A stretch of DNA of 64,000 nucleotides from an uncultured Ilumatobacter sp. (GTDB lineage: Bacteria; Actinomycetota; Acidimicrobiia; Acidimicrobiales; Ilumatobacteraceae): positions 62,001 through 126,000 of the forward strand of contig CALFRK010000047.1 of the NCBI GenBank assembly GCA_937919625.1. Reading direction: 5' to 3'. The position numbers and the translations under genes were made by a program. Positions 1 to 64,000 of the stretch are shown here, piece by piece. Below the pieces are notes generated by a model. It made no database searches. It had not been told where the DNA came from and saw only the letters and a list, made by a program, of their open reading frames with translations. Numbering within the stretch: the stretch's first letter is position 1; each line of letters begins with the position of its first letter.

Positions 1-32
1 CACAACTATATCGATATCGACATAGTTGCTCT

Positions 33-463
33 ATGGATGTTGGTGGCACCATACGGGACTTCCGTACCCGGCACGGTTTGACTCAGAGCGAGCTGGGGCG
101 CCTGTCGGGAGTTCCGCAACACGCGGACGGTGTTTCTGCGTGGACGGCGTACCTGCCGGACTCATGGGAGCAGCGGCTCGTGCGATTCGAAGACTCCGAG
201 TCAGTTCGATCGGGTTGTGCTTGCATCCCGAGGATTTGTGCGTTGCGAAGGCGTTGGCCGGTCGCCAGAAGGACATCGACTTCGTTCGTGCCGTATTCGC
301 CGCCGGCCTGGTCGACCTTCTCAAAGTCGAGGACCGACTTGGCACGATGCCTCTTCGGTCGAGCGAGGAGCCCTTGCGAGCGCGAGCGAAGGTGATGCTG
401 GCCGCGGTTCCCCGGCTGGTGACCTATGCCGCAGGACCGCCGCTCGCCGCGGCCTGCCCTTAA
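33..463 (+). pseudogene. Relic of an XRE antitoxin fused to a nucleotidyltransferase toxin, frameshifted
   Basis: From 33 the frame reads an XRE helix-turn-helix start (MDVGGTIRDFRTRHGLTQSE, then LGRLSGVPQ) that stops abruptly where the recognition helix should continue. It runs straight into YLPDSWEQRLVRF, which resembles the middle of DUF6036/AbiEii-like nucleotidyltransferases. Near 205-215 the frame shifts, and the same family continues in the other frame as LHPEDLCVAKALAGRQKDID followed by FVRAVFAAGLVDL, ending at 463. In intact systems the antitoxin and toxin are separate adjacent genes, so this looks like a deletion joining the two, followed by a frameshift. No function is expected. 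The family assignment is by eye from conserved wording; the broken state is seen directly. Confidence 0.6.
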
Positions 464-484
464 CCCCCTTCATCGAGAGGTGAG

Positions 485-513
485 TGCGGGTTCAAACCCC
501 GTCCCGGGCACCA
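485..513 (+). other. Isolated tRNA 3' end (T arm, acceptor strand, CCA): possible attachment site
   Basis: Bases 486-502 fold as a T arm: GCGGG, loop TTCAAAC, then CCCGT, with a terminal G-U pair. They are followed by CCCGGGC (503-509), discriminator A and CCA (511-513), exactly the order of a tRNA 3' end. No matching 5' acceptor GCCCGGG, D arm or anticodon arm is recognisable upstream, so this is not a complete tRNA gene. Tyrosine-recombinase elements typically leave such fragments at one border. The toxin-antitoxin and HipA debris next to it fits an old integration site. Confidence 0.6.
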
Positions 514-595
514 TCTACCAGGTGTTTCGCGAACTGGTAGTGATCCGTGACGTCATCGGGGTAGTGCCCCACATCCGCCTTCACGACCTCCGGTG

Positions 596-1399
596 TCAAG
601 TGTAACGAGGCTGTGTCATCATGATCTCGCTCTCTTGGCGATGCAGGGCCTCGTCGTAACCGATCTGGCGGAACATGTCGGCCAGGCTGTCATAGGCACC
701 GAAGTCGCCCTGGAACTGGCTCTCGAACGGGGTTGTCTCCCACTCGGGATGTTCCTGCACCATCAGCGCATACTCGAGGGCGGCGTGGTCTTCGAAGTCG
801 GCATTGAGCTGATAGCTCCGCTTCGGCCGGATGACGAGCAGGATCCATGACAGCTGGTAGTAGGACAGCGCCAGAATCTGAGGGATGATGCGGCCCTTGA
901 GCCACGGGCGCCGCTGGTCGCGCGTGAGCTTTTCCAGGATCAGCAGGTGCCACTGTTCGTTGTCCTGTTCGACCCTGGCGATGCGTGCCCGGTCGTAGAC
1001 CCTCCGGGCGAAGTCGGGGTTCTTCGACGTATGTGTCATGGCGACGTAGGCCACGCTCTCCCACGCCTGATACGGCACACGTGCCACGACTTCGAGCACC
1101 CGGAACTTCTCCAGTGAGCGCTCCTTCCCGTACACCAGGTCCATCACCGAGAACAGCGCGCGAGAACTCAGCGTGTACTTGCGACGAGAGGCAGCGAGCT
1201 CGGACTGCTGATTCGCCACGAGCCCATCGTGGTCGAGACGCTCGATCGGCCCCAACGGTGGACGATCCTCGAGGGCACGCGTCACCGGGGTCTCCATTGC
1301 CGGAGGACGATGGGCGTCGGGGTGCGTCAGATCCGTGCCTCGAGAGCCGGTCCCGTCGGGGCTCGCTACAGGGTGTGTCCAATGGTTCTCGGGAGTCAT
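596..1399 (-). CDS. aox: Alternative-oxidase-like diiron protein
   Basis: 267 aa. The alternative oxidase family couples quinol oxidation to oxygen reduction without proton pumping, using a carboxylate-bridged diiron site. All six expected ligands are visible in order: Glu103 in LEVVA, Glu148 and His151 in NEQWH, Glu203 in FEDHA, Glu250 and His253 in DEALH. They match the family patterns LE-(S/T)-VA, NERMH, LEEEA and DEAHH. A hydrophobic stretch around residues 172-192 fits the membrane-associated helix. The first 60-70 residues are low-complexity and may not all be translated; ATG at 1399 is used, but a later start is possible. The gene stands alone among pseudogene debris, so it may have arrived by transfer. 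The quinol or plastoquinol substrate cannot be told from sequence. Confidence 0.75.
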   Translation of the reverse strand: MTPENHWTHPVASPDGTGSRGTDLTHPDAHRPPAMETPVTRALEDRPPLGPIERLDHDGLVANQQSELAASRRKYTLSSRALFSVMDLVYGKERSLEKFRVLEVVARVPYQAWESVAYVAMTHTSKNPDFARRVYDRARIARVEQDNEQWHLLILEKLTRDQRRPWLKGRIIPQILALSYYQLSWILLVIRPKRSYQLNADFEDHAALEYALMVQEHPEWETTPFESQFQGDFGAYDSLADMFRQIGYDEALHRQESEIMMTQPRYT

Positions 1400-1502
1400 G
1401 TTGACCGTCCTTGGGCCGGGAGGTTCAGTCTCGCAGCGGTGGGAGCATCTCGGTTCGACGAGGCTGTGGCGTCGACCACACCGGATCGCATCCTGCGTTC
1501 GG

Positions 1503-1634
1503 TGGGTCGTCGATGTCGAGCCAGCCCACGTCGACGCTGTACATCGCCACCCCGCTGACGTCGGACGATCTCAGGGTGGCGCCGCGAAAGCTCGCCCTGA
1601 CGAAGGTCGCGCCCTCGAACTTCTGGGTACCGGA
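1503..1634 (-). pseudogene. Fragment of a pentapeptide-repeat protein
   Basis: The minus strand encodes KFEGATFVRASFRGATLRSS and then DVSGVAMYSVDVGWLDIDDP. This is the repeating A(D/N/S)(L/F)xx pattern of pentapeptide-repeat proteins, ending in the VDI-D-P wording seen at the edge of that domain. Neither a sensible start nor the rest of the domain is present, and the frame drifts into unrelated sequence on both sides. It is best read as a decayed fragment in the relic region. Confidence 0.45.
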
Positions 1635-1774
1635 ATGATCGCAATTTCTGCATTCTGCCCGTCGGCGGTGACAGTTCGTCGCCCTTGAGCCGCCCGCTAT
1701 CCGGCGCTCACTGGCCGGCCGGGCACCATCGCACATAATGCGAGCGCCGTAACCCGAGGTCTCGCTTCGACGGG

Positions 1775-1990
1775 CTACCCGGGTTCGGCCCTCATGTCGG
1801 TGATTCGTGCGCACGCCTCATCGGGGTCCAGTCCAAGTGGGCGCGCTAGACGTTCCCAGTGCCGTCGTCCGATGAAGCTCGGCCGGTACTCGCCGCTGAT
1901 CTTCTGCGCCATCGCTCGACTCGCTCGGCCGGCAACTGGTCGGTGGTGTGTCGGCGCCAACCTGAGTGAGAATCGGTCGATTGCGGCCAT
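1775..1990 (-). pseudogene. C-terminal relic of a HipA-like kinase toxin
   Basis: The minus strand reads DRFSLRLAP, then AMAQKISGEYRPSFIGRRHW and ERLARPLGLDPDEACARI, ending at 1775. These match the catalytic-loop area (normally DxHAKNFSL) and the C-terminal IGGEYR...HWE-LA region of HipA serine/threonine kinases. The central stretch that normally separates them is missing, and so is the N-terminal part. It is a decayed toxin fragment, the second toxin-antitoxin remnant in 2 kb. Confidence 0.55.
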
Positions 1991-2143
1991 CGCTTCTCGT
2001 CCATCCCAGCACCCAAGATGCACCGGCAAGCTGGGCGGGCCGAAAACGACCACCGGGGAGAATGCGCCCAAGAACCACTCGGTTCGGATGAGCGGCCTCT
2101 ACGGTGATGTCGTGATGGGCGCCATGGGGGACGGCGGTAAACG

Positions 2144-3790
2144 ATGACCGACGACCAGTCATCGATGGCGCCGCTGCGAATCCCGATGTTTCGAGCATTC
2201 TGGATCGCCCTCATCATCTTCAGTCTCGGACACCTCGTGCAGGTGGTCACATCGTCGTGGTTGATCCTGGAGATGACCGGCTCGCCGCTATGGGTGAGCG
2301 CGATGATCGGGGCACCGACTCTGCCGTTGCTTGTGCTGTCATTACCCGCCGGCGCGGCGGCGGACCTGTTCGATCGTCGGATTATCTTGCTGGTCTCTAC
2401 GTCGGTGCTCGTAGCCGCATCGGTGACAATGTCGGTGTTGTCGACGCTCGACGCCTTGACGCCGGCCAGGCTGGTTGGTCTCGGCCTTGTCATCGGTATC
2501 GGCATCGCGTTCTTCAACCCTGCATGGCACGCGATCGTGCCGTCGCTCGTCCCGGCCAGTCTCGTGCCGGGTGCCGTGTCGCTGAATTCTGCGTCGGGTG
2601 GAGTGGCCACTGCGTTAGGGCCAGCCCTCGGTGGTCTTCTCCTGGCGACCGTCGGTGCGGGGTTCTCGTTCGGTGTCGCTGCGGTGGGGTACCTCGCAGT
2701 CGGGGTCGCTGTTTCCTTGGCAGGCACCGACGACCTCGATCAGGAGAAGGGATCTCTGGTCGTCGCCATTGCGGCAGGCGTGCGGTATCTGCGGTTCTCG
2801 CGCGGGTACCTCTGGCTGTTGTTGCTCGGGTCGTTGTTCGGATTCGCCTCGGCGAGCCTTCGCTCGATGCTCCCCAATCTGACGAGCGACACGCTGGGTG
2901 GCGGCTCGATGATGTACGGCGTTTTGCTGGGCCTGTTCGGTTGCGGCGCGATGGTCGGCGGAGTGACTCGCTCACAGGCCAGTAGCCGGCTCGGTCCCAA
3001 CCTGCTTCCGATCTGCATTGTCGTCTTTGGGCTGGCAGGCATCGTGGTCGGACTCTCGACGCAGGTTGCGCTGACAGCAGTGTTCGTCACGATCGCTGGC
3101 GTGATTTGGACGTGGATTTTGGCCACGTTGAACAGCACGTATCAGGTGCTCACGCCCGATTGGGTGCGCGGCCGCACGATGGGCGCCTTCACCTTGTCGG
3201 TGTTTGGGTTCGTGCCCATGGGAGCGGTTGCCTCGGGGGTGCTCGGCAACTCGATCGGCGCCGACAAGGCGCTCGTGGCCTTCTCGGTAGCGGTCGCGGC
3301 GATCGGGGTTCTCTCATTCCGGATGCCGATACCGGTGCTCGAACGGATCGAATCGCCGGTGGTTCCCGAACGCGACCCCACGACGATCCCTGACGTCGAA
3401 GCGTCGACCGAACCGGTGTTGGTGATCACGACCTGGCACGTCGGTGAACTCGATCTCGACGCGTTCTTGAAGGTGCTGTCGGACCTGCGACGCGTCCGGC
3501 TGCGAACCGGAGCCACTCAGTGGGCCGCCTACCGAGACGCTACCGACCTTACGTCGATCAGCGAGGTGTTCATGTTGCCCTCGTGGGAACAACGGGTGCA
3601 ACAGATCAAACGACTCGACACGGTGGCCATGCAAGTGATTCGACGCGCCGACGAGCTCGGAACCGCCGAGACTCGGGTCAGGCGAAACCTCGTCGGGTTC
3701 GACGTCGACAGCGAGTTGAAGGGCCGCGACCAAACGTTCGTGGTGCCCGACTACCCAAGTCCGGGACTGTTTCGCCCGCGTGGCAAGTAG
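2144..3790 (+). CDS. MFS transporter of the enterobactin-exporter-like MFS_3 family
   Basis: 548 aa. Residues about 10-405 carry some twelve hydrophobic segments. The loop LFDRR after helix 2 corresponds to the MFS signature loop. Residues about 425-540 form a soluble C-terminal domain (VLVITTWHVG..., SISEVFMLPSWEQRVQQ), as in MFS_3 (PF05977) proteins. The family generally exports small molecules; the substrate is unknown. ATG at 2144 is preceded by a purine-rich stretch (gggggacggcgg). It lies just downstream of the relic region and 37 nt before the PhyH gene in the same direction, so co-transcription is possible. Confidence 0.85.
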   Translation: MTDDQSSMAPLRIPMFRAFWIALIIFSLGHLVQVVTSSWLILEMTGSPLWVSAMIGAPTLPLLVLSLPAGAAADLFDRRIILLVSTSVLVAASVTMSVLSTLDALTPARLVGLGLVIGIGIAFFNPAWHAIVPSLVPASLVPGAVSLNSASGGVATALGPALGGLLLATVGAGFSFGVAAVGYLAVGVAVSLAGTDDLDQEKGSLVVAIAAGVRYLRFSRGYLWLLLLGSLFGFASASLRSMLPNLTSDTLGGGSMMYGVLLGLFGCGAMVGGVTRSQASSRLGPNLLPICIVVFGLAGIVVGLSTQVALTAVFVTIAGVIWTWILATLNSTYQVLTPDWVRGRTMGAFTLSVFGFVPMGAVASGVLGNSIGADKALVAFSVAVAAIGVLSFRMPIPVLERIESPVVPERDPTTIPDVEASTEPVLVITTWHVGELDLDAFLKVLSDLRRVRLRTGATQWAAYRDATDLTSISEVFMLPSWEQRVQQIKRLDTVAMQVIRRADELGTAETRVRRNLVGFDVDSELKGRDQTFVVPDYPSPGLFRPRGK

Positions 3791-3827
3791 GTGCGCGTGG
3801 CGGCGGCATCCGTAATAGGATCGGCAC

Positions 3828-4697
3828 GTGACCGTGACTATCACTCCTGGCGATGTAGCGCTTTACCAGGAGCAGGGCTATCTCGTCGTGCCGGATGTTC
3901 TGTCCGAATCGGAGCTCGATGTGGTCCGTCGCGAGCTTGCCGAACTGGTCGACAAGGCGTCCGAGGTGACCGCAAATGACGAGGTGTATGACCTCGAAGA
4001 CAGCCACACCCGGGCAACACCGAGGGTAAGGCGGATCAAGAGCCCCGAAACGGTGATGCCAAGTGTGGCCGCTCTCGTTCACCATCCTGTGCTGGTAGAG
4101 ATTCTCACCCAACTGATTGGACCGGGAGTTCGTTTCCAAACCGGCAAGCTGAATATGAAGGCTGCGGGCGATGGCTCGGCCGTCGAGTGGCACCAGGACT
4201 GGGCGTTCTACCCGCACACCAACGATGATCTGCTCGCAGTTGGGATAATGCTCGACGATGTTGATGAGGCCAATGGACCTCTGTGTGTGCTGCCAGGAAG
4301 CCACCGCGGTGTGATCTATGACCACCATGCAAATGGCTTCTTCTGTGGAGCGATCGACCCGATCGAGAGCCAAATCGATTTCTCATCAACCCTTCCATTG
4401 ATGGGCGCAGCGGGTTCGATGACTTTTCACCACGTGCGGGCGGTGCACGGCTCGGCGCCGAATCGGTCGGCCCGCTCGCGGAATCTGTTGTTGTTCCAGT
4501 TCGCCGCTGTCGATGCATTTCCGCTAGTTCATCCCATCGACGATCTCGCCCGGTTTGACCAGATGATCGTTGCTGGCGAAGCCACGATCGAACCACGGGT
4601 GGTGGCTGTGCCGGTCAGAATGCCGCTCCCACCGGCACCCAGCCAAGGCTCGATCTACGAGAATCAACGGTCGATGGCAAACCGGTTCTTCAAGTGA
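3828..4697 (+). CDS. Phytanoyl-CoA dioxygenase (PhyH/EctD-like) family protein
   Basis: 289 aa. This is an Fe(II)/2-oxoglutarate-dependent dioxygenase fold. The iron-binding HxD is at His122-Asp124 (WHQDWAFYPH), the distal His is about 207 (RAVHGSAPNRS), and a following Arg would hold 2-oxoglutarate. Family members hydroxylate small substrates, including phytanoyl-CoA and ectoine; the substrate here is unknown. The start GTG at 3828 is the first codon (gtgaccgtg...). The gene is followed after 85 nt, including a predicted operator, by the PLP enzyme and deacylase genes. Confidence 0.85.
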   Translation: MTVTITPGDVALYQEQGYLVVPDVLSESELDVVRRELAELVDKASEVTANDEVYDLEDSHTRATPRVRRIKSPETVMPSVAALVHHPVLVEILTQLIGPGVRFQTGKLNMKAAGDGSAVEWHQDWAFYPHTNDDLLAVGIMLDDVDEANGPLCVLPGSHRGVIYDHHANGFFCGAIDPIESQIDFSSTLPLMGAAGSMTFHHVRAVHGSAPNRSARSRNLLLFQFAAVDAFPLVHPIDDLARFDQMIVAGEATIEPRVVAVPVRMPLPPAPSQGSIYENQRSMANRFFK

Positions 4698-4734
4698 CCT
4701 GATCGAGTCCGATCTCTCACCGAGACACGAGGCG

Positions 4735-4764
4735 ATTCCATTCGGCGAAACCCCGGTTTCATTC
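4735..4764. promoter_or_regulatory. Predicted IclR-type operator, three half-sites
   Basis: ATTCC (4735-4739), 7 nt, GAAAC (4747-4751), 4 nt, GTTTC (4756-4760), then ATTC. The same 30-base layout recurs at 47145. It lies 19 nt before the ATG at 4783, which argues that the PLP enzyme starts there and not at the upstream in-frame ATG inside the PhyH gene. Confidence 0.6.
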
Positions 4765-4782
4765 GTCGGCTACGATTCCGTC

Positions 4783-5859
4783 ATGTGGCGTTTTGCCGAG
4801 TTTCTCGAGATTGACCCGTCAATCTCCATCAGCCTCGGAGAGGGTGATACGCCGCTGCTGAACGCGACATGTTCGCGACTCACCCAGCCCGGCGCCCCAA
4901 CTGTCTGTTTCAAGGCCGAATACCAGAATCCCACGGGATCGTTCAAAGACCGAATCGCAGCCATGGCGACGGCGATCATCGCCAGGGACGCACTGCTTGG
5001 CGCCGTCGGCACGTCTTCGGGCAATGGCGGTGCGGCGATCGCGGCCTATGCCGCTCGAGCAGGTTTCCCCGTCATGTTGTTCACCGTCTCCGGAATCGTC
5101 GATGGCAAGCTGCAGCAGATATTGGCCCACGGTGCACGAGCGAACATTGTCGCCGAATTGGGCTCAGCGTTCGAGGGTGTGGAAACTGTGGCACAGACCA
5201 TCGCCACGATGGCGGCAGATCAAGGGTGGCTGGCGTTCCTCACCGGTGGACGTTACGCCCCCGAGGCCATGCGGGGTGCTGAAACAATTGCTTACGAACT
5301 GATCGAACAACGGCCGACGGCGACCGCCGTCTACATTCCAATCGGCGGCGGCGGCCTGTTGGCGTCGATCTGGCGGGGCTATCAGCGTATGGGTGTCAGC
5401 AAGGCGATTCCGCGCTTGATCGGGGTGCAACCGGACGGCTGCCCGACCCTGAACCGAGCTCTGGCGGGCAGGTTCGAACCGCTTGACGGTTATCTCACCA
5501 CCACCATCTCGGGACTCCAAGTACCGGTGTTGTTCGACTTCGACGCCACCACGGCAATCACGGAGAGTGGAGGGCACGTGGTCGAAGTAACCGATCAACA
5601 GGCCTGGGACGCGCAACAGATCCTCGCCCGCCAGGAAGGCCTGTTCGTCGAGCCGGCGGGGGCGACCGCACTGGCGGGGGTTCTGTTCGACCTTGAACGC
5701 GGGAATCTTTCGGAAGACGACGAAGTGATCGTGATCCTGTCAGGGGCCGGACACAAAGACGCCGTGTCGGCCGCACGACTCGGCGAGGGCAACCCTCCCC
5801 GTCACATCAAAGCCGAGGAAATCAAGTCCGTACTCGCAGAATTCGGAGTCTCACCATGA
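4783..5859 (+). CDS. PLP-dependent threonine synthase/dehydratase-like enzyme
   Basis: 358 aa from ATG 4783. It is a fold-type II PLP enzyme (PF00291). SLGEGDTPLL is near the start, the PLP lysine sits in NPTGSFKDR, SSGNGG is the substrate loop, GGGGLL is the phosphate-binding loop, and the end carries ILSGAGHKD. The wording is closest to threonine synthase, but the context is catabolic, so a beta-elimination or beta-replacement on a hydroxy- or diamino-acid is as likely. The reading frame is open back to 4570, but a predicted operator at 4735-4764 and homology starting at MWRF favour 4783. It overlaps the next gene by 4 nt (ATGA), so translation is probably coupled. Confidence 0.8.
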   Translation: MWRFAEFLEIDPSISISLGEGDTPLLNATCSRLTQPGAPTVCFKAEYQNPTGSFKDRIAAMATAIIARDALLGAVGTSSGNGGAAIAAYAARAGFPVMLFTVSGIVDGKLQQILAHGARANIVAELGSAFEGVETVAQTIATMAADQGWLAFLTGGRYAPEAMRGAETIAYELIEQRPTATAVYIPIGGGGLLASIWRGYQRMGVSKAIPRLIGVQPDGCPTLNRALAGRFEPLDGYLTTTISGLQVPVLFDFDATTAITESGGHVVEVTDQQAWDAQQILARQEGLFVEPAGATALAGVLFDLERGNLSEDDEVIVILSGAGHKDAVSAARLGEGNPPRHIKAEEIKSVLAEFGVSP

Positions 5860-6770
5860 TCGACCACACGCAGCGAAGAGTCTCGGCCGGTACCGCCGGC
5901 GGATTCGATGTCTGGAGTACTCAGGCCGCCGCACCAGGTCCGCGGGTTGTGATCCTCGGTGGCATCCACGGCGACGAGACCCAAGGTGTTTTGGCAGCGG
6001 GTCGGTTGGCAGTCGACGAGACACGTTTGACCCGCGGCCGCGTCGACATCGTCCCTGTCTGCCACGAAGCGGCGTTTCAGGCTGACAGCCGCACGAGCGC
6101 CATCGATGGGGGCAACCTGGCCCGAGTGTTTCCCGGTGATTCGAGCGGCGGCGCCACTGAACAGATCGCCCACCACATCTTCACCGAAGTGCTCTCCGGG
6201 TGCGACCTGCTGATCGATCTACACACGTCGGGACAGGGCTACGACATGCCGTTCTTGGCCGGTTACCAATCAGATACGACCACAGGAGACAGCCTTGCAA
6301 AGCATGCCGCGTCAGCGTTCGGCGCAGACTTCTTATGGCGTCATCCGGGTCGCTCGGAAGGTCGCACGGTCAGCGTGGTCGATCAGGCCATGTACGTCGA
6401 GTGTCCTGGCGGTGGGTCGATGAGTCCCGCCTCGGTCGACGCCTACGTTGTCGGCGTTCAACGTGTACTCGCCATGATGGACATGATCGCCGTCGGGCCC
6501 TCCGGCCCCGCTCGCGCAGCGGTTCACGTCACGGGCGGTGGCGACCTCGATCGCGACATGATTTCCGTTCGTCACGACGGCATGTTCGTGACGGATTTGA
6601 TGAGTGGAACGAATGTCGAAGCGGGTCAACTGCTTGGAACCGTGGTCGCCCTCGGTGGGCAACTGCTCGAAGAGGTACACGCCCCCTACGAAGCCTGGGT
6701 GATGGCAGTCAAAAGGCGCCCACCGGTGATCGCCGACGATCTCGTCGTATGTCTGGCGATCGCCGACTAG
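5856..6770 (+). CDS. Succinylglutamate desuccinylase/aspartoacylase family deacylase
   Basis: 304 aa. It belongs to the M14-like zinc family (AstE/AspA, PF04952). The motif GGIHGDE (zinc His and Glu), an Arg/Asn pair around DGGNLARVFPG, and LIDLHTSG (third zinc ligand His) are all present. Members remove acyl groups from N-acyl amino acids; DoeB/EutE, the N-acetyl-diaminobutyrate deacetylase of ectoine breakdown, is one of them. Start ATG 5856 overlaps the PLP gene stop. Its 3' end overlaps the end of the convergent SDR gene by 4 nt. The substrate is unknown. Confidence 0.8.
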   Translation: MIDHTQRRVSAGTAGGFDVWSTQAAAPGPRVVILGGIHGDETQGVLAAGRLAVDETRLTRGRVDIVPVCHEAAFQADSRTSAIDGGNLARVFPGDSSGGATEQIAHHIFTEVLSGCDLLIDLHTSGQGYDMPFLAGYQSDTTTGDSLAKHAASAFGADFLWRHPGRSEGRTVSVVDQAMYVECPGGGSMSPASVDAYVVGVQRVLAMMDMIAVGPSGPARAAVHVTGGGDLDRDMISVRHDGMFVTDLMSGTNVEAGQLLGTVVALGGQLLEEVHAPYEAWVMAVKRRPPVIADDLVVCLAIAD

Positions 6771-7537
6771 TGGTGGATCCATCCGCCGTCGACGGCAATG
6801 ACTTGACCCGTCACGAAGGCGCTGTCGTCTGAGGCGAGATAGACGAATGTACCCGCCAGATCTTTGGCGTAGCCGCGCTGCGGGAGCGATTGGCGTTCTG
6901 CCATCTGCCTGGCAAGTTGGTCTTCGCTGGCCGTCTCGAGTTCGACTTCGAACTCTGTCCTGATTGCACCCGGCATAACGCTATTCACGCGAATCCCATC
7001 ATGCCCGACCTCGCGAGCCAAGGCCCGAGTGAGACCGATGATCCCGGCCTTCGAGGCGACGTAGGCGAGGCTTCCTGCCATACCCAACTCGACCGTGACG
7101 CTCGATACCGTGATGATGCTTCCTCGAGCCTTCTTAAGCATTCCCGGGTGCACTGCCTTGGCACAAAGAAAAGTCCCACGAAGGTTGACCGCCATCGTCT
7201 GATCCCATTGTTCGATCGAGATCTCCGTCCATGCCGTGCGTCTCGAATACGCCGCGTTGGCCACCAGGACATCTACGTCGCCGAACGCGCTTTGGGCGCG
7301 GACGACCATCTCGTCGACTTGCGCGGGGACGGTGATGTCGGCGACCACCTTGATGGCGGCACCACCCGCCGCCGTGATACGGGCCACTACCTCGGACGCC
7401 ATGGCATCCATTCGGTCGTCGGCGATCGTATTGATCACCACGCTGGCACCCTCGCGGGCGAATGCCTCGGCCGTCGCTGCACCGATGCCGCGCGATGCTC
7501 CAGTCACGATCGCGACCCGATTCTCAAGACGTCCCAT
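6767..7537 (-). CDS. SDR-family oxidoreductase (FabG-like), copy 1
   Basis: 256 aa classical short-chain dehydrogenase. The cofactor motif TGASRGIG, the NAA motif, the catalytic Ser in TVSSVT, YVASK, and the PGAIRTE loop are present, ending in DGGWIHH. An acidic residue does not directly follow the second strand in the usual place, so NAD/NADP preference is not clear. It is very similar along its whole length to the SDR at 39280-40047, which points to duplication inside the island. It lies 38 nt after the ABC ATPase gene on the same strand, probably the last gene of the first importer operon. Confidence 0.9.
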   Translation of the reverse strand: MGRLENRVAIVTGASRGIGAATAEAFAREGASVVINTIADDRMDAMASEVVARITAAGGAAIKVVADITVPAQVDEMVVRAQSAFGDVDVLVANAAYSRRTAWTEISIEQWDQTMAVNLRGTFLCAKAVHPGMLKKARGSIITVSSVTVELGMAGSLAYVASKAGIIGLTRALAREVGHDGIRVNSVMPGAIRTEFEVELETASEDQLARQMAERQSLPQRGYAKDLAGTFVYLASDDSAFVTGQVIAVDGGWIHH

Positions 7538-7575
7538 TGAGCCACTCTCGATCTAATTTGTACATCTTCGGATCT

Positions 7576-8364
7576 TCAGAACCTTGCCAAGCTCGTGGCT
7601 CGAGATGCTTCAACCAGGGTGCGTGTGTAGGCGGTCTTCGGGTCGGTCATCACCTCGACGGTCTGACCGGCCTCGACCACCTGCCCATCTTTGAGCACGA
7701 CGACCTGTTCGCACACGCGTGCGACCACGGCGAGATCATGGGAGACGAGCACCAGCGTCAACCCATGTCGCTGCTTCAAGCCCATCAACAGGTTCAACAC
7801 CTGGGCTTGGACAGAAACGTCGAGGGCGCTGGTCGGCTCGTCCGCGTAGAGAACGTCGGGTCTCACCGAAAGTGCCCGAGCGACGGCGATTCGCTGCAGT
7901 TGGCCACCTGAAAGTTGATGCGGATAGCGAGAGAGGACATCGCCGCTCAGCCCGACATCCTTGAGCCAGCTGCTGAGCTCGGCCGGGTCGGGTTTGCGTC
8001 GCTCGAGCGCCCTTGTCGGCTCAGACAGAGAGGTCTTGATGCGTAGCCGCGGATCAAGCGAACTTGCCGGGCTCTGAAAGACGATCTGGTTGCGGCGGTG
8101 AAACTCGAGACGATCCTCGGACAACCAGTCCTTCACCGATCGACCATCGAAGGTGATCTCTCCCTTGGACGGAGTGAGCAGGCCACACAAGAGCCGGACA
8201 AGGGTTGACTTTCCTGATCCGGATTCGCCCACGACTCCAACTGTCGAGCCGGCGGGGATCGTGACAGCAATGTCTCGTAGCGTCCAGTCCGAGTTTGCGT
8301 CGCGGCGCCGCGAACGGGTTTGGTAGTCGAAGAACAGTCTGTCGGACGCCAACAGGTCGGTCAT
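7576..8364 (-). CDS. Oligopeptide-type ABC transporter ATP-binding protein (DppF-like)
   Basis: 262 aa from ATG 8364. Walker A is GESGSGKS, the Q-loop is in IVFQSPASSLDPR, the signature is LSGGQLQR, Walker B is LYADEPTS, and the H-loop is VSHD. It is the second ATPase of a Dpp/Opp importer. ATG 8364 overlaps the stop of the first ATPase (ATGA). It lacks the long C-terminal Cys-rich oligopeptide tail present in its partner. Role: energises uptake through the permeases encoded at 9365-11238. Confidence 0.9.
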   Translation of the reverse strand: MTDLLASDRLFFDYQTRSRRRDANSDWTLRDIAVTIPAGSTVGVVGESGSGKSTLVRLLCGLLTPSKGEITFDGRSVKDWLSEDRLEFHRRNQIVFQSPASSLDPRLRIKTSLSEPTRALERRKPDPAELSSWLKDVGLSGDVLSRYPHQLSGGQLQRIAVARALSVRPDVLYADEPTSALDVSVQAQVLNLLMGLKQRHGLTLVLVSHDLAVVARVCEQVVVLKDGQVVEAGQTVEVMTDPKTAYTRTLVEASRATSLARF

Positions 8365-9365
8365 GGTGACTCTTTCGCCAGTCCCGCCTCGCCAGGAGCG
8401 AGGGAAATCGTGGTGGGCACCGGGTTCCAGCATTTGAACGAATGTGCGTCGGGCATCTCGGTAATCGGTGGTTCAGTTGCACATGTGTCGACTTCGTGTG
8501 GGCAGCGGCCGCGAAATCGACAGCCCGAGAGGAATGCACCCAGCGGGGGAACAGAGCCCTTGATGGTGATCAGCGGTTTACCGAGCGAAGCGGCGATGTC
8601 TTCGGGGTGACCCGGATTGACGTTGATCAGTGCCTCGGTGTATCGATGGCGCGGTGAGCCGACGATCTGGTCGGTCGGGCCGGTTTCGACGAGGCTTCCG
8701 CCATAGAGAACGGCGACATGGTCAGAGATCGACTGGATTACCCCCAAGTCATGGCTGACGAACAGAACAGCCATTCCCCGCTCGGCGCTGAGACGCGCCA
8801 GCAACTCGAGGATTTCTTTCTGAACGGTTACGTCAAGCGCTGTCGTTGGTTCATCGGCGATCAGTAGTTTGGGATTGCAGGCGATCGCCATCGCAATCAG
8901 CACGCGCTGTTGTTGGCCCCCTGACAGCTGGTGAGGATATCTGCGGGCCAGGGCCGCAGAGTCGGGCAGCTGGACTTGGTCGAGCAGCTCGACCGTGCGC
9001 TGCTTGACGCCCTTGTTGGGCACCGTGTTGTGGAGCCGTAGCGCTTCGCCGACTTGTTTACCGACACGCATCGTGGGATTGAGCGCCCGCAGCGGATCCT
9101 GGAAGATGGTGCCGATTTCGGAACCACGAAAATTTGAGAGTTCGCGCTCGGGGCGGTTGACCATCTCGACACCCGAGAACTTGATCGAGCCCGTCACCAC
9201 CGCTTCGCGGGGAAGCAGACCGATGATGCTCATTGCGGTCATCGTCTTACCCGACCCAGACTCGCCCACGAGCCCCAGCCGTCGGCCGGCCGGAATCGAG
9301 AGGTGCTCGAGGGAGACGATCTGGTGGGCCCCGATCGATATGTTCAGATCTTCGATTTCAAGCAT
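8361..9365 (-). CDS. Oligopeptide-type ABC transporter ATP-binding protein (DppD-like)
   Basis: 334 aa from ATG 9365. Walker A is GESGSGKT, the Q-loop is in IFQDPLRALNP, the signature is LSGGQQQR, Walker B is LIADEPTT, and the H-loop is VSHD. The C-terminal oligopeptide-transporter extension carries the Cys-rich pattern CRFRGRCPHEVDTC, known to bind an Fe-S cluster in related transporters. The start overlaps the permease stop as TAATG. In a track of longest frames it would begin at 9530, but that extension lies inside the permease gene and has no family similarity. Confidence 0.9.
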   Translation of the reverse strand: MLEIEDLNISIGAHQIVSLEHLSIPAGRRLGLVGESGSGKTMTAMSIIGLLPREAVVTGSIKFSGVEMVNRPERELSNFRGSEIGTIFQDPLRALNPTMRVGKQVGEALRLHNTVPNKGVKQRTVELLDQVQLPDSAALARRYPHQLSGGQQQRVLIAMAIACNPKLLIADEPTTALDVTVQKEILELLARLSAERGMAVLFVSHDLGVIQSISDHVAVLYGGSLVETGPTDQIVGSPRHRYTEALINVNPGHPEDIAASLGKPLITIKGSVPPLGAFLSGCRFRGRCPHEVDTCATEPPITEMPDAHSFKCWNPVPTTISLAPGEAGLAKESP

Positions 9366-10276
9366 TACCCGGTGCCCTTGGCGGTTTGCTGTGGATCGAG
9401 GTACGTGCGCAGGCCATCGCCGAGAAGGTTGAAGCCGATCACCGCCACCATGATTGAAATCCCTGGGATGATCATGAGGTAAGGAGCCTTGTCGATGAGC
9501 GGCTGGGCTTCCTTCAAGAGGCGACCCCACGAGGGTGTCGGTCGTTGTGCGCCGATACCGAGATATGACAACGCCGCCTCGATCAGGATCGCGAGCGCAA
9601 ACATGACCGATGCCTGGACGATGATTAGCGGGCCGATGTTGGGCAGTACGTGTCGGAAGAGAATGAACCTACGGGGTCGACCGTAGGCCTGGGCGGCCTC
9701 TACGAAGTCACGTGAAAGAATCTGGCGGGCGGGCCCCATCGTGACGCGTGCAACCGTTGGGATAAACCAGAACATGATGGCGATGATCGCCGTGGGGTTG
9801 CCCGGGCCGAGCGACGTTGCCAGAACGAGTGCCACCAGGATCCCCGGGAGGGCGATGCCGATATCGGTTAAGCGACTGATGAACCGCTGCCAGAACGGGC
9901 TGGCGCCTGCGGCGAGCAGCCCGATCAGGACTCCAGGAATCAGTGATGCCACCGTAGAAATCATGCTGACGAGTAGCGAGTTTCGTGCACCGGCCATGAT
10001 TTGACTCGTCATGTCGCGTCCGAGCTTGTCGGTGCCAAGGAGATAGCCGTCAGATCCTGGCCGCAAGAACTGGTTCGGGACATCGACCGTGTTGAGGTCG
10101 TACGGGGTCCAGAACACTGACACCATACCGATGCCGACGATCACGGAAACGATGACGGCACCGATCACGAGCTGGGGAGGCACCCTACGTCGCGAACCGC
10201 TCGTTGCGATTTCGAGGAATTCGAAATCGTCTGTATCTGCCACTGGCGCCTCGGACGATCGGTTTTGATCGGTCAT
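9365..10276 (-). CDS. Oligopeptide-type ABC permease (DppC-like)
   Basis: 303 aa. The N-terminus is a soluble leader (residues 1-30) before the first membrane helix. The OppC-type N-terminal wording YDLNTVD and LLGTDKLGRDMTSQIMAG is present. The EAA loop (EAAQAYGRPRRFILFRHVLPN) contacts the ATPases, and EAALSYLGIGAQRPTPSWG is the family signature. About six helices are predicted. It forms the membrane channel with the next permease. Start ATG overlaps the upstream permease stop by 4 nt. Confidence 0.9.
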   Translation of the reverse strand: MTDQNRSSEAPVADTDDFEFLEIATSGSRRRVPPQLVIGAVIVSVIVGIGMVSVFWTPYDLNTVDVPNQFLRPGSDGYLLGTDKLGRDMTSQIMAGARNSLLVSMISTVASLIPGVLIGLLAAGASPFWQRFISRLTDIGIALPGILVALVLATSLGPGNPTAIIAIMFWFIPTVARVTMGPARQILSRDFVEAAQAYGRPRRFILFRHVLPNIGPLIIVQASVMFALAILIEAALSYLGIGAQRPTPSWGRLLKEAQPLIDKAPYLMIIPGISIMVAVIGFNLLGDGLRTYLDPQQTAKGTG

Positions 10277-11238
10277 GCGATGGGGACCGATCCGCCGCTA
10301 TCGCGGATTCGCGGGTCGAGGAGCCCATAGGCAATATCCATCAGAAAGTTCAACGTGAGGATCATGAGCATCAAGACCAGTGTCAGAGACTGGACAGACA
10401 AGGCTTCGCGACCCCCAACGGCGACGACCAGCATGCGGCCGAGGCCAGGCAACGTGAACACATTTTCGATCACAACGGCACCCGCCAGCAACGAACCCAG
10501 CTGGAGAATGGTGACGGTTACGAGCGGAATCGAAGCATTTCGAATTCCGTGTCGCCACGCCGCCCGTCTGAGCGTGAGGCCCTTGGCCTGAGCGGTTCTG
10601 ATGAAGTCTTCGTCCAGAACTTCGAGCATGCCTGAGCGCACGTAGCGCACAAGTACTGCGCTCAGAGGGATTGCGAGGGCCATGACCGGCATCGTCAGTG
10701 ATTTGACGCCATCTATGAAGTTTTCCGTGAGTGGCACGTATCCGCCTGCGGGCAGCCAACCCAGTCTGACGGCGAACAAGGTGACCATCAAGAGCCCCAA
10801 CCAAAACGATGGAACCGCAATACCGATCTGAGACAGGATGTCGACCCACGTACCGCGCCAGTCTTTGGCATGAATGGCCGAGAACGTCCCGACCAGGAGA
10901 GCGACCAAGGCCGAAAGAATCAATGATGCGAACGCCAACGTGAAGGTCAGGGGAACGCGCACCCAGATCTCGTGGGCAATGTCGAACTCGGCCGCGTACG
11001 ACGTACCCATATCGCCCCGGAACACACCACTGATCCAGTTCCAATATTGCTGCACTAGAGGTGCGTCCAACCCCATCTCGTCGCGGAGCGCATCTAGCGC
11101 TTCGCGTGTGGCGGTCTGCCCAAGGATGACGGTTGCGACGTCACCCTTGAGCATCCGCAACAGCAAGAAGACAACGATCGAGCCCATGAACGCAGAGACC
11201 AACAGCGAGCTGATGGCCCGTACGACAACTCGAAACAT
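10273..11238 (-). CDS. Oligopeptide-type ABC permease (DppB-like)
   Basis: 321 aa. The first helix is at residues about 9-30, then the DppB family stretch GLDAPLVQQYWNWISGVFRGD followed by MGTSY. The EAA loop is RTAQAKGLTLRRAAWRHGIRN, and the C-terminus is NFLMDIAYGLLDPRIR. Six helices are predicted. ATG 11238 lies 40 nt after the binding-protein gene, and a purine-rich GAAAGAGGGGACG precedes the start. Gene order is binding protein, DppB, DppC, DppD, DppF, the usual order for this importer class. Confidence 0.9.
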   Translation of the reverse strand: MFRVVVRAISSLLVSAFMGSIVVFLLLRMLKGDVATVILGQTATREALDALRDEMGLDAPLVQQYWNWISGVFRGDMGTSYAAEFDIAHEIWVRVPLTFTLAFASLILSALVALLVGTFSAIHAKDWRGTWVDILSQIGIAVPSFWLGLLMVTLFAVRLGWLPAGGYVPLTENFIDGVKSLTMPVMALAIPLSAVLVRYVRSGMLEVLDEDFIRTAQAKGLTLRRAAWRHGIRNASIPLVTVTILQLGSLLAGAVVIENVFTLPGLGRMLVVAVGGREALSVQSLTLVLMLMILTLNFLMDIAYGLLDPRIRDSGGSVPIA

Positions 11239-11278
11239 TCGTCCCCTCTTTCGTTCAGTGTTAGGCCGTTGCCGCTAG

Positions 11279-12868
11279 CTACCCAAACGAGAGGTAGCCG
11301 AGGTCGAACTCGCTCCCAGCTGTGAACAGCTTGACGCCTTTGAGGTCGGCACGTACGGCGGCCGCTTGGACCTTGGCGACGATCGGAATCAGGAAGCCGG
11401 CGTCGGCATGCATCTCGACTGCTTGTCGCCGCAGGTCTGTTGTGACTGCCGAGTCGATGGCTGCGTCGCCGTCGATGAGCAGCTGATCGAACACCGGATC
11501 GCAATACAGCGTGAAGAAGCCGGGGCACTTCCAGGCATCGATCGTACTCGGGCCGCTCAACGACGTGAAGGTGTAATCCGCACTCTCGCCGAGTACTTCA
11601 TCGAGGTAGGTGGTGAGTTCACGCCCCTCCAGTTCGACCTTGAAACCGGCGTCGGTCAGCTGGGCCGTCACGACCTCCTGGATCGGTGGGAACTCGGCGA
11701 TCGTCAAGTACTTGAACGGGATCACCAAGTCTGGGACGCCGGCCTCGGCCAGTAGTTCGCGAGACTTGGCCGGATCGTACGGGTACGGGCAGTAGTCGCT
11801 CGCCCACGGCTCGTTCGGCGGGTTGACGAACGTGCACGTCAGTTCTCCGAGCCCCGCAAACGCGGCATCGACGATTGGCTGGCGGTCGATCGCATAGTTG
11901 ACAGCCTGGACCACCAATGGGTCTTGGAAGATAGGCGCTGTCGCGTTGAGGCTGAGGTACGAAATTTCGAATCCAGCGATCGTCAGGATCTTGAAGTCGG
12001 CTTCCGCGTCGATCTCTTCAACCCGGTCGATACCCTCGCCGAGGATCGCTGCCACAGCGTCGATATCTCCGGCGAGCAGCGCATTCAAGCTGGCAGTTTC
12101 GTCGGTGATGAATCGCCATGTGACATTTGAGAAGAACGGCTGATCACCCCAGTAATCGGCGAACCGAGTCATGGCGACGGAGACGTCAGGCTTCCACTCC
12201 ACGAACACGAAGGGGCCGGTGCCGATCGGCCCTTGGGCGATCTGGTCGGTCGTGCCGTCGGGGACGATGGCTGAACTGATTGTGGCCATCCCATTCAAGA
12301 ATGCCTGACTGGGCTGGTTGAGCGTCACAACGACCGTGCGAGCATCGGGTGCTTCGATCGAAGCAACGCTGTCAAACGGCGTAGCGATGTCGCCTTCTCC
12401 GGCGCGGTTGTACTCGAGCGAAGCGACCACATCGGCCGAGTCGAGATCACTCCCGTCGTGGAACTTGGCTTCGCGGATCGCGAAGGTGTACACGGTGCCG
12501 TCGTCGCTGACTTCCCATGACTCGGCGACCATCGGAGCCACGCTGCCGTCGGCCTGCTTTTCGACGAGCGATTCAACGACATTGTAAAGCAGTGGCGTCT
12601 TGATGGCGGTCGCCCCGCTCTGGGTGTAATCCCAGTTTGGTGGTTCTTGAGCGACCGCGATAGTCAACTCTTCATCGGCTGCCGCTGCTGGTTCGTCGGC
12701 TGCTGGTTCGTCGGCTGCTGGTTCGTCGGCGGCTGCTGGTTCGTCGGCTGCTGGTTCGTCGGCTGCTGGTTCGTCGGCGGCGTCGTCGTCGCCTCCGCAG
12801 GCCGCTGCCAGCAGTGCGAATGTCAGCATCAGACCGAGTATCGGTCGACTTCGTTTGTAGGTCCTCAT
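11279..12868 (-). CDS. Family-5 solute-binding lipoprotein of the first importer
   Basis: 529 aa. A basic N-terminus (MRTYKRSR) and a hydrophobic segment are followed by a lipobox ALLAAAC with Cys24, giving a lipid anchor on the outer face of the membrane. Residues about 30-64 are an Ala/Asp/Glu/Pro repeat linker. From about 67 on it is a SBP_bac_5 domain (ELTIAVAQEPPNWD..., NAIDRQPIVDAAF pattern as YAIDRQPIVDAAFAG). The family binds peptides, nickel or oligosaccharides. As first gene of the operon it is expected to be under the promoter and operator near 13068-13093. Confidence 0.9.
   Translation of the reverse strand: MRTYKRSRPILGLMLTFALLAAACGGDDDAADEPAADEPAADEPAAADEPAADEPAADEPAAAADEELTIAVAQEPPNWDYTQSGATAIKTPLLYNVVESLVEKQADGSVAPMVAESWEVSDDGTVYTFAIREAKFHDGSDLDSADVVASLEYNRAGEGDIATPFDSVASIEAPDARTVVVTLNQPSQAFLNGMATISSAIVPDGTTDQIAQGPIGTGPFVFVEWKPDVSVAMTRFADYWGDQPFFSNVTWRFITDETASLNALLAGDIDAVAAILGEGIDRVEEIDAEADFKILTIAGFEISYLSLNATAPIFQDPLVVQAVNYAIDRQPIVDAAFAGLGELTCTFVNPPNEPWASDYCPYPYDPAKSRELLAEAGVPDLVIPFKYLTIAEFPPIQEVVTAQLTDAGFKVELEGRELTTYLDEVLGESADYTFTSLSGPSTIDAWKCPGFFTLYCDPVFDQLLIDGDAAIDSAVTTDLRRQAVEMHADAGFLIPIVAKVQAAAVRADLKGVKLFTAGSEFDLGYLSFG
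12677..12781 (-). repeat. Tandem (GCC)GACGAACCAGC-type repeat coding for an AADEPA linker
   Basis: About eight near-identical 12-18 nt units encode ADEPA or AADEPA at residues 30-64 of the binding protein. Units differ by whole codons, as expected for slippage-driven length change. It is a flexible acidic spacer between the lipid anchor and the binding domain. Confidence 0.8.
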
Positions 12869-13067
12869 CAGATGGTCCTTTCCGGATCCTGTTCACGCTT
12901 GCCGGACTTGCCCTTGAGGTTGGCGTTGTCCAAGCTTGGTTGCTCTGGGTATTCAGGCCACAACCGCTCAGTGTTGTTGCCCTTCAGCGATACTTCGAGT
13001 TGTGCTCCCCACGATGGCTGCCCCTCGTAATGGTTCTGCTGTTCGTCTACGGAAACTGCCATCTAGT

Positions 13068-13093
13068 GAAACTCGAATTCCACTGTTCGGAAT
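13068..13093. promoter_or_regulatory. Predicted IclR-type operator between the first importer operon and the Rid gene
   Basis: GAAAC (13068-13072), 4 nt, ATTCC (13077-13081), 7 nt, GGAAT (13089-13093). The core has the RTTYC-N7-GRAAY layout, with the extra half-site on the left. It sits 200 nt before the importer operon start. The rest of the 511-nt gap 12869-13379 shows no convincing gene; small open frames there lack family features. Confidence 0.55.
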
Positions 13094-13379
13094 CGTAGCT
13101 CGCGCGTCGAGTCCGGTCAACTGTTGCGGACGACGCCGTCTTCGGCGACGCGATGCCAGACGTCGATGAGACACTTGCCGCCGCACAGGTGACTACGTCT
13201 GCGGGCGATCAGATCGGTTTGGCTTGGTCATCGTCGTCGCCTGGCTGCGCTTGAGTCTGACAATATTGGTCTGGATTGGCCGAGTCGGGTGGGAAGCCAG
13301 GATTGGTCTATGGTCTCGAACACCGAAATGATCGGCGGGCGCGGCCCGGCACAGTAACCGACAGAAACGAGCACTTGCC

Positions 13380-13814
13380 ATGGGAGCACAGGCGAACGCC
13401 ACTGCGAAGGGATTGGATCTGACTCCTATCGACCACGGGTATCTGGCGATGTGCGTGCAGACCGGATCGTTGATCTTCACGAGTGGGCACGTCTCGACGA
13501 TCAAGGGTGTCGTCGGCGCAGACGTCACTACCGATCAGGGCTACGAGGCGGCGCGTGATTGTGCCGAGAAGATCCTCCGTTCGGTGCATGACCATCACGG
13601 CTCGCTCGACGGCCTGCGCGTTCTCAAACTGCTGGGGGCCGTGTATTCCGCACCGGATTTCACCGATCATCACTTGGTCATCAACGGAGCGTCGGACTTG
13701 CTGCACGAACTGTTTGGTCCCGATCTCGGCTATCACGCGCGCAGCGCGCTCGGTTTTGCAGCGCTCCCCACCGGGGTGGCAGTCGAGATCGAGGCAATCT
13801 TCGAAGTGATCTGA
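13380..13814 (+). CDS. RidA/YjgF-family protein
   Basis: 144 aa. Rid proteins hydrolyse reactive enamine/imine intermediates made by PLP enzymes. The family pattern is visible: the N-terminal strand after a short leader, SLIFTSGHVST (as in lfvSGqvp), an RVLKLLGAVYSAPDF helix-strand, and the C-terminal hydrophobic strand GVAVEIEAIFEVI. The usual catalytic-site Arg before the end of the chain is not obvious (YHARSALGFAALP holds the equivalent position), so it may be a divergent Rid subgroup. It sits next to PLP enzymes and deacylases, where imine clearance makes sense. ATG 13380 has no strong ribosome site. Confidence 0.75.
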   Translation: MGAQANATAKGLDLTPIDHGYLAMCVQTGSLIFTSGHVSTIKGVVGADVTTDQGYEAARDCAEKILRSVHDHHGSLDGLRVLKLLGAVYSAPDFTDHHLVINGASDLLHELFGPDLGYHARSALGFAALPTGVAVEIEAIFEVI

Positions 13815-13905
13815 CGACCCGGCTCGCCGGCTGCCGAGTCGGCTTGATGTCAGGGCCGACTCCGGGTGCTGGTTGGCAACTCGCGTGAGGGAGGGAGGCA
13901 GTGCA

Positions 13906-15369
13906 ATGAGTGGTCCGCCACACATCGTCATCGTCATCGCAGACCAACTTCGTCGCGACGCTCTTGGCTGCTATGGGAACAGCATGGTCGACACGGCAGC
14001 GATCGACTCGCTCGCGCGCCGTGGGACTCGCTTCGACAACTGCTATACGACGCAGCCGGTTTGTGCACCGGCTCGGGCGTCGATCCTCACCGGGCTCTAC
14101 CCTCAGAGACATGGTGTCATCACCAATGGGATCGGCCTGTTACCCGATATCGCTGTCCTTGCCGAACTGTTGCCAGAGGGTTACGAGTGCGGGTACTTCG
14201 GCAAATGGCACCTCGGCGACGATGTCGTGCCCCAACACGGTTTCGATCATTGGTTGAGCATCGAAGACTGGCGACGTAGGTACACCCGGCGTGAGTATCG
14301 AATGCTCGAGCCCGACTACCACTACTTCCTGCGCGAGCACGGGATCGAACCGCCGTCCCCGGAAAGTTCCTACGAGGAATGGTTGCCGACCGCTGGTTTG
14401 CCGGCCGAACTGACTCAGGCCAGTTTTCTCGGCGATCGAGCATCCGCGTTTTTGCGCCAACATTCCGAGCGTGCCGATCCTCCGCCGTTGCTGCTGGTTG
14501 TGAGTTACTTCGAGCCGCATGCTCCGTACACGGGCCCGTACGACGAAATGTACGATCCACGCGACGTCGACGTCGATCAAAGTTTTTGTCGGTTCCCCTC
14601 GGGTGGATCGTTGGTGAACCGGCTCCGTTCGCGGTATCACCTCGATGGTGGTAACAATCCGCTTGGCGAACGGAGCGGAGATCGTCACGACACCACCACC
14701 GAAGAAGGGTGGAGAAGGCTACGCGCGCGGTATCTCGGAAACGTCACGCTCCTCGACCGCAGCATCGGAACGATCCTCGAGACGTTGGAGCGATCGTCGA
14801 TGGCTGACAACACTGTGGTGATCTTCACTAGTGACCATGGTGAGATGGGTGGGGACCACGGTTTGATGGGGAAGCGCTGCATGTACGAGCAGGCGGTCAA
14901 CGTGCCATTTATCACCGCCGACCTTAGGGCGACTCCGGATGCGCCAGTCACGGTCGGCGGCAACATCAGCCACGTCGATCTCGTACCGACAATTCTCGAG
15001 CTTGCTGGTGTGGGGGACGATTTCGATTTGGATGGGACGAGTCGACTCGGATCCTTCGGAACGTCGAGCGATGTTGGGGATAGCGACGCCTTCGTGCAGT
15101 GGAACGGGGGTCCAGATCGAAATCTCGGAAGCGAGCAGATCAATCGCATGACGCGCCTGCCATGGCGAACGGTCGTAACGGCCGACCGGTGGAAACTCAA
15201 CGTCAGCACCAGCGACCAGTGCGAGTTGTACGACCTGACCTCCGACCCTCACGAGCTGCGCAATCTGTTCGACGACGCGGAACACCGAGATCGGATTCGC
15301 GATCTGGCAGCTCGACTGAGAATCTGGCAACAGGATCATGACGATCATGCTCCACTCCCCAGCGTCTGA
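13906..15369 (+). CDS. Sulfatase, type I (formylglycine), cytoplasmic
   Basis: 487 aa. The start is ATG 13906, behind a strong GGGAGG ribosome site; the frame is open further up to 13873. The metal-binding Asp-Gln follows the first strand (VIADQLRRDALGCYGN). The CAPARASILTG motif (C-x-P-x-R) is the cysteine converted to formylglycine, and the second metal-site stretch is TSDHGEMGGDHG. There is no signal peptide, so the enzyme should act inside the cell on imported sulfate esters. A formylglycine-generating enzyme is needed and is not encoded in the window. Choline-sulfatase-like or sugar sulfatase roles are both possible. Confidence 0.85.
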   Translation: MSGPPHIVIVIADQLRRDALGCYGNSMVDTAAIDSLARRGTRFDNCYTTQPVCAPARASILTGLYPQRHGVITNGIGLLPDIAVLAELLPEGYECGYFGKWHLGDDVVPQHGFDHWLSIEDWRRRYTRREYRMLEPDYHYFLREHGIEPPSPESSYEEWLPTAGLPAELTQASFLGDRASAFLRQHSERADPPPLLLVVSYFEPHAPYTGPYDEMYDPRDVDVDQSFCRFPSGGSLVNRLRSRYHLDGGNNPLGERSGDRHDTTTEEGWRRLRARYLGNVTLLDRSIGTILETLERSSMADNTVVIFTSDHGEMGGDHGLMGKRCMYEQAVNVPFITADLRATPDAPVTVGGNISHVDLVPTILELAGVGDDFDLDGTSRLGSFGTSSDVGDSDAFVQWNGGPDRNLGSEQINRMTRLPWRTVVTADRWKLNVSTSDQCELYDLTSDPHELRNLFDDAEHRDRIRDLAARLRIWQQDHDDHAPLPSV

Positions 15370-15540
15370 GTGCCGACCTTGATCCCTTCCATCCCTGCGA
15401 CGGTGTCGACGAAGTGACTGCGATGGATCGTCGACGCGCTCCCGGCGGCGACCAACATTTCGCAGTCAGTGCCGGGTCTCGATCGCCGACCGGTGCGAGG
15501 TCGGGGCCGACGATTCAACTCTTTGGCGAAAGGTCCCTAA

Positions 15541-15572
15541 TGTTGGGCGACACAAAGTGTTGAACGACACAA
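15541..15572 (+). promoter_or_regulatory. Tandem direct repeat in the leader of the FAH/dehydratase operon
   Basis: TGTTGGGCGACACAA (15541-15555) and TGTTGAACGACACAA (15558-15572) match at 13 of 15 positions, one every 17 nt, just before the GGAGG ribosome site at 15575. Two like sites on nearly the same helix face upstream of a start suggest a repressor site. It is unlike the island-wide motif. The 217-nt gap 15370-15586 otherwise shows nothing clear. Confidence 0.45.
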
Positions 15573-15586
15573 CGGAGGTTTCACCC

Positions 15587-16435
15587 ATGAAGCTCGCTCG
15601 CGTCCGCCACGGTGCGGCTGTACATCTCGCCCGTATCGAGGACGGCCACGCCGTGCTCCTCGAACCAGAGTCCGATGCGCCCCGCGCCGACGTGATGGTC
15701 GATGCCATTGCCACACGAGCCCAACTCGACGGTGTCGGAACTCGAGTGCCGTTGGATGAGGTGCAGTTGCTGGCGCCTGTTCGCCGGCCAGGCAAGATCG
15801 TCGCGATCGGTCTGAATTACGCCGACCACGCCGGTGAGTCGGCAATGGAACTACCGAAGGCGCCGCTGATCTTCTCCAAACCATCGTCGGCGATCGTCGG
15901 TCCGGGCGAACCGGTTCGTTGGGCGGGTGGGGATTGTCAGGAAGCGGATTATGAGGCGGAACTTGCCGTCGTCATCGGCTCGACGGCGACCGGTGTCGTC
16001 GACAACCCGCTCGACCACATCTTCGGCTACACGTGCTGCAACGACTTTTCTGCGCGCGATGCCCAGTTTGGTGACGGGCAATGGGTGCGTGGCAAATCGT
16101 TCGACACGTTCTGTCCACTCGGGCCGTGGATCGTCACGCCTGACGAGTTCGGCGACCCACAAGATCATGCGATCGGTATCGATGTCACCGACCCCAATGG
16201 AGCGACGGCCCGGCTGCAGGACGGCCACACTGGCCGCATGATCTTCGGTGTCGCCGAGATCATCACCTACGTCTCCCGGTTCATCACACTCGAGCCCGGT
16301 GATGTCATCGCCACCGGTACGCCCGACGGCGTCGGGTTCGCTCGTAAACCGCCGCGGTACATGGGCGATGGCGACGTGATGACCGTGTGGATCGACGGGA
16401 TCGGCGAGTTGACCAACCCTTGTGTGGTCGACTGA
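15587..16435 (+). CDS. Fumarylacetoacetate-hydrolase-fold protein
   Basis: 282 aa from ATG 15587 behind GGAGG. The N-terminal subdomain (about 1-60) is followed by the FAH catalytic fold: KIVAIGLNYADHAGES, the metal ligands in EADYEAELAVVIG, and CCNDFSARDAQ, ending with GDVIATGTPDGVGFARKPP. Members hydrolyse C-C bonds in diketo acids or decarboxylate/hydrate them. Next to an IlvD/Edd-type sugar-acid dehydratase, a likely role is 2,4-diketo-3-deoxy sugar-acid hydrolase (as in the L-fuconate or L-rhamnonate routes) or ketodeoxy-arabonate dehydratase; that is inference. The stop overlaps the next start (TGATG). Confidence 0.85.
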   Translation: MKLARVRHGAAVHLARIEDGHAVLLEPESDAPRADVMVDAIATRAQLDGVGTRVPLDEVQLLAPVRRPGKIVAIGLNYADHAGESAMELPKAPLIFSKPSSAIVGPGEPVRWAGGDCQEADYEAELAVVIGSTATGVVDNPLDHIFGYTCCNDFSARDAQFGDGQWVRGKSFDTFCPLGPWIVTPDEFGDPQDHAIGIDVTDPNGATARLQDGHTGRMIFGVAEIITYVSRFITLEPGDVIATGTPDGVGFARKPPRYMGDGDVMTVWIDGIGELTNPCVVD

Positions 16436-18162
16436 TGACGATCGAGGGAACACCCGTACAGCTTCGGACCGCCCACTGGTACGACGGGCAAACTCGCGAC
16501 AACTACATCCATCGCAGCTGGATGAAGCGTGGCCTGCCCGACGACGTTTTCTCGGGCCGACCGATGATCGGGATCTGCAACTCGGCATCGGAGCTGGCAC
16601 CATGCAATCAGCACCTTGACGAACTGGTCGAGCATGTCAAGCGCGGGGTGTGGGAGTCGGGTGGGGTGCCCCTCGAATTCCCTGTCACCTCGCTCGGAGA
16701 GACCCAGATCCAGCCGACGTCGATGTTGTTGCGAAACCTGATGGCGATGGATGTGGAGGAGTCGATCCGCGGAAACCCGATCGATGGCGTCGTCTTATTG
16801 GCCGGGTGTGACAAGACGACTCCGGCAATGGTGATGGGCGCTGCATCGGTTGACCTTCCCGCCATCATGGTGACCGGTGGCCCGATGTTGACCGGCCGGC
16901 ACGAGGGCCGGGCGCTCGGCTCGGCCACCGATATGTGGCGGATGAGTGAGGAGGTACGGGCCGGAACGCTGAGCGAGGAAGAGTTCCTCGCAACAGAGTC
17001 GGTGATGACCCGCAGTGCCGGTCACTGCAATCCGATGGGCACGGCGTCCACGATGGCGTCGATGGTCGAGGCGCTCGGCTTCACGCTGCCGGACAACGCT
17101 GCGATTCCTGCGCCTGACGCCCGACGCCTGCGCCTCGCCCACCTGAGCGGACGTCGCATCGTCGAGATGGTTCGAGAAGATCTGCGCCCGTCGGCGGTGC
17201 TCACCCGACCGGCGTTCGAGAACGCGATACGGGTGCTGTCTGCCGTTGGTGGGTCTACCAACGCCGTCATCCATCTTCTGGCGATCGCCGGTCGCGTGGG
17301 CGTGGATCTCTCACTCGATGATTTCGATCGGGTTGGGTCACACCTTCCGTTAATCGCCAATGTCATGCCGGCAGGCGAATTCTTGATGGAGGACTTCTTC
17401 GAGGCGGGCGGGATCCCCGCAGTGATGGCCGAGCTCGCCGACGTACTCGATGGCGACGCGCTCACCGTCACCGGTCAACCCATGCGTGAACACTGGGCGG
17501 GCCGCACGAGCTGGAACCGCCAGGTGATCCGAACCATGGCCGATCCGATCATGCCGGAGGCCGGCATTGCGGTATTGCGCGGCAATCTGTGTCCGCAGGG
17601 TGCCGTAGTCAAACCGTCTGCCGCGTCGCCCGAGCTACTGACTCACACAGGACCCGCCCTGGTGTTCGACACGATCGAAGACTTCAAGGCCCGTATCGAT
17701 GATCCGGACCTCGAAGTCACCCCCAACACCGTCATGGTGTTGCGGGGATGTGGCCCGAGGGGCTACCCAGGGATGCCAGAGGTCGGGAACATGCCGCTGC
17801 CCGCCAAGCTGCTCAAGCAAGGTGTCACCGACATGGTGCGGATCAGCGACGCCCGCATGAGTGGTACCGCGTACGGCACCACGGTCCTGCACACCGCTCC
17901 TGAGTCGACGATTGGAGGCGCGCTCGCCTTGGTGCAGACCGGCGACATGATCACACTCGATGTGCCAGGACGTCTACTCACGCTGGACATCGACGACGCC
18001 GAACTCGACCGCCGCCGGATGGAGTGGCAGGCACCCCCACCGGTTGCCACGCGCGGCTGGTACCGCCTTTACATCGACCACGTCACACAGGCCGACACCG
18101 GGTGCGATCTTGATTTCTTGATCGGGTCGAGCGGGTCCGTGATCTCGCGGGAAAGTCACTAA
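16435..18162 (+). CDS. IlvD/Edd-family sugar-acid dehydratase
   Basis: 575 aa. It is an Fe-S dehydratase with its cluster cysteines in GICNS, AGCDKTTPAM and RGCGPRGYPGMPEVGNMP. The wording NSASELAPCNQHLDELVEHV and KRGVWESGGVPLEFPVTSLG is that of the arabonate/xylonate/galactonate branch rather than of dihydroxy-acid dehydratase for valine synthesis. It should turn a sugar acid into a 2-keto-3-deoxy acid. Start ATG 16435 is coupled to the FAH-fold gene. The exact sugar acid is not decided by sequence. Confidence 0.85.
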   Translation: MTIEGTPVQLRTAHWYDGQTRDNYIHRSWMKRGLPDDVFSGRPMIGICNSASELAPCNQHLDELVEHVKRGVWESGGVPLEFPVTSLGETQIQPTSMLLRNLMAMDVEESIRGNPIDGVVLLAGCDKTTPAMVMGAASVDLPAIMVTGGPMLTGRHEGRALGSATDMWRMSEEVRAGTLSEEEFLATESVMTRSAGHCNPMGTASTMASMVEALGFTLPDNAAIPAPDARRLRLAHLSGRRIVEMVREDLRPSAVLTRPAFENAIRVLSAVGGSTNAVIHLLAIAGRVGVDLSLDDFDRVGSHLPLIANVMPAGEFLMEDFFEAGGIPAVMAELADVLDGDALTVTGQPMREHWAGRTSWNRQVIRTMADPIMPEAGIAVLRGNLCPQGAVVKPSAASPELLTHTGPALVFDTIEDFKARIDDPDLEVTPNTVMVLRGCGPRGYPGMPEVGNMPLPAKLLKQGVTDMVRISDARMSGTAYGTTVLHTAPESTIGGALALVQTGDMITLDVPGRLLTLDIDDAELDRRRMEWQAPPPVATRGWYRLYIDHVTQADTGCDLDFLIGSSGSVISRESH

Positions 18163-18179
18163 TCCTTATCAACCGTCAC

Positions 18180-18191
18180 ATCACCGGTGAT
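18180..18191 (+). terminator. Short palindrome with T run after the dehydratase gene
   Basis: ATCACCGGTGAT is a perfect 12-nt palindrome followed by TTT, 18 nt after the stop. It could end transcription weakly, or be a protein-binding site; the stem is short, so the call is tentative. The rest of the gap to 18298 shows only a lone GGAATGAAA half-site near 18246. Confidence 0.25.
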
Positions 18192-18297
18192 TTTGAGCTT
18201 GAGCCGACCGGCGAGCTGAGACCAATCGTGACGGGGGATTCGTGCGGAATGAAAAGCAGCGAAGCGACCTATCCGCTGAATCCCTTAGGGTGGCCGA

Positions 18298-19896
18298 ATG
18301 ATCGACGTGCTAATCGCCAACGGACTTGTTGTTGATGGAAGTGGCCAGCCGGCTTACTCAGCTGATGTAGCAATTTCCGGCGAACGAATCGTGAGCGTTG
18401 GCGATCTTGCCCACGTGGAGGCGGCGCACACCATCGATGCGACTGGGATGGTGGTCTCGCCCGGATTCATCGATATTCATACGCACTCGGACCTGAGTCT
18501 GCTCGTCGAGCCAGAGGGTATGAGCAAGGTGCGTCAAGGGGTGACCACCGAGGTCAGCGGAAACTGTGGGTACAGCCCCTATCCGGTGGCACCGACGGGG
18601 GCCGATGCTATTCGCGAGATGATGAGCGGGCTCCATGGCGAGGAGGTCGACTGGAAGTGGACCGACCTCGCCGGATACCGGGATGTAGCTGCCGAACGTG
18701 GGCTCGGGATCAATATCGCGCCGCTTGTCGGCCATGGTGCGCTACGCGGGGCCGTCGTGGGCTTCGAGGATCGGCGGGCAACGGCAGACGATATCAAGGC
18801 GATGCAGCGCCTGGTCTCTGAGGCGATGGAACAAGGTGCGTACGGCCTCTCGACCGGCCTCACCCTGACGCCAAGCGCATATGGCGACACCGATGAGGTC
18901 GTTGCATTGGCCGAAACGATGGCCCTCTACCCTGGCCGCTTTTACACCAGCCATATCCGACTCTGGGCCGGCTACCACATCAAGGGTGTCGCCGAGGCGA
19001 TCGAGATCGGTCGGCGAGCGAACGTGCCAGTCCAGGTCTCACACATGGCGGTCAACGATCCCCCGTATTGGGGGCAAGCAGACAGCGTGATCGCCGTGTG
19101 CGAAGACGCTGTCGCCGACGGGTTCGACGTGACCTTCGATGTCTATCCGTACGCGGCGAGCAGCAGTGGCTTCAGTCAGTGCATCCCGACCTGGGCTCAG
19201 TCTGGCGGGACGCAGGCGCTGTTGCAGCGTCTGCGCGACCCTGGCACCCGCAAGCAGATCCGAGCCGACATGCTCGAACATGGGTTGTTCAGGGGGTGGC
19301 CATGGTTGTGGGATCGACTTCAGGTCAGCTCGGCGTACACACCCGAAGTCCAGTCCTACGAAGGCATGACCTTCGAGCAAGCTGCCGACCAGATGGATCT
19401 CGAACCGATCGACGCCGCGCTCACGCTGATGGAGCGCGATGAAGCGAAGCTGCGCATCATCTTCTACTACCGCACGGAAGAGGACATGAAGTCGTTCCTG
19501 CGCCACCCGATGGGCATGATGGGCTCGGATGGTCTTGCGATTCAAGCGACGGGGCCGCTAGGGGCCGGGCGTCCTCACCCGAGGTCGTACGGCGCCCACA
19601 GCCGGGTGCTCGGTCTGTACGTACGCGAAACGGCCGTGCTCACGATCGAAGAGGCGGTCTACAAGATGAGTGGACAAGTTGCCGCCCGCTTGGGCATGTC
19701 GGATCGGGGCCTGATCGCTGAAGGGATGATCGCCGACATAGCCGTCTTCGATCCAGCCACGGTTGCCGAACAGGCCAGCTTCGAGAATCCCCACCAGTAC
19801 GCGGTCGGCGTGCCGTACGTTCTGGTCAACGGCGAGTTGGTCGTAGCCAATGGTGAACACACCGGCACACTTCCCGGTCGCGTCCTCGCCGCTTAG
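18298..19896 (+). CDS. N-acyl-D-amino-acid deacylase (D-aminoacylase family), copy 1
   Basis: 532 aa amidohydrolase. FIDIHTHSDLSL gives the HxH metal pair. The metal-bridging Cys typical of D-aminoacylases is in EVSGNCGYS, further His are in YTSHIR and QVSHMAVND, and the catalytic Asp is in MMGSDG. The beta-sandwich halves are at both ends (VLIANGLVVDGSG, GMIADIAVFDPATV). These enzymes release D-amino acids from N-acyl forms; related members hydrolyse dihydropyrimidines or other cyclic amides. There are two other copies in the window (31730 and 42671). Start ATG 18298 agrees with family starts. Confidence 0.88.
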   Translation: MIDVLIANGLVVDGSGQPAYSADVAISGERIVSVGDLAHVEAAHTIDATGMVVSPGFIDIHTHSDLSLLVEPEGMSKVRQGVTTEVSGNCGYSPYPVAPTGADAIREMMSGLHGEEVDWKWTDLAGYRDVAAERGLGINIAPLVGHGALRGAVVGFEDRRATADDIKAMQRLVSEAMEQGAYGLSTGLTLTPSAYGDTDEVVALAETMALYPGRFYTSHIRLWAGYHIKGVAEAIEIGRRANVPVQVSHMAVNDPPYWGQADSVIAVCEDAVADGFDVTFDVYPYAASSSGFSQCIPTWAQSGGTQALLQRLRDPGTRKQIRADMLEHGLFRGWPWLWDRLQVSSAYTPEVQSYEGMTFEQAADQMDLEPIDAALTLMERDEAKLRIIFYYRTEEDMKSFLRHPMGMMGSDGLAIQATGPLGAGRPHPRSYGAHSRVLGLYVRETAVLTIEEAVYKMSGQVAARLGMSDRGLIAEGMIADIAVFDPATVAEQASFENPHQYAVGVPYVLVNGELVVANGEHTGTLPGRVLAA

Positions 19897-19905
19897 TCGA
19901 GCCCG

Positions 19906-20757
19906 TCAGGTGATGCGCTTGCCGCGGTCGGCAGCGCCGGCGTAACCAATCTGCTCCTGCTGGGCGATCGCCCGGCGGGCGTTCTCGACGTCGCCGTGTG
20001 CCATTACCTCGGTGGCCGGATGCAAGAGCTCGAAATGCCCGAATCGATCCTCGCCGGCGACGAGATGGGCGAACGTCGCCTGGCCGGATACCTGCTTCAT
20101 CGACGGCGCGACATATCGAATCACCAGTCCGATCCGACGATCAGCCGATGTATTCGGGTTCGAGGCGTGGAAGAGGTGCCCGTGGTGCAACGACATCTCG
20201 CCAGGTCTCAGCGTGGCGTCGACAGCCTCGGCCTCGTTCACCTCGACTGAGATCTGCTGGCCCCGCGACAACAGGTTCGACTCGTCGAACGTGTCGCGAT
20301 GACCGACGATCTCACGCTGGTGACTGCCCGGAATGAAACGCATACAGCCGTTGTCCGGCGTGGCCGTAGTCAGCGCCACCCACGCCGTCACCTCCAAGGC
20401 ATCGTCGTACCCCCAATATGTCAGATCCTGGTGCCAGCTGACGAAGGCGGGCGTCGCTGGTTCCTTGATGAAAAGGTTGGCGCCCATCACCAACAGATCG
20501 TCACCGAGGATCTCCTTGACTGGCCCGAGTACTGACGGGAGACGCATGATCTCGTCGACGACCGGCAACACGATGCTGGCGAATCCTTTCACGATCTTGC
20601 TGGCGACGGCGTCTTCTGCATGGGCTGCCTCGACCGATTCCAAAATCGTTCGATGCGCGGCCGCTCGAGCTGGGGTCATTACCTCCAGCGGGAAGACGTA
20701 GCCGTCACGCTCATACGCCGCTCGTAGTGGCACGTCTCGAAGCGGCACGTCGATCAC
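19906..20757 (-). CDS. Phytanoyl-CoA dioxygenase (PhyH) family protein, second copy
   Basis: 283 aa from GTG 20757. The iron-binding HxD is at His109-Asp111 (VSWHQDLTYWG); MRFIPGSHQREI and the distal His in LHHGHLFHASNPN are followed by Arg residues for 2-oxoglutarate. It differs widely from the PhyH at 3828 and belongs to another subgroup, where Trp and Tyr follow the HxD. The GTG overlaps the stop of the aminotransferase gene as GTGA, so the two are translated together. Substrate unknown, but probably the same compound or product as the aminotransferase. Confidence 0.85.
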   Translation of the reverse strand: MIDVPLRDVPLRAAYERDGYVFPLEVMTPARAAAHRTILESVEAAHAEDAVASKIVKGFASIVLPVVDEIMRLPSVLGPVKEILGDDLLVMGANLFIKEPATPAFVSWHQDLTYWGYDDALEVTAWVALTTATPDNGCMRFIPGSHQREIVGHRDTFDESNLLSRGQQISVEVNEAEAVDATLRPGEMSLHHGHLFHASNPNTSADRRIGLVIRYVAPSMKQVSGQATFAHLVAGEDRFGHFELLHPATEVMAHGDVENARRAIAQQEQIGYAGAADRGKRIT

Positions 20758-22064
20758 CCTTCGTTCGACGCTGCCAGCTCGCCGAGCGCATGATCGGCCG
20801 CAGCGAGGGTCCGATCGATCAGGTCGTCGTCGTGGGCGGCCGAGACGAACCACAAACCCCGACTGGTCGGCCTGACGCCGTGATCCTGCAGGAGTTCGAG
20901 GAAGCGGGCGAGCATCGGCCCATCGGAGTTCGCCGCGAAGTCGGTGCGCGACCCCATCGGACCCGGCTTGCCGAAGCGGGTCTGGAGCAGACCGCCGCCG
21001 ATGTGATCGACGGCGAGTTCGACATCGTGCTGACGGCCGAGTTGCACGAAACCGTCGACGAGGCGTCGAGCGAGGCGATCGATCTCCGGGTACGGGTCGG
21101 TGTCAATTAGCACACGGAGCGTGGCGATGCCGGCCGCAACCGACGAGACGCCGGTGTTGTACGTGCCTGAATGGTTGACCTCCCCGCGGCCGACGCCGGC
21201 CAGCAGTTCGGTGCTTGTTCCGAGCACCGCGAGTGGAAACCCTGATGCGATCGCTTTGGCGTAGATCGAGATGTCTCCATGGATGCCATACAGGCCTTGG
21301 GCCCCGGTTAGTCCGAGCCGAAATCCGGTGATCACTTCATCGATGATGAACAGAGCGCCGTGCTGGCGGCACAGCGCTTTGACACCCTCGAGATAACCGA
21401 CCGACGGTGGAATCAGACCGGTGTTGCACATCACCGGTTCCATCAGTACGCAAGCCACATCGCCCGACTCGAGAGCCTGGGCGACCTGCGTCAGGTCGTT
21501 CCACTCACATAAAAGCACGTCGGAGGCGGCCGAGACCGATTGACCCGGCGTGAGCGGAACCGGTCCCATCGGTTCGGGCGTAACGGCCATGTTGACGAAC
21601 AGCGGGTCGAGCCAACCGTGGTAGTGGCCGGTGAAGCGCACCACCCTGTGATGGCCTGTTGCCGCCCGGGCAATCCGGACGCCCAAGAGATCCATCTCAG
21701 TTCCGCTCATGCCGATCCGGATGCTTTCGATCCACGGCAATACGCCGACAAGGGTTTCGGCGAACTCGGCTTCGAACCGGTTCTGTCCGGCGAACAGTTG
21801 GCCGACGGACAGCGATTGCTGAACAGCGGCGGTCACTGCCGGATGGTTGTGGCCGAGCACCATCGGGCCCATGCCGGCGGCGTAGTCGATGTAGACGTTG
21901 TCGTCGACATCCCACAGCAGCGCACCGTCGCCACGCGCGATCGTCAAGGGCACCGGTGTTCCGTGCAAACGAACATTCGAGTTGACACCGCCCGCGATCA
22001 CCTGTTGACGTCGCGCGTGCTCTGCTCGGCTCGTGTCGTAGCGGAGATCGGTTGCGGGTCTCAT
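20754..22064 (-). CDS. Class III aminotransferase (glutamate-1-semialdehyde-aminomutase-like)
   Basis: 436 aa. GGVNSNVRL, then LLWDVDDNVYIDYAAGMGPM and LGHNHP follow the HemL pattern. The PLP Asp is in FIIDEVITGFR (Asp242), and the PLP lysine is Lys270 in ISIYAKAIASGFP. HemL-like enzymes include true heme aminomutases and many catabolic omega-aminotransferases. A catabolic role is likelier here because the gene is paired with a dioxygenase in the island. A 33-nt palindrome lies 100 nt upstream. Confidence 0.85.
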   Translation of the reverse strand: MRPATDLRYDTSRAEHARRQQVIAGGVNSNVRLHGTPVPLTIARGDGALLWDVDDNVYIDYAAGMGPMVLGHNHPAVTAAVQQSLSVGQLFAGQNRFEAEFAETLVGVLPWIESIRIGMSGTEMDLLGVRIARAATGHHRVVRFTGHYHGWLDPLFVNMAVTPEPMGPVPLTPGQSVSAASDVLLCEWNDLTQVAQALESGDVACVLMEPVMCNTGLIPPSVGYLEGVKALCRQHGALFIIDEVITGFRLGLTGAQGLYGIHGDISIYAKAIASGFPLAVLGTSTELLAGVGRGEVNHSGTYNTGVSSVAAGIATLRVLIDTDPYPEIDRLARRLVDGFVQLGRQHDVELAVDHIGGGLLQTRFGKPGPMGSRTDFAANSDGPMLARFLELLQDHGVRPTSRGLWFVSAAHDDDLIDRTLAAADHALGELAASNEG

Positions 22065-22163
22065 TGGTCACCTTCTGGTCATGTAGTGATGCAATCCGTG
22101 CCAGATCTGGAGCGTGGCGCAGCGTCCGCCCGATCCGAGCATGTCTAACCATACCATCTACTG

Positions 22164-22196
22164 CAATACCAATTCCACGCCGTGGAATTGGTATTG
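22164..22196. promoter_or_regulatory. 33-nt perfect palindrome, strongest copy of the island operator
   Basis: Two 16-nt arms (left arm CAATACCAATTCCACG) are separated by a single C and match perfectly. The inner part is ATTCC (22172-22176), 7 nt, GGAAT (22184-22188), the island core motif. The outer arms add half-site-like GCAAT and ATTGT at 4-nt spacing. It lies between the divergent aminotransferase and second-importer operons, 100 nt from the aminotransferase start. Confidence 0.7.
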
Positions 22197-22323
22197 TGCA
22201 ATGTCGAGAACGGCCGCCGGTGAACCGTCCAACGATCACCCGTGCGAGTTGCTCCCGCGGCACTCCGTCGGATCATTCACAGATCGCCGCCACGGATTGA
22301 CGAACCGCATTACGGTGGCTAAG

Positions 22324-22340
22324 GTTCCACGCAGTGAAAT
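22324..22340. promoter_or_regulatory. Second operator copy upstream of the second importer operon
   Basis: GTTCC (22324-22328), ACGCAGT, GAAAT (22336-22340): the RTTYC-N7-GRAAY core, and 4 of the 7 spacer bases match the large palindrome 150 nt away. Two copies in one 454-nt gap suggest looping or separate control of the two divergent operons. Otherwise the gap 22065-22518 shows no gene. Confidence 0.55.
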
Positions 22341-22518
22341 GCCAATAGCCAATAATGGCACGAGAAATGGTTTGGGGAACTGTGATCGACTGGCGAAGCG
22401 GGATCATAAATCGTGTACTCGCTCCCGGCACGCGCCTTCGTTGCCATCACCTGTGCCCTCAGGTTCTCAACAAGACGCCGGTGGCGGTGCAACCAACTCG
22501 CGACGATCGGGTCTGCTC

Positions 22519-24585
22519 GTGAGCGGCGGCGATGTGCGTTCAGCCGATGAAGCGCTGCTTCGCATCGACGGGCTGAGCATCGAGTTTGGTGCGCTCGAAT
22601 CGCCGGTCAAGGCCGTCAACAATGTGACCTTGGAGGTTCGCCGCGGCGAGACGCTCGGGATCATCGGTGAGTCCGGGTCGGGCAAGAGCGTGACCGCGAT
22701 GTCGATCCTTCGGCTGCTTCCCAAGGATCAGGCCCGGGTTACCCAAGGCCGGATCTGGTTCGACGGGAACGACCTACTCGAAGCCGAACCCGGCCAGCTC
22801 CGCCGAGTACGCGGCAAAGACATCTCGATCATCTTCCAAGACCCGGCGACTTCGTTGCACCCGTCGTTCACGATCGGCGCGCAACTGATCGAGGCGATCC
22901 GCGTCCACGACGGGCGGATCTCGAAAGCCGATGCACGAACGCGCGCCGCAGAACTCATCACCAGCGTGGGGATCGCTCACGCTGACGAACGCCTCGACCA
23001 GTACCCCCACCAGTTTTCCGGTGGGATGCGGCAGCGCTGCATGATCGCCATGGCGATTGCCAACCAGCCCAGCGTCGTGATCGCCGACGAACCGACGACT
23101 GCGCTGGATGTCACGATTCAGGCAGAGATCTTGAGCCTGCTCCGTGTGGTCCAACGCGAAACACACTCGGCGGTGATCTTCATCACCCACGACCTCCGTG
23201 TCGTCGCTCAGGTTGCCGAACGAGTGGCCGTGATGTACGCCGGTTCGATCGTCGAGTCCGGCAAGGTCGACGAAGTGTTCGAGAACCCTCAACACCCGTA
23301 CACGTCGGCCTTGTTGCGCAGCCTTCCCGCCCTCGACCATCGTGCCGAGCGCCAGGTGTCGATTCAGGGATCGCCACCGAATCCCAGCGACCTGCCGCCG
23401 GGCTGTTCATTCGAGCCCCGCTGTGACGTTGCCGACGGTCGATCAGTCTGCACGACCGATCGCCCACCGCTCCAGGATATTGGTGGGGGCCGAACAGTGG
23501 CCTGTCACTTCAGTGGCGAGACTGAGGCCGTTGCCGTCAATCTGTCACGCCACTCGATGCAGCCTCAGGCGATTGCGGCGGCCGCGCAAGTGGACATCGA
23601 GCCGGTGCTTCGAGTCGAAAACCTCGACAAGCGCTTTGCAATCGGCGGGGGTTTGTTCACTGGCGCCAAGCGAGAGGTTCACGCCGTCAACGGCGTGTCG
23701 TTCGACGTCTACAAGGGCAAGACCCTGGCGTTGGTGGGCGAGTCGGGGTCTGGCAAATCCACAACCGCGCGGTTGATCCTTCGACTTCACGATCCATCTG
23801 GTGGCCGGATTCTCTTCGGCGGTTTGGATCTTGCGAAATCCAACGGGCGTCAACTGCGTGACATCCGCCGCGAAATTCAGGTCATCTTTCAGGATCCGTT
23901 CGGATCGCTAAACCCTCGCCTAACGGCCCGCGAGTTGGTCACCGAGCCGCTCAAGATCCAGGGGATCTTTGATCCGAACGGCCCCGACCACGTCGGAGAG
24001 CTGCTCTCGCGAGTCGGGCTGTCACCAAGCCAATGGGATCGTCAGCCGGCAGCCTTTTCCGGCGGCCAACGTCAGCGGATTGCGATCGCCCGTGCGCTCA
24101 TCCTCGAGCCAAGGATGCTGGTGCTCGACGAGGCTGTATCCGCCTTGGACGTGTCTATTCAGGCTCAGGTTCTGAACCTACTCGCCGATCTGCAAGACGA
24201 ACTCGGTTTGACCTACCTGTTCATCTCGCACGATCTCGCCGTAGTACGCCAACTGGCCGACTCCGTCGCTGTAATGTTCGCTGGTCGCATCGTCGAACAG
24301 GGCGTCGCTGCCGACGTCTATGGTTCGGCGAGGCATCCCTATACGAAGGCATTGCTGGCCGCCATTCCGGGCACCGACACGCAGCGCCGCGCGCCGGGCG
24401 ACGACGTCGAGGTGACCGAAGCGCGCATCGACATCGCCGAACACGGATGCGCCTACCGCCTGCGGTGCCCGATTGCACAAGATGTGTGCGCAACTGATAG
24501 TCCGTCGTTCGCACGGATCGAAGGTACGGCTCACGACGTCGCTTGCCATTTCGGTGCTGTGCCAGTTGAAGTGGGTGCGCCGTGA
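22519..24585 (+). CDS. Fused two-domain oligopeptide-type ABC ATPase (DppD-DppF)
   Basis: 688 aa from GTG 22519 (GTG 22534 is also possible; the longer frame to 22114 crosses the operators and has no family similarity). Domain 1: Walker [10 protein letters not shown]-loop [12 protein letters not shown], signature FSGGMRQR, Walker B VIADEPTT, then the Cys-rich tail [16 protein letters not shown]. Domain 2: Walker [20 protein letters not shown], signature FSGGQRQR, Walker B VLDEAVS, and its own tail [15 protein letters not shown] single chain replaces the two separate ATPases of the first importer. It overlaps the next permease by 4 nt (GTGA). Confidence 0.88.
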
Positions 24586-25526
24586 GTACTCAAGGTGACA
24601 CCGAGGCCGACGACGTGTCGGCGAGAACGCAAGAGCCCAGCAGCCCTGTTCGAAACCGGCGGACCCGCTCCGGACTCAAGAGATTTGGGGATTGGTCGGC
24701 GAATGAGAAGCCCGCCGCCGTTGCGATCGGGTTCCTCGTGGTGCTTTCTGTTGCGGCTATCGCGGCGCCGATTGTGGCGCCATACGATCCGCTTCAACAA
24801 GACCTCGGCGCGATTCTCAACGGGCCCTCGTGGTCGCATCCTTTCGGCACCGACGAACTCGGCCGAGACATGTTGAGCCGGGTCATCTATGGGGGGCGAA
24901 TTTCACTCGCTACCGCAGCGATAGCGGTGGCGATCGCTGGCTCAGTCGGCGGCTTGGCGGGTCTGGCAGCCGGCTATATCGAACGCACGACTGGTGCTCT
25001 CATCATGCGTTTCATGGATTTCCTGTTGGCAGTGCCAGGGATCCTGCTGGCGATCACGATCGCGGCTGTTCTTGGAAACGGATTTTGGCCCGCAACGATC
25101 GCCGTCACAGTGATCTCGATTCCTGCCTTTGCGAGGCTCGCTCGAGCCAGCGTGCTGTCCACCAAACAGGAGGAGTTCGTGCAGTCGACCAGAAGCGCCG
25201 GGGCCGGTCACCTGTATCTCATGTTCAGAACGATTTTCCCCAACGCGTTGAGTCCGCTGATAGTGCAGGCCAGCGTCGCGGCTGCGACAGCGATCTTGCT
25301 CGAGGCGGCGCTGAGCTTCCTCGGGCTCGGAACTCAGCCTCCCTCGCCATCGTGGGGCACCGCTATGGCGCTCGGAAAGTCGTATCTGAAACAGTCGATT
25401 TGGTATGCCCTGATGCCCGGAATAGTGCTGACCGCGACCGTGCTCTCGATCGACACGATCGGACGCGCTCTGCAGCGTACGTGGGGCGGTAGTGCTCTCG
25501 ACTCCGCGGCCGGGAGGGGCGCCTGA
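24582..25526 (+). CDS. Oligopeptide-type ABC permease (DppC-like), second importer
   Basis: 314 aa from GTG 24582. A 45-residue polar leader precedes the first helix. The OppC wording PYDPLQQDL and PFGTDELGRDMLSRVIYGGR is present, the EAA loop runs VQSTRSAGAGHLYLMFRTIF, and EAALSFLGLGTQPPSPSWG follows. Six helices are predicted. The TGATG junction with the next permease indicates coupled translation. Order ATPase, C, B, binding protein is the reverse of the first importer, so the two operons are not a simple duplication. Confidence 0.9.
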   Translation: MSTQGDTEADDVSARTQEPSSPVRNRRTRSGLKRFGDWSANEKPAAVAIGFLVVLSVAAIAAPIVAPYDPLQQDLGAILNGPSWSHPFGTDELGRDMLSRVIYGGRISLATAAIAVAIAGSVGGLAGLAAGYIERTTGALIMRFMDFLLAVPGILLAITIAAVLGNGFWPATIAVTVISIPAFARLARASVLSTKQEEFVQSTRSAGAGHLYLMFRTIFPNALSPLIVQASVAAATAILLEAALSFLGLGTQPPSPSWGTAMALGKSYLKQSIWYALMPGIVLTATVLSIDTIGRALQRTWGGSALDSAAGRGA

Positions 25527-26482
25527 TGCTCCGCTATCTCGGATTCCGTGTGCTGCAGCTGATTCCGATCATGATTCTGGCCTCGATCGGTGTGTTCTTG
25601 ATGATCCACCTCGTGCCCGGCGACCCGGTGTTGACGGTGACAGGGCTCGAAGCCAGCGCTGAGCAGATGGCACGAGTCAGACACGAGATGGGATTCGATC
25701 AGTCGCTGCCGGTTCAGTACTTCGACTGGATCGGCAGGGTACTTACGGGTGATCTCGGAAACTCACTCGTTAGTCAAAAGCCAACGACCGAGCTGATTGT
25801 CGATCGTATGCCGGCAACGATTCAACTGACGATCGCAACGATGTTCATCGGTCTCGTGCTCGGCATTCCGTTCGGACTAATTTCGGCAAGCCGCAAGGGT
25901 TCATGGATCGACAAGATGGTCGCCGGCTACTCGTCGTTCAGCCTTGCCGTGCCGACGTTCGTGGTTGGCATCGTGTTCATCCTAATTTTCGGCGTCGAAC
26001 TCGAGTGGCTTCCGACCGCATCCGAGTACATACCTTTCTGGGACGATCCCGGAGGCGCACTCAAGGCGACGATCGGGCCAGCGTTCACTCTGGGCTTCTA
26101 CGTTTCCGGAGTGATCGCCCGCTTCGTTCGAGCCTCGATGGTCGAAGTCCTCGGGCTCGACTACATCCGCACCGCACGAGCCAAGGGCGTCGGTGAGGCC
26201 AAACTGGTCTACAAGCACGCTTTTCGGGCCGCTTCCTTGCCTACCCTCACCGTCGTCGGCATTCAGTTCGGCACGTTTCTCGGTGGATCGCTCGTCACAG
26301 AGTCGGTGTTCAACTATCCGGGCGTCGGCCGATTGATCTTGAAGGCGATCTTGAACCGCGACTTCGTTGTCGTCCAAGGAGCGGTCCTCGTGGTGGTCGC
26401 CATCTTCACGTTGGTGAACTTGGTGACCGACGTGCTCTACAGCTTCCTGAATCCCAGGATCCGCGCCGGCAACGGCGGATAG
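25526..26482 (+). CDS. Oligopeptide-type ABC permease (DppB-like), second importer
   Basis: 318 aa. It starts MLRYLGFRVLQLIPIMILAS with the first helix, then the DppB stretch MGFDQSLPVQYFDWIGRVLT and GDLGNS. The EAA loop is RTARAKGVGEAKLVYKHAFR, and the end is LVTDVLYSFLNPRIRAG. It forms the channel with the preceding permease. The stop at 26482 is followed by a 145-nt leader with a microsatellite before the binding-protein gene. Confidence 0.9.
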   Translation: MLRYLGFRVLQLIPIMILASIGVFLMIHLVPGDPVLTVTGLEASAEQMARVRHEMGFDQSLPVQYFDWIGRVLTGDLGNSLVSQKPTTELIVDRMPATIQLTIATMFIGLVLGIPFGLISASRKGSWIDKMVAGYSSFSLAVPTFVVGIVFILIFGVELEWLPTASEYIPFWDDPGGALKATIGPAFTLGFYVSGVIARFVRASMVEVLGLDYIRTARAKGVGEAKLVYKHAFRAASLPTLTVVGIQFGTFLGGSLVTESVFNYPGVGRLILKAILNRDFVVVQGAVLVVVAIFTLVNLVTDVLYSFLNPRIRAGNGG

Positions 26483-26535
26483 CAGCGGTCAGCGGCGGCT
26501 TGGAGGACCGTTGCTGCAAGCCACCGCACCAACAA

Positions 26536-26562
26536 CACATACATACATACATACACACACAC
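26536..26562 (+). repeat. ACAT tetranucleotide and AC dinucleotide microsatellite
   Basis: Four ACAT-type units run into five AC units, 66-92 nt before the start of the second binding-protein gene. Such a simple AT-richer tract is out of place in this GC-rich window, and its length may vary by slippage. The remaining leader (26483-26627) shows a TTGACA at 26601-26606 that could be a -35 element, but no matching -10 is clear. Confidence 0.8.
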
Positions 26563-26627
26563 TCAGCCGGATCGACCTTCAGGGGCCGGGACTGGCAGCG
26601 TTGACAGACAACCTGAAAGGTATTGCA

Positions 26628-28298
26628 ATGAGAAACCACAAACGAAGTCGGTCGATTCTCGGCCTGTTCATGGCATTCGCGTTGGTCACGGCAGCATGCG
26701 GAGGCGACGATGATGAAGCCGCCGACGAGCCGGCCGCCGCCGACGAGCCGGCCGACGAGCCGGCCGCCGCCGACGAACCGGCCGATGAACCGGCCGATGA
26801 GCCGGCCGATGAACCGGCCGATGAACCGGCCGACGAGCCGGCCGAAGAGCCGGCCGACGAACCGGCCGCATCTGGCGGAGTACTGCGTGTCGGCTCGGTT
26901 GCTGACGTGCTCAACTTCGATCCGTTTGCACTGAACTTCGCACATTTCCCGACGATCATGGCGATGTACGACGCCCTGATTCGGTACGACGACGACCTCA
27001 ACGCCCTGCCGAGTTTGGCAACAGCGTGGGAGGTCGCCGACGACAATACTTCGGTCACGGCGACCTTGCGCGAGGGCGTCACATTCCATGACGGCGGTCC
27101 GGTCGATGCCGATGCAGTCGTCACGACCTACTTACGGGCGATGGATCCGGAAACCGGCAGCAATATGCTGGGTTTCAGTGTCGACATCGAAGCGGTGACG
27201 GCGGTTGACTCTGGCACGGTGCTGATTGAGTTCTTCCGAGCGTTACCGGATCTTGCGATCACCGACATCTTGCAGGCGATTTCGATCACCGACCCAGCAG
27301 GGATCGCTGATCTCCCGACGCGTGGATCCGGATCCGGACCGTTCAAGTTCGAATCATGGGATCCCGGCATCAAGGTGGTCTTGACCGCTAACGAGAATTA
27401 CTGGGGAACAGAAGGTCCCTACCTCGATGGCATCGAGTACCAGGTCTTTGGTGACGATGACGCGTTGTTGGCTGCCTACAACTCCGGTGCCATCGACGTT
27501 GCGTGGGACATCCCCAAAAAGGACGCCGCTGATCTCGATGCTGCGAACATCCTGCCCGGCTATCCCGGGTCGCTGACCTACGCCTTCCAGATCAACGCCA
27601 ACCGTCCACCGTTCGACAACCCGAACATGCGCCAGATGATGCAGGTCGCAGCAAACCGCCAAGGCATGCTGGACGCTGCTCTGTTCGGTCAGGGCGAAAC
27701 TTCGGTTTTGCCGTGGGCCAAGAGTTCACCGGCGTACGACGACTCGTTCAACGACACGTATGCGTTCGACCTCGATAAGGCCCAGGCGCTGTTCGATGCC
27801 GGGGTGGCCGAAGGTGCGCCAAGCTCAGCGATCATCAACGTGCCTAGCTCAAGGCCGCCGATGGTGCTGATGGCTCAGATCTTGCAGTCGGATCTTGCAA
27901 AGATTGGCTTCGATCTGCAAATAAACTCACTCGACGCAGCCGCCTTTGGTGAGTTCTATGTTGCCAAGGACTACGGAATCATCACGAACTTCAATGGCAA
28001 CCTGGCCAAGTACCCGACCAGAATGACGGGTAACTCGACGTTCCGACTCGAAGACAACCGTGGATGGCCGGATGGTTTGCCGCAGGTGTACGTCGATGCG
28101 GTCAACGCCGCTTCTTCGGCGCTCACGCCTGAGGATCAGGCCGCCGCATTCAAGGTGCTGCGTGAGGTGATGTTGGACCTCTCGTGGGTCGTCAACGTCG
28201 CCTACAACCAGGCCGTGAACGCCGTTGCCGACAACGTCGAGGGCTTGGACGTCACGATCGACACGATGTTGATCCTGGAGAACGTCAAACTGACGTAG
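26628..28298 (+). CDS. Family-5 solute-binding lipoprotein of the second importer
   Basis: 556 aa from ATG 26628, behind GAAAGG. The signal MRNHKRSRSILGLFMAFALV leads to lipobox TAAC with Cys24. Residues 31-81 are a DEPA repeat linker, then a SBP_bac_5 domain follows (GGVLRVGSVADVLNFDPF, LREGVTFHDGGPVDADAV, NRPPFDNPNMRQMMQVAANR). The N-terminal 30 residues nearly match those of the first binding protein, but the binding domains differ considerably, so the two importers probably take different ligands or size classes. Lipid-anchored and extracellular. Confidence 0.9.
   Translation: MRNHKRSRSILGLFMAFALVTAACGGDDDEAADEPAAADEPADEPAAADEPADEPADEPADEPADEPADEPAEEPADEPAASGGVLRVGSVADVLNFDPFALNFAHFPTIMAMYDALIRYDDDLNALPSLATAWEVADDNTSVTATLREGVTFHDGGPVDADAVVTTYLRAMDPETGSNMLGFSVDIEAVTAVDSGTVLIEFFRALPDLAITDILQAISITDPAGIADLPTRGSGSGPFKFESWDPGIKVVLTANENYWGTEGPYLDGIEYQVFGDDDALLAAYNSGAIDVAWDIPKKDAADLDAANILPGYPGSLTYAFQINANRPPFDNPNMRQMMQVAANRQGMLDAALFGQGETSVLPWAKSSPAYDDSFNDTYAFDLDKAQALFDAGVAEGAPSSAIINVPSSRPPMVLMAQILQSDLAKIGFDLQINSLDAAAFGEFYVAKDYGIITNFNGNLAKYPTRMTGNSTFRLEDNRGWPDGLPQVYVDAVNAASSALTPEDQAAAFKVLREVMLDLSWVVNVAYNQAVNAVADNVEGLDVTIDTMLILENVKLT
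26718..26870 (+). repeat. Tandem GCCGACGAGCCG-type repeat coding for a DEPA linker
   Basis: About eleven units of ADEP or AADEP are encoded, including a run of five identical-size 12-nt PADE units, at residues 31-81 of the second binding protein. It is longer than the linker of the first importer (residues 30-64). Confidence 0.85.
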
Positions 28299-28459
28299 CT
28301 CGAGTTACAGCCAACAACCCTGATATCTCATGGGGAAGGGTGGGCCGGTTCGTCGCTCCGATTTCGGAAGCAACGGACTGGCCCCACCTGTTGTCGTGCC
28401 AGTGTTGGTTGGACACGGTGGAATACGAACGTGCCGTCCAGACCAAGCGGAGCGCCCAA

Positions 28460-29902
28460 ATGTCAATGTCGAAGTCGCAGCCCAACATCTTGTTGATCAT
28501 GTCTGACCAGCACAATCCGAAGATCGCAGGATACGCAGGTAACGCGGTCGTCAGCACACCCCATCTCGATCGACTGGCGGGGGGAGGGACGTCGTTCTCG
28601 AACGCCTACTGTACGAGCCCGATCTGTGTTCCCGCCAGGGCCAGCATCGCAACCGGTCGCTACGTCCACGAGATCGACGCGTGGGATAACGCCGCGCCGT
28701 ATGTCGGCGATCAACCGAGTTGGGGGCACCACCTCAGCCGCGCCGGTTACCGGGTGACGACGATCGGCAAACTCCACTATCGAGACAGCGCTGACGATAC
28801 GGGATTCCCGGATCAGCGTTTGGCGATGCAGATCGCGGGTCGAGGCGATCTCCGTGGCATCGCCCAGCGACCGCAGGGCGGAGTACCGACGGTTCCAGGA
28901 TTTAACGCGATCCTCGATGCCGGCCCGGGTGAGACCGATTACACGCGTTACGACCGATCTGTGACCGGTGCTGCCGTACGGTTTCTCGAGGACGAGATCG
29001 ATCGACAGCCATGGGCGCTGATGGTGTCGTTCGTGGCACCACACTTCCCTTTGATCGCCCCCCACGAGTTCTTTGATCTGTACAGCGGTCTAGATCTCGA
29101 ATTGCCGTCGGATGTTCTCGGGGCGTGGGACCATCCAGCCGTGCACGTGTTTCGCAAGTCATTCGGAATCGCCAGGAAGTTTTCCGCGGACGAGCGGCGG
29201 AGAGCGCTCCGGGCCTATCTCGGGCTGTGCAGCTTCATGGATGCAAACGTGGGGGAGGTGCTCGCTGCCCTCAACTTGTCGGGGCATGCCGATGACACGC
29301 TGGTGATCTACACCTCGGATCATGGTGAGAGTGCCGGGGCACACGGTTTGTGGTTCAAGCATCTGATGAACGAGGAATCCGTTCGTGTGCCGCTGCTGCT
29401 CGCCGGACCCGGAGTCGCCCACGATGTGATCGATACACCGGTTTCACACATCGACCTGGTGCCGACCCTTCTCGCAGCAGCGCAGATCGAGCCGTCGGAT
29501 TCGGAGGTGTCATCTGGTATCTCGCTGCTCGATCACCGAGCACTCGAGACCTCGGATCGTGCGGTGTTCGCCGAGTATCACGCCAACGGATCGGTCGCCG
29601 CCAGCTTCATGTTGAGGTATGGCCGCTACAAGTACATCGAGTACATCGGTGAACGCCCACAGCTGTTCGATGTCGTCGTCGACCCTGCCGAGATGTTCGA
29701 CCTTTCACGTCACCCAGACCTGATCGGTGTCGTGGCCGATTGTGCGGAACGGCTGCGCCGGATCTGTGATCCGGTGGCGGTCGACGCGCGTGCAAAACTC
29801 GATCAGGCGCGACGGGTGCAAGAGGTCGGTGGTGTAGACGCGGCAGCTGACCACACCGTTGCGTACACACCCGTGCCGGGACCAGCTGAAGAGCTCGGGT
29901 GA
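28460..29902 (+). CDS. Sulfatase, type I (formylglycine), second copy, cytoplasmic
   Basis: 480 aa from ATG 28460 (ATG 28466 also possible); the frame back to 28184 lies inside the binding-protein gene and is not used. Metal Asp-Gln is in IMSDQHNPK, the formylglycine Cys in SPICVPARASIATGR, and YTSDHGESAGAHG supplies further metal ligands. No signal peptide, so it acts in the cytoplasm. It differs strongly from the first sulfatase, so a different ester position or substrate is likely. The stop overlaps the KDG-kinase start by 4 nt. A 161-nt gap before it holds no clear site. Confidence 0.85.
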   Translation: MSMSKSQPNILLIMSDQHNPKIAGYAGNAVVSTPHLDRLAGGGTSFSNAYCTSPICVPARASIATGRYVHEIDAWDNAAPYVGDQPSWGHHLSRAGYRVTTIGKLHYRDSADDTGFPDQRLAMQIAGRGDLRGIAQRPQGGVPTVPGFNAILDAGPGETDYTRYDRSVTGAAVRFLEDEIDRQPWALMVSFVAPHFPLIAPHEFFDLYSGLDLELPSDVLGAWDHPAVHVFRKSFGIARKFSADERRRALRAYLGLCSFMDANVGEVLAALNLSGHADDTLVIYTSDHGESAGAHGLWFKHLMNEESVRVPLLLAGPGVAHDVIDTPVSHIDLVPTLLAAAQIEPSDSEVSSGISLLDHRALETSDRAVFAEYHANGSVAASFMLRYGRYKYIEYIGERPQLFDVVVDPAEMFDLSRHPDLIGVVADCAERLRRICDPVAVDARAKLDQARRVQEVGGVDAAADHTVAYTPVPGPAEELG

Positions 29903-30897
29903 ACGAGATGGATCCAGCGGTCGGACACCACGGAGACACTCGGTTTGACATCGTCGGCTTGGGTGAGTCGATGCTGAGTCTGTTTCGTGACGACGTGACA
30001 CCTGGGTTCTCGTGGGACATTGCCGGTGCCGAGTCGAACGTGGCGCGGAACTGTGCTGCGCTGGGTCTACGGACCAGCTGGATCAGTCGGCTTGGCGCCG
30101 GGATCGCCGGATCACTGGTCCATGACGTCATTGCGGGAAGCGGCGTCGATACATCGGGCGTCGCTTTCTCGGAAGATGCGCCGACCGGACTGATGCTCAA
30201 AGGCCCGCCAGAGATGCAGCCCAGAGTGCAGTACTACCGTCGCTTCTCGGCGGCTTCGCAGATGTCACCGACGAATGTCGACGTTACAGGGTGTCTCGAC
30301 ACCATCGTCCTTCATCTGACCGGCATCACTTTGGCGTTGGCAGAGAGCTGCCGCGAACTCTTGATCTCGCTGCTCGACGCGCCGTCGCCCGCGCTTCGTT
30401 CCTTCGACCTCAACTGGCGCCCGGCCCTGTGGCCGTCGGTGATCCCTGGCGAGTTCTTGGCTGATGTGGCCAATCGGGCGGACATCGTCTTTGTCGGTTT
30501 GGACGAGGCCGAGGCCGTGTGGGGATTGTCGACCGCCACCGATGTTCGAGCGATGCTCGACCATCCAAGACACCTCGTGGTCAAAGACGGGGCTAATGGT
30601 GTCCATACGTTTTTCGACGGCACCGTTCATTTCGAGCCGGCGCTCAGGGGGACGGTCATCGATCCGATGGGTGCGGGTGATGCCTTCGCGGCGGGGTTCC
30701 TGTACGGAATCGTGAAGCATCCTGACGATATTCGACGCGGTCAACGACTCGGGCACATTGTCGCAATGAGCGCTGTGTCAAGCCCCAATGACGTCGGTCA
30801 TCTGCCGGACTGGAAGGCGATCGACCGGATGCTGGATGCCAACACACACGATTGGGACTCGCTGGTCTACGGCGACGCCATCCTTCGGGACTATTGA
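29899..30897 (+). CDS. kdgK: PfkB-family sugar kinase, probable 2-keto-3-deoxygluconate kinase
   Basis: 332 aa from GTG 29899 (overlapping the sulfatase stop as GTGA; ATG 29908 also possible). PfkB pattern: GLGESMLSLF at the first strand, GAESNVARNCAALGLRTSWI (PfkB signature 1), and DPMGAGDAFAAGF with the catalytic Asp and anion hole. The GAESNVA start wording resembles KdgK, which phosphorylates 2-keto-3-deoxygluconate. The next gene is a KDPG-type aldolase on the opposite strand, which supports the assignment; fructokinase-like specificity is the alternative. Confidence 0.75.
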   Translation: MNEMDPAVGHHGDTRFDIVGLGESMLSLFRDDVTPGFSWDIAGAESNVARNCAALGLRTSWISRLGAGIAGSLVHDVIAGSGVDTSGVAFSEDAPTGLMLKGPPEMQPRVQYYRRFSAASQMSPTNVDVTGCLDTIVLHLTGITLALAESCRELLISLLDAPSPALRSFDLNWRPALWPSVIPGEFLADVANRADIVFVGLDEAEAVWGLSTATDVRAMLDHPRHLVVKDGANGVHTFFDGTVHFEPALRGTVIDPMGAGDAFAAGFLYGIVKHPDDIRRGQRLGHIVAMSAVSSPNDVGHLPDWKAIDRMLDANTHDWDSLVYGDAILRDY

Positions 30898-30944
30898 GAA
30901 CTGTGTCTGCCGATTCGATCGATGCGACCGGACCGACCGCTGCC

Positions 30945-31607
30945 TCAAGGCGTGCGCCGGTTGATCCATCGCCGAAGGGCCTCCAGCCCTGATGGCTGTG
31001 TCAGTTCTCCGCCGATGCCGACAGTGAGTGCCCCTGCCGTGAGATACGCCTGAGCATTTTCGAAGTTCACTCCACCGGTGGGAATGAACTTCATCGTAGG
31101 AAAGGGTCCCGCCAGAGCCCGCAGATATGCAGGTCCACCGAGTTGGGCGGCGGGAAACAACTTGACCGCAGTGAGCCCGAGCGAAGCGGCCTGCTGCACT
31201 TCCGATGGGGTAGCAACGCCGGCTAGGATCGGGATGTGTGCATCGTCGGCGGCTGCGATCACTTCGGCGGAGAGCCCTGGCGACACCAGGAACTCGGCGC
31301 CGTCGTCGATCGCTCGTCGTGCCAACGCAGTCGAGATGATAGAGCCGGCACCGATCCGTTGGGGGCCCGTCGGCCAGTCCTGAATCGTCTGTCGCAATGC
31401 CAGTTCGCCCTGCTCGTCCTGAATCGTGACCTCGATGAATTGCACCCCGAGCGATCGCAATTCGAGCGCAATGGAAGTTGTCGCGTCGGGGGACAGACCC
31501 CGCAGGATGGCGATCATCGACGCATCGACGAGCGAGAGCTCGAAATCCGTCTGGATCGTTGCGTTCGCCGACCCGACACCATGGTGGCCGCCCTGGTTGT
31601 CCGACAT
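30945..31607 (-). CDS. KDPG/KHG-type aldolase
   Basis: 220 aa from ATG 31607 (MSDNQGG), behind GGGGGAA; the longer frame to 31685 has no support. TIM-barrel class I aldolase: AILRG, then FIEVTIQD with the acid-base Glu, GAGSI, the Schiff-base lysine in AVKLFPAAQLGG, and IPTGGVNFENA. It should split 2-keto-3-deoxy-6-phosphogluconate or a close relative to pyruvate and an aldehyde phosphate, accepting the kinase product. It is convergent with the kinase gene, 47 nt apart. Confidence 0.85.
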   Translation of the reverse strand: MSDNQGGHHGVGSANATIQTDFELSLVDASMIAILRGLSPDATTSIALELRSLGVQFIEVTIQDEQGELALRQTIQDWPTGPQRIGAGSIISTALARRAIDDGAEFLVSPGLSAEVIAAADDAHIPILAGVATPSEVQQAASLGLTAVKLFPAAQLGGPAYLRALAGPFPTMKFIPTGGVNFENAQAYLTAGALTVGIGGELTQPSGLEALRRWINRRTP

Positions 31608-31729
31608 TTCGCCGATTCCCCCTCGCTGTTCGGAGTAGTTTAGGTGGATCGTCACGTCGGACTGAGGGTGGGGTAGCAGATGCATGATCGCCGCGAATGG
31701 GTAACGGCTTGGAGCGTGGTGTCGTTCGT

Positions 31730-33187
31730 ATGATCGAACTGGCGATCCGTGATGGCTTGGTCGTCGATGGCTCCGGTGGCGCCCCTCGGGTTGCCGACAT
31801 CGGAATCGAGCGCGGTCGGCTCGTCGCAGTCGGCGACGTGGGCGCCGCCAAACTAAACCTCGATGCGGCGGGGCTGGTGGTGGCGCCGGGATTCGTCGAC
31901 GCTCACACCCACGACGACATGCAACTCAGGCGAGATCCGTTCAATCGCGAGAAGCTCCTGCAGGGTGTGACCACGGTGATCTGCGGTAACTGCGGTTTCA
32001 GCGCGTTCCCGCATCGCCCAGGGCAAACCTCGCCAGATCTTCTCTCGACCGACGGCCCCTGGGACTCGTTCAGCAGCTACGCCCGGACACTTCGTGCGCA
32101 AGGAATCGGTCCGAACATGGCAACGTTCGTCGGCCACAACACCGTCAGCCGTCATGCCGATCCGCAGGTTGATCGTCGGCCAGATCGACGGCGTCGAACA
32201 CAGATTGTCGATCGTGTCCGTCGATCGGTGGACGAGGGTGCGCTCGGTGTCTCGACTGGGTTGATCTACGAACCTGGCCGATCCTCCGTCGTCGAGGATT
32301 TGGTCGAGATCGCATCCGCCGCCGCCGAGAGCGGCGGGCTGTATTGCACCCATATGCGCGACGAGGGAGCTGGTTTGATCGACGCCATCGACGAGGCGTT
32401 GACCATCGCCCGCGAATCAGGGGCAGGGCTGCAGATCTCACATCTCAAGACGGTCGGTCGGGGCAACTGGGGTCTTGTGGCAACAGCCCTCGACCGGATC
32501 GACGAAGCGCATCAGGGGGGCCTCGACATCGGCTTCGACGTGTACCCGTACACGGCGGGATCGGGCCCGTTCGAGCAGTACTTCGATTCCGATCATGTCG
32601 ACGTTGCCCGACTCGAGTTCGTACAGATCGTCCACTGCCCCGACTTCCCTCACTTCCAGGGCCTCCGCGTGCCGGCGATCGCCGAGGTGGAGGGTTGCAG
32701 TGCAGAAGATGTTACGCGCCGTATCATCTCCGGCCCACGGGCGACAGAGACGGTTTGTGTCATCTTCGAGATCGACGAGAACGAGATGCGCACCGTGCTG
32801 GCACACCCGCGGGCGATGATCGGCAGTGACGGCATCCCGCAAGATGGTGGCGTCCCGCACCCGCGGCTGGTCGGAGCGTTTCCGCGGGTCTTGGGCCAAT
32901 ACGGGCGTGACGAGGGTCTGTTCGATCTATCAGCCGCCGTGAAGAAGATGACGTCGATTCCAGCCGACCGTTTCGGGCTCGCCGGCCGAGGTCGAATTCA
33001 GCCCGGCTACTGGGCCGACATCACGATCTTCGACCACTCCACCATCACGGATCGTGCGACCTATCAGGAACGTAACTCGCCTGAGGGGATTCGATGGGTG
33101 CTGGTCAACGGTGAGGTCGCAGTGACTCCGGACGGTCTCGGCAGCGCCCTCGCCGGTCGGGTACTGACCAGAGCCGGCGACCGTTGA
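31730..33187 (+). CDS. N-acyl-D-amino-acid deacylase (D-aminoacylase family), copy 2
   Basis: 485 aa from ATG 31730. It keeps the family metal site: FVDAHTHDDMQL (HxH), bridging Cys in VICGNCGFS, YCTHMRDEG, QISHLKTVG, and MIGSDGIPQDGG with the catalytic Asp. The His in THMRDE and SHLK is the classic D-aminoacylase wording, so this copy is the best candidate for a true N-acyl-D-amino-acid deacylase. Divergent from the aldolase gene with a 122-nt gap. The C-terminus ends in the usual DITIFDH beta strand. Confidence 0.88.
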   Translation: MIELAIRDGLVVDGSGGAPRVADIGIERGRLVAVGDVGAAKLNLDAAGLVVAPGFVDAHTHDDMQLRRDPFNREKLLQGVTTVICGNCGFSAFPHRPGQTSPDLLSTDGPWDSFSSYARTLRAQGIGPNMATFVGHNTVSRHADPQVDRRPDRRRRTQIVDRVRRSVDEGALGVSTGLIYEPGRSSVVEDLVEIASAAAESGGLYCTHMRDEGAGLIDAIDEALTIARESGAGLQISHLKTVGRGNWGLVATALDRIDEAHQGGLDIGFDVYPYTAGSGPFEQYFDSDHVDVARLEFVQIVHCPDFPHFQGLRVPAIAEVEGCSAEDVTRRIISGPRATETVCVIFEIDENEMRTVLAHPRAMIGSDGIPQDGGVPHPRLVGAFPRVLGQYGRDEGLFDLSAAVKKMTSIPADRFGLAGRGRIQPGYWADITIFDHSTITDRATYQERNSPEGIRWVLVNGEVAVTPDGLGSALAGRVLTRAGDR

Positions 33188-33213
33188 CGACAAGTAGCAT
33201 CAGACGCGACGTG

Positions 33214-34017
33214 TCACCAGATCGACCAACCGCCGTCGACAATTAGGTTGTGCCCCGTGATGAATCGCCCAGCATCGCTGGCCAACAGCAGCACGGCGCC
33301 GGCGAGGTCGTCGGGTTCCCCGATGATGCCGAGCGGATTACCGCGGCGGCCTCGCTCGACGAAGTCCGGGTTGGCGTTGTTCTTCGGGATGAAGCCAGGA
33401 CTGATGCAGTTGGCTCGAATACCCAACGGCCCGAGCTCGGCCGCGAGATTGCGAGTGAGGCCGATGATGCCCGCCTTCGCCGACTGATATGCGGGACCCG
33501 AGCGGTAGGCCATGTCGAGCCCTGCATACAGCCGTGGGTCGGACGCCACCGACCCCTGCATCGATGAGATCGCGATGATCGACCCGCCGATCTGAGCAGC
33601 GCGCATGGAACGCGCCGCAGCTTGTGCGCATGAGAACGTGCCGACGAGATGCGAATTGAGCGTGTCGAGAAACGTCTGGATCGGCTGGTCTGGAGGAAAC
33701 TGGTCCTCGGCAGACGCGCCGGCATTGCAGACCATGATCGACAGGTCTCCCAGTTCGGCGGCTACTTCAACGGTCGTCTGATCCACCTGGTCGGCATCGG
33801 TAATGTCCAACACCCGCGACGTGACATCGAGCCCGTCGGAACTCAATTCGGAGACGGCGTCGGCGAGCATCTCGGGGCGTCGTCCGGCGATGCACACGAG
33901 GGCGCCGTGTGTGGCGAGCGCTCTGGCCATGGCTTTGCCGAGGTGGGTTCCGCCTCCGGTGACGATCGCGCCGCGACCCGACAAATCGAACACGTTCCGG
34001 GGCGAGTTCAGCCACGC
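33214..34017 (-). CDS. SDR-family oxidoreductase (gluconate-dehydrogenase-like)
   Basis: 267 aa if GTG 34017 is the start; GTG 34068 is the other choice and would overlap the M81 gene more. The cofactor motif is TGGGTHLGKAMARAL (G-x3-G-x-G with Thr/His inside), NAG is in MVCNAGASAED, Ser is in AISSMQGS, and YQSAK is the catalytic Tyr-Lys. The end is IVDGGWSIW. This wording recalls the gluconate 5-dehydrogenase/deoxygluconate branch. It follows the M81 gene on the same strand and overlaps it, so they form one unit. Confidence 0.8.
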   Translation of the reverse strand, partial: AWLNSPRNVFDLSGRGAIVTGGGTHLGKAMARALATHGALVCIAGRRPEMLADAVSELSSDGLDVTSRVLDITDADQVDQTTVEVAAELGDLSIMVCNAGASAEDQFPPDQPIQTFLDTLNSHLVGTFSCAQAAARSMRAAQIGGSIIAISSMQGSVASDPRLYAGLDMAYRSGPAYQSAKAGIIGLTRNLAAELGPLGIRANCISPGFIPKNNANPDFVERGRRGNPLGIIGEPDDLAGAVLLLASDAGRFITGHNLIVDGGWSIW

Positions 34018-35483
34018 CACGTTGTGAGCGACTCCATCGGGAAGCACGGTCGCGGAATCCGCTGCCACGGCAAAGCGGTGATGTCGGATTGTGTCGGACC
34101 GGGGGTAGCAGCTCGGATCATCGTCGAGGTGAATGGGGCCATGTATTGAAAGTTGGAAGCGGTCTTCATGACAATCATCTGAAAGTCGGCGGGTTCTACT
34201 CCGACGTGGCGATACACAGCGGGGTGGATACCCGCTACGCCGGCATATTCGGTAACCAACAACGTCACCGGGCCGACTTCGAAGGCGACCGTTTTCCCCA
34301 TGTCGATCTCGGTCTCGGCATGATCGGAAAGCTCCACGACCCCACCGGAGACTGCTCGTACGACGCCGGTCACGGCGAGAGGACTAAAAAAGGGAGCCGA
34401 ACGGCCACCAAGTTCGAGTGTCACCGTGGCGCCGGCGCCGGCCTGCGCCAGCTGGCGAGAAGAGACAGGATCGATCATCGGAATCAGTGCCCGTCCGCGA
34501 ATACCGAGCCGCAAGATCGCCTCGAGTATGACCGTGCTGTCGCCTCCCGAGCCGCCCAGCACCGAGTCACCCGTGTCGCTGAGTATGACGAGTCCGTCGT
34601 TCGTCTGGTCGGCAGCGGTGACGGCTTGGTCGACGGGCAGACTTTCTGTGCGCTGGAACTCGGTCCTCATCGACCAAGCCAGTTCGGCCAACTCGTCGGC
34701 GAGGTTCTCGGCCAGTGACGGATCGTCATCTGTCACGACGATAATCGCCCACCCACCTTCGTCGGCATCGAGCCAGCACTGCATCGGGAACGGCGACACC
34801 GTCAACACCCGTGGATCCCTTTCCATCTCCCTTGCCCGGTCGAACAGGATCTTCATCGGGCCACCAGAGGTGAGGTATTGCTCTTGGTGGGTGAGCATCC
34901 GCAGTTTGCGCCAAGCGGTCGTGGGCTTGATATTGCCACCGAAGAGTTGCACGGCGTGCTCGGTCAGAGCCTGCGCGGTCTCGAACTGATCGTGGGGTTG
35001 GGTGCGGAATCCGACGATGACGTCTGAGTGGTCGATCATCTCCTGGGTCACGTTGGCATGGTGGTCGAGCATCAACGCCAACGGCAGCGATGGCCCGACG
35101 ACGTCGCGGGCGGTTCTCAGAAGAGCACCCTCCACATCATCGATCCCCTCGGCCGACGCTGCCCCATGCAGCAACATGACGAGTCCATCGAGGTGACCCG
35201 CGAGGTGGAGACCATCTCGCACCTTGTTGTCGAAGAACTCGAACGATTCCGATGAGAGCCGACCACCTGATCGGGCTGCCCCGCGGATGATCGGAACGGT
35301 CTCGACTTCCACCCCCGACGCCTGGATGCCGGCGAGATAGCCACCGACCGGACCGGCAGAGTGCAGACGTTCGAGGATCTCAAGGCCTTCGTAGATCCCG
35401 AACGACTCGAAGTCAGCGAGCGTGGTCAGCGTCGGGTTGAAGCTGCTGGTCTCCTGCGTGATCTGAATCAGTCCGATGCGCAT
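34008..35483 (-). CDS. M81-family metallopeptidase, MlrC-like, copy 1
   Basis: 491 aa from ATG 35483. MlrC is the zinc enzyme that finishes breakdown of linear microcystin; the wider family is common in gene sets for unusual amides. Seen here: IGLIQITQETSSFNP, the metal stretch LMLDHHANVTQEM, VMLLHGAASAEG, and the C-terminal domain with GDSVLGGSGGDSTVILEA. The frame is open to 35816, but homology starts at MRIGLIQ. The start codon abuts a tetranucleotide repeat. Cell location is cytoplasmic. A second copy is at 44300. Confidence 0.85.
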   Translation of the reverse strand: MRIGLIQITQETSSFNPTLTTLADFESFGIYEGLEILERLHSAGPVGGYLAGIQASGVEVETVPIIRGAARSGGRLSSESFEFFDNKVRDGLHLAGHLDGLVMLLHGAASAEGIDDVEGALLRTARDVVGPSLPLALMLDHHANVTQEMIDHSDVIVGFRTQPHDQFETAQALTEHAVQLFGGNIKPTTAWRKLRMLTHQEQYLTSGGPMKILFDRAREMERDPRVLTVSPFPMQCWLDADEGGWAIIVVTDDDPSLAENLADELAELAWSMRTEFQRTESLPVDQAVTAADQTNDGLVILSDTGDSVLGGSGGDSTVILEAILRLGIRGRALIPMIDPVSSRQLAQAGAGATVTLELGGRSAPFFSPLAVTGVVRAVSGGVVELSDHAETEIDMGKTVAFEVGPVTLLVTEYAGVAGIHPAVYRHVGVEPADFQMIVMKTASNFQYMAPFTSTMIRAATPGPTQSDITALPWQRIPRPCFPMESLTTWRG

Positions 35484-35506
35484 GTCTGTCTGTCTACCTG
35501 TCTGTT
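35483..35506 (-). repeat. Imperfect TGTC tetranucleotide repeat at the M81 start codon
   Basis: Six TGTC-like units (two changed to TACC and TGTT) start at the T of the ATG complement of the M81 gene and run upstream. The repeat occupies the place of the ribosome-binding site, and no good Shine-Dalgarno sequence is seen. Confidence 0.6.
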
Positions 35507-35618
35507 CGGTGCTTGGTCGGTGCCGCGGACGGGTCGACGTTTCGGCGCCGTTGACCGATTGTCGCCCCTGGTCGGCTTGACTCAGACTAGACTCGCTCGC
35601 TTGCGCGATAGTTATCGA

Positions 35619-36413
35619 GTGATTGCGGCATCTCCGACCGCTGACTCTCCTGCCTCCGAACCGGCGTCGCTGCCCACCGGCTGCATCATCATCACCGGAG
35701 CCGCAAGCGGAATCGGCCGGGCGGTGGTCGACGTCATCCTCGAACGCCGGCACGATGTTCGGCTCGGCCTGCTCGACATCGATGGCGAGTTGTTGGCCGT
35801 GGTACAAACCGAGCATCCTGATCGAGTCGAGGTGGCGGTGTGCGACGTGTCAGATCGCGCAGCGGTGGGTGCAGCGGTCGATGCGGTCGCTGGTCGGCTG
35901 CCGATTGTGGGTTTGGTCACCGCGGCCGGCACTCTGCACAACCGGGCCAGTATCGATCTCGATGAGGCCGACTGGGGCAGCGTGCTCGGGGTGCACCTCG
36001 ACGGCACGTTGTGGGCAGCCCAAGCGGCGGCTCGCTCCATGGGCTCTCACGGCGGTGGTGCGATCGTGAACTTCTGTTCGGTGGCCATGGAATTCGGTTG
36101 GCCGCGGCGCCTCCCGTATTCGGTAGCCAAGGCGGGTGTTGCAGCGCTCACCCGCACGCTGGCCGTCGAGTGGGCCGCTGATGGTGTTCGCGTCAATGCT
36201 GTGTCACCCGGATATGTGGACACGCCGATGATTCGTGACGCTCATGCCGCAGGCGTGCTCGATGCCGATGCGAAGGCGCAGGCCCATGCCCTCGGGCGAT
36301 TGGCGCAGGCAGTCGAGATTGCTGAGGTCGTCGAGTTCTTGTTGTCGGATCGTTCGTCGTTCATTACCGGTGAGGTCGTTCGGGTCGACGGCGGATTCTC
36401 AGTGGTGAAGTAG
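35619..36413 (+). CDS. SDR-family oxidoreductase
   Basis: 264 aa from GTG 35619; the frame is open to 35361, but that part overlaps the divergent M81 gene. TGAASGIG cofactor motif, LDID after the second strand (NAD preference), VTAAGT for NAG, FCSVAMEFGWP, and YSVAK catalytic Tyr-Lys; end VDGGFSVVK. A 12-nt palindrome CGATAGTTATCG (35606-35617) sits right before the start. Followed after 23 nt by cupin and Rid genes, so all three probably form an operon. Confidence 0.85.
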   Translation: MIAASPTADSPASEPASLPTGCIIITGAASGIGRAVVDVILERRHDVRLGLLDIDGELLAVVQTEHPDRVEVAVCDVSDRAAVGAAVDAVAGRLPIVGLVTAAGTLHNRASIDLDEADWGSVLGVHLDGTLWAAQAAARSMGSHGGGAIVNFCSVAMEFGWPRRLPYSVAKAGVAALTRTLAVEWAADGVRVNAVSPGYVDTPMIRDAHAAGVLDADAKAQAHALGRLAQAVEIAEVVEFLLSDRSSFITGEVVRVDGGFSVVK

Positions 36414-36436
36414 AAAGGGTCGAACGAGGAGGCCAG

Positions 36437-36850
36437 ATGAGCAAGTTCGCACTACACAACATCGACGACATGGTGAACGAGGCGGTTGCCGCCCTCGATG
36501 CCGGCGGCACCACCAGGTTCCCGCTGATCGATGGGCGCATCGTGGCCGTCTTCGCCACGCCCGATGATTCGAGTTCGGCGATGATGGCGATGGGCATCAG
36601 CGTGCTGCCCCCCGGCTACTCCACGCCTGCTCATCAACATCCGGCGGAGGAGTTCGCCACGATCATCCGGGGTACGGGCTCGATCACCATTGATGATGAA
36701 GTGATTCAGGTCGCACCGGGAGATCTCGTGGTGACGCCGCCCGACTCTGTACATGTCACCACGTCGAGTGCCGCTGAACAGCTCGTGATCTACTGGTCGT
36801 ACGGCCCCGCCGGCAGCGAGCAACGCTGGCTCCACCCAGAAACGAAATAG
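36437..36850 (+). CDS. Single-domain cupin protein
   Basis: 137 aa. Cupin motif 1 is YSTPAHQHPAEEFATIIRGTGS, with His-His-Glu metal ligands, and motif 2 is PPDSVHVTTSSAAEQ with the fourth His. A GAGGAGG ribosome site lies 8 nt before ATG 36437. Small cupins in such operons are often sugar-acid or hydroxy-acid isomerases or metal-binding accessory proteins; the function is not fixed by sequence. It overlaps or abuts the Rid gene at its stop. Confidence 0.85.
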   Translation: MSKFALHNIDDMVNEAVAALDAGGTTRFPLIDGRIVAVFATPDDSSSAMMAMGISVLPPGYSTPAHQHPAEEFATIIRGTGSITIDDEVIQVAPGDLVVTPPDSVHVTTSSAAEQLVIYWSYGPAGSEQRWLHPETK

Positions 36851-36852
36851 TG

Positions 36853-37254
36853 ATGGAACGAACAGGAATCTCATCCAACCGATCATGGTCCGACGTCGCC
36901 TACTCCCGGGCTGTCCGGCTGGGCAACCTGATCGAAGTTGCCGGCACGACATCGAGTGGGCCGGGCGGCGACATCTTGCACCCCGGCGACATGTACCTGC
37001 AGGCCAGTGAGATCTGCGGCATCATTCAACGTTCCATCGAACAACTCGGTGGCAGCCTTGACGATGTAGTGCGCACTCGGGTGTTCGTCACCGATATCTC
37101 GCAATGGGAAGCCGCCGGTCGCGCCCACTTCGAAGCGTTCGGCCACATGGACTTCCCGCCGGCCAGTGCGTTCTACGGCATCAACGAATTGCTTCACCCC
37201 GACCTGATGATCGAGATCGAGGCAACAGCGATCGTCAGTTCGTCAACGGTTTGA
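36853..37254 (+). CDS. RidA/YjgF-family protein
   Basis: 133 aa from ATG 36853 (GTG 36850, which overlaps the cupin stop, is equally possible). Pattern: YSRAVRLGNLIEVAGTT, then EQLGGSLDDVVRTRVFVTDI with the conserved Arg, FPPASAFYGINELLHPDLMIEIEA at the end. Expected to hydrolyse imines/enamines, or in this atypical group to act on another substrate. Its 3' end overlaps the convergent gene at 37235 by 20 nt. Confidence 0.85.
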   Translation: MERTGISSNRSWSDVAYSRAVRLGNLIEVAGTTSSGPGGDILHPGDMYLQASEICGIIQRSIEQLGGSLDDVVRTRVFVTDISQWEAAGRAHFEAFGHMDFPPASAFYGINELLHPDLMIEIEATAIVSSSTV

Positions 37255-38008
37255 CGACCGGAGCGTGCGGATCCTCGACCAAAAAATCCTTGACGATCTC
37301 ACCCCAGTTTTCGGTCATATCCATCTCGACGTAGAAAGCACCGAAGTATTCGAGTGGGGTGAAATCCGAAAGGTCGAAGATCGGCGAGGGGTTGAACTGC
37401 ACGACGCCGTCACCCGCCCTGCGAAGGTGCACCTGCTGATCCGTTGTCGTACCTGTGAGGTCGATCAGCTGCATCACGTCGAGACCCTTGCCGTCGACGC
37501 GCGGGATCACCTTGAGCCGCCACGTGGGGTCGCTCGTTGGCATCTCCGCTTCGGTGACCTCGCGATCCATCGTTGAGCGGATGCTCATCAGGGTCGTGCC
37601 ACCCACCATCGTGTTCGTGTACATCACCCGCTCGGCGAACCCGACCTCGAGATCGGCGTGCACCTTTGGTGTGCCATAGATCTCGCGGCCTGCGGGAATG
37701 CTGGACTTGGAGTTGAGGAAAACGACAGGTGCGAACCAGCCCGGTTTGCCCTCATACGTGCACCTCACCGAGAGCACGCTCTCGTCGAATGCACCGTAGT
37801 TCGCCGACCACGGAACGGTCAGGCCGAGCGCCGCACACATGCCACTCTCGCTCGGCTCGAAGCACTCCGGCAATATCCGGTCGATCGCGTCGACGCTCGC
37901 CCGGAAGTAGACACTCTGAAACTTGGCGTTGCGATAGAGCGCCGGAGGCATCGAGAAGTACGGCGAGAACGCCGGCATCGATCTGATCTGGCTGAGAGGA
38001 ATCGTCAT
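37235..38008 (-). CDS. Acetoacetate-decarboxylase-family protein
   Basis: 257 aa of the ADC superfamily. The Schiff-base lysine is expected in REIYGTPKVHADLEVG. In acetoacetate decarboxylase a second lysine follows the catalytic one and lowers its pKa; here it is Val, so plain acetoacetate decarboxylation is doubtful and an ADC-like aldolase-dehydratase or decarboxylase on another keto acid is as likely. ATG 38008 has a GAGGTGG ribosome site inside a hairpin (38011-38038). Confidence 0.75.
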   Translation of the reverse strand: MTIPLSQIRSMPAFSPYFSMPPALYRNAKFQSVYFRASVDAIDRILPECFEPSESGMCAALGLTVPWSANYGAFDESVLSVRCTYEGKPGWFAPVVFLNSKSSIPAGREIYGTPKVHADLEVGFAERVMYTNTMVGGTTLMSIRSTMDREVTEAEMPTSDPTWRLKVIPRVDGKGLDVMQLIDLTGTTTDQQVHLRRAGDGVVQFNPSPIFDLSDFTPLEYFGAFYVEMDMTENWGEIVKDFLVEDPHAPVVKPLTN

Positions 38009-38010
38009 CG

Positions 38011-38038
38011 GCCCACCTCGGGTATCGCGAAGGTGGGC
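38011..38038 (-). promoter_or_regulatory. Hairpin covering the ribosome site of the ADC-like gene
   Basis: GCCCACCT (38011-38018) and AGGTGGGC (38031-38038) pair over 8 nt with a 12-nt loop. On the minus strand the inner arm reads AGGTGGGC next to the ATG at 38008, so the stem would hide the ribosome-binding site in mRNA. It could equally be a protein-binding inverted repeat. Confidence 0.5.
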
Positions 38039-38179
38039 AACTATAACTCACAGCGGTTCCTGCCGAGCGGGGGCGTATAGAGCGCCGTGTAGAGTCCGCG
38101 AAGTGTCTATCCATAGCGCTTCGTCAACCGCCTCGATGGGCGACCTTTTGAATGATCGCGTGGGAAGCGCTGTCAACCG

Positions 38180-39262
38180 ATGAAGGTTCACGGCCAACCG
38201 CTGAACCGTTCTGGATTGCTGGCCCATGTCGGGCAGCTGTCGCAGATTGCAGGGGTTCGGCTCGTCACGCTCGCCGACGGTGCCGGACGTGGTACGCGAC
38301 TGTTGGAGTTCCGCAGCGGCGCCGGCCTTGAGTTCGAGATCATCGTCGACCGCGCGTTCGACATCGGCCACGCCTCTATCGCGGGCTGCCCACTGGCCTG
38401 GATCTCACAGGTGGGAATCGAAGGGCCCTGGCTTCGAGAGCCCGTCGATCTTGGTTGGCTCCGCAGCTTCGGCGGGGGGTTACTCGCCACTGGCGGGTTG
38501 GACCATCTCGGAGCACCAGCGACAGCCGATGAGGCGGATCCCGACTTCCCGGCGAAGGTCACCAACGACTATCCGTTGCACGGTCGTTTGTCCGGCGAGC
38601 CGGCGACATTGGTCGGCTACGGCGCAAACTGGGACGGCGCCGAATGCACCTTGTGGGCCGAGGGTGTGGTCCGCCAGGCGTCGGTCTTTGGTGAGGTGCT
38701 GGAGTTGCGTCGTCGAATCGACTGCCGCGTTGGCACGACCGAGTTCCGACTGCGCGACACCGTGACCAACCACGACTACGGTCCGTCACCCCACATGATG
38801 CTGTACCACGTCAACCTCGGCTTCCCGCTCGTCGCCGACGGCTCGCGGCTCGTGTTGGACTATGAGTCCGCTGTCCCGCGCGATGACTTCGCGGCCGAGG
38901 GGTGGGATCGCTTCGGGCCTCCAACGCGGGCGGCCACCGAGGAGGTGCTGGAAATCCGGCCAAGCGTCGGAACCGACGGCCGCGTCTTGGCGACGGTGGT
39001 CAACGCCGCCGAAGACCTCGCCGTGTACCAGCACTACCGCGCCGACACATTGCCGTACATGTTTCTGTGGCGCATGCTTGGAGAGGGCACGTATGTCGTC
39101 GGAATGGAACCCAGCACCAACAGCACCGCCGGACGCCGTGACGCCCGGGCCAAGGGCGAACTGGTGGTGCTGGCGCCGGGCGAGTCACGTGACTATGACC
39201 TGGTAATCGGTGCGCACAGCGGGGCAGATGCCGTTGCCGGTCACCTTCGACGCCACAGCTGA
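38180..39262 (+). CDS. Aldose-1-epimerase-fold protein (DUF4432)
   Basis: 360 aa. Galactose-mutarotase-like beta-sandwich of the DUF4432 family: RLLEFRSGAGLEFEIIVDRA, FDIGHA, GLLATGGLDHLG, PLHGRLSGEPATL, PHMMLYHVNLGFPL with the conserved His residues, and a final FLWRMLGEGTYVVGMEPSTN. The family is found with sugar and sugar-acid operons; a mutarotase or sugar-binding role is inferred. ATG 38180 is divergent from the ADC-like gene with a 171-nt gap containing the RBS hairpin. Confidence 0.85.
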   Translation: MKVHGQPLNRSGLLAHVGQLSQIAGVRLVTLADGAGRGTRLLEFRSGAGLEFEIIVDRAFDIGHASIAGCPLAWISQVGIEGPWLREPVDLGWLRSFGGGLLATGGLDHLGAPATADEADPDFPAKVTNDYPLHGRLSGEPATLVGYGANWDGAECTLWAEGVVRQASVFGEVLELRRRIDCRVGTTEFRLRDTVTNHDYGPSPHMMLYHVNLGFPLVADGSRLVLDYESAVPRDDFAAEGWDRFGPPTRAATEEVLEIRPSVGTDGRVLATVVNAAEDLAVYQHYRADTLPYMFLWRMLGEGTYVVGMEPSTNSTAGRRDARAKGELVVLAPGESRDYDLVIGAHSGADAVAGHLRRHS

Positions 39263-39279
39263 TCAGGTTCTGCGAGCCC

Positions 39280-40047
39280 TCAATAGTTGACCCATCCGCC
39301 ATCGACCGTGACGACCTGCCCGGTCACGAATGCGCTGTCGTCTGAGGCGAGATACACAAACGTGCCGGTCAGGTCTTCGGCAAAGCCGCGGTGTGGCAGC
39401 GATTGATGTTCTTCTGTCAGTTTGGCGAGTTCAGCGTCGTCGAAATCGAGCTCGACCTCCTGTTCGGTCCTGATCGCTCCGGGCATCACAGCATTGACTC
39501 GGATGCTGTCTTTGCCGACCTCGCGAGCTAATGCGCGCGTCAGACCGATGATGCCTGCCTTCGACGTGACGTAGCCCAGTAGGCCGGCCATGCCGAGTTT
39601 GGCGGTCACGCTCGTGACCGTGATGATGCTGCCGCGTCGTCGACGGAGCATTCCAGGATGGACCGCCTGGGCACACAGGAATGTTCCGCGAAGGTTGACC
39701 GCCATCGTGCGATCCCACTGATCGATCGTGATCTCGGTCCACTGAGCGCGTTGGGAGTGGGCTGCGTTGGCGACCAGGATGTCGACATCACCAAACTCGT
39801 GGCCAGCAGCGGCAACCATGGCGCCGACATCGGCGGGCACACTGATGTCAGCCGGAACCTTGATGGCTGCGCCTCCGGCGGCGGTGATGCGGGCCACGAC
39901 TTCGGACGCATACGCGTCCATCCGATCGTCCGGAAGCGTGTTCACGACGACGCTGGCGCCCTCGCCGGCGAACGCCTCGGCGACGGCGGCACCGATGCCC
40001 CATGACGCTCCAGTGACGATCGCGACACGACCATCAAGTCTGCCCAT
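39280..40047 (-). CDS. SDR-family oxidoreductase (FabG-like), copy 2
   Basis: 255 aa from ATG 40047; TTG 40050 just before it is not needed. TGASWGIG, NAAHSQ, VTSVTAK, YVTSK, PGAIRTEQ and a final DGGWVNY. It matches the SDR at 6767-7537 along the whole length, about three of four residues by eye. It probably does the same reaction on a sister substrate. Start overlaps the stop of the SMP-30 gene (TGATG on the minus strand), so the two are coupled; that suggests a lactone/sugar-acid pair. Confidence 0.9.
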   Translation of the reverse strand: MGRLDGRVAIVTGASWGIGAAVAEAFAGEGASVVVNTLPDDRMDAYASEVVARITAAGGAAIKVPADISVPADVGAMVAAAGHEFGDVDILVANAAHSQRAQWTEITIDQWDRTMAVNLRGTFLCAQAVHPGMLRRRRGSIITVTSVTAKLGMAGLLGYVTSKAGIIGLTRALAREVGKDSIRVNAVMPGAIRTEQEVELDFDDAELAKLTEEHQSLPHRGFAEDLTGTFVYLASDDSAFVTGQVVTVDGGWVNY

Positions 40048-40931
40048 CAAGCTGCTCCGACCTTGTCACGATCGGGATTTCCGAAGGGAGTATAACCCCG
40101 GCCCGACACACCGACATCGATTGCGAACAGAGCACCAGCGTGCGGTTGTGTGCAAAGTTGGGCTTCGGGTAGGCCGCTGCGTGCGGTCGTGATGAACAGG
40201 GTTGTCAGGTCGGGGCCGCCAAAGGCGCAACTCGTGATAAAACCTCCGGGTACCTCTACGACGCGGTCGAGTCGTCCCTGTGGCGTGTACCTGTGGATCG
40301 CGCCGCCATCCCAGAGGGCGACCCAGACTGCGCCTTCTGCATCAACGCTGAGACCGTCTGGAATCGAGCCGATGTGGACAAGTGTCTCAGACCGAATCGG
40401 GAGTCCTTCGGCATCGAGATGGATGGTGTCCACGCGGTGTGCGAGTGAATCGACGTAGTGGCAGATTCGGCCATCCGGGCTCCAGTCGATGCCGTTCGAA
40501 AGGGCGATACCGCTGCGGACCTTTTTGACCGAGCCATCGTCGGCAACACAGAACAAGCCTGCCTGTTGCTCTCCTGAACGGTCGACGGTGCCGACCCACA
40601 AGCGACCCATTGGATCGCACCGAGCATCGTTTGCCAGTCCATCACCATCCGGGGGCAGCGTCGCGATCGTCTTGCCGAGATGGCCGAACTCATCGATCTG
40701 AGCGACAGACAGCCCCGCCACGGCAACTAGATTGCCGTTGACGTCGGGCACGACGGCGCTGATGCGCTGTTTGGTTGCAGTAGCGGTATGACGTCCGGCG
40801 CTGTCTAATTGATGGAGGACAAGACCATCGACATCCAACCACAGCAGCCGTTGACGAGCGGCATCCCATGTCGGCCCTTCGCCGAGCTCGCATGCTGCGT
40901 CGACGACGACATCGGGCGTCATAGATGACAT
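40047..40931 (-). CDS. SMP-30/gluconolactonase-like protein
   Basis: 294 aa from ATG 40931 behind a GGAG site. Six-bladed propeller: LGEGPTWD with the metal Glu, LWLDVDGL, NDARCDPMGRLWVGT with metal Asn/Asp, SNGIDWSPDG, and FGGPDLTTLFITTA, GRGYTPFG at the end. It should open sugar lactones to sugar acids, the step between the SDR and the dehydratases. The open frame continues to 41993 without stop, but that part is antisense to uxuA and has no homology. Confidence 0.88.
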   Translation of the reverse strand: MSSMTPDVVVDAACELGEGPTWDAARQRLLWLDVDGLVLHQLDSAGRHTATATKQRISAVVPDVNGNLVAVAGLSVAQIDEFGHLGKTIATLPPDGDGLANDARCDPMGRLWVGTVDRSGEQQAGLFCVADDGSVKKVRSGIALSNGIDWSPDGRICHYVDSLAHRVDTIHLDAEGLPIRSETLVHIGSIPDGLSVDAEGAVWVALWDGGAIHRYTPQGRLDRVVEVPGGFITSCAFGGPDLTTLFITTARSGLPEAQLCTQPHAGALFAIDVGVSGRGYTPFGNPDRDKVGAA

Positions 40932-40995
40932 GTTCTCCAGCCTCAAGCCGCTTCCTTCCTCAAGCCCGGGCAACGAACCGCGTAGCGTGGCTCTG

Positions 40996-41008
40996 GAGCA
41001 AATTGCTC
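40996..41008. promoter_or_regulatory. 13-nt palindrome between the SMP-30 and uxuA genes
   Basis: GAGCAA, A, TTGCTC is perfectly self-complementary around one base, 65 nt before the SMP-30 start. Position between divergent promoters fits a repressor site. Confidence 0.4.
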
Positions 41009-41044
41009 GCTCAACTCCCGATATGTAAGCTCGCCGCAGCATAG

Positions 41045-41067
41045 CCAAACTGACCGACCTGGTTTGG
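41045..41067. promoter_or_regulatory. CCAAAC-N11-GTTTGG inverted repeat in the same divergent gap
   Basis: Arms CCAAAC (41045-41050) and GTTTGG (41062-41067), one and a half helix turns apart, 81 nt before the uxuA start. Unlike the island-wide operator. Tentative. Confidence 0.35.
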
Positions 41068-41147
41068 TGCGCATCCTCCACGATCGGGTTGACGAGCGAC
41101 GAGATAGTTCCACACGAGGTCCGACTCAAGATGGTGGTCAACGATTT

Positions 41148-42101
41148 ATGAAACTCGCCTCGGTATTGACTCCACTTTCGCACGAGAACCTGACCTTGGC
41201 TGCCCAAACCGGCGTGGCCGAGATCGTCGCCCGATACCCGGGCCCCGATCTCTCCCAGCTCGACCAGGTTAAGGCCCGCATCGAGTCGTATGGGATGCGG
41301 TTGGGCGTCGTCGAGGGCTACCTGCCGATCGAGAACATCAAGCTCGGCCGCGATGACGGTACCGAGATGGCGCAGATGAAGACGCTGGTGCGGCATCTCG
41401 GTGAGATCGGCGTTCCCCTGATTTGCTACAACTTCATGGCCGGAACCGACTGGATTCGCACCAGCGTAGACACCCCCGAGCGGGGCGGGGCGAAGGTTAC
41501 AGCGTTCGACCTCAGCGATCTGGCGAGCGCCCGGATCCCGGGCCGTGAGCCGTTCCGGGCATCGCTCGAGCCGGGCGCCAAGCGCGACGAACTTTGGAGC
41601 AATCTCGAAGCATTTCTCATCGAGATAATTCCCGTCGCAGAAGACGCCGGGGTCGTGCTGGCCATGCATCCCGACGATCCGCCGCTTCCAGAGTTGTTGG
41701 GCAACGATCGTTGCATGCACTCGGTCGATGGGTTTGAGCGTCTGGTGAGCTTGGTGCCGTCCCCCTCCAACGCGATTGCCTTCTGCCAGGGCACGTTCTC
41801 CGAGATGGGCATCGATATCCCGGCCGCTATCAGGCAACTCGGTGCGCACATCGCCTATGTCCACTTCCGCGATGTGATCGGTACGCCCGAGTCGTTCGTC
41901 GAGACCTGGCAAGACACCGGGCAAACCGACATGGCAGAAGCAATGCGGGCCTACCGCGAGGTCGGGTTCGATGGCCCGATTCGGCCGGATCACGTTCCCC
42001 AGCTGATTGGCGAGGACGACGGCGAACCTGGATACACCATGCTCGGGCGGCTGTTTGCCTACGGCTACATCCGTGGCCTGATGGATGCCACCGAGGCCTG
42101 A
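41148..42101 (+). CDS. uxuA: Mannonate dehydratase-like enzyme
   Basis: 317 aa from ATG 41148. Xylose-isomerase-fold dehydratase that forms 2-keto-3-deoxygluconate from D-mannonate. Family wording: GYLPIENIKLGRDDGTEMAQ, YNFMAGTDWIRTSVDTPERG, MAMHPDDPPLPELLG (metal His), CQGTFSEMG, HFRDVIGT, RPDHVPQL. It is shorter than the 394-residue E. coli UxuA because it belongs to the compact bacterial form. Divergent from the SMP-30/SDR unit. The product would feed the KDG kinase and aldolase. Confidence 0.82.
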   Translation: MKLASVLTPLSHENLTLAAQTGVAEIVARYPGPDLSQLDQVKARIESYGMRLGVVEGYLPIENIKLGRDDGTEMAQMKTLVRHLGEIGVPLICYNFMAGTDWIRTSVDTPERGGAKVTAFDLSDLASARIPGREPFRASLEPGAKRDELWSNLEAFLIEIIPVAEDAGVVLAMHPDDPPLPELLGNDRCMHSVDGFERLVSLVPSPSNAIAFCQGTFSEMGIDIPAAIRQLGAHIAYVHFRDVIGTPESFVETWQDTGQTDMAEAMRAYREVGFDGPIRPDHVPQLIGEDDGEPGYTMLGRLFAYGYIRGLMDATEA

Positions 42102-42128
42102 GCGGGGGCCGAGCCGCTCGTCGATTCG

Positions 42129-42599
42129 TTAGTTCGGGCGCACGGCGATCACATCGACCTCGAACTTGAGCGCCGGTGAGAGACAGTTCGAGATCGTTGT
42201 TCGGGCAGGCAGCGGCGGACTGAAATAGTCACGATAGATCTCGTTGTAGAGAGGCCCGTCGGCTGAGTCATGGACGTAGCTGGTAACCCGTACCACGTTT
42301 CGCAGTGTCAGACCCGCCGAAGCGAGGACACCCTCGACGTTAGCCATCGACCGGCGCATCTCCTCTTCGAATGTGCCAGAGATGATGGCTCCGGTGGCAT
42401 CGACCGAGGCTTGGCCCGAGACGAAGACGAACCCGTTCGCTTCGACGGCTGGGCTGAACGGAAGATGACTCGAGATAGCGGTCGCGATCGGTGTCCAGCC
42501 TGGGGAAGCTTGGTCGTCATCCGATCTGCGCGGGTGTCCGGCGGGTGTGAGTTCGTCATGCGTGTCGGTGTTCACCAGACCGAAGGTAACAGTTTTCAT
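42129..42599 (-). CDS. RidA/YjgF-family protein, N-terminally extended
   Basis: 156 aa from ATG 42599. After about 35 extra residues (rich in Asp/Pro/Arg) the Rid pattern begins: FSPAVEANGFVFVSGQASVD, EEMRRSMANVEGVLASAGLT, NVVRVTSYV, and RTTISNCLSPALKFEVDVIAV with the conserved Arg. The extension is unusual; a start at GTG near 42565 would remove only part of it. The operator at 42593 overlaps the start codon. Divergent from the D-aminoacylase gene. Confidence 0.8.
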   Translation of the reverse strand: MKTVTFGLVNTDTHDELTPAGHPRRSDDDQASPGWTPIATAISSHLPFSPAVEANGFVFVSGQASVDATGAIISGTFEEEMRRSMANVEGVLASAGLTLRNVVRVTSYVHDSADGPLYNEIYRDYFSPPLPARTTISNCLSPALKFEVDVIAVRPN

Positions 42600-42621
42600 C
42601 TAGTGGATTCGTAGTTTCATT
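42593..42621. promoter_or_regulatory. Degenerate copy of the island operator between Rid and D-aminoacylase genes
   Basis: TTTTC (42593-42597), 7 nt, GGATT (42605-42609), 4 nt, GTTTC (42614-42618), ATTT. Same spacing and the same GTTTCATT end as the copies at 4735 and 47145. It covers the Rid start codon and lies 50 nt before the D-aminoacylase start. Confidence 0.5.
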
Positions 42622-42670
42622 TCTGTGATACGGTCGCTCGACGACTGTGCTCACTCATGCGAGGTACGAC

Positions 42671-44269
42671 ATGTTCGACTTGATTATCCGCAATGCCACT
42701 TTGATCGACGGTACGGGGGCCCCATCCCGACCGGGCGACGTCGGTATCACCGGTGGCCGTATCACCGCCGTCGGCATCATCGATGCCGACGCCGCAACTG
42801 CTCGAACGATCGATGCCGGCGGTCGGGTCGTGTGCCCAGGCTTCATCGACATCCACACCCATTCCGACCTGACCCTGGTCGCCGACGGTACCGGTGAAAG
42901 CAAGCTGCGCCAGGGTGTGACGACCGAGGTGGTCGGTAACTGTTCATTCGCGGCCTTCCCGATCGAACCTGAACGGCTCGACCTGCACGCCGATCATCTT
43001 GCTCGGGCCACGGCCCCGATCACCCCATGGTGGACCGATTTCGATGGGTATGCCGACGCATTGCACGAGCAGGGGTTGGCGATCAACGTCGCCCCATTGG
43101 CCGGTCATGGCACGCTGCGGGTGGCAGCGATGGGCGTCGACAAACGGCCGGCCACCGCCGAGGAACTGGGTCGGATGGAACGCGATCTCGACCTCGCCCT
43201 CGAACAGGGGGCGTTTGGAATGAGCACCGGGTTGACCCACGTGCCCAGCTCGTATGGCGACTTCGACGAGGTCGCCGCGTTGGCGCGTGTGCTGGCCGCC
43301 CGAGGTGCGCTGTACGCCACACATGCGCGGGCGATCGCGCCGGACGAACGTGCATCGGTGGCTGAGGCGATCGACATCGGCAGGCAAACAGGCGTCACGG
43401 TCGAGTTCAGCCACCTTGCGATCAATCGCCCGGATCGATGGGGGCACGGAGCTGAACTATTGACCATGTTCGACGAGGCGCGCGAGGAGGGCATCGACAT
43501 CTTCTTCGACGTTTATCCCTACGATGCCTCGTCTTCGTCGTTGACGCAATACCTCCCACCATGGCTGCAAGCCGGTGGCACCGAGGCGATGTGCGCCAGG
43601 CTCGCCGACCCCGAACAACGCCAACGCGCCCTCGACGACATGACCGAAGGCTGGTTCGGTGGGATTCCGTGGTTGTGGGACCGCTTCGTCGTGAGCAGCA
43701 GCCCCGACGGATACGGCATCGCCAAGACGCTCGAGGAGCTCGCCGCCGACGAGGGAGTCGATCCCTACGAACTGACATTGCAGCTGTGCGAGCGATATGG
43801 CAACCAATTGCAAGTGGTGCTCTTCTACCGCAGTGAGCAAGACGTTGCGAAATTCCTTGCTCATCCATTGTCGGTCATCGGATCGGATGGGAACGCGATC
43901 CCGCTCGAGCAACCCACCGCCTGTCCACACCCGCGCAACTTCGGAACTTTTCCTCGCGTTCTGGGCGTGTATGCCCGCCAGAAGGGGGTACTCGAACTGG
44001 CCGACGCGGTGCGCAAGATGACCGCCGAGCCGGCTCGCCGGCTGGGCCTGACCGACCGGGGCACGCTTGCCGTCGGGGCGGTTGCCGACGTCGTGATCTT
44101 CGATCCTGAGACGGTCATCGACAACTCAGAGTTCGGCCAAAGCGCCGGTCCACCAACTGGCATCGATGTCGTGATCGTCGGCGGCCACGTCATGTTGGAT
44201 CACGGGACGATCGGCGTCGATCGCCCCGGACAAGTACTGCGTCGGGTCTCCAGCCCCTCGCCCGCCTAG
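42671..44269 (+). CDS. N-acyl-D-amino-acid deacylase (D-aminoacylase family), copy 3
   Basis: 532 aa from ATG 42671 behind GAGGTA. FIDIHTHSDLTL, bridging Cys in VVGNCSFA, YATHARAIAPDE, EFSHLAINRPDRWG, and VIGSDGNAIPL supply the metal site and catalytic Asp. It resembles copy 1 (18298) more than copy 2: both have the same length and share GIPWLWDRF/GWPWLWDRL and FFDVYPYDASSSSL-type stretches. A duplication inside the island followed by divergence is likely. Next gene, 30 nt on, is the second M81 peptidase. Confidence 0.88.
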   Translation: MFDLIIRNATLIDGTGAPSRPGDVGITGGRITAVGIIDADAATARTIDAGGRVVCPGFIDIHTHSDLTLVADGTGESKLRQGVTTEVVGNCSFAAFPIEPERLDLHADHLARATAPITPWWTDFDGYADALHEQGLAINVAPLAGHGTLRVAAMGVDKRPATAEELGRMERDLDLALEQGAFGMSTGLTHVPSSYGDFDEVAALARVLAARGALYATHARAIAPDERASVAEAIDIGRQTGVTVEFSHLAINRPDRWGHGAELLTMFDEAREEGIDIFFDVYPYDASSSSLTQYLPPWLQAGGTEAMCARLADPEQRQRALDDMTEGWFGGIPWLWDRFVVSSSPDGYGIAKTLEELAADEGVDPYELTLQLCERYGNQLQVVLFYRSEQDVAKFLAHPLSVIGSDGNAIPLEQPTACPHPRNFGTFPRVLGVYARQKGVLELADAVRKMTAEPARRLGLTDRGTLAVGAVADVVIFDPETVIDNSEFGQSAGPPTGIDVVIVGGHVMLDHGTIGVDRPGQVLRRVSSPSPA

Positions 44270-44299
44270 TCGGTCATCTCTTCACAGCAAAGGAATCTC

Positions 44300-45781
44300 A
44301 TGCGCGTCGCGACCCTCGGCTTCCACCATGAATCGAACACGTTCGCTCCGGTGCCGGCAAGCTTGCAGCAGTTCCTGGCCAGTGGCCCTGATGAGGGTGA
44401 CGGGCTGATCGCCAAATACGCCGAATCGCAAGCCACCTTGGCGGGCTTCATCGAAGCGGCAGCAGCCGACGCCGACGTAGAACTTGTGCCCTTGGTGTAT
44501 TTCGACCTCAATCCGATGGGAACGATCACTGCAGAGGCGCTCGACACGATCATCGCCCGGTTGCTGGCTGCGCTCGATGACGGTGGGCCATGGGATGCCG
44601 TTCTGCTGGGGCTGCACGGCGCCGCCGCCTCCGAAGTCCATCGTGACGCCGATGGTGAAGTACTCGAACGCATACGAGAGCGCTTAGGTGCCGACGTTCC
44701 GATCGGGATCACCTACGACATGCATGCCAACGTGTCGGCTAGAATGGTCGAACGCGCCACCGTCGTCAACATCTACATGACGAACCCGCATCTCGATCCT
44801 CGCCTCCGCGCTAGGCAGTGCGCCGATTTGATTTTCCGCGTGGTTCGTGGCGAGATCCACCCCGTGATGGCTCTCGAAAAGCCACCGCTGGCGGTGAACA
44901 TTCTGCGGCAAGGCACCAGCGATTCGCCGATGAAAGAGTTGGTCGCACTCGCTGCCGAGGCAGCGACTCGACCCGGTGTGTTGTCCGTCAGCATCGCAGA
45001 GGGGTTCCCGTACGCCGATGTGGAAGAGATGGGTATGGCGTTCTTGGCGGTCACCGATGATGACGCCGAGCTGGCCGGCGTAATCGCTCGCGAACTGGCC
45101 CACGCGGCGTGGGAGGTTCGCACGGAACTCGAAGGCGACGGGGTTGCGATCGACGATGCACTTCGTCGCGCCGCTCGGTCAGAAGCCCACCCGGTCGTCC
45201 TGCTCGACGTCGGCGACAACGTCGGAGGTGGCAGCCCTGGCGACTCGACCCACGTGTTGGCGGCGGCACAGCGTCTCGGCGTGGGTGGACTGTTCCACTC
45301 ATTGTGCGATCCAGCCTCTGTCGCCGCCTGTGCTGTCGCCGGCGTCGGTGCCACGGTCGAGCTCTCAGTTGGCGGCAAGACCGATCAGCTGCACGGCGAA
45401 CCCGTGGCGATTCGCGGAGTCCTCCAGATGCTCGATGACGGGAAGTTCGAAGACAACGGGCCCACGCACGGCGGCTTTCGCTTCTACGACGCCGGTCCAC
45501 GGGCGCTGGTCCACACCGACGACGATCACATGGTGCTGCTGACGTCACGTCCTCGGGGCAACACCAGCCGACAAGAACTCGTCAGCGCCGGCCTCGACCC
45601 TCTGACGCAGCCGATCATCGTTGCCAAGGGTGTTCACTCGCCGCGTGCGACCTACGAACCGATCGCAGCCGAGATGATCCAGCTCAACACGCCTGGCTGT
45701 ACGAGTGCCGATGTCAGCGCGCTCGAGTACCAGTATCGACCTCGACCGATGTTTCCCTACGAGCGCGACGCCCAATACTGA
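44300..45781 (+). CDS. M81-family metallopeptidase, MlrC-like, copy 2
   Basis: 493 aa. VATLGFHHESNTFAP (first metal region), LLGLHGAAASEVHRD, ITYDMHANVSARMVERA (second metal region), then LLDVGDNVGGGSPGDSTHVLAAA at the start of the C-terminal domain. ATG 44300 is preceded by AAAGGA. Paired with a D-aminoacylase in the same operon, as a linear amide hydrolase; the same pairing of enzyme types occurs around 31730-35483. Similarity to copy 1 is clear but distant. Confidence 0.87.
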   Translation: MRVATLGFHHESNTFAPVPASLQQFLASGPDEGDGLIAKYAESQATLAGFIEAAAADADVELVPLVYFDLNPMGTITAEALDTIIARLLAALDDGGPWDAVLLGLHGAAASEVHRDADGEVLERIRERLGADVPIGITYDMHANVSARMVERATVVNIYMTNPHLDPRLRARQCADLIFRVVRGEIHPVMALEKPPLAVNILRQGTSDSPMKELVALAAEAATRPGVLSVSIAEGFPYADVEEMGMAFLAVTDDDAELAGVIARELAHAAWEVRTELEGDGVAIDDALRRAARSEAHPVVLLDVGDNVGGGSPGDSTHVLAAAQRLGVGGLFHSLCDPASVAACAVAGVGATVELSVGGKTDQLHGEPVAIRGVLQMLDDGKFEDNGPTHGGFRFYDAGPRALVHTDDDHMVLLTSRPRGNTSRQELVSAGLDPLTQPIIVAKGVHSPRATYEPIAAEMIQLNTPGCTSADVSALEYQYRPRPMFPYERDAQY

Positions 45782-45799
45782 TAACTGGCAACTCGACCG

Positions 45800-47080
45800 T
45801 CAGAACAGTGTTTCGGCGATCTCGACGACTCGATAGTCGTCGTCGACGATCGGGATCGCCCGCCATTTGTCGAATGTCGTGCACGGATGTGAGATGCCGA
45901 AACCGACGAGGTCGCCCACGCCGAGCGGATCTGCCGGATCGACTTCGAGAAATGCGTGTTGGTCATTGATCTCTACGACCCGAGTCCCCGCAACAGCCTT
46001 GACCTCTGTCGAACCGCGGCGGCGGACCTTCTTTAGGATCGGTAATAGGCCGTCGGCCGAGGCGTCGCGTTTGCCGATGCCCACCAGGACCCGCGTCGGC
46101 TCGGGTCGTGACAGCACCACGCCCCATATCTCGATCGCCGACACGAGCCGATCGCCGTGCGCAGTGCGCGGGGTCTCACCCATCGGCGAGACGTGGTGCA
46201 GCGAGCCGTCATCGTGGCTTATGTAGCAGCCGCTGCGGATCACGATCCGGAGCGGAGATTCGATACTGACGTGCCCGAAACGGTCGACGACGTGGTCGAA
46301 GAACGCGCTGCCACCGGCGGTGACTATCACCTCTGGCGTCGGCTCGAACCAACCGTTGGCTTCGATTGCGTGCGTTAGTTCGACGATCTGGTCGAGGAAC
46401 TCGTCGACCCGCTCTTCGACAGGTCGATCTCCGATCGGCCCTAGAATCCCCTCGAACCCGGATGTTCCTGTCAGGGCGAGATGGGGGGACCGGGCCGCAG
46501 CGGCGGCGACGAGCAGACCGTCGGCGATCGTGCGCACGCCTGTCCGTCCTCCAACGATTCCCATCTCGAGCAGCACCGGAAGCCGATTGACGGAATCGCG
46601 GCGCGCCAAGGTCTCGTTCATGATTTCGACACCCTCGACGGAGTCGACGTAGCAGTACACCTCGAAGCCCTCGTCGAGCGATTTCGCCAACCATTCGATC
46701 TCGCCCGGAACGACGACCTGATTGGCGATCAGGACCCGATTCACTCCGGCCTCCCGCATCGTCTTGGCCTGCCACGTTGTTGCGGCAGTCATCGCCCAGG
46801 CACCGTCGCGGATCTGGCGCCGAAAGAGTGCCGGTGCCATGGTTGTCTTGCCGTGGGGTGCGAGAGATACATGGCTGCGTTCGCAGAAACCCTTCATCGT
46901 CCTGCTGTTGTGGTCGATCGCCGAGTCGAACATCACGGCGACCGGATATGGAATGTCGGCATCGAAGACGCACCATCCGGTTGCAGCGCCAGCACCGAGC
47001 GGAAAGCCCTTCGAGTTGTTTGCCGAAGGTTGCGCTGCTTCGGAGCCGGCGTCGCCTGCGGTGGGTGTTTCGAGATCCAT
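45800..47080 (-). CDS. D-serine dehydratase / D-threonine aldolase-like PLP enzyme
   Basis: 426 aa, fold-type III (alanine-racemase barrel). PLP lysine is Lys78 in LAPHGKTTMAP. The C-terminal domain ends with GFGISHPCTTFDKWRAIPIV; the His-Pro-Cys pair is the zinc site of eukaryote-type D-serine dehydratases. It should therefore deaminate a D-hydroxy-amino acid or split it by retro-aldol. The start ATG 47080 has a leader with the operator at 47145. Convergent end with the M81 gene, 18 nt apart. Confidence 0.82.
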   Translation of the reverse strand: MDLETPTAGDAGSEAAQPSANNSKGFPLGAGAATGWCVFDADIPYPVAVMFDSAIDHNSRTMKGFCERSHVSLAPHGKTTMAPALFRRQIRDGAWAMTAATTWQAKTMREAGVNRVLIANQVVVPGEIEWLAKSLDEGFEVYCYVDSVEGVEIMNETLARRDSVNRLPVLLEMGIVGGRTGVRTIADGLLVAAAAARSPHLALTGTSGFEGILGPIGDRPVEERVDEFLDQIVELTHAIEANGWFEPTPEVIVTAGGSAFFDHVVDRFGHVSIESPLRIVIRSGCYISHDDGSLHHVSPMGETPRTAHGDRLVSAIEIWGVVLSRPEPTRVLVGIGKRDASADGLLPILKKVRRRGSTEVKAVAGTRVVEINDQHAFLEVDPADPLGVGDLVGFGISHPCTTFDKWRAIPIVDDDYRVVEIAETLF

Positions 47081-47144
47081 GATGATGTTGCCCCTGGCAT
47101 GGTGATGGAGTGTGCCTGAAGGTTACAACCCTCGCCCATCTGCC

Positions 47145-47174
47145 ATTCCAATGGGGGAAACAGCCGTTTCATTC
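47145..47174. promoter_or_regulatory. Predicted IclR-type operator, three half-sites
   Basis: ATTCC (47145-47149), 7 nt, GAAAC (47157-47161), 4 nt, GTTTC (47166-47170), ATTC. It matches the copy at 4735 in all half-sites and spacings. It is between the divergent D-serine-dehydratase-like and DUF3604 genes. Confidence 0.65.
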
Positions 47175-47220
47175 AGGGTGCTAGTTTGGTGGGCGTTGGC
47201 CCACACCACTGGAGAATTGT

Positions 47221-49404
47221 ATGTTCGAATTAGAGTTCGACCACTCCGGCAGGTTGGGACGGGTCGAGTCGACATGCCCTCAGCGGATCGAGGCTGGAAC
47301 GATGTCGCGCTGGACCGTGTCTTTCCGGACATCGCGAGCGCTCGAATGTGGTGGCCGCCTCGCACTGGCTCGACGTTGGCCCAGCGACTGGGGCGTCCCA
47401 CAGGCAAACGATCCTACGGCCGCCGATTTTCTCACGGTGCAAACCGTGAGCGGCGCTCCGCTTCGATGGTGGACCGAGGTGGTGTACCCCTGGCATCCGT
47501 TCGACCATGTGCTTTATGTGGAAGCGCTGGCGCCGCTCGCTGCCGGTGAACTGATCGAACTTCGATTTGGTGACGTGCTGGGGGGCTCGCCCGGGGCCCG
47601 TACGCAGACGTTCATCGAAGAGGCGTCACCACTCAGCGTCAGGCTGCAATGTGGCGTCGGCGCCGACTGGATCGAGATCGCCCTGGTCGAGGTCGCAGTC
47701 GAGGGAACACACGCTCAAACTCTCGTGGCATCTGCGCCGAGTCGGGTTGCCGTGGGCGAGCGGTTTCAGATCCACCTCCGTGTCGAAGACCTGTGGGGCA
47801 ATCCAGCCACCGGATTCGATGGCGAATTCCTGATAGATGGCGCGGACAGTCTGGGTGGAAGTGTGCGTTCGACCGAGGGTAGCTTCAACCGAATCGACGC
47901 CATGTTGAACGAGGCGGGTGTGCATCGCCTCGGGGTGCGCCAGCGCGATGGAAATCTGGCTGCCGTCACGAATCCCATCGTGTGCGACGTCGAACCAGGC
48001 GAGCGCTTGTTCTGGGGCGACATGCATGCCCAATCACTGGTCGGTTGCGGTGCGCGCTCGGTGTCGAACTACTACCGTCATGCGCGCGACTTCGCCGGCT
48101 GCGACGTGGGCAGCCACCAAGCGAACTGCTACATGGTGACCGCCCCCGAATGGGAAGAAAACGAGTCGGTCACCCGCGAGATGCATGAACCCGGTCGATT
48201 CGTCCCGCTGCTGGGGGTCGAGTGGTCGGCACTCACCCCGTTGGGCGGCGACCGCAACGTCTACTTCCCGGGCGATCAGGCTCAGCTTCGGCGATGCAGC
48301 CACGAGTTCGTCGCCGACGTCAGCGACCTCGGCACCGACCTGCCCCACGTCGGCGACCTGCACGCCAACTACCGCGACCAAGATGTCGTGATCGCCCTGC
48401 ACGTCGGTGGGCGCACCACCAATCTGCGTTGGCAGGAACCGGCGATCGAGCGCCTGATCGAAGTCCACTCGACCCACGCCACCTCCGAGTGGTTCATGCT
48501 CGAGGCGCTCGAACGCGGCTACCGGATGGGTGTCATCGCCGGAAGCGACGGCGTCGACGGACGACCCGGCGCCAGCCATCCCGGCCACATGTCGGTGCGT
48601 AACGTGCGTGGCGGCCTGACCGCATTCGTCCTGCCAGAACTCACCCGCCAGGCACTGTGGACGGCGATGCGCGATCGGCGGTGCTACGCCACGACCGGAG
48701 AACGGATACTGCTCGAATTCGAGTGTGACGGTCACCCGTACGGCACCGAATACGACGCCGCCGAACCGCCCACCATCCGGTTTCGTGTGGAGGGCACCGC
48801 GCCGCTCGACACGGTCGAAGTCTGGCGTGACACACACAAGCTGTACGACGTGCCGCTCGAACCATCCGACCCGACACCCTCCAATGAGATCCGGATCGCC
48901 TGGCGGGGCGCCAGCGCACAGGGCAACTGGCGTCAATCGCGAATGGTCTGGGACGGCCAGCTCCGGCTCGACGGGGCGCGGATCATCAACGTGTCCGGGT
49001 ATGCCTTCGATACACCTGACGAGGGCCTCGGCGGCTGGACCGAAACCGTTGTCAACTGGCGTTCGATCACCGCTGGTGATTGGGACGGGGTGATTCTCGA
49101 ACTCGACCCGTCGAGCGGATCGGCCGGCCGGCTAAATTTCGCAACGGGCCCTTTGACCTTCAGTGTCCCGCTCGGCGAGCTCGGCGAGCGCCCGTTCGTC
49201 GTCGATGCCACCGACCCGGCTCGAACCGTGCGGTTGCAGCGTTTGCCAACGGGCTTGCCATCGCCGTCGTGCGCCGGAAGTTTCGTCGACCCCGATCCAC
49301 ATCCCGGCTGCAATGCGTACTGGCTGCGGGTGCTGCAGCATGACGGTGCGCAAGCGTGGTCGAGCCCTGTTTTCGCGACCTTCGCCGATGCTTGCCAGGC
49401 CTGA
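47221..49404 (+). CDS. DUF3604 (PHP-like metal hydrolase) protein
   Basis: 727 aa. N-terminal beta-rich part (1-250, with an Ig-like segment near SRVAVGERFQIHLRVEDLWG), then the DUF3604 region: LFWGDMHAQSLVGCGARSVS with metal His, DVGSHQANCY, LLGVEWSAL, VIALHVGGRTTNL, VIAGSDGVDGRPG with metal Asp, and RDRRCYATTGERILLEFE, the family-typical end of the barrel. There is no signal peptide. DUF3604 proteins have no settled activity; the PHP-like metal site suggests phosphoester, amide or lactone hydrolysis. The next gene begins 5 nt later, so it acts with the D-carbamoylase. Confidence 0.8.
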   Translation: MFELEFDHSGRLGRVESTCPQRIEAGTMSRWTVSFRTSRALECGGRLALARRWPSDWGVPQANDPTAADFLTVQTVSGAPLRWWTEVVYPWHPFDHVLYVEALAPLAAGELIELRFGDVLGGSPGARTQTFIEEASPLSVRLQCGVGADWIEIALVEVAVEGTHAQTLVASAPSRVAVGERFQIHLRVEDLWGNPATGFDGEFLIDGADSLGGSVRSTEGSFNRIDAMLNEAGVHRLGVRQRDGNLAAVTNPIVCDVEPGERLFWGDMHAQSLVGCGARSVSNYYRHARDFAGCDVGSHQANCYMVTAPEWEENESVTREMHEPGRFVPLLGVEWSALTPLGGDRNVYFPGDQAQLRRCSHEFVADVSDLGTDLPHVGDLHANYRDQDVVIALHVGGRTTNLRWQEPAIERLIEVHSTHATSEWFMLEALERGYRMGVIAGSDGVDGRPGASHPGHMSVRNVRGGLTAFVLPELTRQALWTAMRDRRCYATTGERILLEFECDGHPYGTEYDAAEPPTIRFRVEGTAPLDTVEVWRDTHKLYDVPLEPSDPTPSNEIRIAWRGASAQGNWRQSRMVWDGQLRLDGARIINVSGYAFDTPDEGLGGWTETVVNWRSITAGDWDGVILELDPSSGSAGRLNFATGPLTFSVPLGELGERPFVVDATDPARTVRLQRLPTGLPSPSCAGSFVDPDPHPGCNAYWLRVLQHDGAQAWSSPVFATFADACQA

Positions 49405-49408
49405 CGCC

Positions 49409-50335
49409 GTGTCCAGAATTGTCACCGTCGCCGCAGCCCAGTCCGGACCTGTCGAGAGAAGCGCCAGTCGCGTCGAGGTCGTCGAGCGGCTGCTCGTCCA
49501 GATGCGGCAAGCGGATGCTGCCGGCTGTCAACTCGTCGTGTTTACCGAATGCGCGCTGACCTCATTCTTTGCCCACTGGTGGATCGACAACGTCGAGCAA
49601 CTCGACAGCTGGTTCGAACGCGAGATGCCTGGGCCAGACACTCAGGCGTTGTTCGACGAGGCCGCTCGGCTCGAAATCGGCTTTTGTCTCGGGTACGCGG
49701 AACTGGTCACCGTCGATGGTCGGGTGAGGCGATTCAACTCGAGCGTTCTCGTAGGCCCGGACGGGCGGATCGTGGGAAAGCATCGAAAGATCCATCTGCC
49801 AGGGCACTTCGAGCATCGTCCGCACAACCCGTTTCAGAATCTCGAGAAACGGTACTTCGATGTCGGGGACCTCGGGTTTTGCACGTGGAACGCATTCGGT
49901 GGAACCCTGGGAATGTCGATCTGCAACGATCGGCGCTGGCCCGAGTCATACCGTCTGCTCGGCCTTCGTGGGGCGGAGATGATCTTGATCGGCTACAACA
50001 CGCCGGACAACATCCCGGAGTACCCGGAACTCGATCGTCTCGTCGGTTTTCATCACGAGCTGTGCATGCAGGCGGGCGCGAATCAAAACGCAGCATGGGT
50101 GGTGGCCGTTGGCAAAGCAGGCGTCGAAGAAGGCGTGAGCCAGATCGGACTTACCTCGATAATTTCGCCATCCGGTGAAATCGTTGCTCAGAGCACGACG
50201 CTCGGTGACGAGCTCGTGATCCACGAGTGCGATCTCGACGAATCGGTGCGCTACCGAGGTTTCCTCGACTTCGAGCAGAACAGGCGCCCCGAGTTCTACG
50301 GGCTGATCGCACAACAAGGAGACGAACCGCGCTGA
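49409..50335 (+). CDS. hyuC: N-carbamoyl-D-amino-acid hydrolase
   Basis: 308 aa from GTG 49409. Carbon-nitrogen hydrolase with the Glu-Lys-Cys triad at Glu47 (VFTECALTSFF), Lys127 (GKHRKIHLPGH) and Cys172 (SICNDRRWPE); these numbers equal those of the well-studied Agrobacterium enzyme, which supports this start over ATG 49388. Much wording is shared with that enzyme (EMPGPDTQALF, IGFCLGYAELV, PFQNLEKRYFDVGDLGF, GYNTP). It releases D-amino acids, carbon dioxide and ammonia from N-carbamoyl-D-amino acids. No hydantoinase is in the window, so the carbamoyl compound must come from elsewhere or the substrate may be a relative. Confidence 0.9.
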   Translation: MSRIVTVAAAQSGPVERSASRVEVVERLLVQMRQADAAGCQLVVFTECALTSFFAHWWIDNVEQLDSWFEREMPGPDTQALFDEAARLEIGFCLGYAELVTVDGRVRRFNSSVLVGPDGRIVGKHRKIHLPGHFEHRPHNPFQNLEKRYFDVGDLGFCTWNAFGGTLGMSICNDRRWPESYRLLGLRGAEMILIGYNTPDNIPEYPELDRLVGFHHELCMQAGANQNAAWVVAVGKAGVEEGVSQIGLTSIISPSGEIVAQSTTLGDELVIHECDLDESVRYRGFLDFEQNRRPEFYGLIAQQGDEPR

Positions 50336-50352
50336 CCCGATTCATCCAGGTC

Positions 50353-51156
50353 TCAGGCTTCGGTGAGGAAGTCGCGGACGAGCTGGAGCCCGACACGGCG
50401 AAGTTGCTTGACGACGCCTGGCACCTTGTCGCGGGTCAATCTGAGTGCTGGGGCGCTGACACTGATGCCGCACGGGAAGGGCATCCCCTGGAGTGCTACG
50501 GCTACGCATCGACCGTCGGCCTGATTCTCGAGTTCGTCGATTGCGTATCCCTGCTGCCGGACCACCTCGAGGGCAGACATGTACGCCTTTGGAGTGGTGA
50601 TCGTGTTGTCGGTGAACGGCGTCATCTCGACTGCGTTTAACATCGTCAGAACACGCTCATCAGGGAGCTCAGCTGCCATCGCCTTACCCATCGCGGTCGA
50701 GTGGATTGGGGCACGATCGCCGACTCGGGCAGCGAGGCGCATCATCTGGCTGCTCTCAAAGACGAGACTGTGAACGACCATCGCCCCATCGAGTGTGCCG
50801 AGATTCGTAGTCTCGCCCGTGTCGTCGCGGAGTCGTCGGAGCGGACCGCTGGCCTGACCGAGGAATGCCTCGAGTTGGCGGGCGTTGTGGGGTTGGAAGG
50901 CGAGTCCGACTCGGTACAACGCGGTCTGCTCGTCACGCTCGACATAGTTGCGACCCTCGAGAGCCGAAAGATATCGAAATGCCGAACTCTTCGGCAGTGA
51001 TGTGACCGCGGCAACGTCAGGAAGTGACACACCCTCACGCGAGTGTTGCAGCAGGTCGAGGATGTCACAGACTCGTTCGACGGCGCGGATTGGGTAGGTG
51101 TTCGATGAATCAGTTTTTGTTGTGCTTCCTGACGTCGTGGTCGACTTCTTGGTCAT
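50353..51156 (-). CDS. IclR-family transcription regulator
   Basis: 267 aa. A Ser/Thr/Lys-rich tail (1-20) precedes the winged helix-turn-helix (RAVERVCDILDLLQHSREGV, LPDVAAVTSLPKSSAFRYLSAL, GRNYVER). The effector domain has APIHSTAMGKAMAAELPDE and ENQADGRCVAVALQG, the ligand-binding wording of IclR/KdgR proteins. It is the only intact DNA-binding regulator in the window. An RTTYC-N7-GRAAY site lies in its own promoter (51275), so it probably controls itself and the island operons carrying the same site. Confidence 0.88.
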   Translation of the reverse strand: MTKKSTTTSGSTTKTDSSNTYPIRAVERVCDILDLLQHSREGVSLPDVAAVTSLPKSSAFRYLSALEGRNYVERDEQTALYRVGLAFQPHNARQLEAFLGQASGPLRRLRDDTGETTNLGTLDGAMVVHSLVFESSQMMRLAARVGDRAPIHSTAMGKAMAAELPDERVLTMLNAVEMTPFTDNTITTPKAYMSALEVVRQQGYAIDELENQADGRCVAVALQGMPFPCGISVSAPALRLTRDKVPGVVKQLRRVGLQLVRDFLTEA

Positions 51157-51274
51157 CGTCAGGACTCCTCGAGATCGGGATCACCCGTCAGGCGGTTCGG
51201 TTTGAAAGGCTCGCCTCGAAAGTGGACGAGCCGATATGTGGGCGTCCGCCGATGTTAGCTTCGCTGGGCCGGTT

Positions 51275-51291
51275 CGTTTCACTCCTCGAAA
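51275..51291. promoter_or_regulatory. Operator copy in the iclR / acyl-CoA dehydrogenase divergent promoter
   Basis: GTTTC (51275-51279), ACTCCTC, GAAAT (51287-51291), the same core spacing as the island operators; 119 nt before the iclR start and 114 nt before the dehydrogenase start. The rest of the gap 51157-51404 shows no gene. Confidence 0.55.
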
Positions 51292-51404
51292 TGAGCACAT
51301 CAAACCTCGGACCGAATCGGCCGCAAACCACACGTGTCGAGCCGTCGGGAAACCACTTGAGCATCTAACGTCGAAGCACCAGCCGAACAATCGGAGCGAC
51401 CGCC

Positions 51405-52652
51405 ATGACGATCACTGAAACTGCCGTCGAACGAGATGCGCTCGCCTGGTTCTGCTCGGCATGGGACCCCACCCTGTCGCTGCTCGAATGGCGCCAACTG
51501 CTGGTGGATTCGGGTTGGGCGGTTCCCTCATGGAGCGCGGAATGGTTCGGTAGGGATCTTCCGGCCTGGGCGGATCGGGTCGCCCACAACGCGATTCGGC
51601 GAGCGGGTGGTGTCTCCACACCGCTCGGTGTCGGTGTCGGGCTGGCCGCACCGACAATGTACGACCACGCCTCCGACGAACTCAAGCACAAATACCTGCG
51701 CCGCACGCTGACCGGCGAGCTCACGTTCTGCCAGCTGTTCAGCGAACCGGGCGCCGGGTCTGATCTGGCGGGCCTTCAGGCGACCGCCGTGCGCGATGGC
51801 GACGAGTGGATCGTCAACGGCCAGAAGGTTTGGAACACATCCGCCGACCACGCCGATATGGCGATCCTCGCCGCTCGCTCGGACTGGAACGCTCCTAAAC
51901 ACGCAGGGATCACCTACTTCGTGCTCGACATGCACCAACCCGGCATCGAAGTCCGCTCGATCCGACAGATGAACAACCATGCGTCGTTCAACGAGGTGTT
52001 CCTGACCGACGCTCGTATCCCTCACGAGAACATCGTTGGCGAGATCGGTGGCGGGTGGGCGGTCGCCAGAGGAACGCTCGCCCACGAACGCTCGTTCGCG
52101 ACCAACCGTGATGCCAGCTTCGCCGCCGGCGCAATCGGTCGGGTTATCGACGAAGCCAAAGAGGAGGCCGCCGAGTACAACAAAACCTATGTCTGGTATC
52201 CCCAGCGTCAGGGCCGCATCGACCTGGTAGTCGGGCGAGCACGATCGATGGGCAAAAGCGATGATCCGGTCGTGCGGCAGGCGATGATGAAGTTGATCAG
52301 CTTCCAACGGGCCGCCGAATGGACCGCCGAACGGGCAAGCGCTGCTCGCGCGTTGGGGCGGCCACCGGGATCGGAGGGGTCGATCGGCAAACTGGCGCTG
52401 TCCGAGGTGGCGCGCCGCTGCAACCATGTGCACTCGATGATCTCTGGTGCCAGTGCCATGCTCGCCAAGACCGACGATCCGATCGATTCCGTGATCGCCG
52501 AGGTGCTGGTGTCGACGCCGGCACAGTCGATCGCCGGCGGTACCGACGAGATCCAGCACAACATCCTCGGTGAGAACGTGCTCGGACTGCCGAAACAGTC
52601 GGCACCCGACCGTGGGCTGCCGTTCAGCGATACCAACCGACCGACCGGGTAG
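51405..52652 (+). CDS. Acyl-CoA dehydrogenase family protein
   Basis: 415 aa. FAD flavoprotein: FCQLFSEPGAGSDLAGLQAT (signature 1), DEWIVNGQKVWNTSADHADM, AHERSFATN, then the C-terminal helical domain with SIAGGTDEIQHNILGENVLGLP (signature 2, flavin-binding QHN). The catalytic Glu position is not certain in this branch. The substrate acyl-CoA is unknown. ATG 51405. Divergent from iclR, so it may belong to the regulon or to the neighbouring lipid genes. Confidence 0.88.
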   Translation: MTITETAVERDALAWFCSAWDPTLSLLEWRQLLVDSGWAVPSWSAEWFGRDLPAWADRVAHNAIRRAGGVSTPLGVGVGLAAPTMYDHASDELKHKYLRRTLTGELTFCQLFSEPGAGSDLAGLQATAVRDGDEWIVNGQKVWNTSADHADMAILAARSDWNAPKHAGITYFVLDMHQPGIEVRSIRQMNNHASFNEVFLTDARIPHENIVGEIGGGWAVARGTLAHERSFATNRDASFAAGAIGRVIDEAKEEAAEYNKTYVWYPQRQGRIDLVVGRARSMGKSDDPVVRQAMMKLISFQRAAEWTAERASAARALGRPPGSEGSIGKLALSEVARRCNHVHSMISGASAMLAKTDDPIDSVIAEVLVSTPAQSIAGGTDEIQHNILGENVLGLPKQSAPDRGLPFSDTNRPTG

Positions 52653-52694
52653 GGCGGTGTGCCGTCAGGCGCGCAGGCGCCAACCTGACAAGCG

Positions 52695-53615
52695 TTACGG
52701 GTTGGACTGGATGAACTGGAGCAGGTTGGTGACCAGCACCTCGGGGGCGTCCTCCTGGCAGAAGTGCCCGACGCCCGGCATCTCGACGACCGGCGCGTTG
52801 GGCCACAGGGCACGGAAATCGGCGATCGCAAAGGCCGGCGGGATGGCGCGGTCGTCCATGCCCTCCATCAGCATTGCCGGTTTCGAAACCAGATCGGGCA
52901 CGCCGGAGGCGCCCTCGATTACATACGGGGCGATTCGCCCGCTGTGGGCGTCGATCGGAAACTCGTAGGCGCCGATCGCCGAATCCCAGTCGGGGAACGG
53001 AGCCGAGTAGGCGCGAATCCAGGTGTCGGTGACGGCGGCCGAGTTCTGGAAGCCGATGATCTTCATCACCGACAACACCGTCGAACCGGCGTTGCGGAGC
53101 ACCTGCTCGGTGCGGCCCGACTGGAGACCGTCGTCGATCCACTTGAACCACGGCGAGTCGCTGATGCGTGGGATGTCTGGATCGTTGACACCGCCGTAAC
53201 CGGCGATCGTGTTGGCGAAGAAGATCCGCCTGACCCGCTCGGGATGGCGCACGGTGAACGCCGTGGCGATCGGCCCGCCCCAGTCCTGCCCAACCAGCGT
53301 GATGTCGCGCAGCCCAAGGTGTTCGACCAGCGACACCAGGTTTTCGACATGCGTCTTCAGCGTGTAGTCGCGATCCTGAGGCGTCTCCGACTTTCCGAAT
53401 CCCATGTGGTCGGGCACGATCACGCGGTGCTGCCGGCTGAATGGCGCGATCAGGTTGCGGTAGAGATAGCCCCAGGTCGGCTCGCCGTGCAGGCACACGA
53501 TGACCTGGCCGTTGCGAGGCCCCTCGTCGACGTAGTGCTGGCGAAACCCGTGCCCGTCGAAGATGTGGGGGGCGAAGGGGAAGGTGCCGTCGAAGTCGTC
53601 GTCGAGGTCGATCAT
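52695..53615 (-). CDS. Haloalkane-dehalogenase-like alpha/beta hydrolase
   Basis: 306 aa from ATG 53615. Oxyanion and halide region HGEPTWGYLYRN, nucleophile Asp in LVGQDWGGPIA with adjacent Trp, and catalytic His in GVGHFCQEDAPEVL. The Asp nucleophile and Trp neighbour are those of haloalkane dehalogenases and of OleB beta-lactone decarboxylases. Its place 1.4 kb from the ole genes leaves both readings open. The longer frame to 53969 covers the antisense of the aminotransferase gene and is not used. Confidence 0.8.
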   Translation of the reverse strand: MIDLDDDFDGTFPFAPHIFDGHGFRQHYVDEGPRNGQVIVCLHGEPTWGYLYRNLIAPFSRQHRVIVPDHMGFGKSETPQDRDYTLKTHVENLVSLVEHLGLRDITLVGQDWGGPIATAFTVRHPERVRRIFFANTIAGYGGVNDPDIPRISDSPWFKWIDDGLQSGRTEQVLRNAGSTVLSVMKIIGFQNSAAVTDTWIRAYSAPFPDWDSAIGAYEFPIDAHSGRIAPYVIEGASGVPDLVSKPAMLMEGMDDRAIPPAFAIADFRALWPNAPVVEMPGVGHFCQEDAPEVLVTNLLQFIQSNP

Positions 53616-53646
53616 CCGCCCAGTGTTGCCGACGCGCCCACCCGGT

Positions 53647-54828
53647 TCAACACTTGGCGACGGCGTTGGCAAGCCGAGCGGCGGCTTCGCCGAGCAGGTT
53701 GGGCGACAGCGTGGAGTACGCGAAGCGGGCTTTCGAGTCGGGGGCCTGATCGATCGTGAAGGCGTTGCCAGGCACGAACGCGACGCCGGCTTGCAGGGCG
53801 TGGTGCAGTAGCGCGGTGGTGTCGGCAATATTGGGAAATGTCGACCACAGGAACATTCCGCCATCGGGGCGGTGGAACCGGATTTGATCTCCGAGTGTCG
53901 ACTCGAGCGCGTCCGACAGGGCGTCGCAGCGGTCGCGGTAGATCGGCACGATCCGGGCCTTCTGGGCATCGAGCCAGCCGTCCCGCCCGACGACGTTCGC
54001 CAGCAACAGCTGGGCGAAGGTCGATGTGTGCAGGTCGGCGGCTTGCTTGGCGCGGGCGACCCATCCCATCACTTCGGGTGGCCCGATCATCCAGCCCACC
54101 CGGAACCCAGGGGCCACGATCTTCGAGAATGTGCTGAGATAAACGACCCGATTCGTGAAGCTGGCGACGGGTGGCAGCGGGTCGCCATGGAACCGGATCG
54201 CGCCGTAGGGGTCGTCCTCGACAATCAGCAACCCGTACCGATCGGCGAGGGCAGCGAGATGCTTGCGACGCTCCAACGACATCGTTGCGCCGGATGGGTT
54301 GTGGAAGTTGGGCACTACGTACACAAACTTCGGCCGTAATCCGGCCTCGAGCCGTTCCGCCAACAGCTCGACCTGCATGCCGTGTTCGTCACCGGGGATC
54401 ACCTCGAAACGCGGCTCGAACAGTTCGATCGCCTGCACCGCTCCGAGATAGGCGGGGGATTCGGATACGACGACGTCACCCGGATCGACGAGCACCTTGG
54501 CGAGCAGATCGAGCGCCTGTTGCGAGCCGTGCGTGACCACGATCTCGCCCTCGACGGCGATCGGCCGGCCCAAGATCGAGGTGTATTCGTCAGCAATCCA
54601 TTGGCGTAGTTCTGTCACGCCGTCGGTGGCGCTGTATTGCACGACCCGCGGCCCATACTCGCCGAGCAAGCGGTCGGCCTCCCTGCGAAGGTCCGCCAGC
54701 GGAAAGCTGTCGGGCGTTGGAAGCCCTCCGGCGAGCGACAGCATGTCGCTCATCTCGGTGACCTTCAACAGGTCGCGGATCGCCGACGAGCGAAGTCCGG
54801 TGGTTCGTTTGGCGAAGGTGTACGTCAT
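53647..54828 (-). CDS. PLP-dependent aminotransferase (2-aminoadipate/MocR-type, class I/II)
   Basis: 393 aa from ATG 54828. Fold-type I: LAGGLPTPDSFPL, THGSQQALDLLAKVLVDPGD, YVVPNFHNPSGATMSLERR, VEDDPYGAIRF, PLP lysine in LSTFSKIVAPGFRVGW. There is no N-terminal GntR helix-turn-helix, so it is an enzyme and not a MocR regulator. It resembles 2-aminoadipate and other broad aminotransferases. Divergent from oleA; the frame open up to 55038 is not needed. Confidence 0.88.
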   Translation of the reverse strand: MTYTFAKRTTGLRSSAIRDLLKVTEMSDMLSLAGGLPTPDSFPLADLRREADRLLGEYGPRVVQYSATDGVTELRQWIADEYTSILGRPIAVEGEIVVTHGSQQALDLLAKVLVDPGDVVVSESPAYLGAVQAIELFEPRFEVIPGDEHGMQVELLAERLEAGLRPKFVYVVPNFHNPSGATMSLERRKHLAALADRYGLLIVEDDPYGAIRFHGDPLPPVASFTNRVVYLSTFSKIVAPGFRVGWMIGPPEVMGWVARAKQAADLHTSTFAQLLLANVVGRDGWLDAQKARIVPIYRDRCDALSDALESTLGDQIRFHRPDGGMFLWSTFPNIADTTALLHHALQAGVAFVPGNAFTIDQAPDSKARFAYSTLSPNLLGEAAARLANAVAKC

Positions 54829-55064
54829 GTGCGCTCCGATCGAAGATCGCGGGAACGGTAGTTCGCGTTTGGGCATCGTGCACAGGAGGAGCACCGCCAG
54901 CAGGGTGCCATCGCCACCAGCATTCATCGCACGACGACGGGGCCGCGCTCGCTGTGTGCGCGGATACTGGAGGGTCCGACCCGTTTCAGGTCCCACGTGA
55001 GTCCGGACGGGCCCTCTGGCGAATAGGGTGTTGCCCAACGACTAGCAGGACTTTGCAGGAAACC

Positions 55065-56087
55065 ATGACCAAGAATGCCAACTTCAGCTTTGAGGACGTC
55101 GCCGTCGTCTCGATACAGGCCTGCGAAGCGCCAATGGTCATCTCATCTGCTTCGGTCGACGAGCGCCTGGCACCGTTCTACGAACGCACCAACGGAACGC
55201 CCGGCCTGCTCGAATCGTTGGCCGGAATCCGCGAGCGTCGCCAATGGCCCGAAGACGTCACCTTCACCGATGCCGCCGCGATGGCCGGCGAAAAGGCGAT
55301 CGTTGCATCCGGTATCGACCGGTCGAGGATCGGGCTCATGATCGACACCAGCGTGTGTCGTGCGCGGCTCGAGCCGTCGAGTGCCGTCACGGTTCACAAC
55401 GCGCTCGGGTTGGAGACCACCTGTCTCAACTTCGACCTCGTCAATGCCTGCCTCGGATTCATGAACGCCATGCACCTCGCCGGCATCATGATCGACGCGG
55501 GCCAGATTGACTACGCCCTGATCGTCGACGGCGAGGGCACACAAGAGATCTACGACAACACGATCAACTACCTCAACAAAAACGGCGAAGGCCTGGCAGA
55601 CATCATCGCCAACTTTGCTTCGTTGACCTTGGGGTCGGGCTCCGCCGCCGCTGTGATCGGACGCCATTCGGAGAATCCGGGCAGCCACCGCATGTTGCGC
55701 GGCTTCTTCCACGCCGCGACGCAGCACCACGAGCTGTGCGTCGGTTCGCTCGAGCGTATGACGACCGACACCCGGGCACTGCTCGACGCCGGCACCGAAC
55801 TGGCGAAGTTGGCGTGGGACGACGCCGGCGCCGGCGACACCTGGGGTGGGCGTGACCGCTACATCTTCCACCAGGTCTCGGCAGTACACACGAACGCCAT
55901 GATCGACGTGCTCGGCGTCGACCCAGACCGCGTGCCCTTGACGTTCCCGTACTACGGCAACATCGGGCCGGCGGCAGTTCCGATCACGCTCGCCTTGGAG
56001 GCCGACAAGCTGTCACCCGGAGACACGGTGCTGTGTCTCGGCATCGGTTCCGGCCTCAACGCCGGCGTCCTCGAAATTCAGTGGTAA
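55065..56087 (+). CDS. oleA: OleA: long-chain acyl-CoA thiolase
   Basis: 340 aa from ATG 55065 behind CAGGA. It is a thiolase-fold FabH relative that joins two fatty acyl-CoAs head-to-head to a beta-keto acid. Cys129 in LVNACLGFMNAM is the nucleophile, LEPSSAV carries the OleA-type Glu, HQVSAVHTNAM the catalytic His, and PYYGNIGPAAVP the Asn. The neighbours are OleBC and OleD, which makes OleA much more likely than a FabH. The end overlaps the oleBC start by 7 nt. Confidence 0.9.
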   Translation: MTKNANFSFEDVAVVSIQACEAPMVISSASVDERLAPFYERTNGTPGLLESLAGIRERRQWPEDVTFTDAAAMAGEKAIVASGIDRSRIGLMIDTSVCRARLEPSSAVTVHNALGLETTCLNFDLVNACLGFMNAMHLAGIMIDAGQIDYALIVDGEGTQEIYDNTINYLNKNGEGLADIIANFASLTLGSGSAAAVIGRHSENPGSHRMLRGFFHAATQHHELCVGSLERMTTDTRALLDAGTELAKLAWDDAGAGDTWGGRDRYIFHQVSAVHTNAMIDVLGVDPDRVPLTFPYYGNIGPAAVPITLALEADKLSPGDTVLCLGIGSGLNAGVLEIQW

Positions 56088-58633
56088 CAGGGTCGCTCGC
56101 CGCCCCGGCCAGCACACCACCCGGTGGCCTCGCCGGTCTTGAGCGGGCATGGTCGCGGTTGGTTCGTGTGCCCCGCACCGACGGTGTCGGGAGAACGTGG
56201 CACATCCTCGACAACCAGATCGAGGGCGCACGCCTGACCGTGCTGTGCGTGCACGGCAACCCGTCGTGGTCGTACCTGTTTCGCAACCTCGTTCGGCAAG
56301 CACCCGATGGCGTGCGGGTGATCGCCGTCGACCAACTGGAGATGGGGTTCTCCGAGCGCAGCGGGGGAGTTCGCCGCCTGGCGACCAGGGTCGACGACCT
56401 GTGCGAGCTCACCGAAGAACTCGGACTCGACGGACCAATCGTGACGGTCGCCCACGACTGGGGTGGTCCGATTTCGCTCGGATGGGCACAGCGTCATCTC
56501 GACCAGTTGAGCGGCGTCGTGCTGATGAACACCGCCGTGCACCAACCAGAGGGCTCTCCGGCACCGAGCTTGATCCGCCTGACGCGGTCGCGTCCGATGT
56601 TGCAGAACGTCACGGTCAGAACGACGTCGTTCATCAAAGGCGCGCTCGCGATGTCGCGCCCCAGGCCATCGGCAGAAGTGCAAAGCGGTTTCCTGGCGCC
56701 GTATCTCACTGCTGATCGGCGTCACGCGATCGCCGAGTTCGTGGCCGACATCCCGCTCGACCCTGAGCATCCGAGCGCCAACGCACTCGACCGCATCGCC
56801 GCCGATCTCGATCTGCTGCAGGATGTTCCGACCCTGCTGCTGTGGGGGTCGAAAGACAAGGTGTTTTCCGACCTGTACCTGCACGATCTCGGGCATCGGC
56901 TGCCGCACGCCAACGTCCATCGGTATCCGAAGGCCGGTCACTTCGTGTCAGAGGATGTCGACGCCGTTGGTGCGATCATCGACTGGCTCGGCATTCTGAA
57001 CGATCAGGCTGCCGTTCGGGCCGTCGGTGATGACCATCCGTCGACACTGCTCAACATGCACGGCGAGCTCGGTGACAAGCTGGCCATCGCCGAACTGATG
57101 GGCGCCGCCGAGAGCATCCCGTTTTCGCAATTCGCCGGCCTGGTCGAAGCCACCGCTGCCGGGCTTGCCGGCGTCGGCGTACTGCCGGGTGACCGCGTGG
57201 CACTGATGGTTCCACCGGGGGTCGACCTCGCCGTTTCGTTGTACGCCTGCTGGCGCGCCGGTGCCGTGATCGTGCTGATCGACTCGGGGCTCGGACCGAC
57301 GGGCATGAGTGCCGCGATCAAGGCCGCCGACCCGGCATACCTGGTCGGCATCCCGAAGGCGCTGGCAGCCGCCAAAGCGATGCGTTGGCCGGGTTGTCGG
57401 ATCAGCACCAGCCCACTGGCGGCGCCGCAACGGCGAGCACTGCGAGTGATCGCCGATCTGGCGTCACTGCGCGCCGCTCCGGGCGTACTTGCTGACCCGC
57501 CCCAAAGCACCGATCTCGCCGCCGTGGTATTCACGTCCGGTTCGACGGGGCCGTCGAAGGGCGTCGTGTATCGACATGGCCAGATCGAGGCCCAGCGCGA
57601 TGCGCTCGTCGAGCTGTACGGCATCACCACCGACGATCGGCTGGTCGCCGCCTTCGCTCCGTTCGCTCTGTTCGGCCCGGCGATGGGGCTGTCGTCGGTC
57701 GTGCCGAACATGAACGTTGCCGCTCCCGGCTCGCTGACCGCGGTGGCGCTCGGCGATGCGGTCGTCGTTGCCGATGCAACGATGGTGTTTGCCTCGCCCG
57801 CGGCATGGGCCAATGTCGTTCGAACTGCCGACGATCTGACCGATGCGCATCGTGCCGCTTTCGGTGGGGTTCGGATCGTGCTGTCGGCTGGCGCCCCTGT
57901 GCGCCCCGCGTTGCTGCGGGCGGCGGCAAACCTGTTTCCCAAGGCCACGGCCCACACGCCCTATGGCATGACCGAATGCCTGCCGGTCGCCAGCATCGGT
58001 CTGACCGAGATCGAGGCGGCCACCGGGGGCGACGGCGTGTGCGTCGGGCAGCCACTCGCCAACGTCGATGTGCAGATCCGCCGGCTCGACGCGCTCGGTC
58101 ATGCGGCCGGCGAACTCACCAGCGAGCCGGGCGTGCTCGGCGAGGTCGTCGTTCGGGCCGCCCACGCCCGAACGGGCTACGACCGGCTGTGGCACACCGA
58201 GTTCGTTGCCTCGCAACCATCGGGATCACACTCGACCGGTGACGTCGGGCATCTCGACGAGCTCGGCCGGCTCTGGATCGGTGGACGGTTGAGCGATGTG
58301 ATCTCATCGATCGATGGGCCGGTCGCTCCCGTTCGGCTCGAGCAGGCGATCGAGTCGATCGAGGGTGTCGCGTTGGCGGCCGTCGTCGGTGTCGGCCCAG
58401 CAGGGATTCAACAGTTTGTTGCCGTGATCGAGCCGATCGAGCCACCGCGCAACCCGCGTTTGGCGGGGCTCGACGCGATCGATGCGATTCGACAGGTCGG
58501 CTCCGACATCGTGGCGGTGTTCGAGGTGCCGCGGCTGCCAGTCGACCGCCGTCACAACTCGAAGATCGATCGCACCCGGGTCGCCGCGTGGGCCTCGCGC
58601 ACACTCGCCGGTGGGAGGTTGCGCAAGCTGTGA
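56081..58633 (+). CDS. oleBC: OleBC fusion: beta-lactone decarboxylase plus beta-lactone synthetase
   Basis: 850 aa from GTG 56081. Residues about 20-310 are an alpha/beta hydrolase: HGNPSWSYLFRN, nucleophile Asp in AHDWGGPISLGW, His in KAGHFVSEDVDAV. Residues about 330-850 are an AMP-binding ligase: VVFTSGSTGPSKGVVYRHGQ (P-loop), TPYGMTECLP, STGDVGHLDELGRLWIGGRLSD and a C-terminal Lys region near HNSKIDR. OleC makes the beta-lactone and OleB decarboxylates it to the cis-olefin. The fused form is known in actinobacteria. The stop overlaps the oleD start. Confidence 0.92.
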   Translation: MVTGSLAAPASTPPGGLAGLERAWSRLVRVPRTDGVGRTWHILDNQIEGARLTVLCVHGNPSWSYLFRNLVRQAPDGVRVIAVDQLEMGFSERSGGVRRLATRVDDLCELTEELGLDGPIVTVAHDWGGPISLGWAQRHLDQLSGVVLMNTAVHQPEGSPAPSLIRLTRSRPMLQNVTVRTTSFIKGALAMSRPRPSAEVQSGFLAPYLTADRRHAIAEFVADIPLDPEHPSANALDRIAADLDLLQDVPTLLLWGSKDKVFSDLYLHDLGHRLPHANVHRYPKAGHFVSEDVDAVGAIIDWLGILNDQAAVRAVGDDHPSTLLNMHGELGDKLAIAELMGAAESIPFSQFAGLVEATAAGLAGVGVLPGDRVALMVPPGVDLAVSLYACWRAGAVIVLIDSGLGPTGMSAAIKAADPAYLVGIPKALAAAKAMRWPGCRISTSPLAAPQRRALRVIADLASLRAAPGVLADPPQSTDLAAVVFTSGSTGPSKGVVYRHGQIEAQRDALVELYGITTDDRLVAAFAPFALFGPAMGLSSVVPNMNVAAPGSLTAVALGDAVVVADATMVFASPAAWANVVRTADDLTDAHRAAFGGVRIVLSAGAPVRPALLRAAANLFPKATAHTPYGMTECLPVASIGLTEIEAATGGDGVCVGQPLANVDVQIRRLDALGHAAGELTSEPGVLGEVVVRAAHARTGYDRLWHTEFVASQPSGSHSTGDVGHLDELGRLWIGGRLSDVISSIDGPVAPVRLEQAIESIEGVALAAVVGVGPAGIQQFVAVIEPIEPPRNPRLAGLDAIDAIRQVGSDIVAVFEVPRLPVDRRHNSKIDRTRVAAWASRTLAGGRLRKL

Positions 58634-59616
58634 ACGTTCTGGTCACGGGGGCATCCAGCATGATCGGTCAGCACCTTGTGGCGCGCCTGGTGGTGCGTGG
58701 CGATGTCGTAACAACGCTGCAACGCAACGCGGTCGATCAACCCGGGCAGTCCGTCACTCAAGTGCTCGGCTCGATCACCGATCGAGCAGCCGTCGAAAGG
58801 GCGTGTGCCGGTCAGGACGCGGTCGTGCACCTGGCCGCCAAGGTCGGTGTGACCGGCACCTGGGGCGAGTACCAGCAGATCAACGTCGACGGCACGGCGC
58901 TGCTGATCGAGCTGGCTCTCACGGCCGGCGTGTCGGCGTTTGTGCACGTGTCGTCGCCTGCGGTCGCACACGCCGGGGCGGCCCTGGTTGGCGCGGCGGC
59001 GGAACCCGCTGACCCATCGGCCACCCGCGGTCACTACGCGACCAGCAAGGCGATGGCCGAGCTGCTCGCCCTCGATGCCACGTCTGAGGCGATGCCGATC
59101 GTGGCGATCCGGCCACACCTCGTGTGGGGGCCGGGTGACACCCAGCTCGTCGGCCGGATCGTCGACAAGGCGCGCCAGGGGCGGCTCGCCCTGGTGGGTT
59201 CGGGTGCTGCGCTGATCGACACCACCTTTGTCGACAACGCCGCCGACGCTCTGGTCGCTGGTGTCGATCGGGCACACGAACTCGGTGGACAGGCGTTGGT
59301 GGTGTCCAACGGAGAACCACGCACGGTCCACGAGGTGGTGGCCCGGATCGTCGCTGCCGCCGGCATCGAGTGGTCGCCTCGTCACGTTCCGGCCCAGGTC
59401 GCCAAGCGCGGTGGATCTGTCGCCGAGCAGATCTGGCACCGCACAGGACGCACGGATGATCCACCGATGACGAGCTTCCTCGCCGAGCAACTCTCGACCG
59501 CCCACTGGTTCGATCAACGTTCGACCCGAGCGGCGCTGCAGTGGCAGCCGTCGATCACGCTCGACGAAGGATTCGCACGCCTCGCCGCCTGGTTCGCGGG
59601 CGGCACTAGCCGTTGA
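58630..59616 (+). CDS. oleD: OleD: 2-alkyl-3-ketoalkanoic acid reductase
   Basis: 328 aa from GTG 58630 (GTGA overlap with oleBC). Extended SDR: NVLVTGASSMIGQHL NAD(P) motif, VVHLAAKVG, HVSSPAVAHAG for the catalytic Ser, YATSKAMAE for Tyr-Lys. It reduces the OleA product to the beta-hydroxy acid used by OleC. Gene order oleA-oleBC-oleD covers the whole path from acyl-CoA to long-chain olefin. Its 3' end overlaps the convergent PPOX gene by 11 nt. Confidence 0.9.
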   Translation: MNVLVTGASSMIGQHLVARLVVRGDVVTTLQRNAVDQPGQSVTQVLGSITDRAAVERACAGQDAVVHLAAKVGVTGTWGEYQQINVDGTALLIELALTAGVSAFVHVSSPAVAHAGAALVGAAAEPADPSATRGHYATSKAMAELLALDATSEAMPIVAIRPHLVWGPGDTQLVGRIVDKARQGRLALVGSGAALIDTTFVDNAADALVAGVDRAHELGGQALVVSNGEPRTVHEVVARIVAAAGIEWSPRHVPAQVAKRGGSVAEQIWHRTGRTDDPPMTSFLAEQLSTAHWFDQRSTRAALQWQPSITLDEGFARLAAWFAGGTSR

Positions 59617-60028
59617 TCTGGCCGACGACGGAGGTCGGCGTGAATCGCACGATCAGTCTTCCTTCGTCGATCATCGCTTGTCGGTACTCGGCCCAGTCGG
59701 GATGCTCGCTGCCTGCGACCGCCCGGTAGTAGTCGACCAGACGATTGTTCGTCTCGTCGTCGGCCGAAACGGCAACCGGCGACAGCTCAGCCGTGCCGTC
59801 GAACGAGACATACGACCACGACGACGGCTCGGAGATGTGCAGCACGATGCGCGGATCGCGTGCCATGTTGCGGGTCTTGGCGCGGTCATGCGTGACCGAG
59901 ATGATGAACGAGCCACCGTCGACCACATAGGCGATATCAGACGACTGGGGGCGACCGTCGGACCGGATCGTGATGAGTGCGGCATTGCGCCGTTGGGCTG
60001 CCCACTCGAGTGCGATGTTGAGTTCCAT
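59606..60028 (-). CDS. PPOX-class, probably F420-dependent, flavin/deazaflavin-binding protein
   Basis: 140 aa split-barrel protein. NAALITIRSDGRPQSSDIAYV, VTHDRAKTRNMARDPRIVLHI, DDETNNRLVDYYRAVAGSEHPDWAEYR, RLIVRFTPT follow the TIGR03618-type pattern found in F420-using actinobacteria. It may reduce or oxidise small molecules with F420 or FMN. The leader 60029-60076 has a repeated ATCCTTGCCCG unit, and the large inverted repeat at 60077-60123 lies just upstream of it. Confidence 0.82.
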   Translation of the reverse strand: MELNIALEWAAQRRNAALITIRSDGRPQSSDIAYVVDGGSFIISVTHDRAKTRNMARDPRIVLHISEPSSWSYVSFDGTAELSPVAVSADDETNNRLVDYYRAVAGSEHPDWAEYRQAMIDEGRLIVRFTPTSVVGQING

Positions 60029-60076
60029 CGCTCCATCCTTGCCCGATCCTTGCCCGATCCCGCCGCCCTCCTCGTC

Positions 60077-60123
60077 AACGCGTGAACAACTTGCGCACTA
60101 TTTGCGCAACTTGTTCACGCGTT
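60077..60123. repeat. 47-nt near-perfect inverted repeat
   Basis: Two 21-nt arms (60077-60097 and 60103-60123) with one mismatch around the loop CTATT. The right arm contains the stop codon of the MFS gene. There is no T run on the minus strand, so a classical terminator is not assured; as it lies 49 nt before the PPOX start it may also be an operator. Confidence 0.8.
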
Positions 60124-61326
60124 GGCAGGGGAGGTCTGGGGTGGGGGGTGTTTTCCGGGTAGGGCTACTGTGCCTGCGACGGCGAGAGCCATCGCTACCG
60201 TGGCGATCGTCAGCACGATCCGTGAGCCGCCGGCATCGGACGCCACGAACACGGATACGGCGATACTCGTGATGATGCTGCCGACGTAGCGGCTCATCGA
60301 AAGCACACCTGCGGCTGCCCCGGTGCGGTGCATCGGTACCGATTCAAGTGCGGCCGTCATCAGGCTCGGAACGGCCATGCCGAGCCCGAACCCGAACGCC
60401 GCCAGCCCGATAACGAGCACGGCGGTGGTGATCGATGGCCCTCCGATCAGTAACGCCACGATCGCCGCCGTCGCAACCAACAGGCCGACACGTGAGGGAG
60501 ACCGACGGCCATAGCGGTCGCCGAAACGGCCTCCGGCTGGGCTGGTCAGGATCATCCCGATCGTCAACGCCGACAGCACGACCCCAATCGGACCCGATTT
60601 CCAACCGCGCGCATCGAGGATGATCGGCGTCAGCAGCAATAGTGCGTATTGGGCCAGCGTCGACAATGCCTGAAGTGAGAAGGCGGTGATGAAGATCGGG
60701 TTGGCGATCCGGCTGGAGGTGTCAGCTGATCGGCCGGCGGCCGGCGCCTCGACTCTGGCCGCCGGCTGCTTGATGCGCGTTGCAACTATGAGTGCGACTG
60801 CGGCGACTGGGATGTTGAACAGGAAGATCGCCTGCCACCCGAACACCTGCGTCAAAACGCCGCCGATCACAGGACCGGTCGCCGCTCCCACGCCAAGCAT
60901 CGATCCCATCAACCCGAACGTGCGGCCCTGTTGCGAGCGAGGTGTGATCGCCCGCAACAGAGACTGGACGTTCGGCCCCAGGGCGGCGGCGAACACCGCC
61001 TGGGCGACGCGGGCGGCGACCAGCAACGCAAACGTGCTTGCCGCAGCTGCAAGGGTCGAGAACACGATCATCCCGACGAGCGCGATGTTCACCGTGCGCC
61101 GGTTGCCGATCGCATCACCCAATCGCCCTGCGAGCGGCTGGCCCAGCAGCATCGCGAAGAGATAGACGGTGATCAGGATCCCCGTCGTTCCTGTGGAGAT
61201 GTCGAAATCCTCGGCAATCTTCGGGAGTGCCACGGCGATCATCGTCGAGTTCAACGGCACCAAACCCACGGCGGCGGCAATCCCCAGCACTGCCAGGGTG
61301 GAAACCCCGGATCGCTGTGTGGTCAC
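60115..61326 (-). CDS. MFS exporter, 12-helix drug-resistance type
   Basis: 403 aa from GTG 61326, overlapping the stop of the PEP-utilising gene (GTGA). Helix 1 carries GLVPLNSTMIAVALP, the motif A loop is GRLGDAIGNRR, helix 5 has the export motif GSMLGVGAATGPVIGGVL, and a second GRFGDRYGRRSP follows helix 8. This is the usual look of drug/proton antiporters. Substrate unknown. The C-terminal tail overlaps the inverted repeat. Confidence 0.88.
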   Translation of the reverse strand: MTTQRSGVSTLAVLGIAAAVGLVPLNSTMIAVALPKIAEDFDISTGTTGILITVYLFAMLLGQPLAGRLGDAIGNRRTVNIALVGMIVFSTLAAAASTFALLVAARVAQAVFAAALGPNVQSLLRAITPRSQQGRTFGLMGSMLGVGAATGPVIGGVLTQVFGWQAIFLFNIPVAAVALIVATRIKQPAARVEAPAAGRSADTSSRIANPIFITAFSLQALSTLAQYALLLLTPIILDARGWKSGPIGVVLSALTIGMILTSPAGGRFGDRYGRRSPSRVGLLVATAAIVALLIGGPSITTAVLVIGLAAFGFGLGMAVPSLMTAALESVPMHRTGAAAGVLSMSRYVGSIITSIAVSVFVASDAGGSRIVLTIATVAMALAVAGTVALPGKHPPPQTSPANA

Positions 61327-62965
61327 GTGAGGATCGACACTTCACCCTTCGTGCCGTCGACCCTTAAACGATCGCCGGTGCGGATCCGTGAAGTGGCATC
61401 GACGGTGCCAACAACCGCTGGGAACCCCATCTCGCGGGCGACGATTGCGGCGTGGCAGGCGTGACTGCCGTGATCGGTCACGATTGCCCCAACCAGGTGC
61501 AACATCGAGTTGAAGGCCTCGCTGGTAGCCGCGCTGACCACAATTTCGCCGTCTTCCAGATCGAGTAGATCGTCGATCTTGTTGATCAGGCGGGCGGTTC
61601 CTTCGTAGACGGCGTCGTTGGTGCCGATGCCGATGATCACCGACGCGTCGCCGGCGGCCGCGTCGAGTTGGCCCAGAATCGCATCGATCATGAACCCGGT
61701 CGCCGACATCACCCGTGCCAGCGGCGGGGGAAGCTCGTCGGTTGGGTGTGGTGGTGGGGGTGGGCCGAGATACCGGGGTGCTCCCTCGGCGGTGAGGGCG
61801 CGACGGCGTTCCGCCTGTTGGAGCAGTCGCTCCGCCGACACATCGCCGCCCGACAAGACCGCCGCCACCTCTTCCAGCGTCCCATCGAGGATGTGATCTG
61901 GTTGGTGGATGAGGCCCGTCGCACACGCCCGGCGACCGATCTCGAGCAGCGCCAAGCGGAGGATCCCGATCGCTGTGATCTCGCTGTAGATTCCGCGCTC
62001 GTCTCGGAGCCGGTAGTTGTTTCTGGCCTCACCGAGTAGCTCGTCGAACATGTCGCGATGTTCTTCGGCGACCTCCGATCGCACCGCCGCGGCGAGCGCG
62101 TCGGCCGCCTGACGCGCCGCGTCGGGGTCGGCTGCCAGCCCACCGGCGAGTTTCCAAGGATCATCGCCGGTTGCTCGCGCAACGTTGGGTTGACGATGTC
62201 GAAGCCTTCGATAACCCGGGTGTCGACGGATCGTATGTACTCGTCGACCGCCGGCTGCGCTGCCCGCAGCGCCGCAAGACGATCGCCGGCGTCGCCATCT
62301 CCCATAACGATCGCAGTTGCTTCGCTGCTGGCGTTGATGGCGTCGACGGCGGAACGCATCTCGTCGGGCAGGCCCGACGAGACCTGTGAGTACCCTGCGA
62401 GCGCGTTGAGCAGCATGTGCGGAGGGCGACCCGTCCATCCGCTGACGTGCAGCGCGAAATCGCCGACGGGCAGAATCGCGGCCATGTTGAAACGGTGATG
62501 CTGGTAGACCATCGCCGAGACATGGGCAGCGGCCGTGGCGAGGTGCTCGCCGAGGGCGGCATCGTCGAGGTCGGACAACGACACATCGGACAGTTGGCGA
62601 TGCCGAGCGATCGCGTTGGGTTTCCACTGGTTGTCCCAATCGGCGAGGTCCTGTTGCCACAGCTTCGACTCGAACATCGCGGCGGCCACCCCGAGGCGGC
62701 GCCCGAACTCGGCGTGCAGCGCGTCGGGAGACATCGGTCCGTCGGGGCCGGGCATGTCGAACGGCTGAGGTTGGTGATAGGTGAATCCGTTCACCACGCC
62801 CATCGCCAACCGGTCGAGCAGCAGTCCGTACCTGCTGAACGTCTCGGTGAACCCGCGGTTGAAACCGGGCGCATAGACCTCCTGCATGATCAACGACTGC
62901 GATGTCGGATTGTGGGCGGAGTCCTGCTGCCAGGGCCCGGGTCCAGGTGGGTTCCACTCGGTCAT
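61323..62965 (-). pseudogene. PEP-utilising-enzyme-like protein, frameshifted
   Basis: From ATG 62965 the frame reads MTEWNPPGPGPWQQDSAHNP ... FDIVNPTLREQPAMILGN and then degenerates. The family resumes in another frame at GDDPWKLAGG (about 62160-62125), through YLGPPPPP to the mobile domain HACHAAIVAREMGFPAVVGT and ends at 61323. The phosphohistidine-type His lies in that CHAAIVARE stretch. One indel near 62160 joins the two parts. It may be a real inactivating mutation or a sequencing error; the intact protein would be about 546 aa. Family members carry phosphate from PEP or are swivelling domains of rifampicin-phosphotransferase-like enzymes. Confidence 0.7.
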
Positions 62966-63165
62966 CGTTTGCCTCCCCAAGGCTGCTTCTCCCCGGACAA
63001 TTCCGAGGCCGACAGCGAACTCTACAACAGTTGGAAACAGGTGATCACGCGTCGTGTTGGCCCTTGGGTGATCTCGATCGCTTGCACAAGTCGTGCCGTT
63101 CATCGCAGACTTGGTAACCACCTGTTGCCGTCTGGCAATCGCACCGTGGCCCTTCAGGAGCAACC

Positions 63166-64000
63166 GTGACCGACATCGCCTCATCAACCACCACCCCTGC
63201 CGCCCGCCTGACCGGGTGGGATTCGATCGAGTTCTGGGTGGGCAACGCGCGTGCCATGGCCGGGTTTCTAACCGGCGCGTTCGGGTTCCGGGTTACCGCC
63301 TACTCCGGCCCTGAAACCGGGGTGCCCGACAAGGCGTCATACCTGCTAGAGCAGGGCAAGATCCGGCTCGTGGTCACGTCGGGGCTGACGCCCGAGTCGG
63401 AGATCTGGAGCCACGTCCGCACCCACGGCGACGGCGCCCACGATCTCGCCTTCGTGGTCGACGACGCCACGGCCACCTACGAGGCGGCGATCGGGCGCGG
63501 CGCCCGCCCAGTCGATGAGCCCTACGAACTCACCGACGAACATGGTGTGTTGCGGTTGTCGTCGGTCGGCACCTACGGCGAGACCAAGCACACGTTTGTC
63601 GACCGGCGCGACTACCACGGCTACTACTGCCCAGGCTTCCAACGCGATGGGCTGCCACCCGAGCCGGTAGGGCCCAAGGTCGGTCTGGTCGACATCGACC
63701 ATGTCGTCGGCAATGTCGAGGAGGGTCGGCTCGACGAGTGGGTCGCGTTCTACGAAGACGTGATGGGGTTCGGCCAGCTTCGTTCGTTCGACGAGACGCA
63801 GATCTCGACCGAGTTCTCGGCGCTGCGCTCAACGGTGGTGTGGAACGGCAACAACATCGTGATGCCGCTCAACGAGCCGGCCGAGGGCAAGCGCAAGAGC
63901 CAGATCCAGGAGTACATCGACACCTACCGTGGGCCCGGTGTGCAGCACCTGGCATTTCGCACCGGCGACATCGTGCAGGCGATTTCGTCACTGCGTGCAC
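63166..64000 (+). CDS. hppD: 4-hydroxyphenylpyruvate dioxygenase, cut by the window end
   Basis: First 278 codons from GTG 63166 behind CAGGAGC; the frame is open to the window end. Two VOC-fold halves are visible: GWDSIEFWVGNARAMAGFLT, then VDIDHVVGNVEEGRLDEWVA with the first iron His, and GVQHLAFRTGDIVQAI with the second iron His; the third ligand (a Glu) would lie beyond 64000. The enzyme turns 4-hydroxyphenylpyruvate into homogentisate in tyrosine breakdown. Divergent from the PEP-utilising gene with a 200-nt gap without clear sites. Confidence 0.9.
   Translation, partial: MTDIASSTTTPAARLTGWDSIEFWVGNARAMAGFLTGAFGFRVTAYSGPETGVPDKASYLLEQGKIRLVVTSGLTPESEIWSHVRTHGDGAHDLAFVVDDATATYEAAIGRGARPVDEPYELTDEHGVLRLSSVGTYGETKHTFVDRRDYHGYYCPGFQRDGLPPEPVGPKVGLVDIDHVVGNVEEGRLDEWVAFYEDVMGFGQLRSFDETQISTEFSALRSTVVWNGNNIVMPLNEPAEGKRKSQIQEYIDTYRGPGVQHLAFRTGDIVQAISSLRA

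Follow-up and report, generated by a model that had tools for sequence, protein, structure and literature searches.

A catabolic island and its divergent promoter gap

The window, i.e., the whole 64-kb stretch of DNA that was analyzed, carries a catabolic island at positions 4570–51156, which encodes two Opp-type importers, two sulfatases, three Amidohydro_3 proteins, two MlrC-like M81 proteins, RidA-like proteins, a PfkB kinase, a KDPG-type aldolase, an IlvD/Edd dehydratase, a gluconolactonase-like protein, and a weakly BhcC-like protein. In a genome of the same genus (G009), the island is colinear from 13.4 to 51.1 kb at ~78% identity. A class-III aminotransferase gene and the second Opp-type importer operon point away from each other, and the gap between them harbors a perfect 33-nt palindrome. 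The two flanking genes and the features of the gap are as follows:

20754..22064, minus strand: class-III aminotransferase (PF00202), putatively regulated
22148..22153, minus strand: predicted −10 box TATGGT of the aminotransferase promoter, aligning with TATGGT in G009 and TACACT in L024
22152..22166: partner dyad in the tandem, TTGCAGTAGATGGTA on the minus strand, adjoining the −10 box; best partner offset −21; kept in G009 and L024
22164..22196: perfect palindrome with 16-nt arms and a 1-nt center; ~8e-5 expected per window
22173..22187: core operator dyad TTCCACGCCGTGGAA over the predicted aminotransferase −35 box; found by a position weight matrix (PWM) from the other sites; kept in relatives
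22191..22196: 6-bp segment GTATTG in the far arm, in neither relative
22297..22325, plus strand: predicted importer promoter TTGACG-N17-TAAGGT, from a three-locus comparison, which the 22325 operator overlaps
22325..22339: second operator dyad TTCCACGCAGTGAAA in the importer promoter, over the −10 box and start; top score; kept in G009 and L024
about 22519..24585, plus strand: Opp/Dpp-type double ATPase that opens the second importer operon, putatively regulated; predicted start codon

The third locus, L024, is a 4.4-kb contig with the same divergent gene pair and an 80% identical aminotransferase. Its importer promoter (TAGACG-N17-TACGGT) and that of G009 (TTGACC-N17-TATGGT) resemble the one in the window, and in all three an operator dyad follows at equal offset. 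The predicted window promoters were not recognized by a consensus promoter scanner.

The palindrome reads CAATACCAATTCCACG C CGTGGAATTGGTATTG, so that its sixteen-base arms match without any mismatch around a single C, exactly as the preliminary description had stated. No other perfect palindrome in the window is as long (the runner-up has 11-nt arms), and its length is far beyond chance: the longest arm averaged 9 and reached at most 12 in 60 Markov-simulated windows, the expected number with 16-nt arms is the ~8e-5 listed above, and the probability of the extended symmetry arising by chance is ~1e-6 per site. Its description as AT-rich holds relative to the window (45% versus 63% G+C), but not in absolute terms.

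An island-wide motif with 21-bp spacing

The palindrome contains one copy of a motif, TTYCAYNNNRTGRAA, which occurs at 4736, 13057, 13078, 22173, 22325, 42594, 47146, and 51277, i.e., at about eight sites upstream of island genes. A pattern restricted to TTCCACNNNGTGGAA matched the palindrome alone in the genome and missed this motif family. The operators outside the gap and the presumed binder are:

4736..4771: tandem operator, dyads 4736 and 4757, preceding the PALP/AstE genes; in-frame ATG at 4783
13057..13092: tandem operator, dyads 13057 and 13078, ahead of the first importer operon
42594..42629: tandem operator, dyads 42594 and 42615, between the divergent RidA and amidohydrolase genes; kept in G009
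47146..47181: tandem operator, dyads 47146 and 47167, before the DUF3604 gene; kept in G009
51277..51291: operator TTTCACTCCTCGAAA in front of the iclR gene; kept in G009 as TTTCGCTCCTCGGAA
50353..51156, minus strand: IclR-family regulator (PF01614, PF09339), presumed binder; 81% identical to its G009 orthologue

That the palindrome contains an island-wide core motif was borne out, since a PWM trained without it recovers 22173–22187 at 16.1 bits. In a leave-one-out comparison all sites scored between 12.1 and 19.5 bits; the 22325 site ranked highest (19.5) and the palindrome core next (16.4), so that 22325, and not the palindrome core, is the better match to the motif. The weaker copy reported some 150 nt away therefore exists, at 22325–22339 and 152 bp from the palindrome center to center, but it is not weaker, and it is equally conserved. 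With the PWM from all sites, seven matches of at least 15 bits were found in the window versus 0.42 expected, an excess that arises partly by construction because the same sites train the matrix; one-mismatch matches to the motif are many elsewhere in the genome.

Partner scores, summed over the seven strong sites, peaked at a distance of 21 bp (35.2, with the next best offset scoring −30.3), a value reached by none of 20,000 random sets. The best partner lies exactly 21 bp away at five of the seven (13057, 42594, 47146, 4736, and 22173 with 22152), and 22325 and 51277 have no good partner at this distance. Such a spacing corresponds to two helical turns. For the palindrome, the best partner within 15 to 45 bp on either side lies at exactly −21, i.e., the two centers are at 22180 and 22159, with the partner being the less symmetric dyad; the +21 side scores −7.6. 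The preliminary description had proposed a tetramer, and two dimer sites 21 bp apart fit this idea, but the layout stems from the dyad at 22152–22166 on the aminotransferase side, which had been overlooked, and the idea that the 33-nt symmetry is itself the tetramer site found no support. Symmetry far beyond the core was seen at no other island site.

Conservation of the dyads and origin of the outer arms

On the aminotransferase strand, the window reads TTCCACGGCGTGGAA-ttggta-TTGCAGTAGATGGTA-tggt, G009 reads TTTCATTTGATGAAG-tggggg-TTGCAGGCAGTGGTA-tggt, and L024 reads ATCCATCAGTTGGAA-ctctta-TTGCATTAGGTGGTA-cact. Core dyad, 21-bp partner, and −10 box (TATGGT, TATGGT, and TACACT, respectively) are thus in register across all three loci; a plain MAFFT alignment of the gap with G009 had suggested loss of the site, and anchoring on the conserved promoter revealed the dyad. 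The 22325 dyad is likewise kept, as TTCCACGCACTGAAA in G009 and TTTCATGTAATGGAA in L024. Both operators lie 152 bp apart in L024, as in the window, and 66 bp apart in G009, where conserved sites were found at 20417, 20483, 36809, and 44641 of the joined stretch as well as in the 47-kb gap. Sequences, motif family, 21-bp spacing, and conservation in register can all be read directly from these loci.

Four further loci were uninformative for the gap: G002 (L025) is rearranged and has no divergent gap, L023 ends before the promoter, and the upstream genes differ in L026 and L027. Only some island genes (IlvD, aminotransferase, M81, and SDR; L005 / G002:C35) are present in G002, in rearranged order and with no close IclR. 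The L024 contig is binned as Acidobacteria, although its aminotransferase is 80% identical to that of the Acidimicrobiia-like island, which may reflect misbinning or transfer; no close IclR was found in its own genome bin, and the contig is short and maybe misbinned.

The 33-nt symmetry is absent from both G009 and L024, which have the same gene order and keep the central 15-bp dyad alone. For the extension, this is the very outcome that the preliminary description had named as speaking against its proposal, and its view of the full palindrome as the strongest site found no support; 22325 scores higher. Among the 60 relatives searched, we found neither a near-full copy of the palindrome nor a copy of its inner 23 nt within two mismatches. 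Because only the inner 15 bases are kept in relatives, the outer symmetry seems to stem from a recent mutation and not from essential design, and the required site most likely does not include its about 9–10 extra pairs.

Directly outside the dyad, G009 and L024 both have CACGA, and CACAATACCAA of the window becomes CACAA after removal of 6 bp. This segment was placed at 22191–22196 by three-way anchored alignment, with an ambiguity within 22188–22196, and it repeats the promoter-side arm exactly in inverse orientation (minus strand, CAATAC; plus strand, GTATTG). TATTG on the promoter side is common to the window and L024 and is therefore probably older; this history draws on two outgroups and a CACRA anchor of only 5 bp. 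Template switching is known to correct quasipalindromes, whereby imperfect inverted repeats become perfect (PMC7202029). A single such event during replication may have turned an ordinary IclR operator dyad into the 33-nt palindrome, perhaps altering its strength, a reading that we hold tentatively and at somewhat less than even odds.

Chance alone is a very unlikely origin of the outer arms, and two other routes have to be weighed against template switching. The arms could have been perfected if CAATTC was duplicated in tandem and then underwent a point change, as CAATAC and CAATTC differ in one base only. We consider this route unlikely and the less economical, as the change would have to fit the opposite arm exactly by chance where a single templated event suffices. 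It is also conceivable, if doubtful, that the full palindrome was selected as a super-strong site, with arms that give an IclR tetramer additional contacts or offer half-sites to a third dimer at the far end. The low chance probability of the extension would fit such selection, as would the fact that the outer arms include part of the left partner dyad, but the arms are asymmetric in G009 and L024, the inner 23 nt recur in none of the 60 relatives at the tolerance used, and both the shorter symmetry of the other island sites and the low score of the +21 side speak against selection.

A putative IclR-type switch and its known counterparts

Our main reading, to which we assign a probability of roughly 0.78, is that the palindrome represents one dyad of a tandem IclR-family operator with a lineage-specific embellishment, and that the IclR-type repressor would act on the aminotransferase and importer promoters; the palindrome would hold one of the island's several on/off switches, very probably bound by this repressor. 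Against this reading stand the failure of the consensus scanner to recognize the window promoters, the want of a good 21-bp partner at 22325 and 51277, the missing close IclR in the L024 bin, and the many one-mismatch motif matches elsewhere in the genome. We infer binder, repression, and ligand as follows. The operator proper would be the dyad pair 22173–22187 and 22152–22166, which covers the predicted −35 box and flanks the −10 box of the aminotransferase promoter, and the island's IclR (50353–51156) would most likely bind it as two dimers on one DNA face. On the importer side, the single dyad 22325–22339 would act over the −10 box and start. Bound IclR would block RNA polymerase at both promoters, which would be released once an island substrate or breakdown product binds to the C-terminal domain of IclR. 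DNA looping between 22180 and 22332 is not favored, because the spacing varies (152 bp in L024 and 66 bp in G009) and 152 bp amounts to a half-integral number of turns.

The binder is assigned by inference and the genome holds about a dozen first-look IclR candidates, so that a regulator other than the island's IclR could occupy the operator. We regard this as distinctly unlikely: the iclR gene lies within the colinear island and has its own conserved site, it encodes the sole regulator recognized among the island ORFs scanned, and orthologues elsewhere adjoin matching sites. In G016 (IclR 48% identical), the top motif match of the locus lies at the divergent start of an Opp-type importer, and in G280 (IclR 49% identical) it overlaps the iclR start codon. 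The G016 match, TGTCAATAGATGAAA (L065, 18324–18338), is situated where an SBP_bac_5 importer operon and an SDR gene diverge, and a TTTCGT half-site follows 21 bp further along. The G280 match, TTTTACTAGATGAAA (L066, 9712–9726), is likely an autoregulatory site, and its locus also encodes an Opp-type importer, a creatininase-like protein, and a class-III aminotransferase. A hairpin function of the palindrome in RNA or DNA (terminator, attenuator, or cruciform) in place of a protein site is highly improbable. Its hairpin is strong for its composition (DNA z = −4.0), but relatives keep the dyad and not the hairpin, and no T-tract, terminator-like site, or Rfam match was found for it; moreover, it lies between divergent genes and upstream of the two predicted promoters and should thus be missing from both mRNAs. 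An intrinsic terminator was rejected for its position and for want of a T-tract after the stem-loop, and explanations by an Rfam RNA or a tRNA were likewise checked and discarded.

If correct, the main reading defines an operator code for an uncharacterized catabolic island in an Acidimicrobiia (Ilumatobacteraceae-like) genus, and the motif set predicts both the co-regulated genes and the protein controlling them. It further illustrates that the most eye-catching palindrome need not be the conserved site. The outer arms are a clean natural case in which to ask whether regulatory sites are reshaped by template switching, and a template switch here, if true, would be an example of such mutations remodeling a natural bacterial operator.

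Among known systems, TtgV controls solvent efflux and in this differs from the window system. It is nevertheless homologous to the regulator (2xrn, E 1e-14), and the likeness to TtgV and other tetramer-binding IclR proteins would lie in a pair of dimers occupying neighboring sites on one face, for which the evidence here is the spacing. The nearest curated IclR subfamilies are BhcR and KdgR. The regulator scores 162 bits against the BhcR model (NCBIfam NF045644; cut-off 350) and 116 bits against KdgR (cut-off 275), well below both cut-offs, so that it belongs to neither and represents a distinct IclR protein. A protein encoded near iclR (45800–47080) shows a weak match to BhcC; together with the BhcR-model score, this hints at a hydroxyaspartate- or glyoxylate-like ligand. 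With quasipalindrome template-switch mutations (PMC7202029), the outer arms may share the expected outcome, i.e., an imperfect repeat perfected by a templated change; the present case concerns a regulatory site and is deduced from two relatives only.

The closest counterparts are the tandem operators of IclR group 1, whose motifs follow WTTYCRYW3RYGRAAW, with a WTT-11-AAW subgroup (Suvorova and Gelfand 2021, PMC8222616). Tandem sites with centers 18–22 nt apart were described there for 94 orthologous groups and explained by tetramer binding (PMC8222616). Positions 22172–22188 (ATTCCACGCCGTGGAAT) match this dyad type, except that the central GCC departs from W3; the match supports the preliminary view of a motif of IclR type. 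The 21-bp spacing at the palindrome, 13057, 42594, 47146, and 4736 falls within the published range, the putative regulator is encoded in the locus that it would regulate, and the sites are conserved in G009 and L024. TTYCRY-N3-RYGRAA dyads with centers about two turns apart are thus shared with the published operators (PMC8222616), as are positions over promoters and near the regulator start. In contrast to these operators, one window copy is extended to a perfect 33-nt palindrome, and the regulon, with two Opp-type importers, an aminotransferase, amidohydrolases, and M81 proteins, was matched to no described regulon. Since sequence and spacing agree with the published architecture, the site is, as judged from the DNA, an ordinary tandem IclR operator of a new regulon under a presumed regulator, with an unusual, lineage-specific extension.
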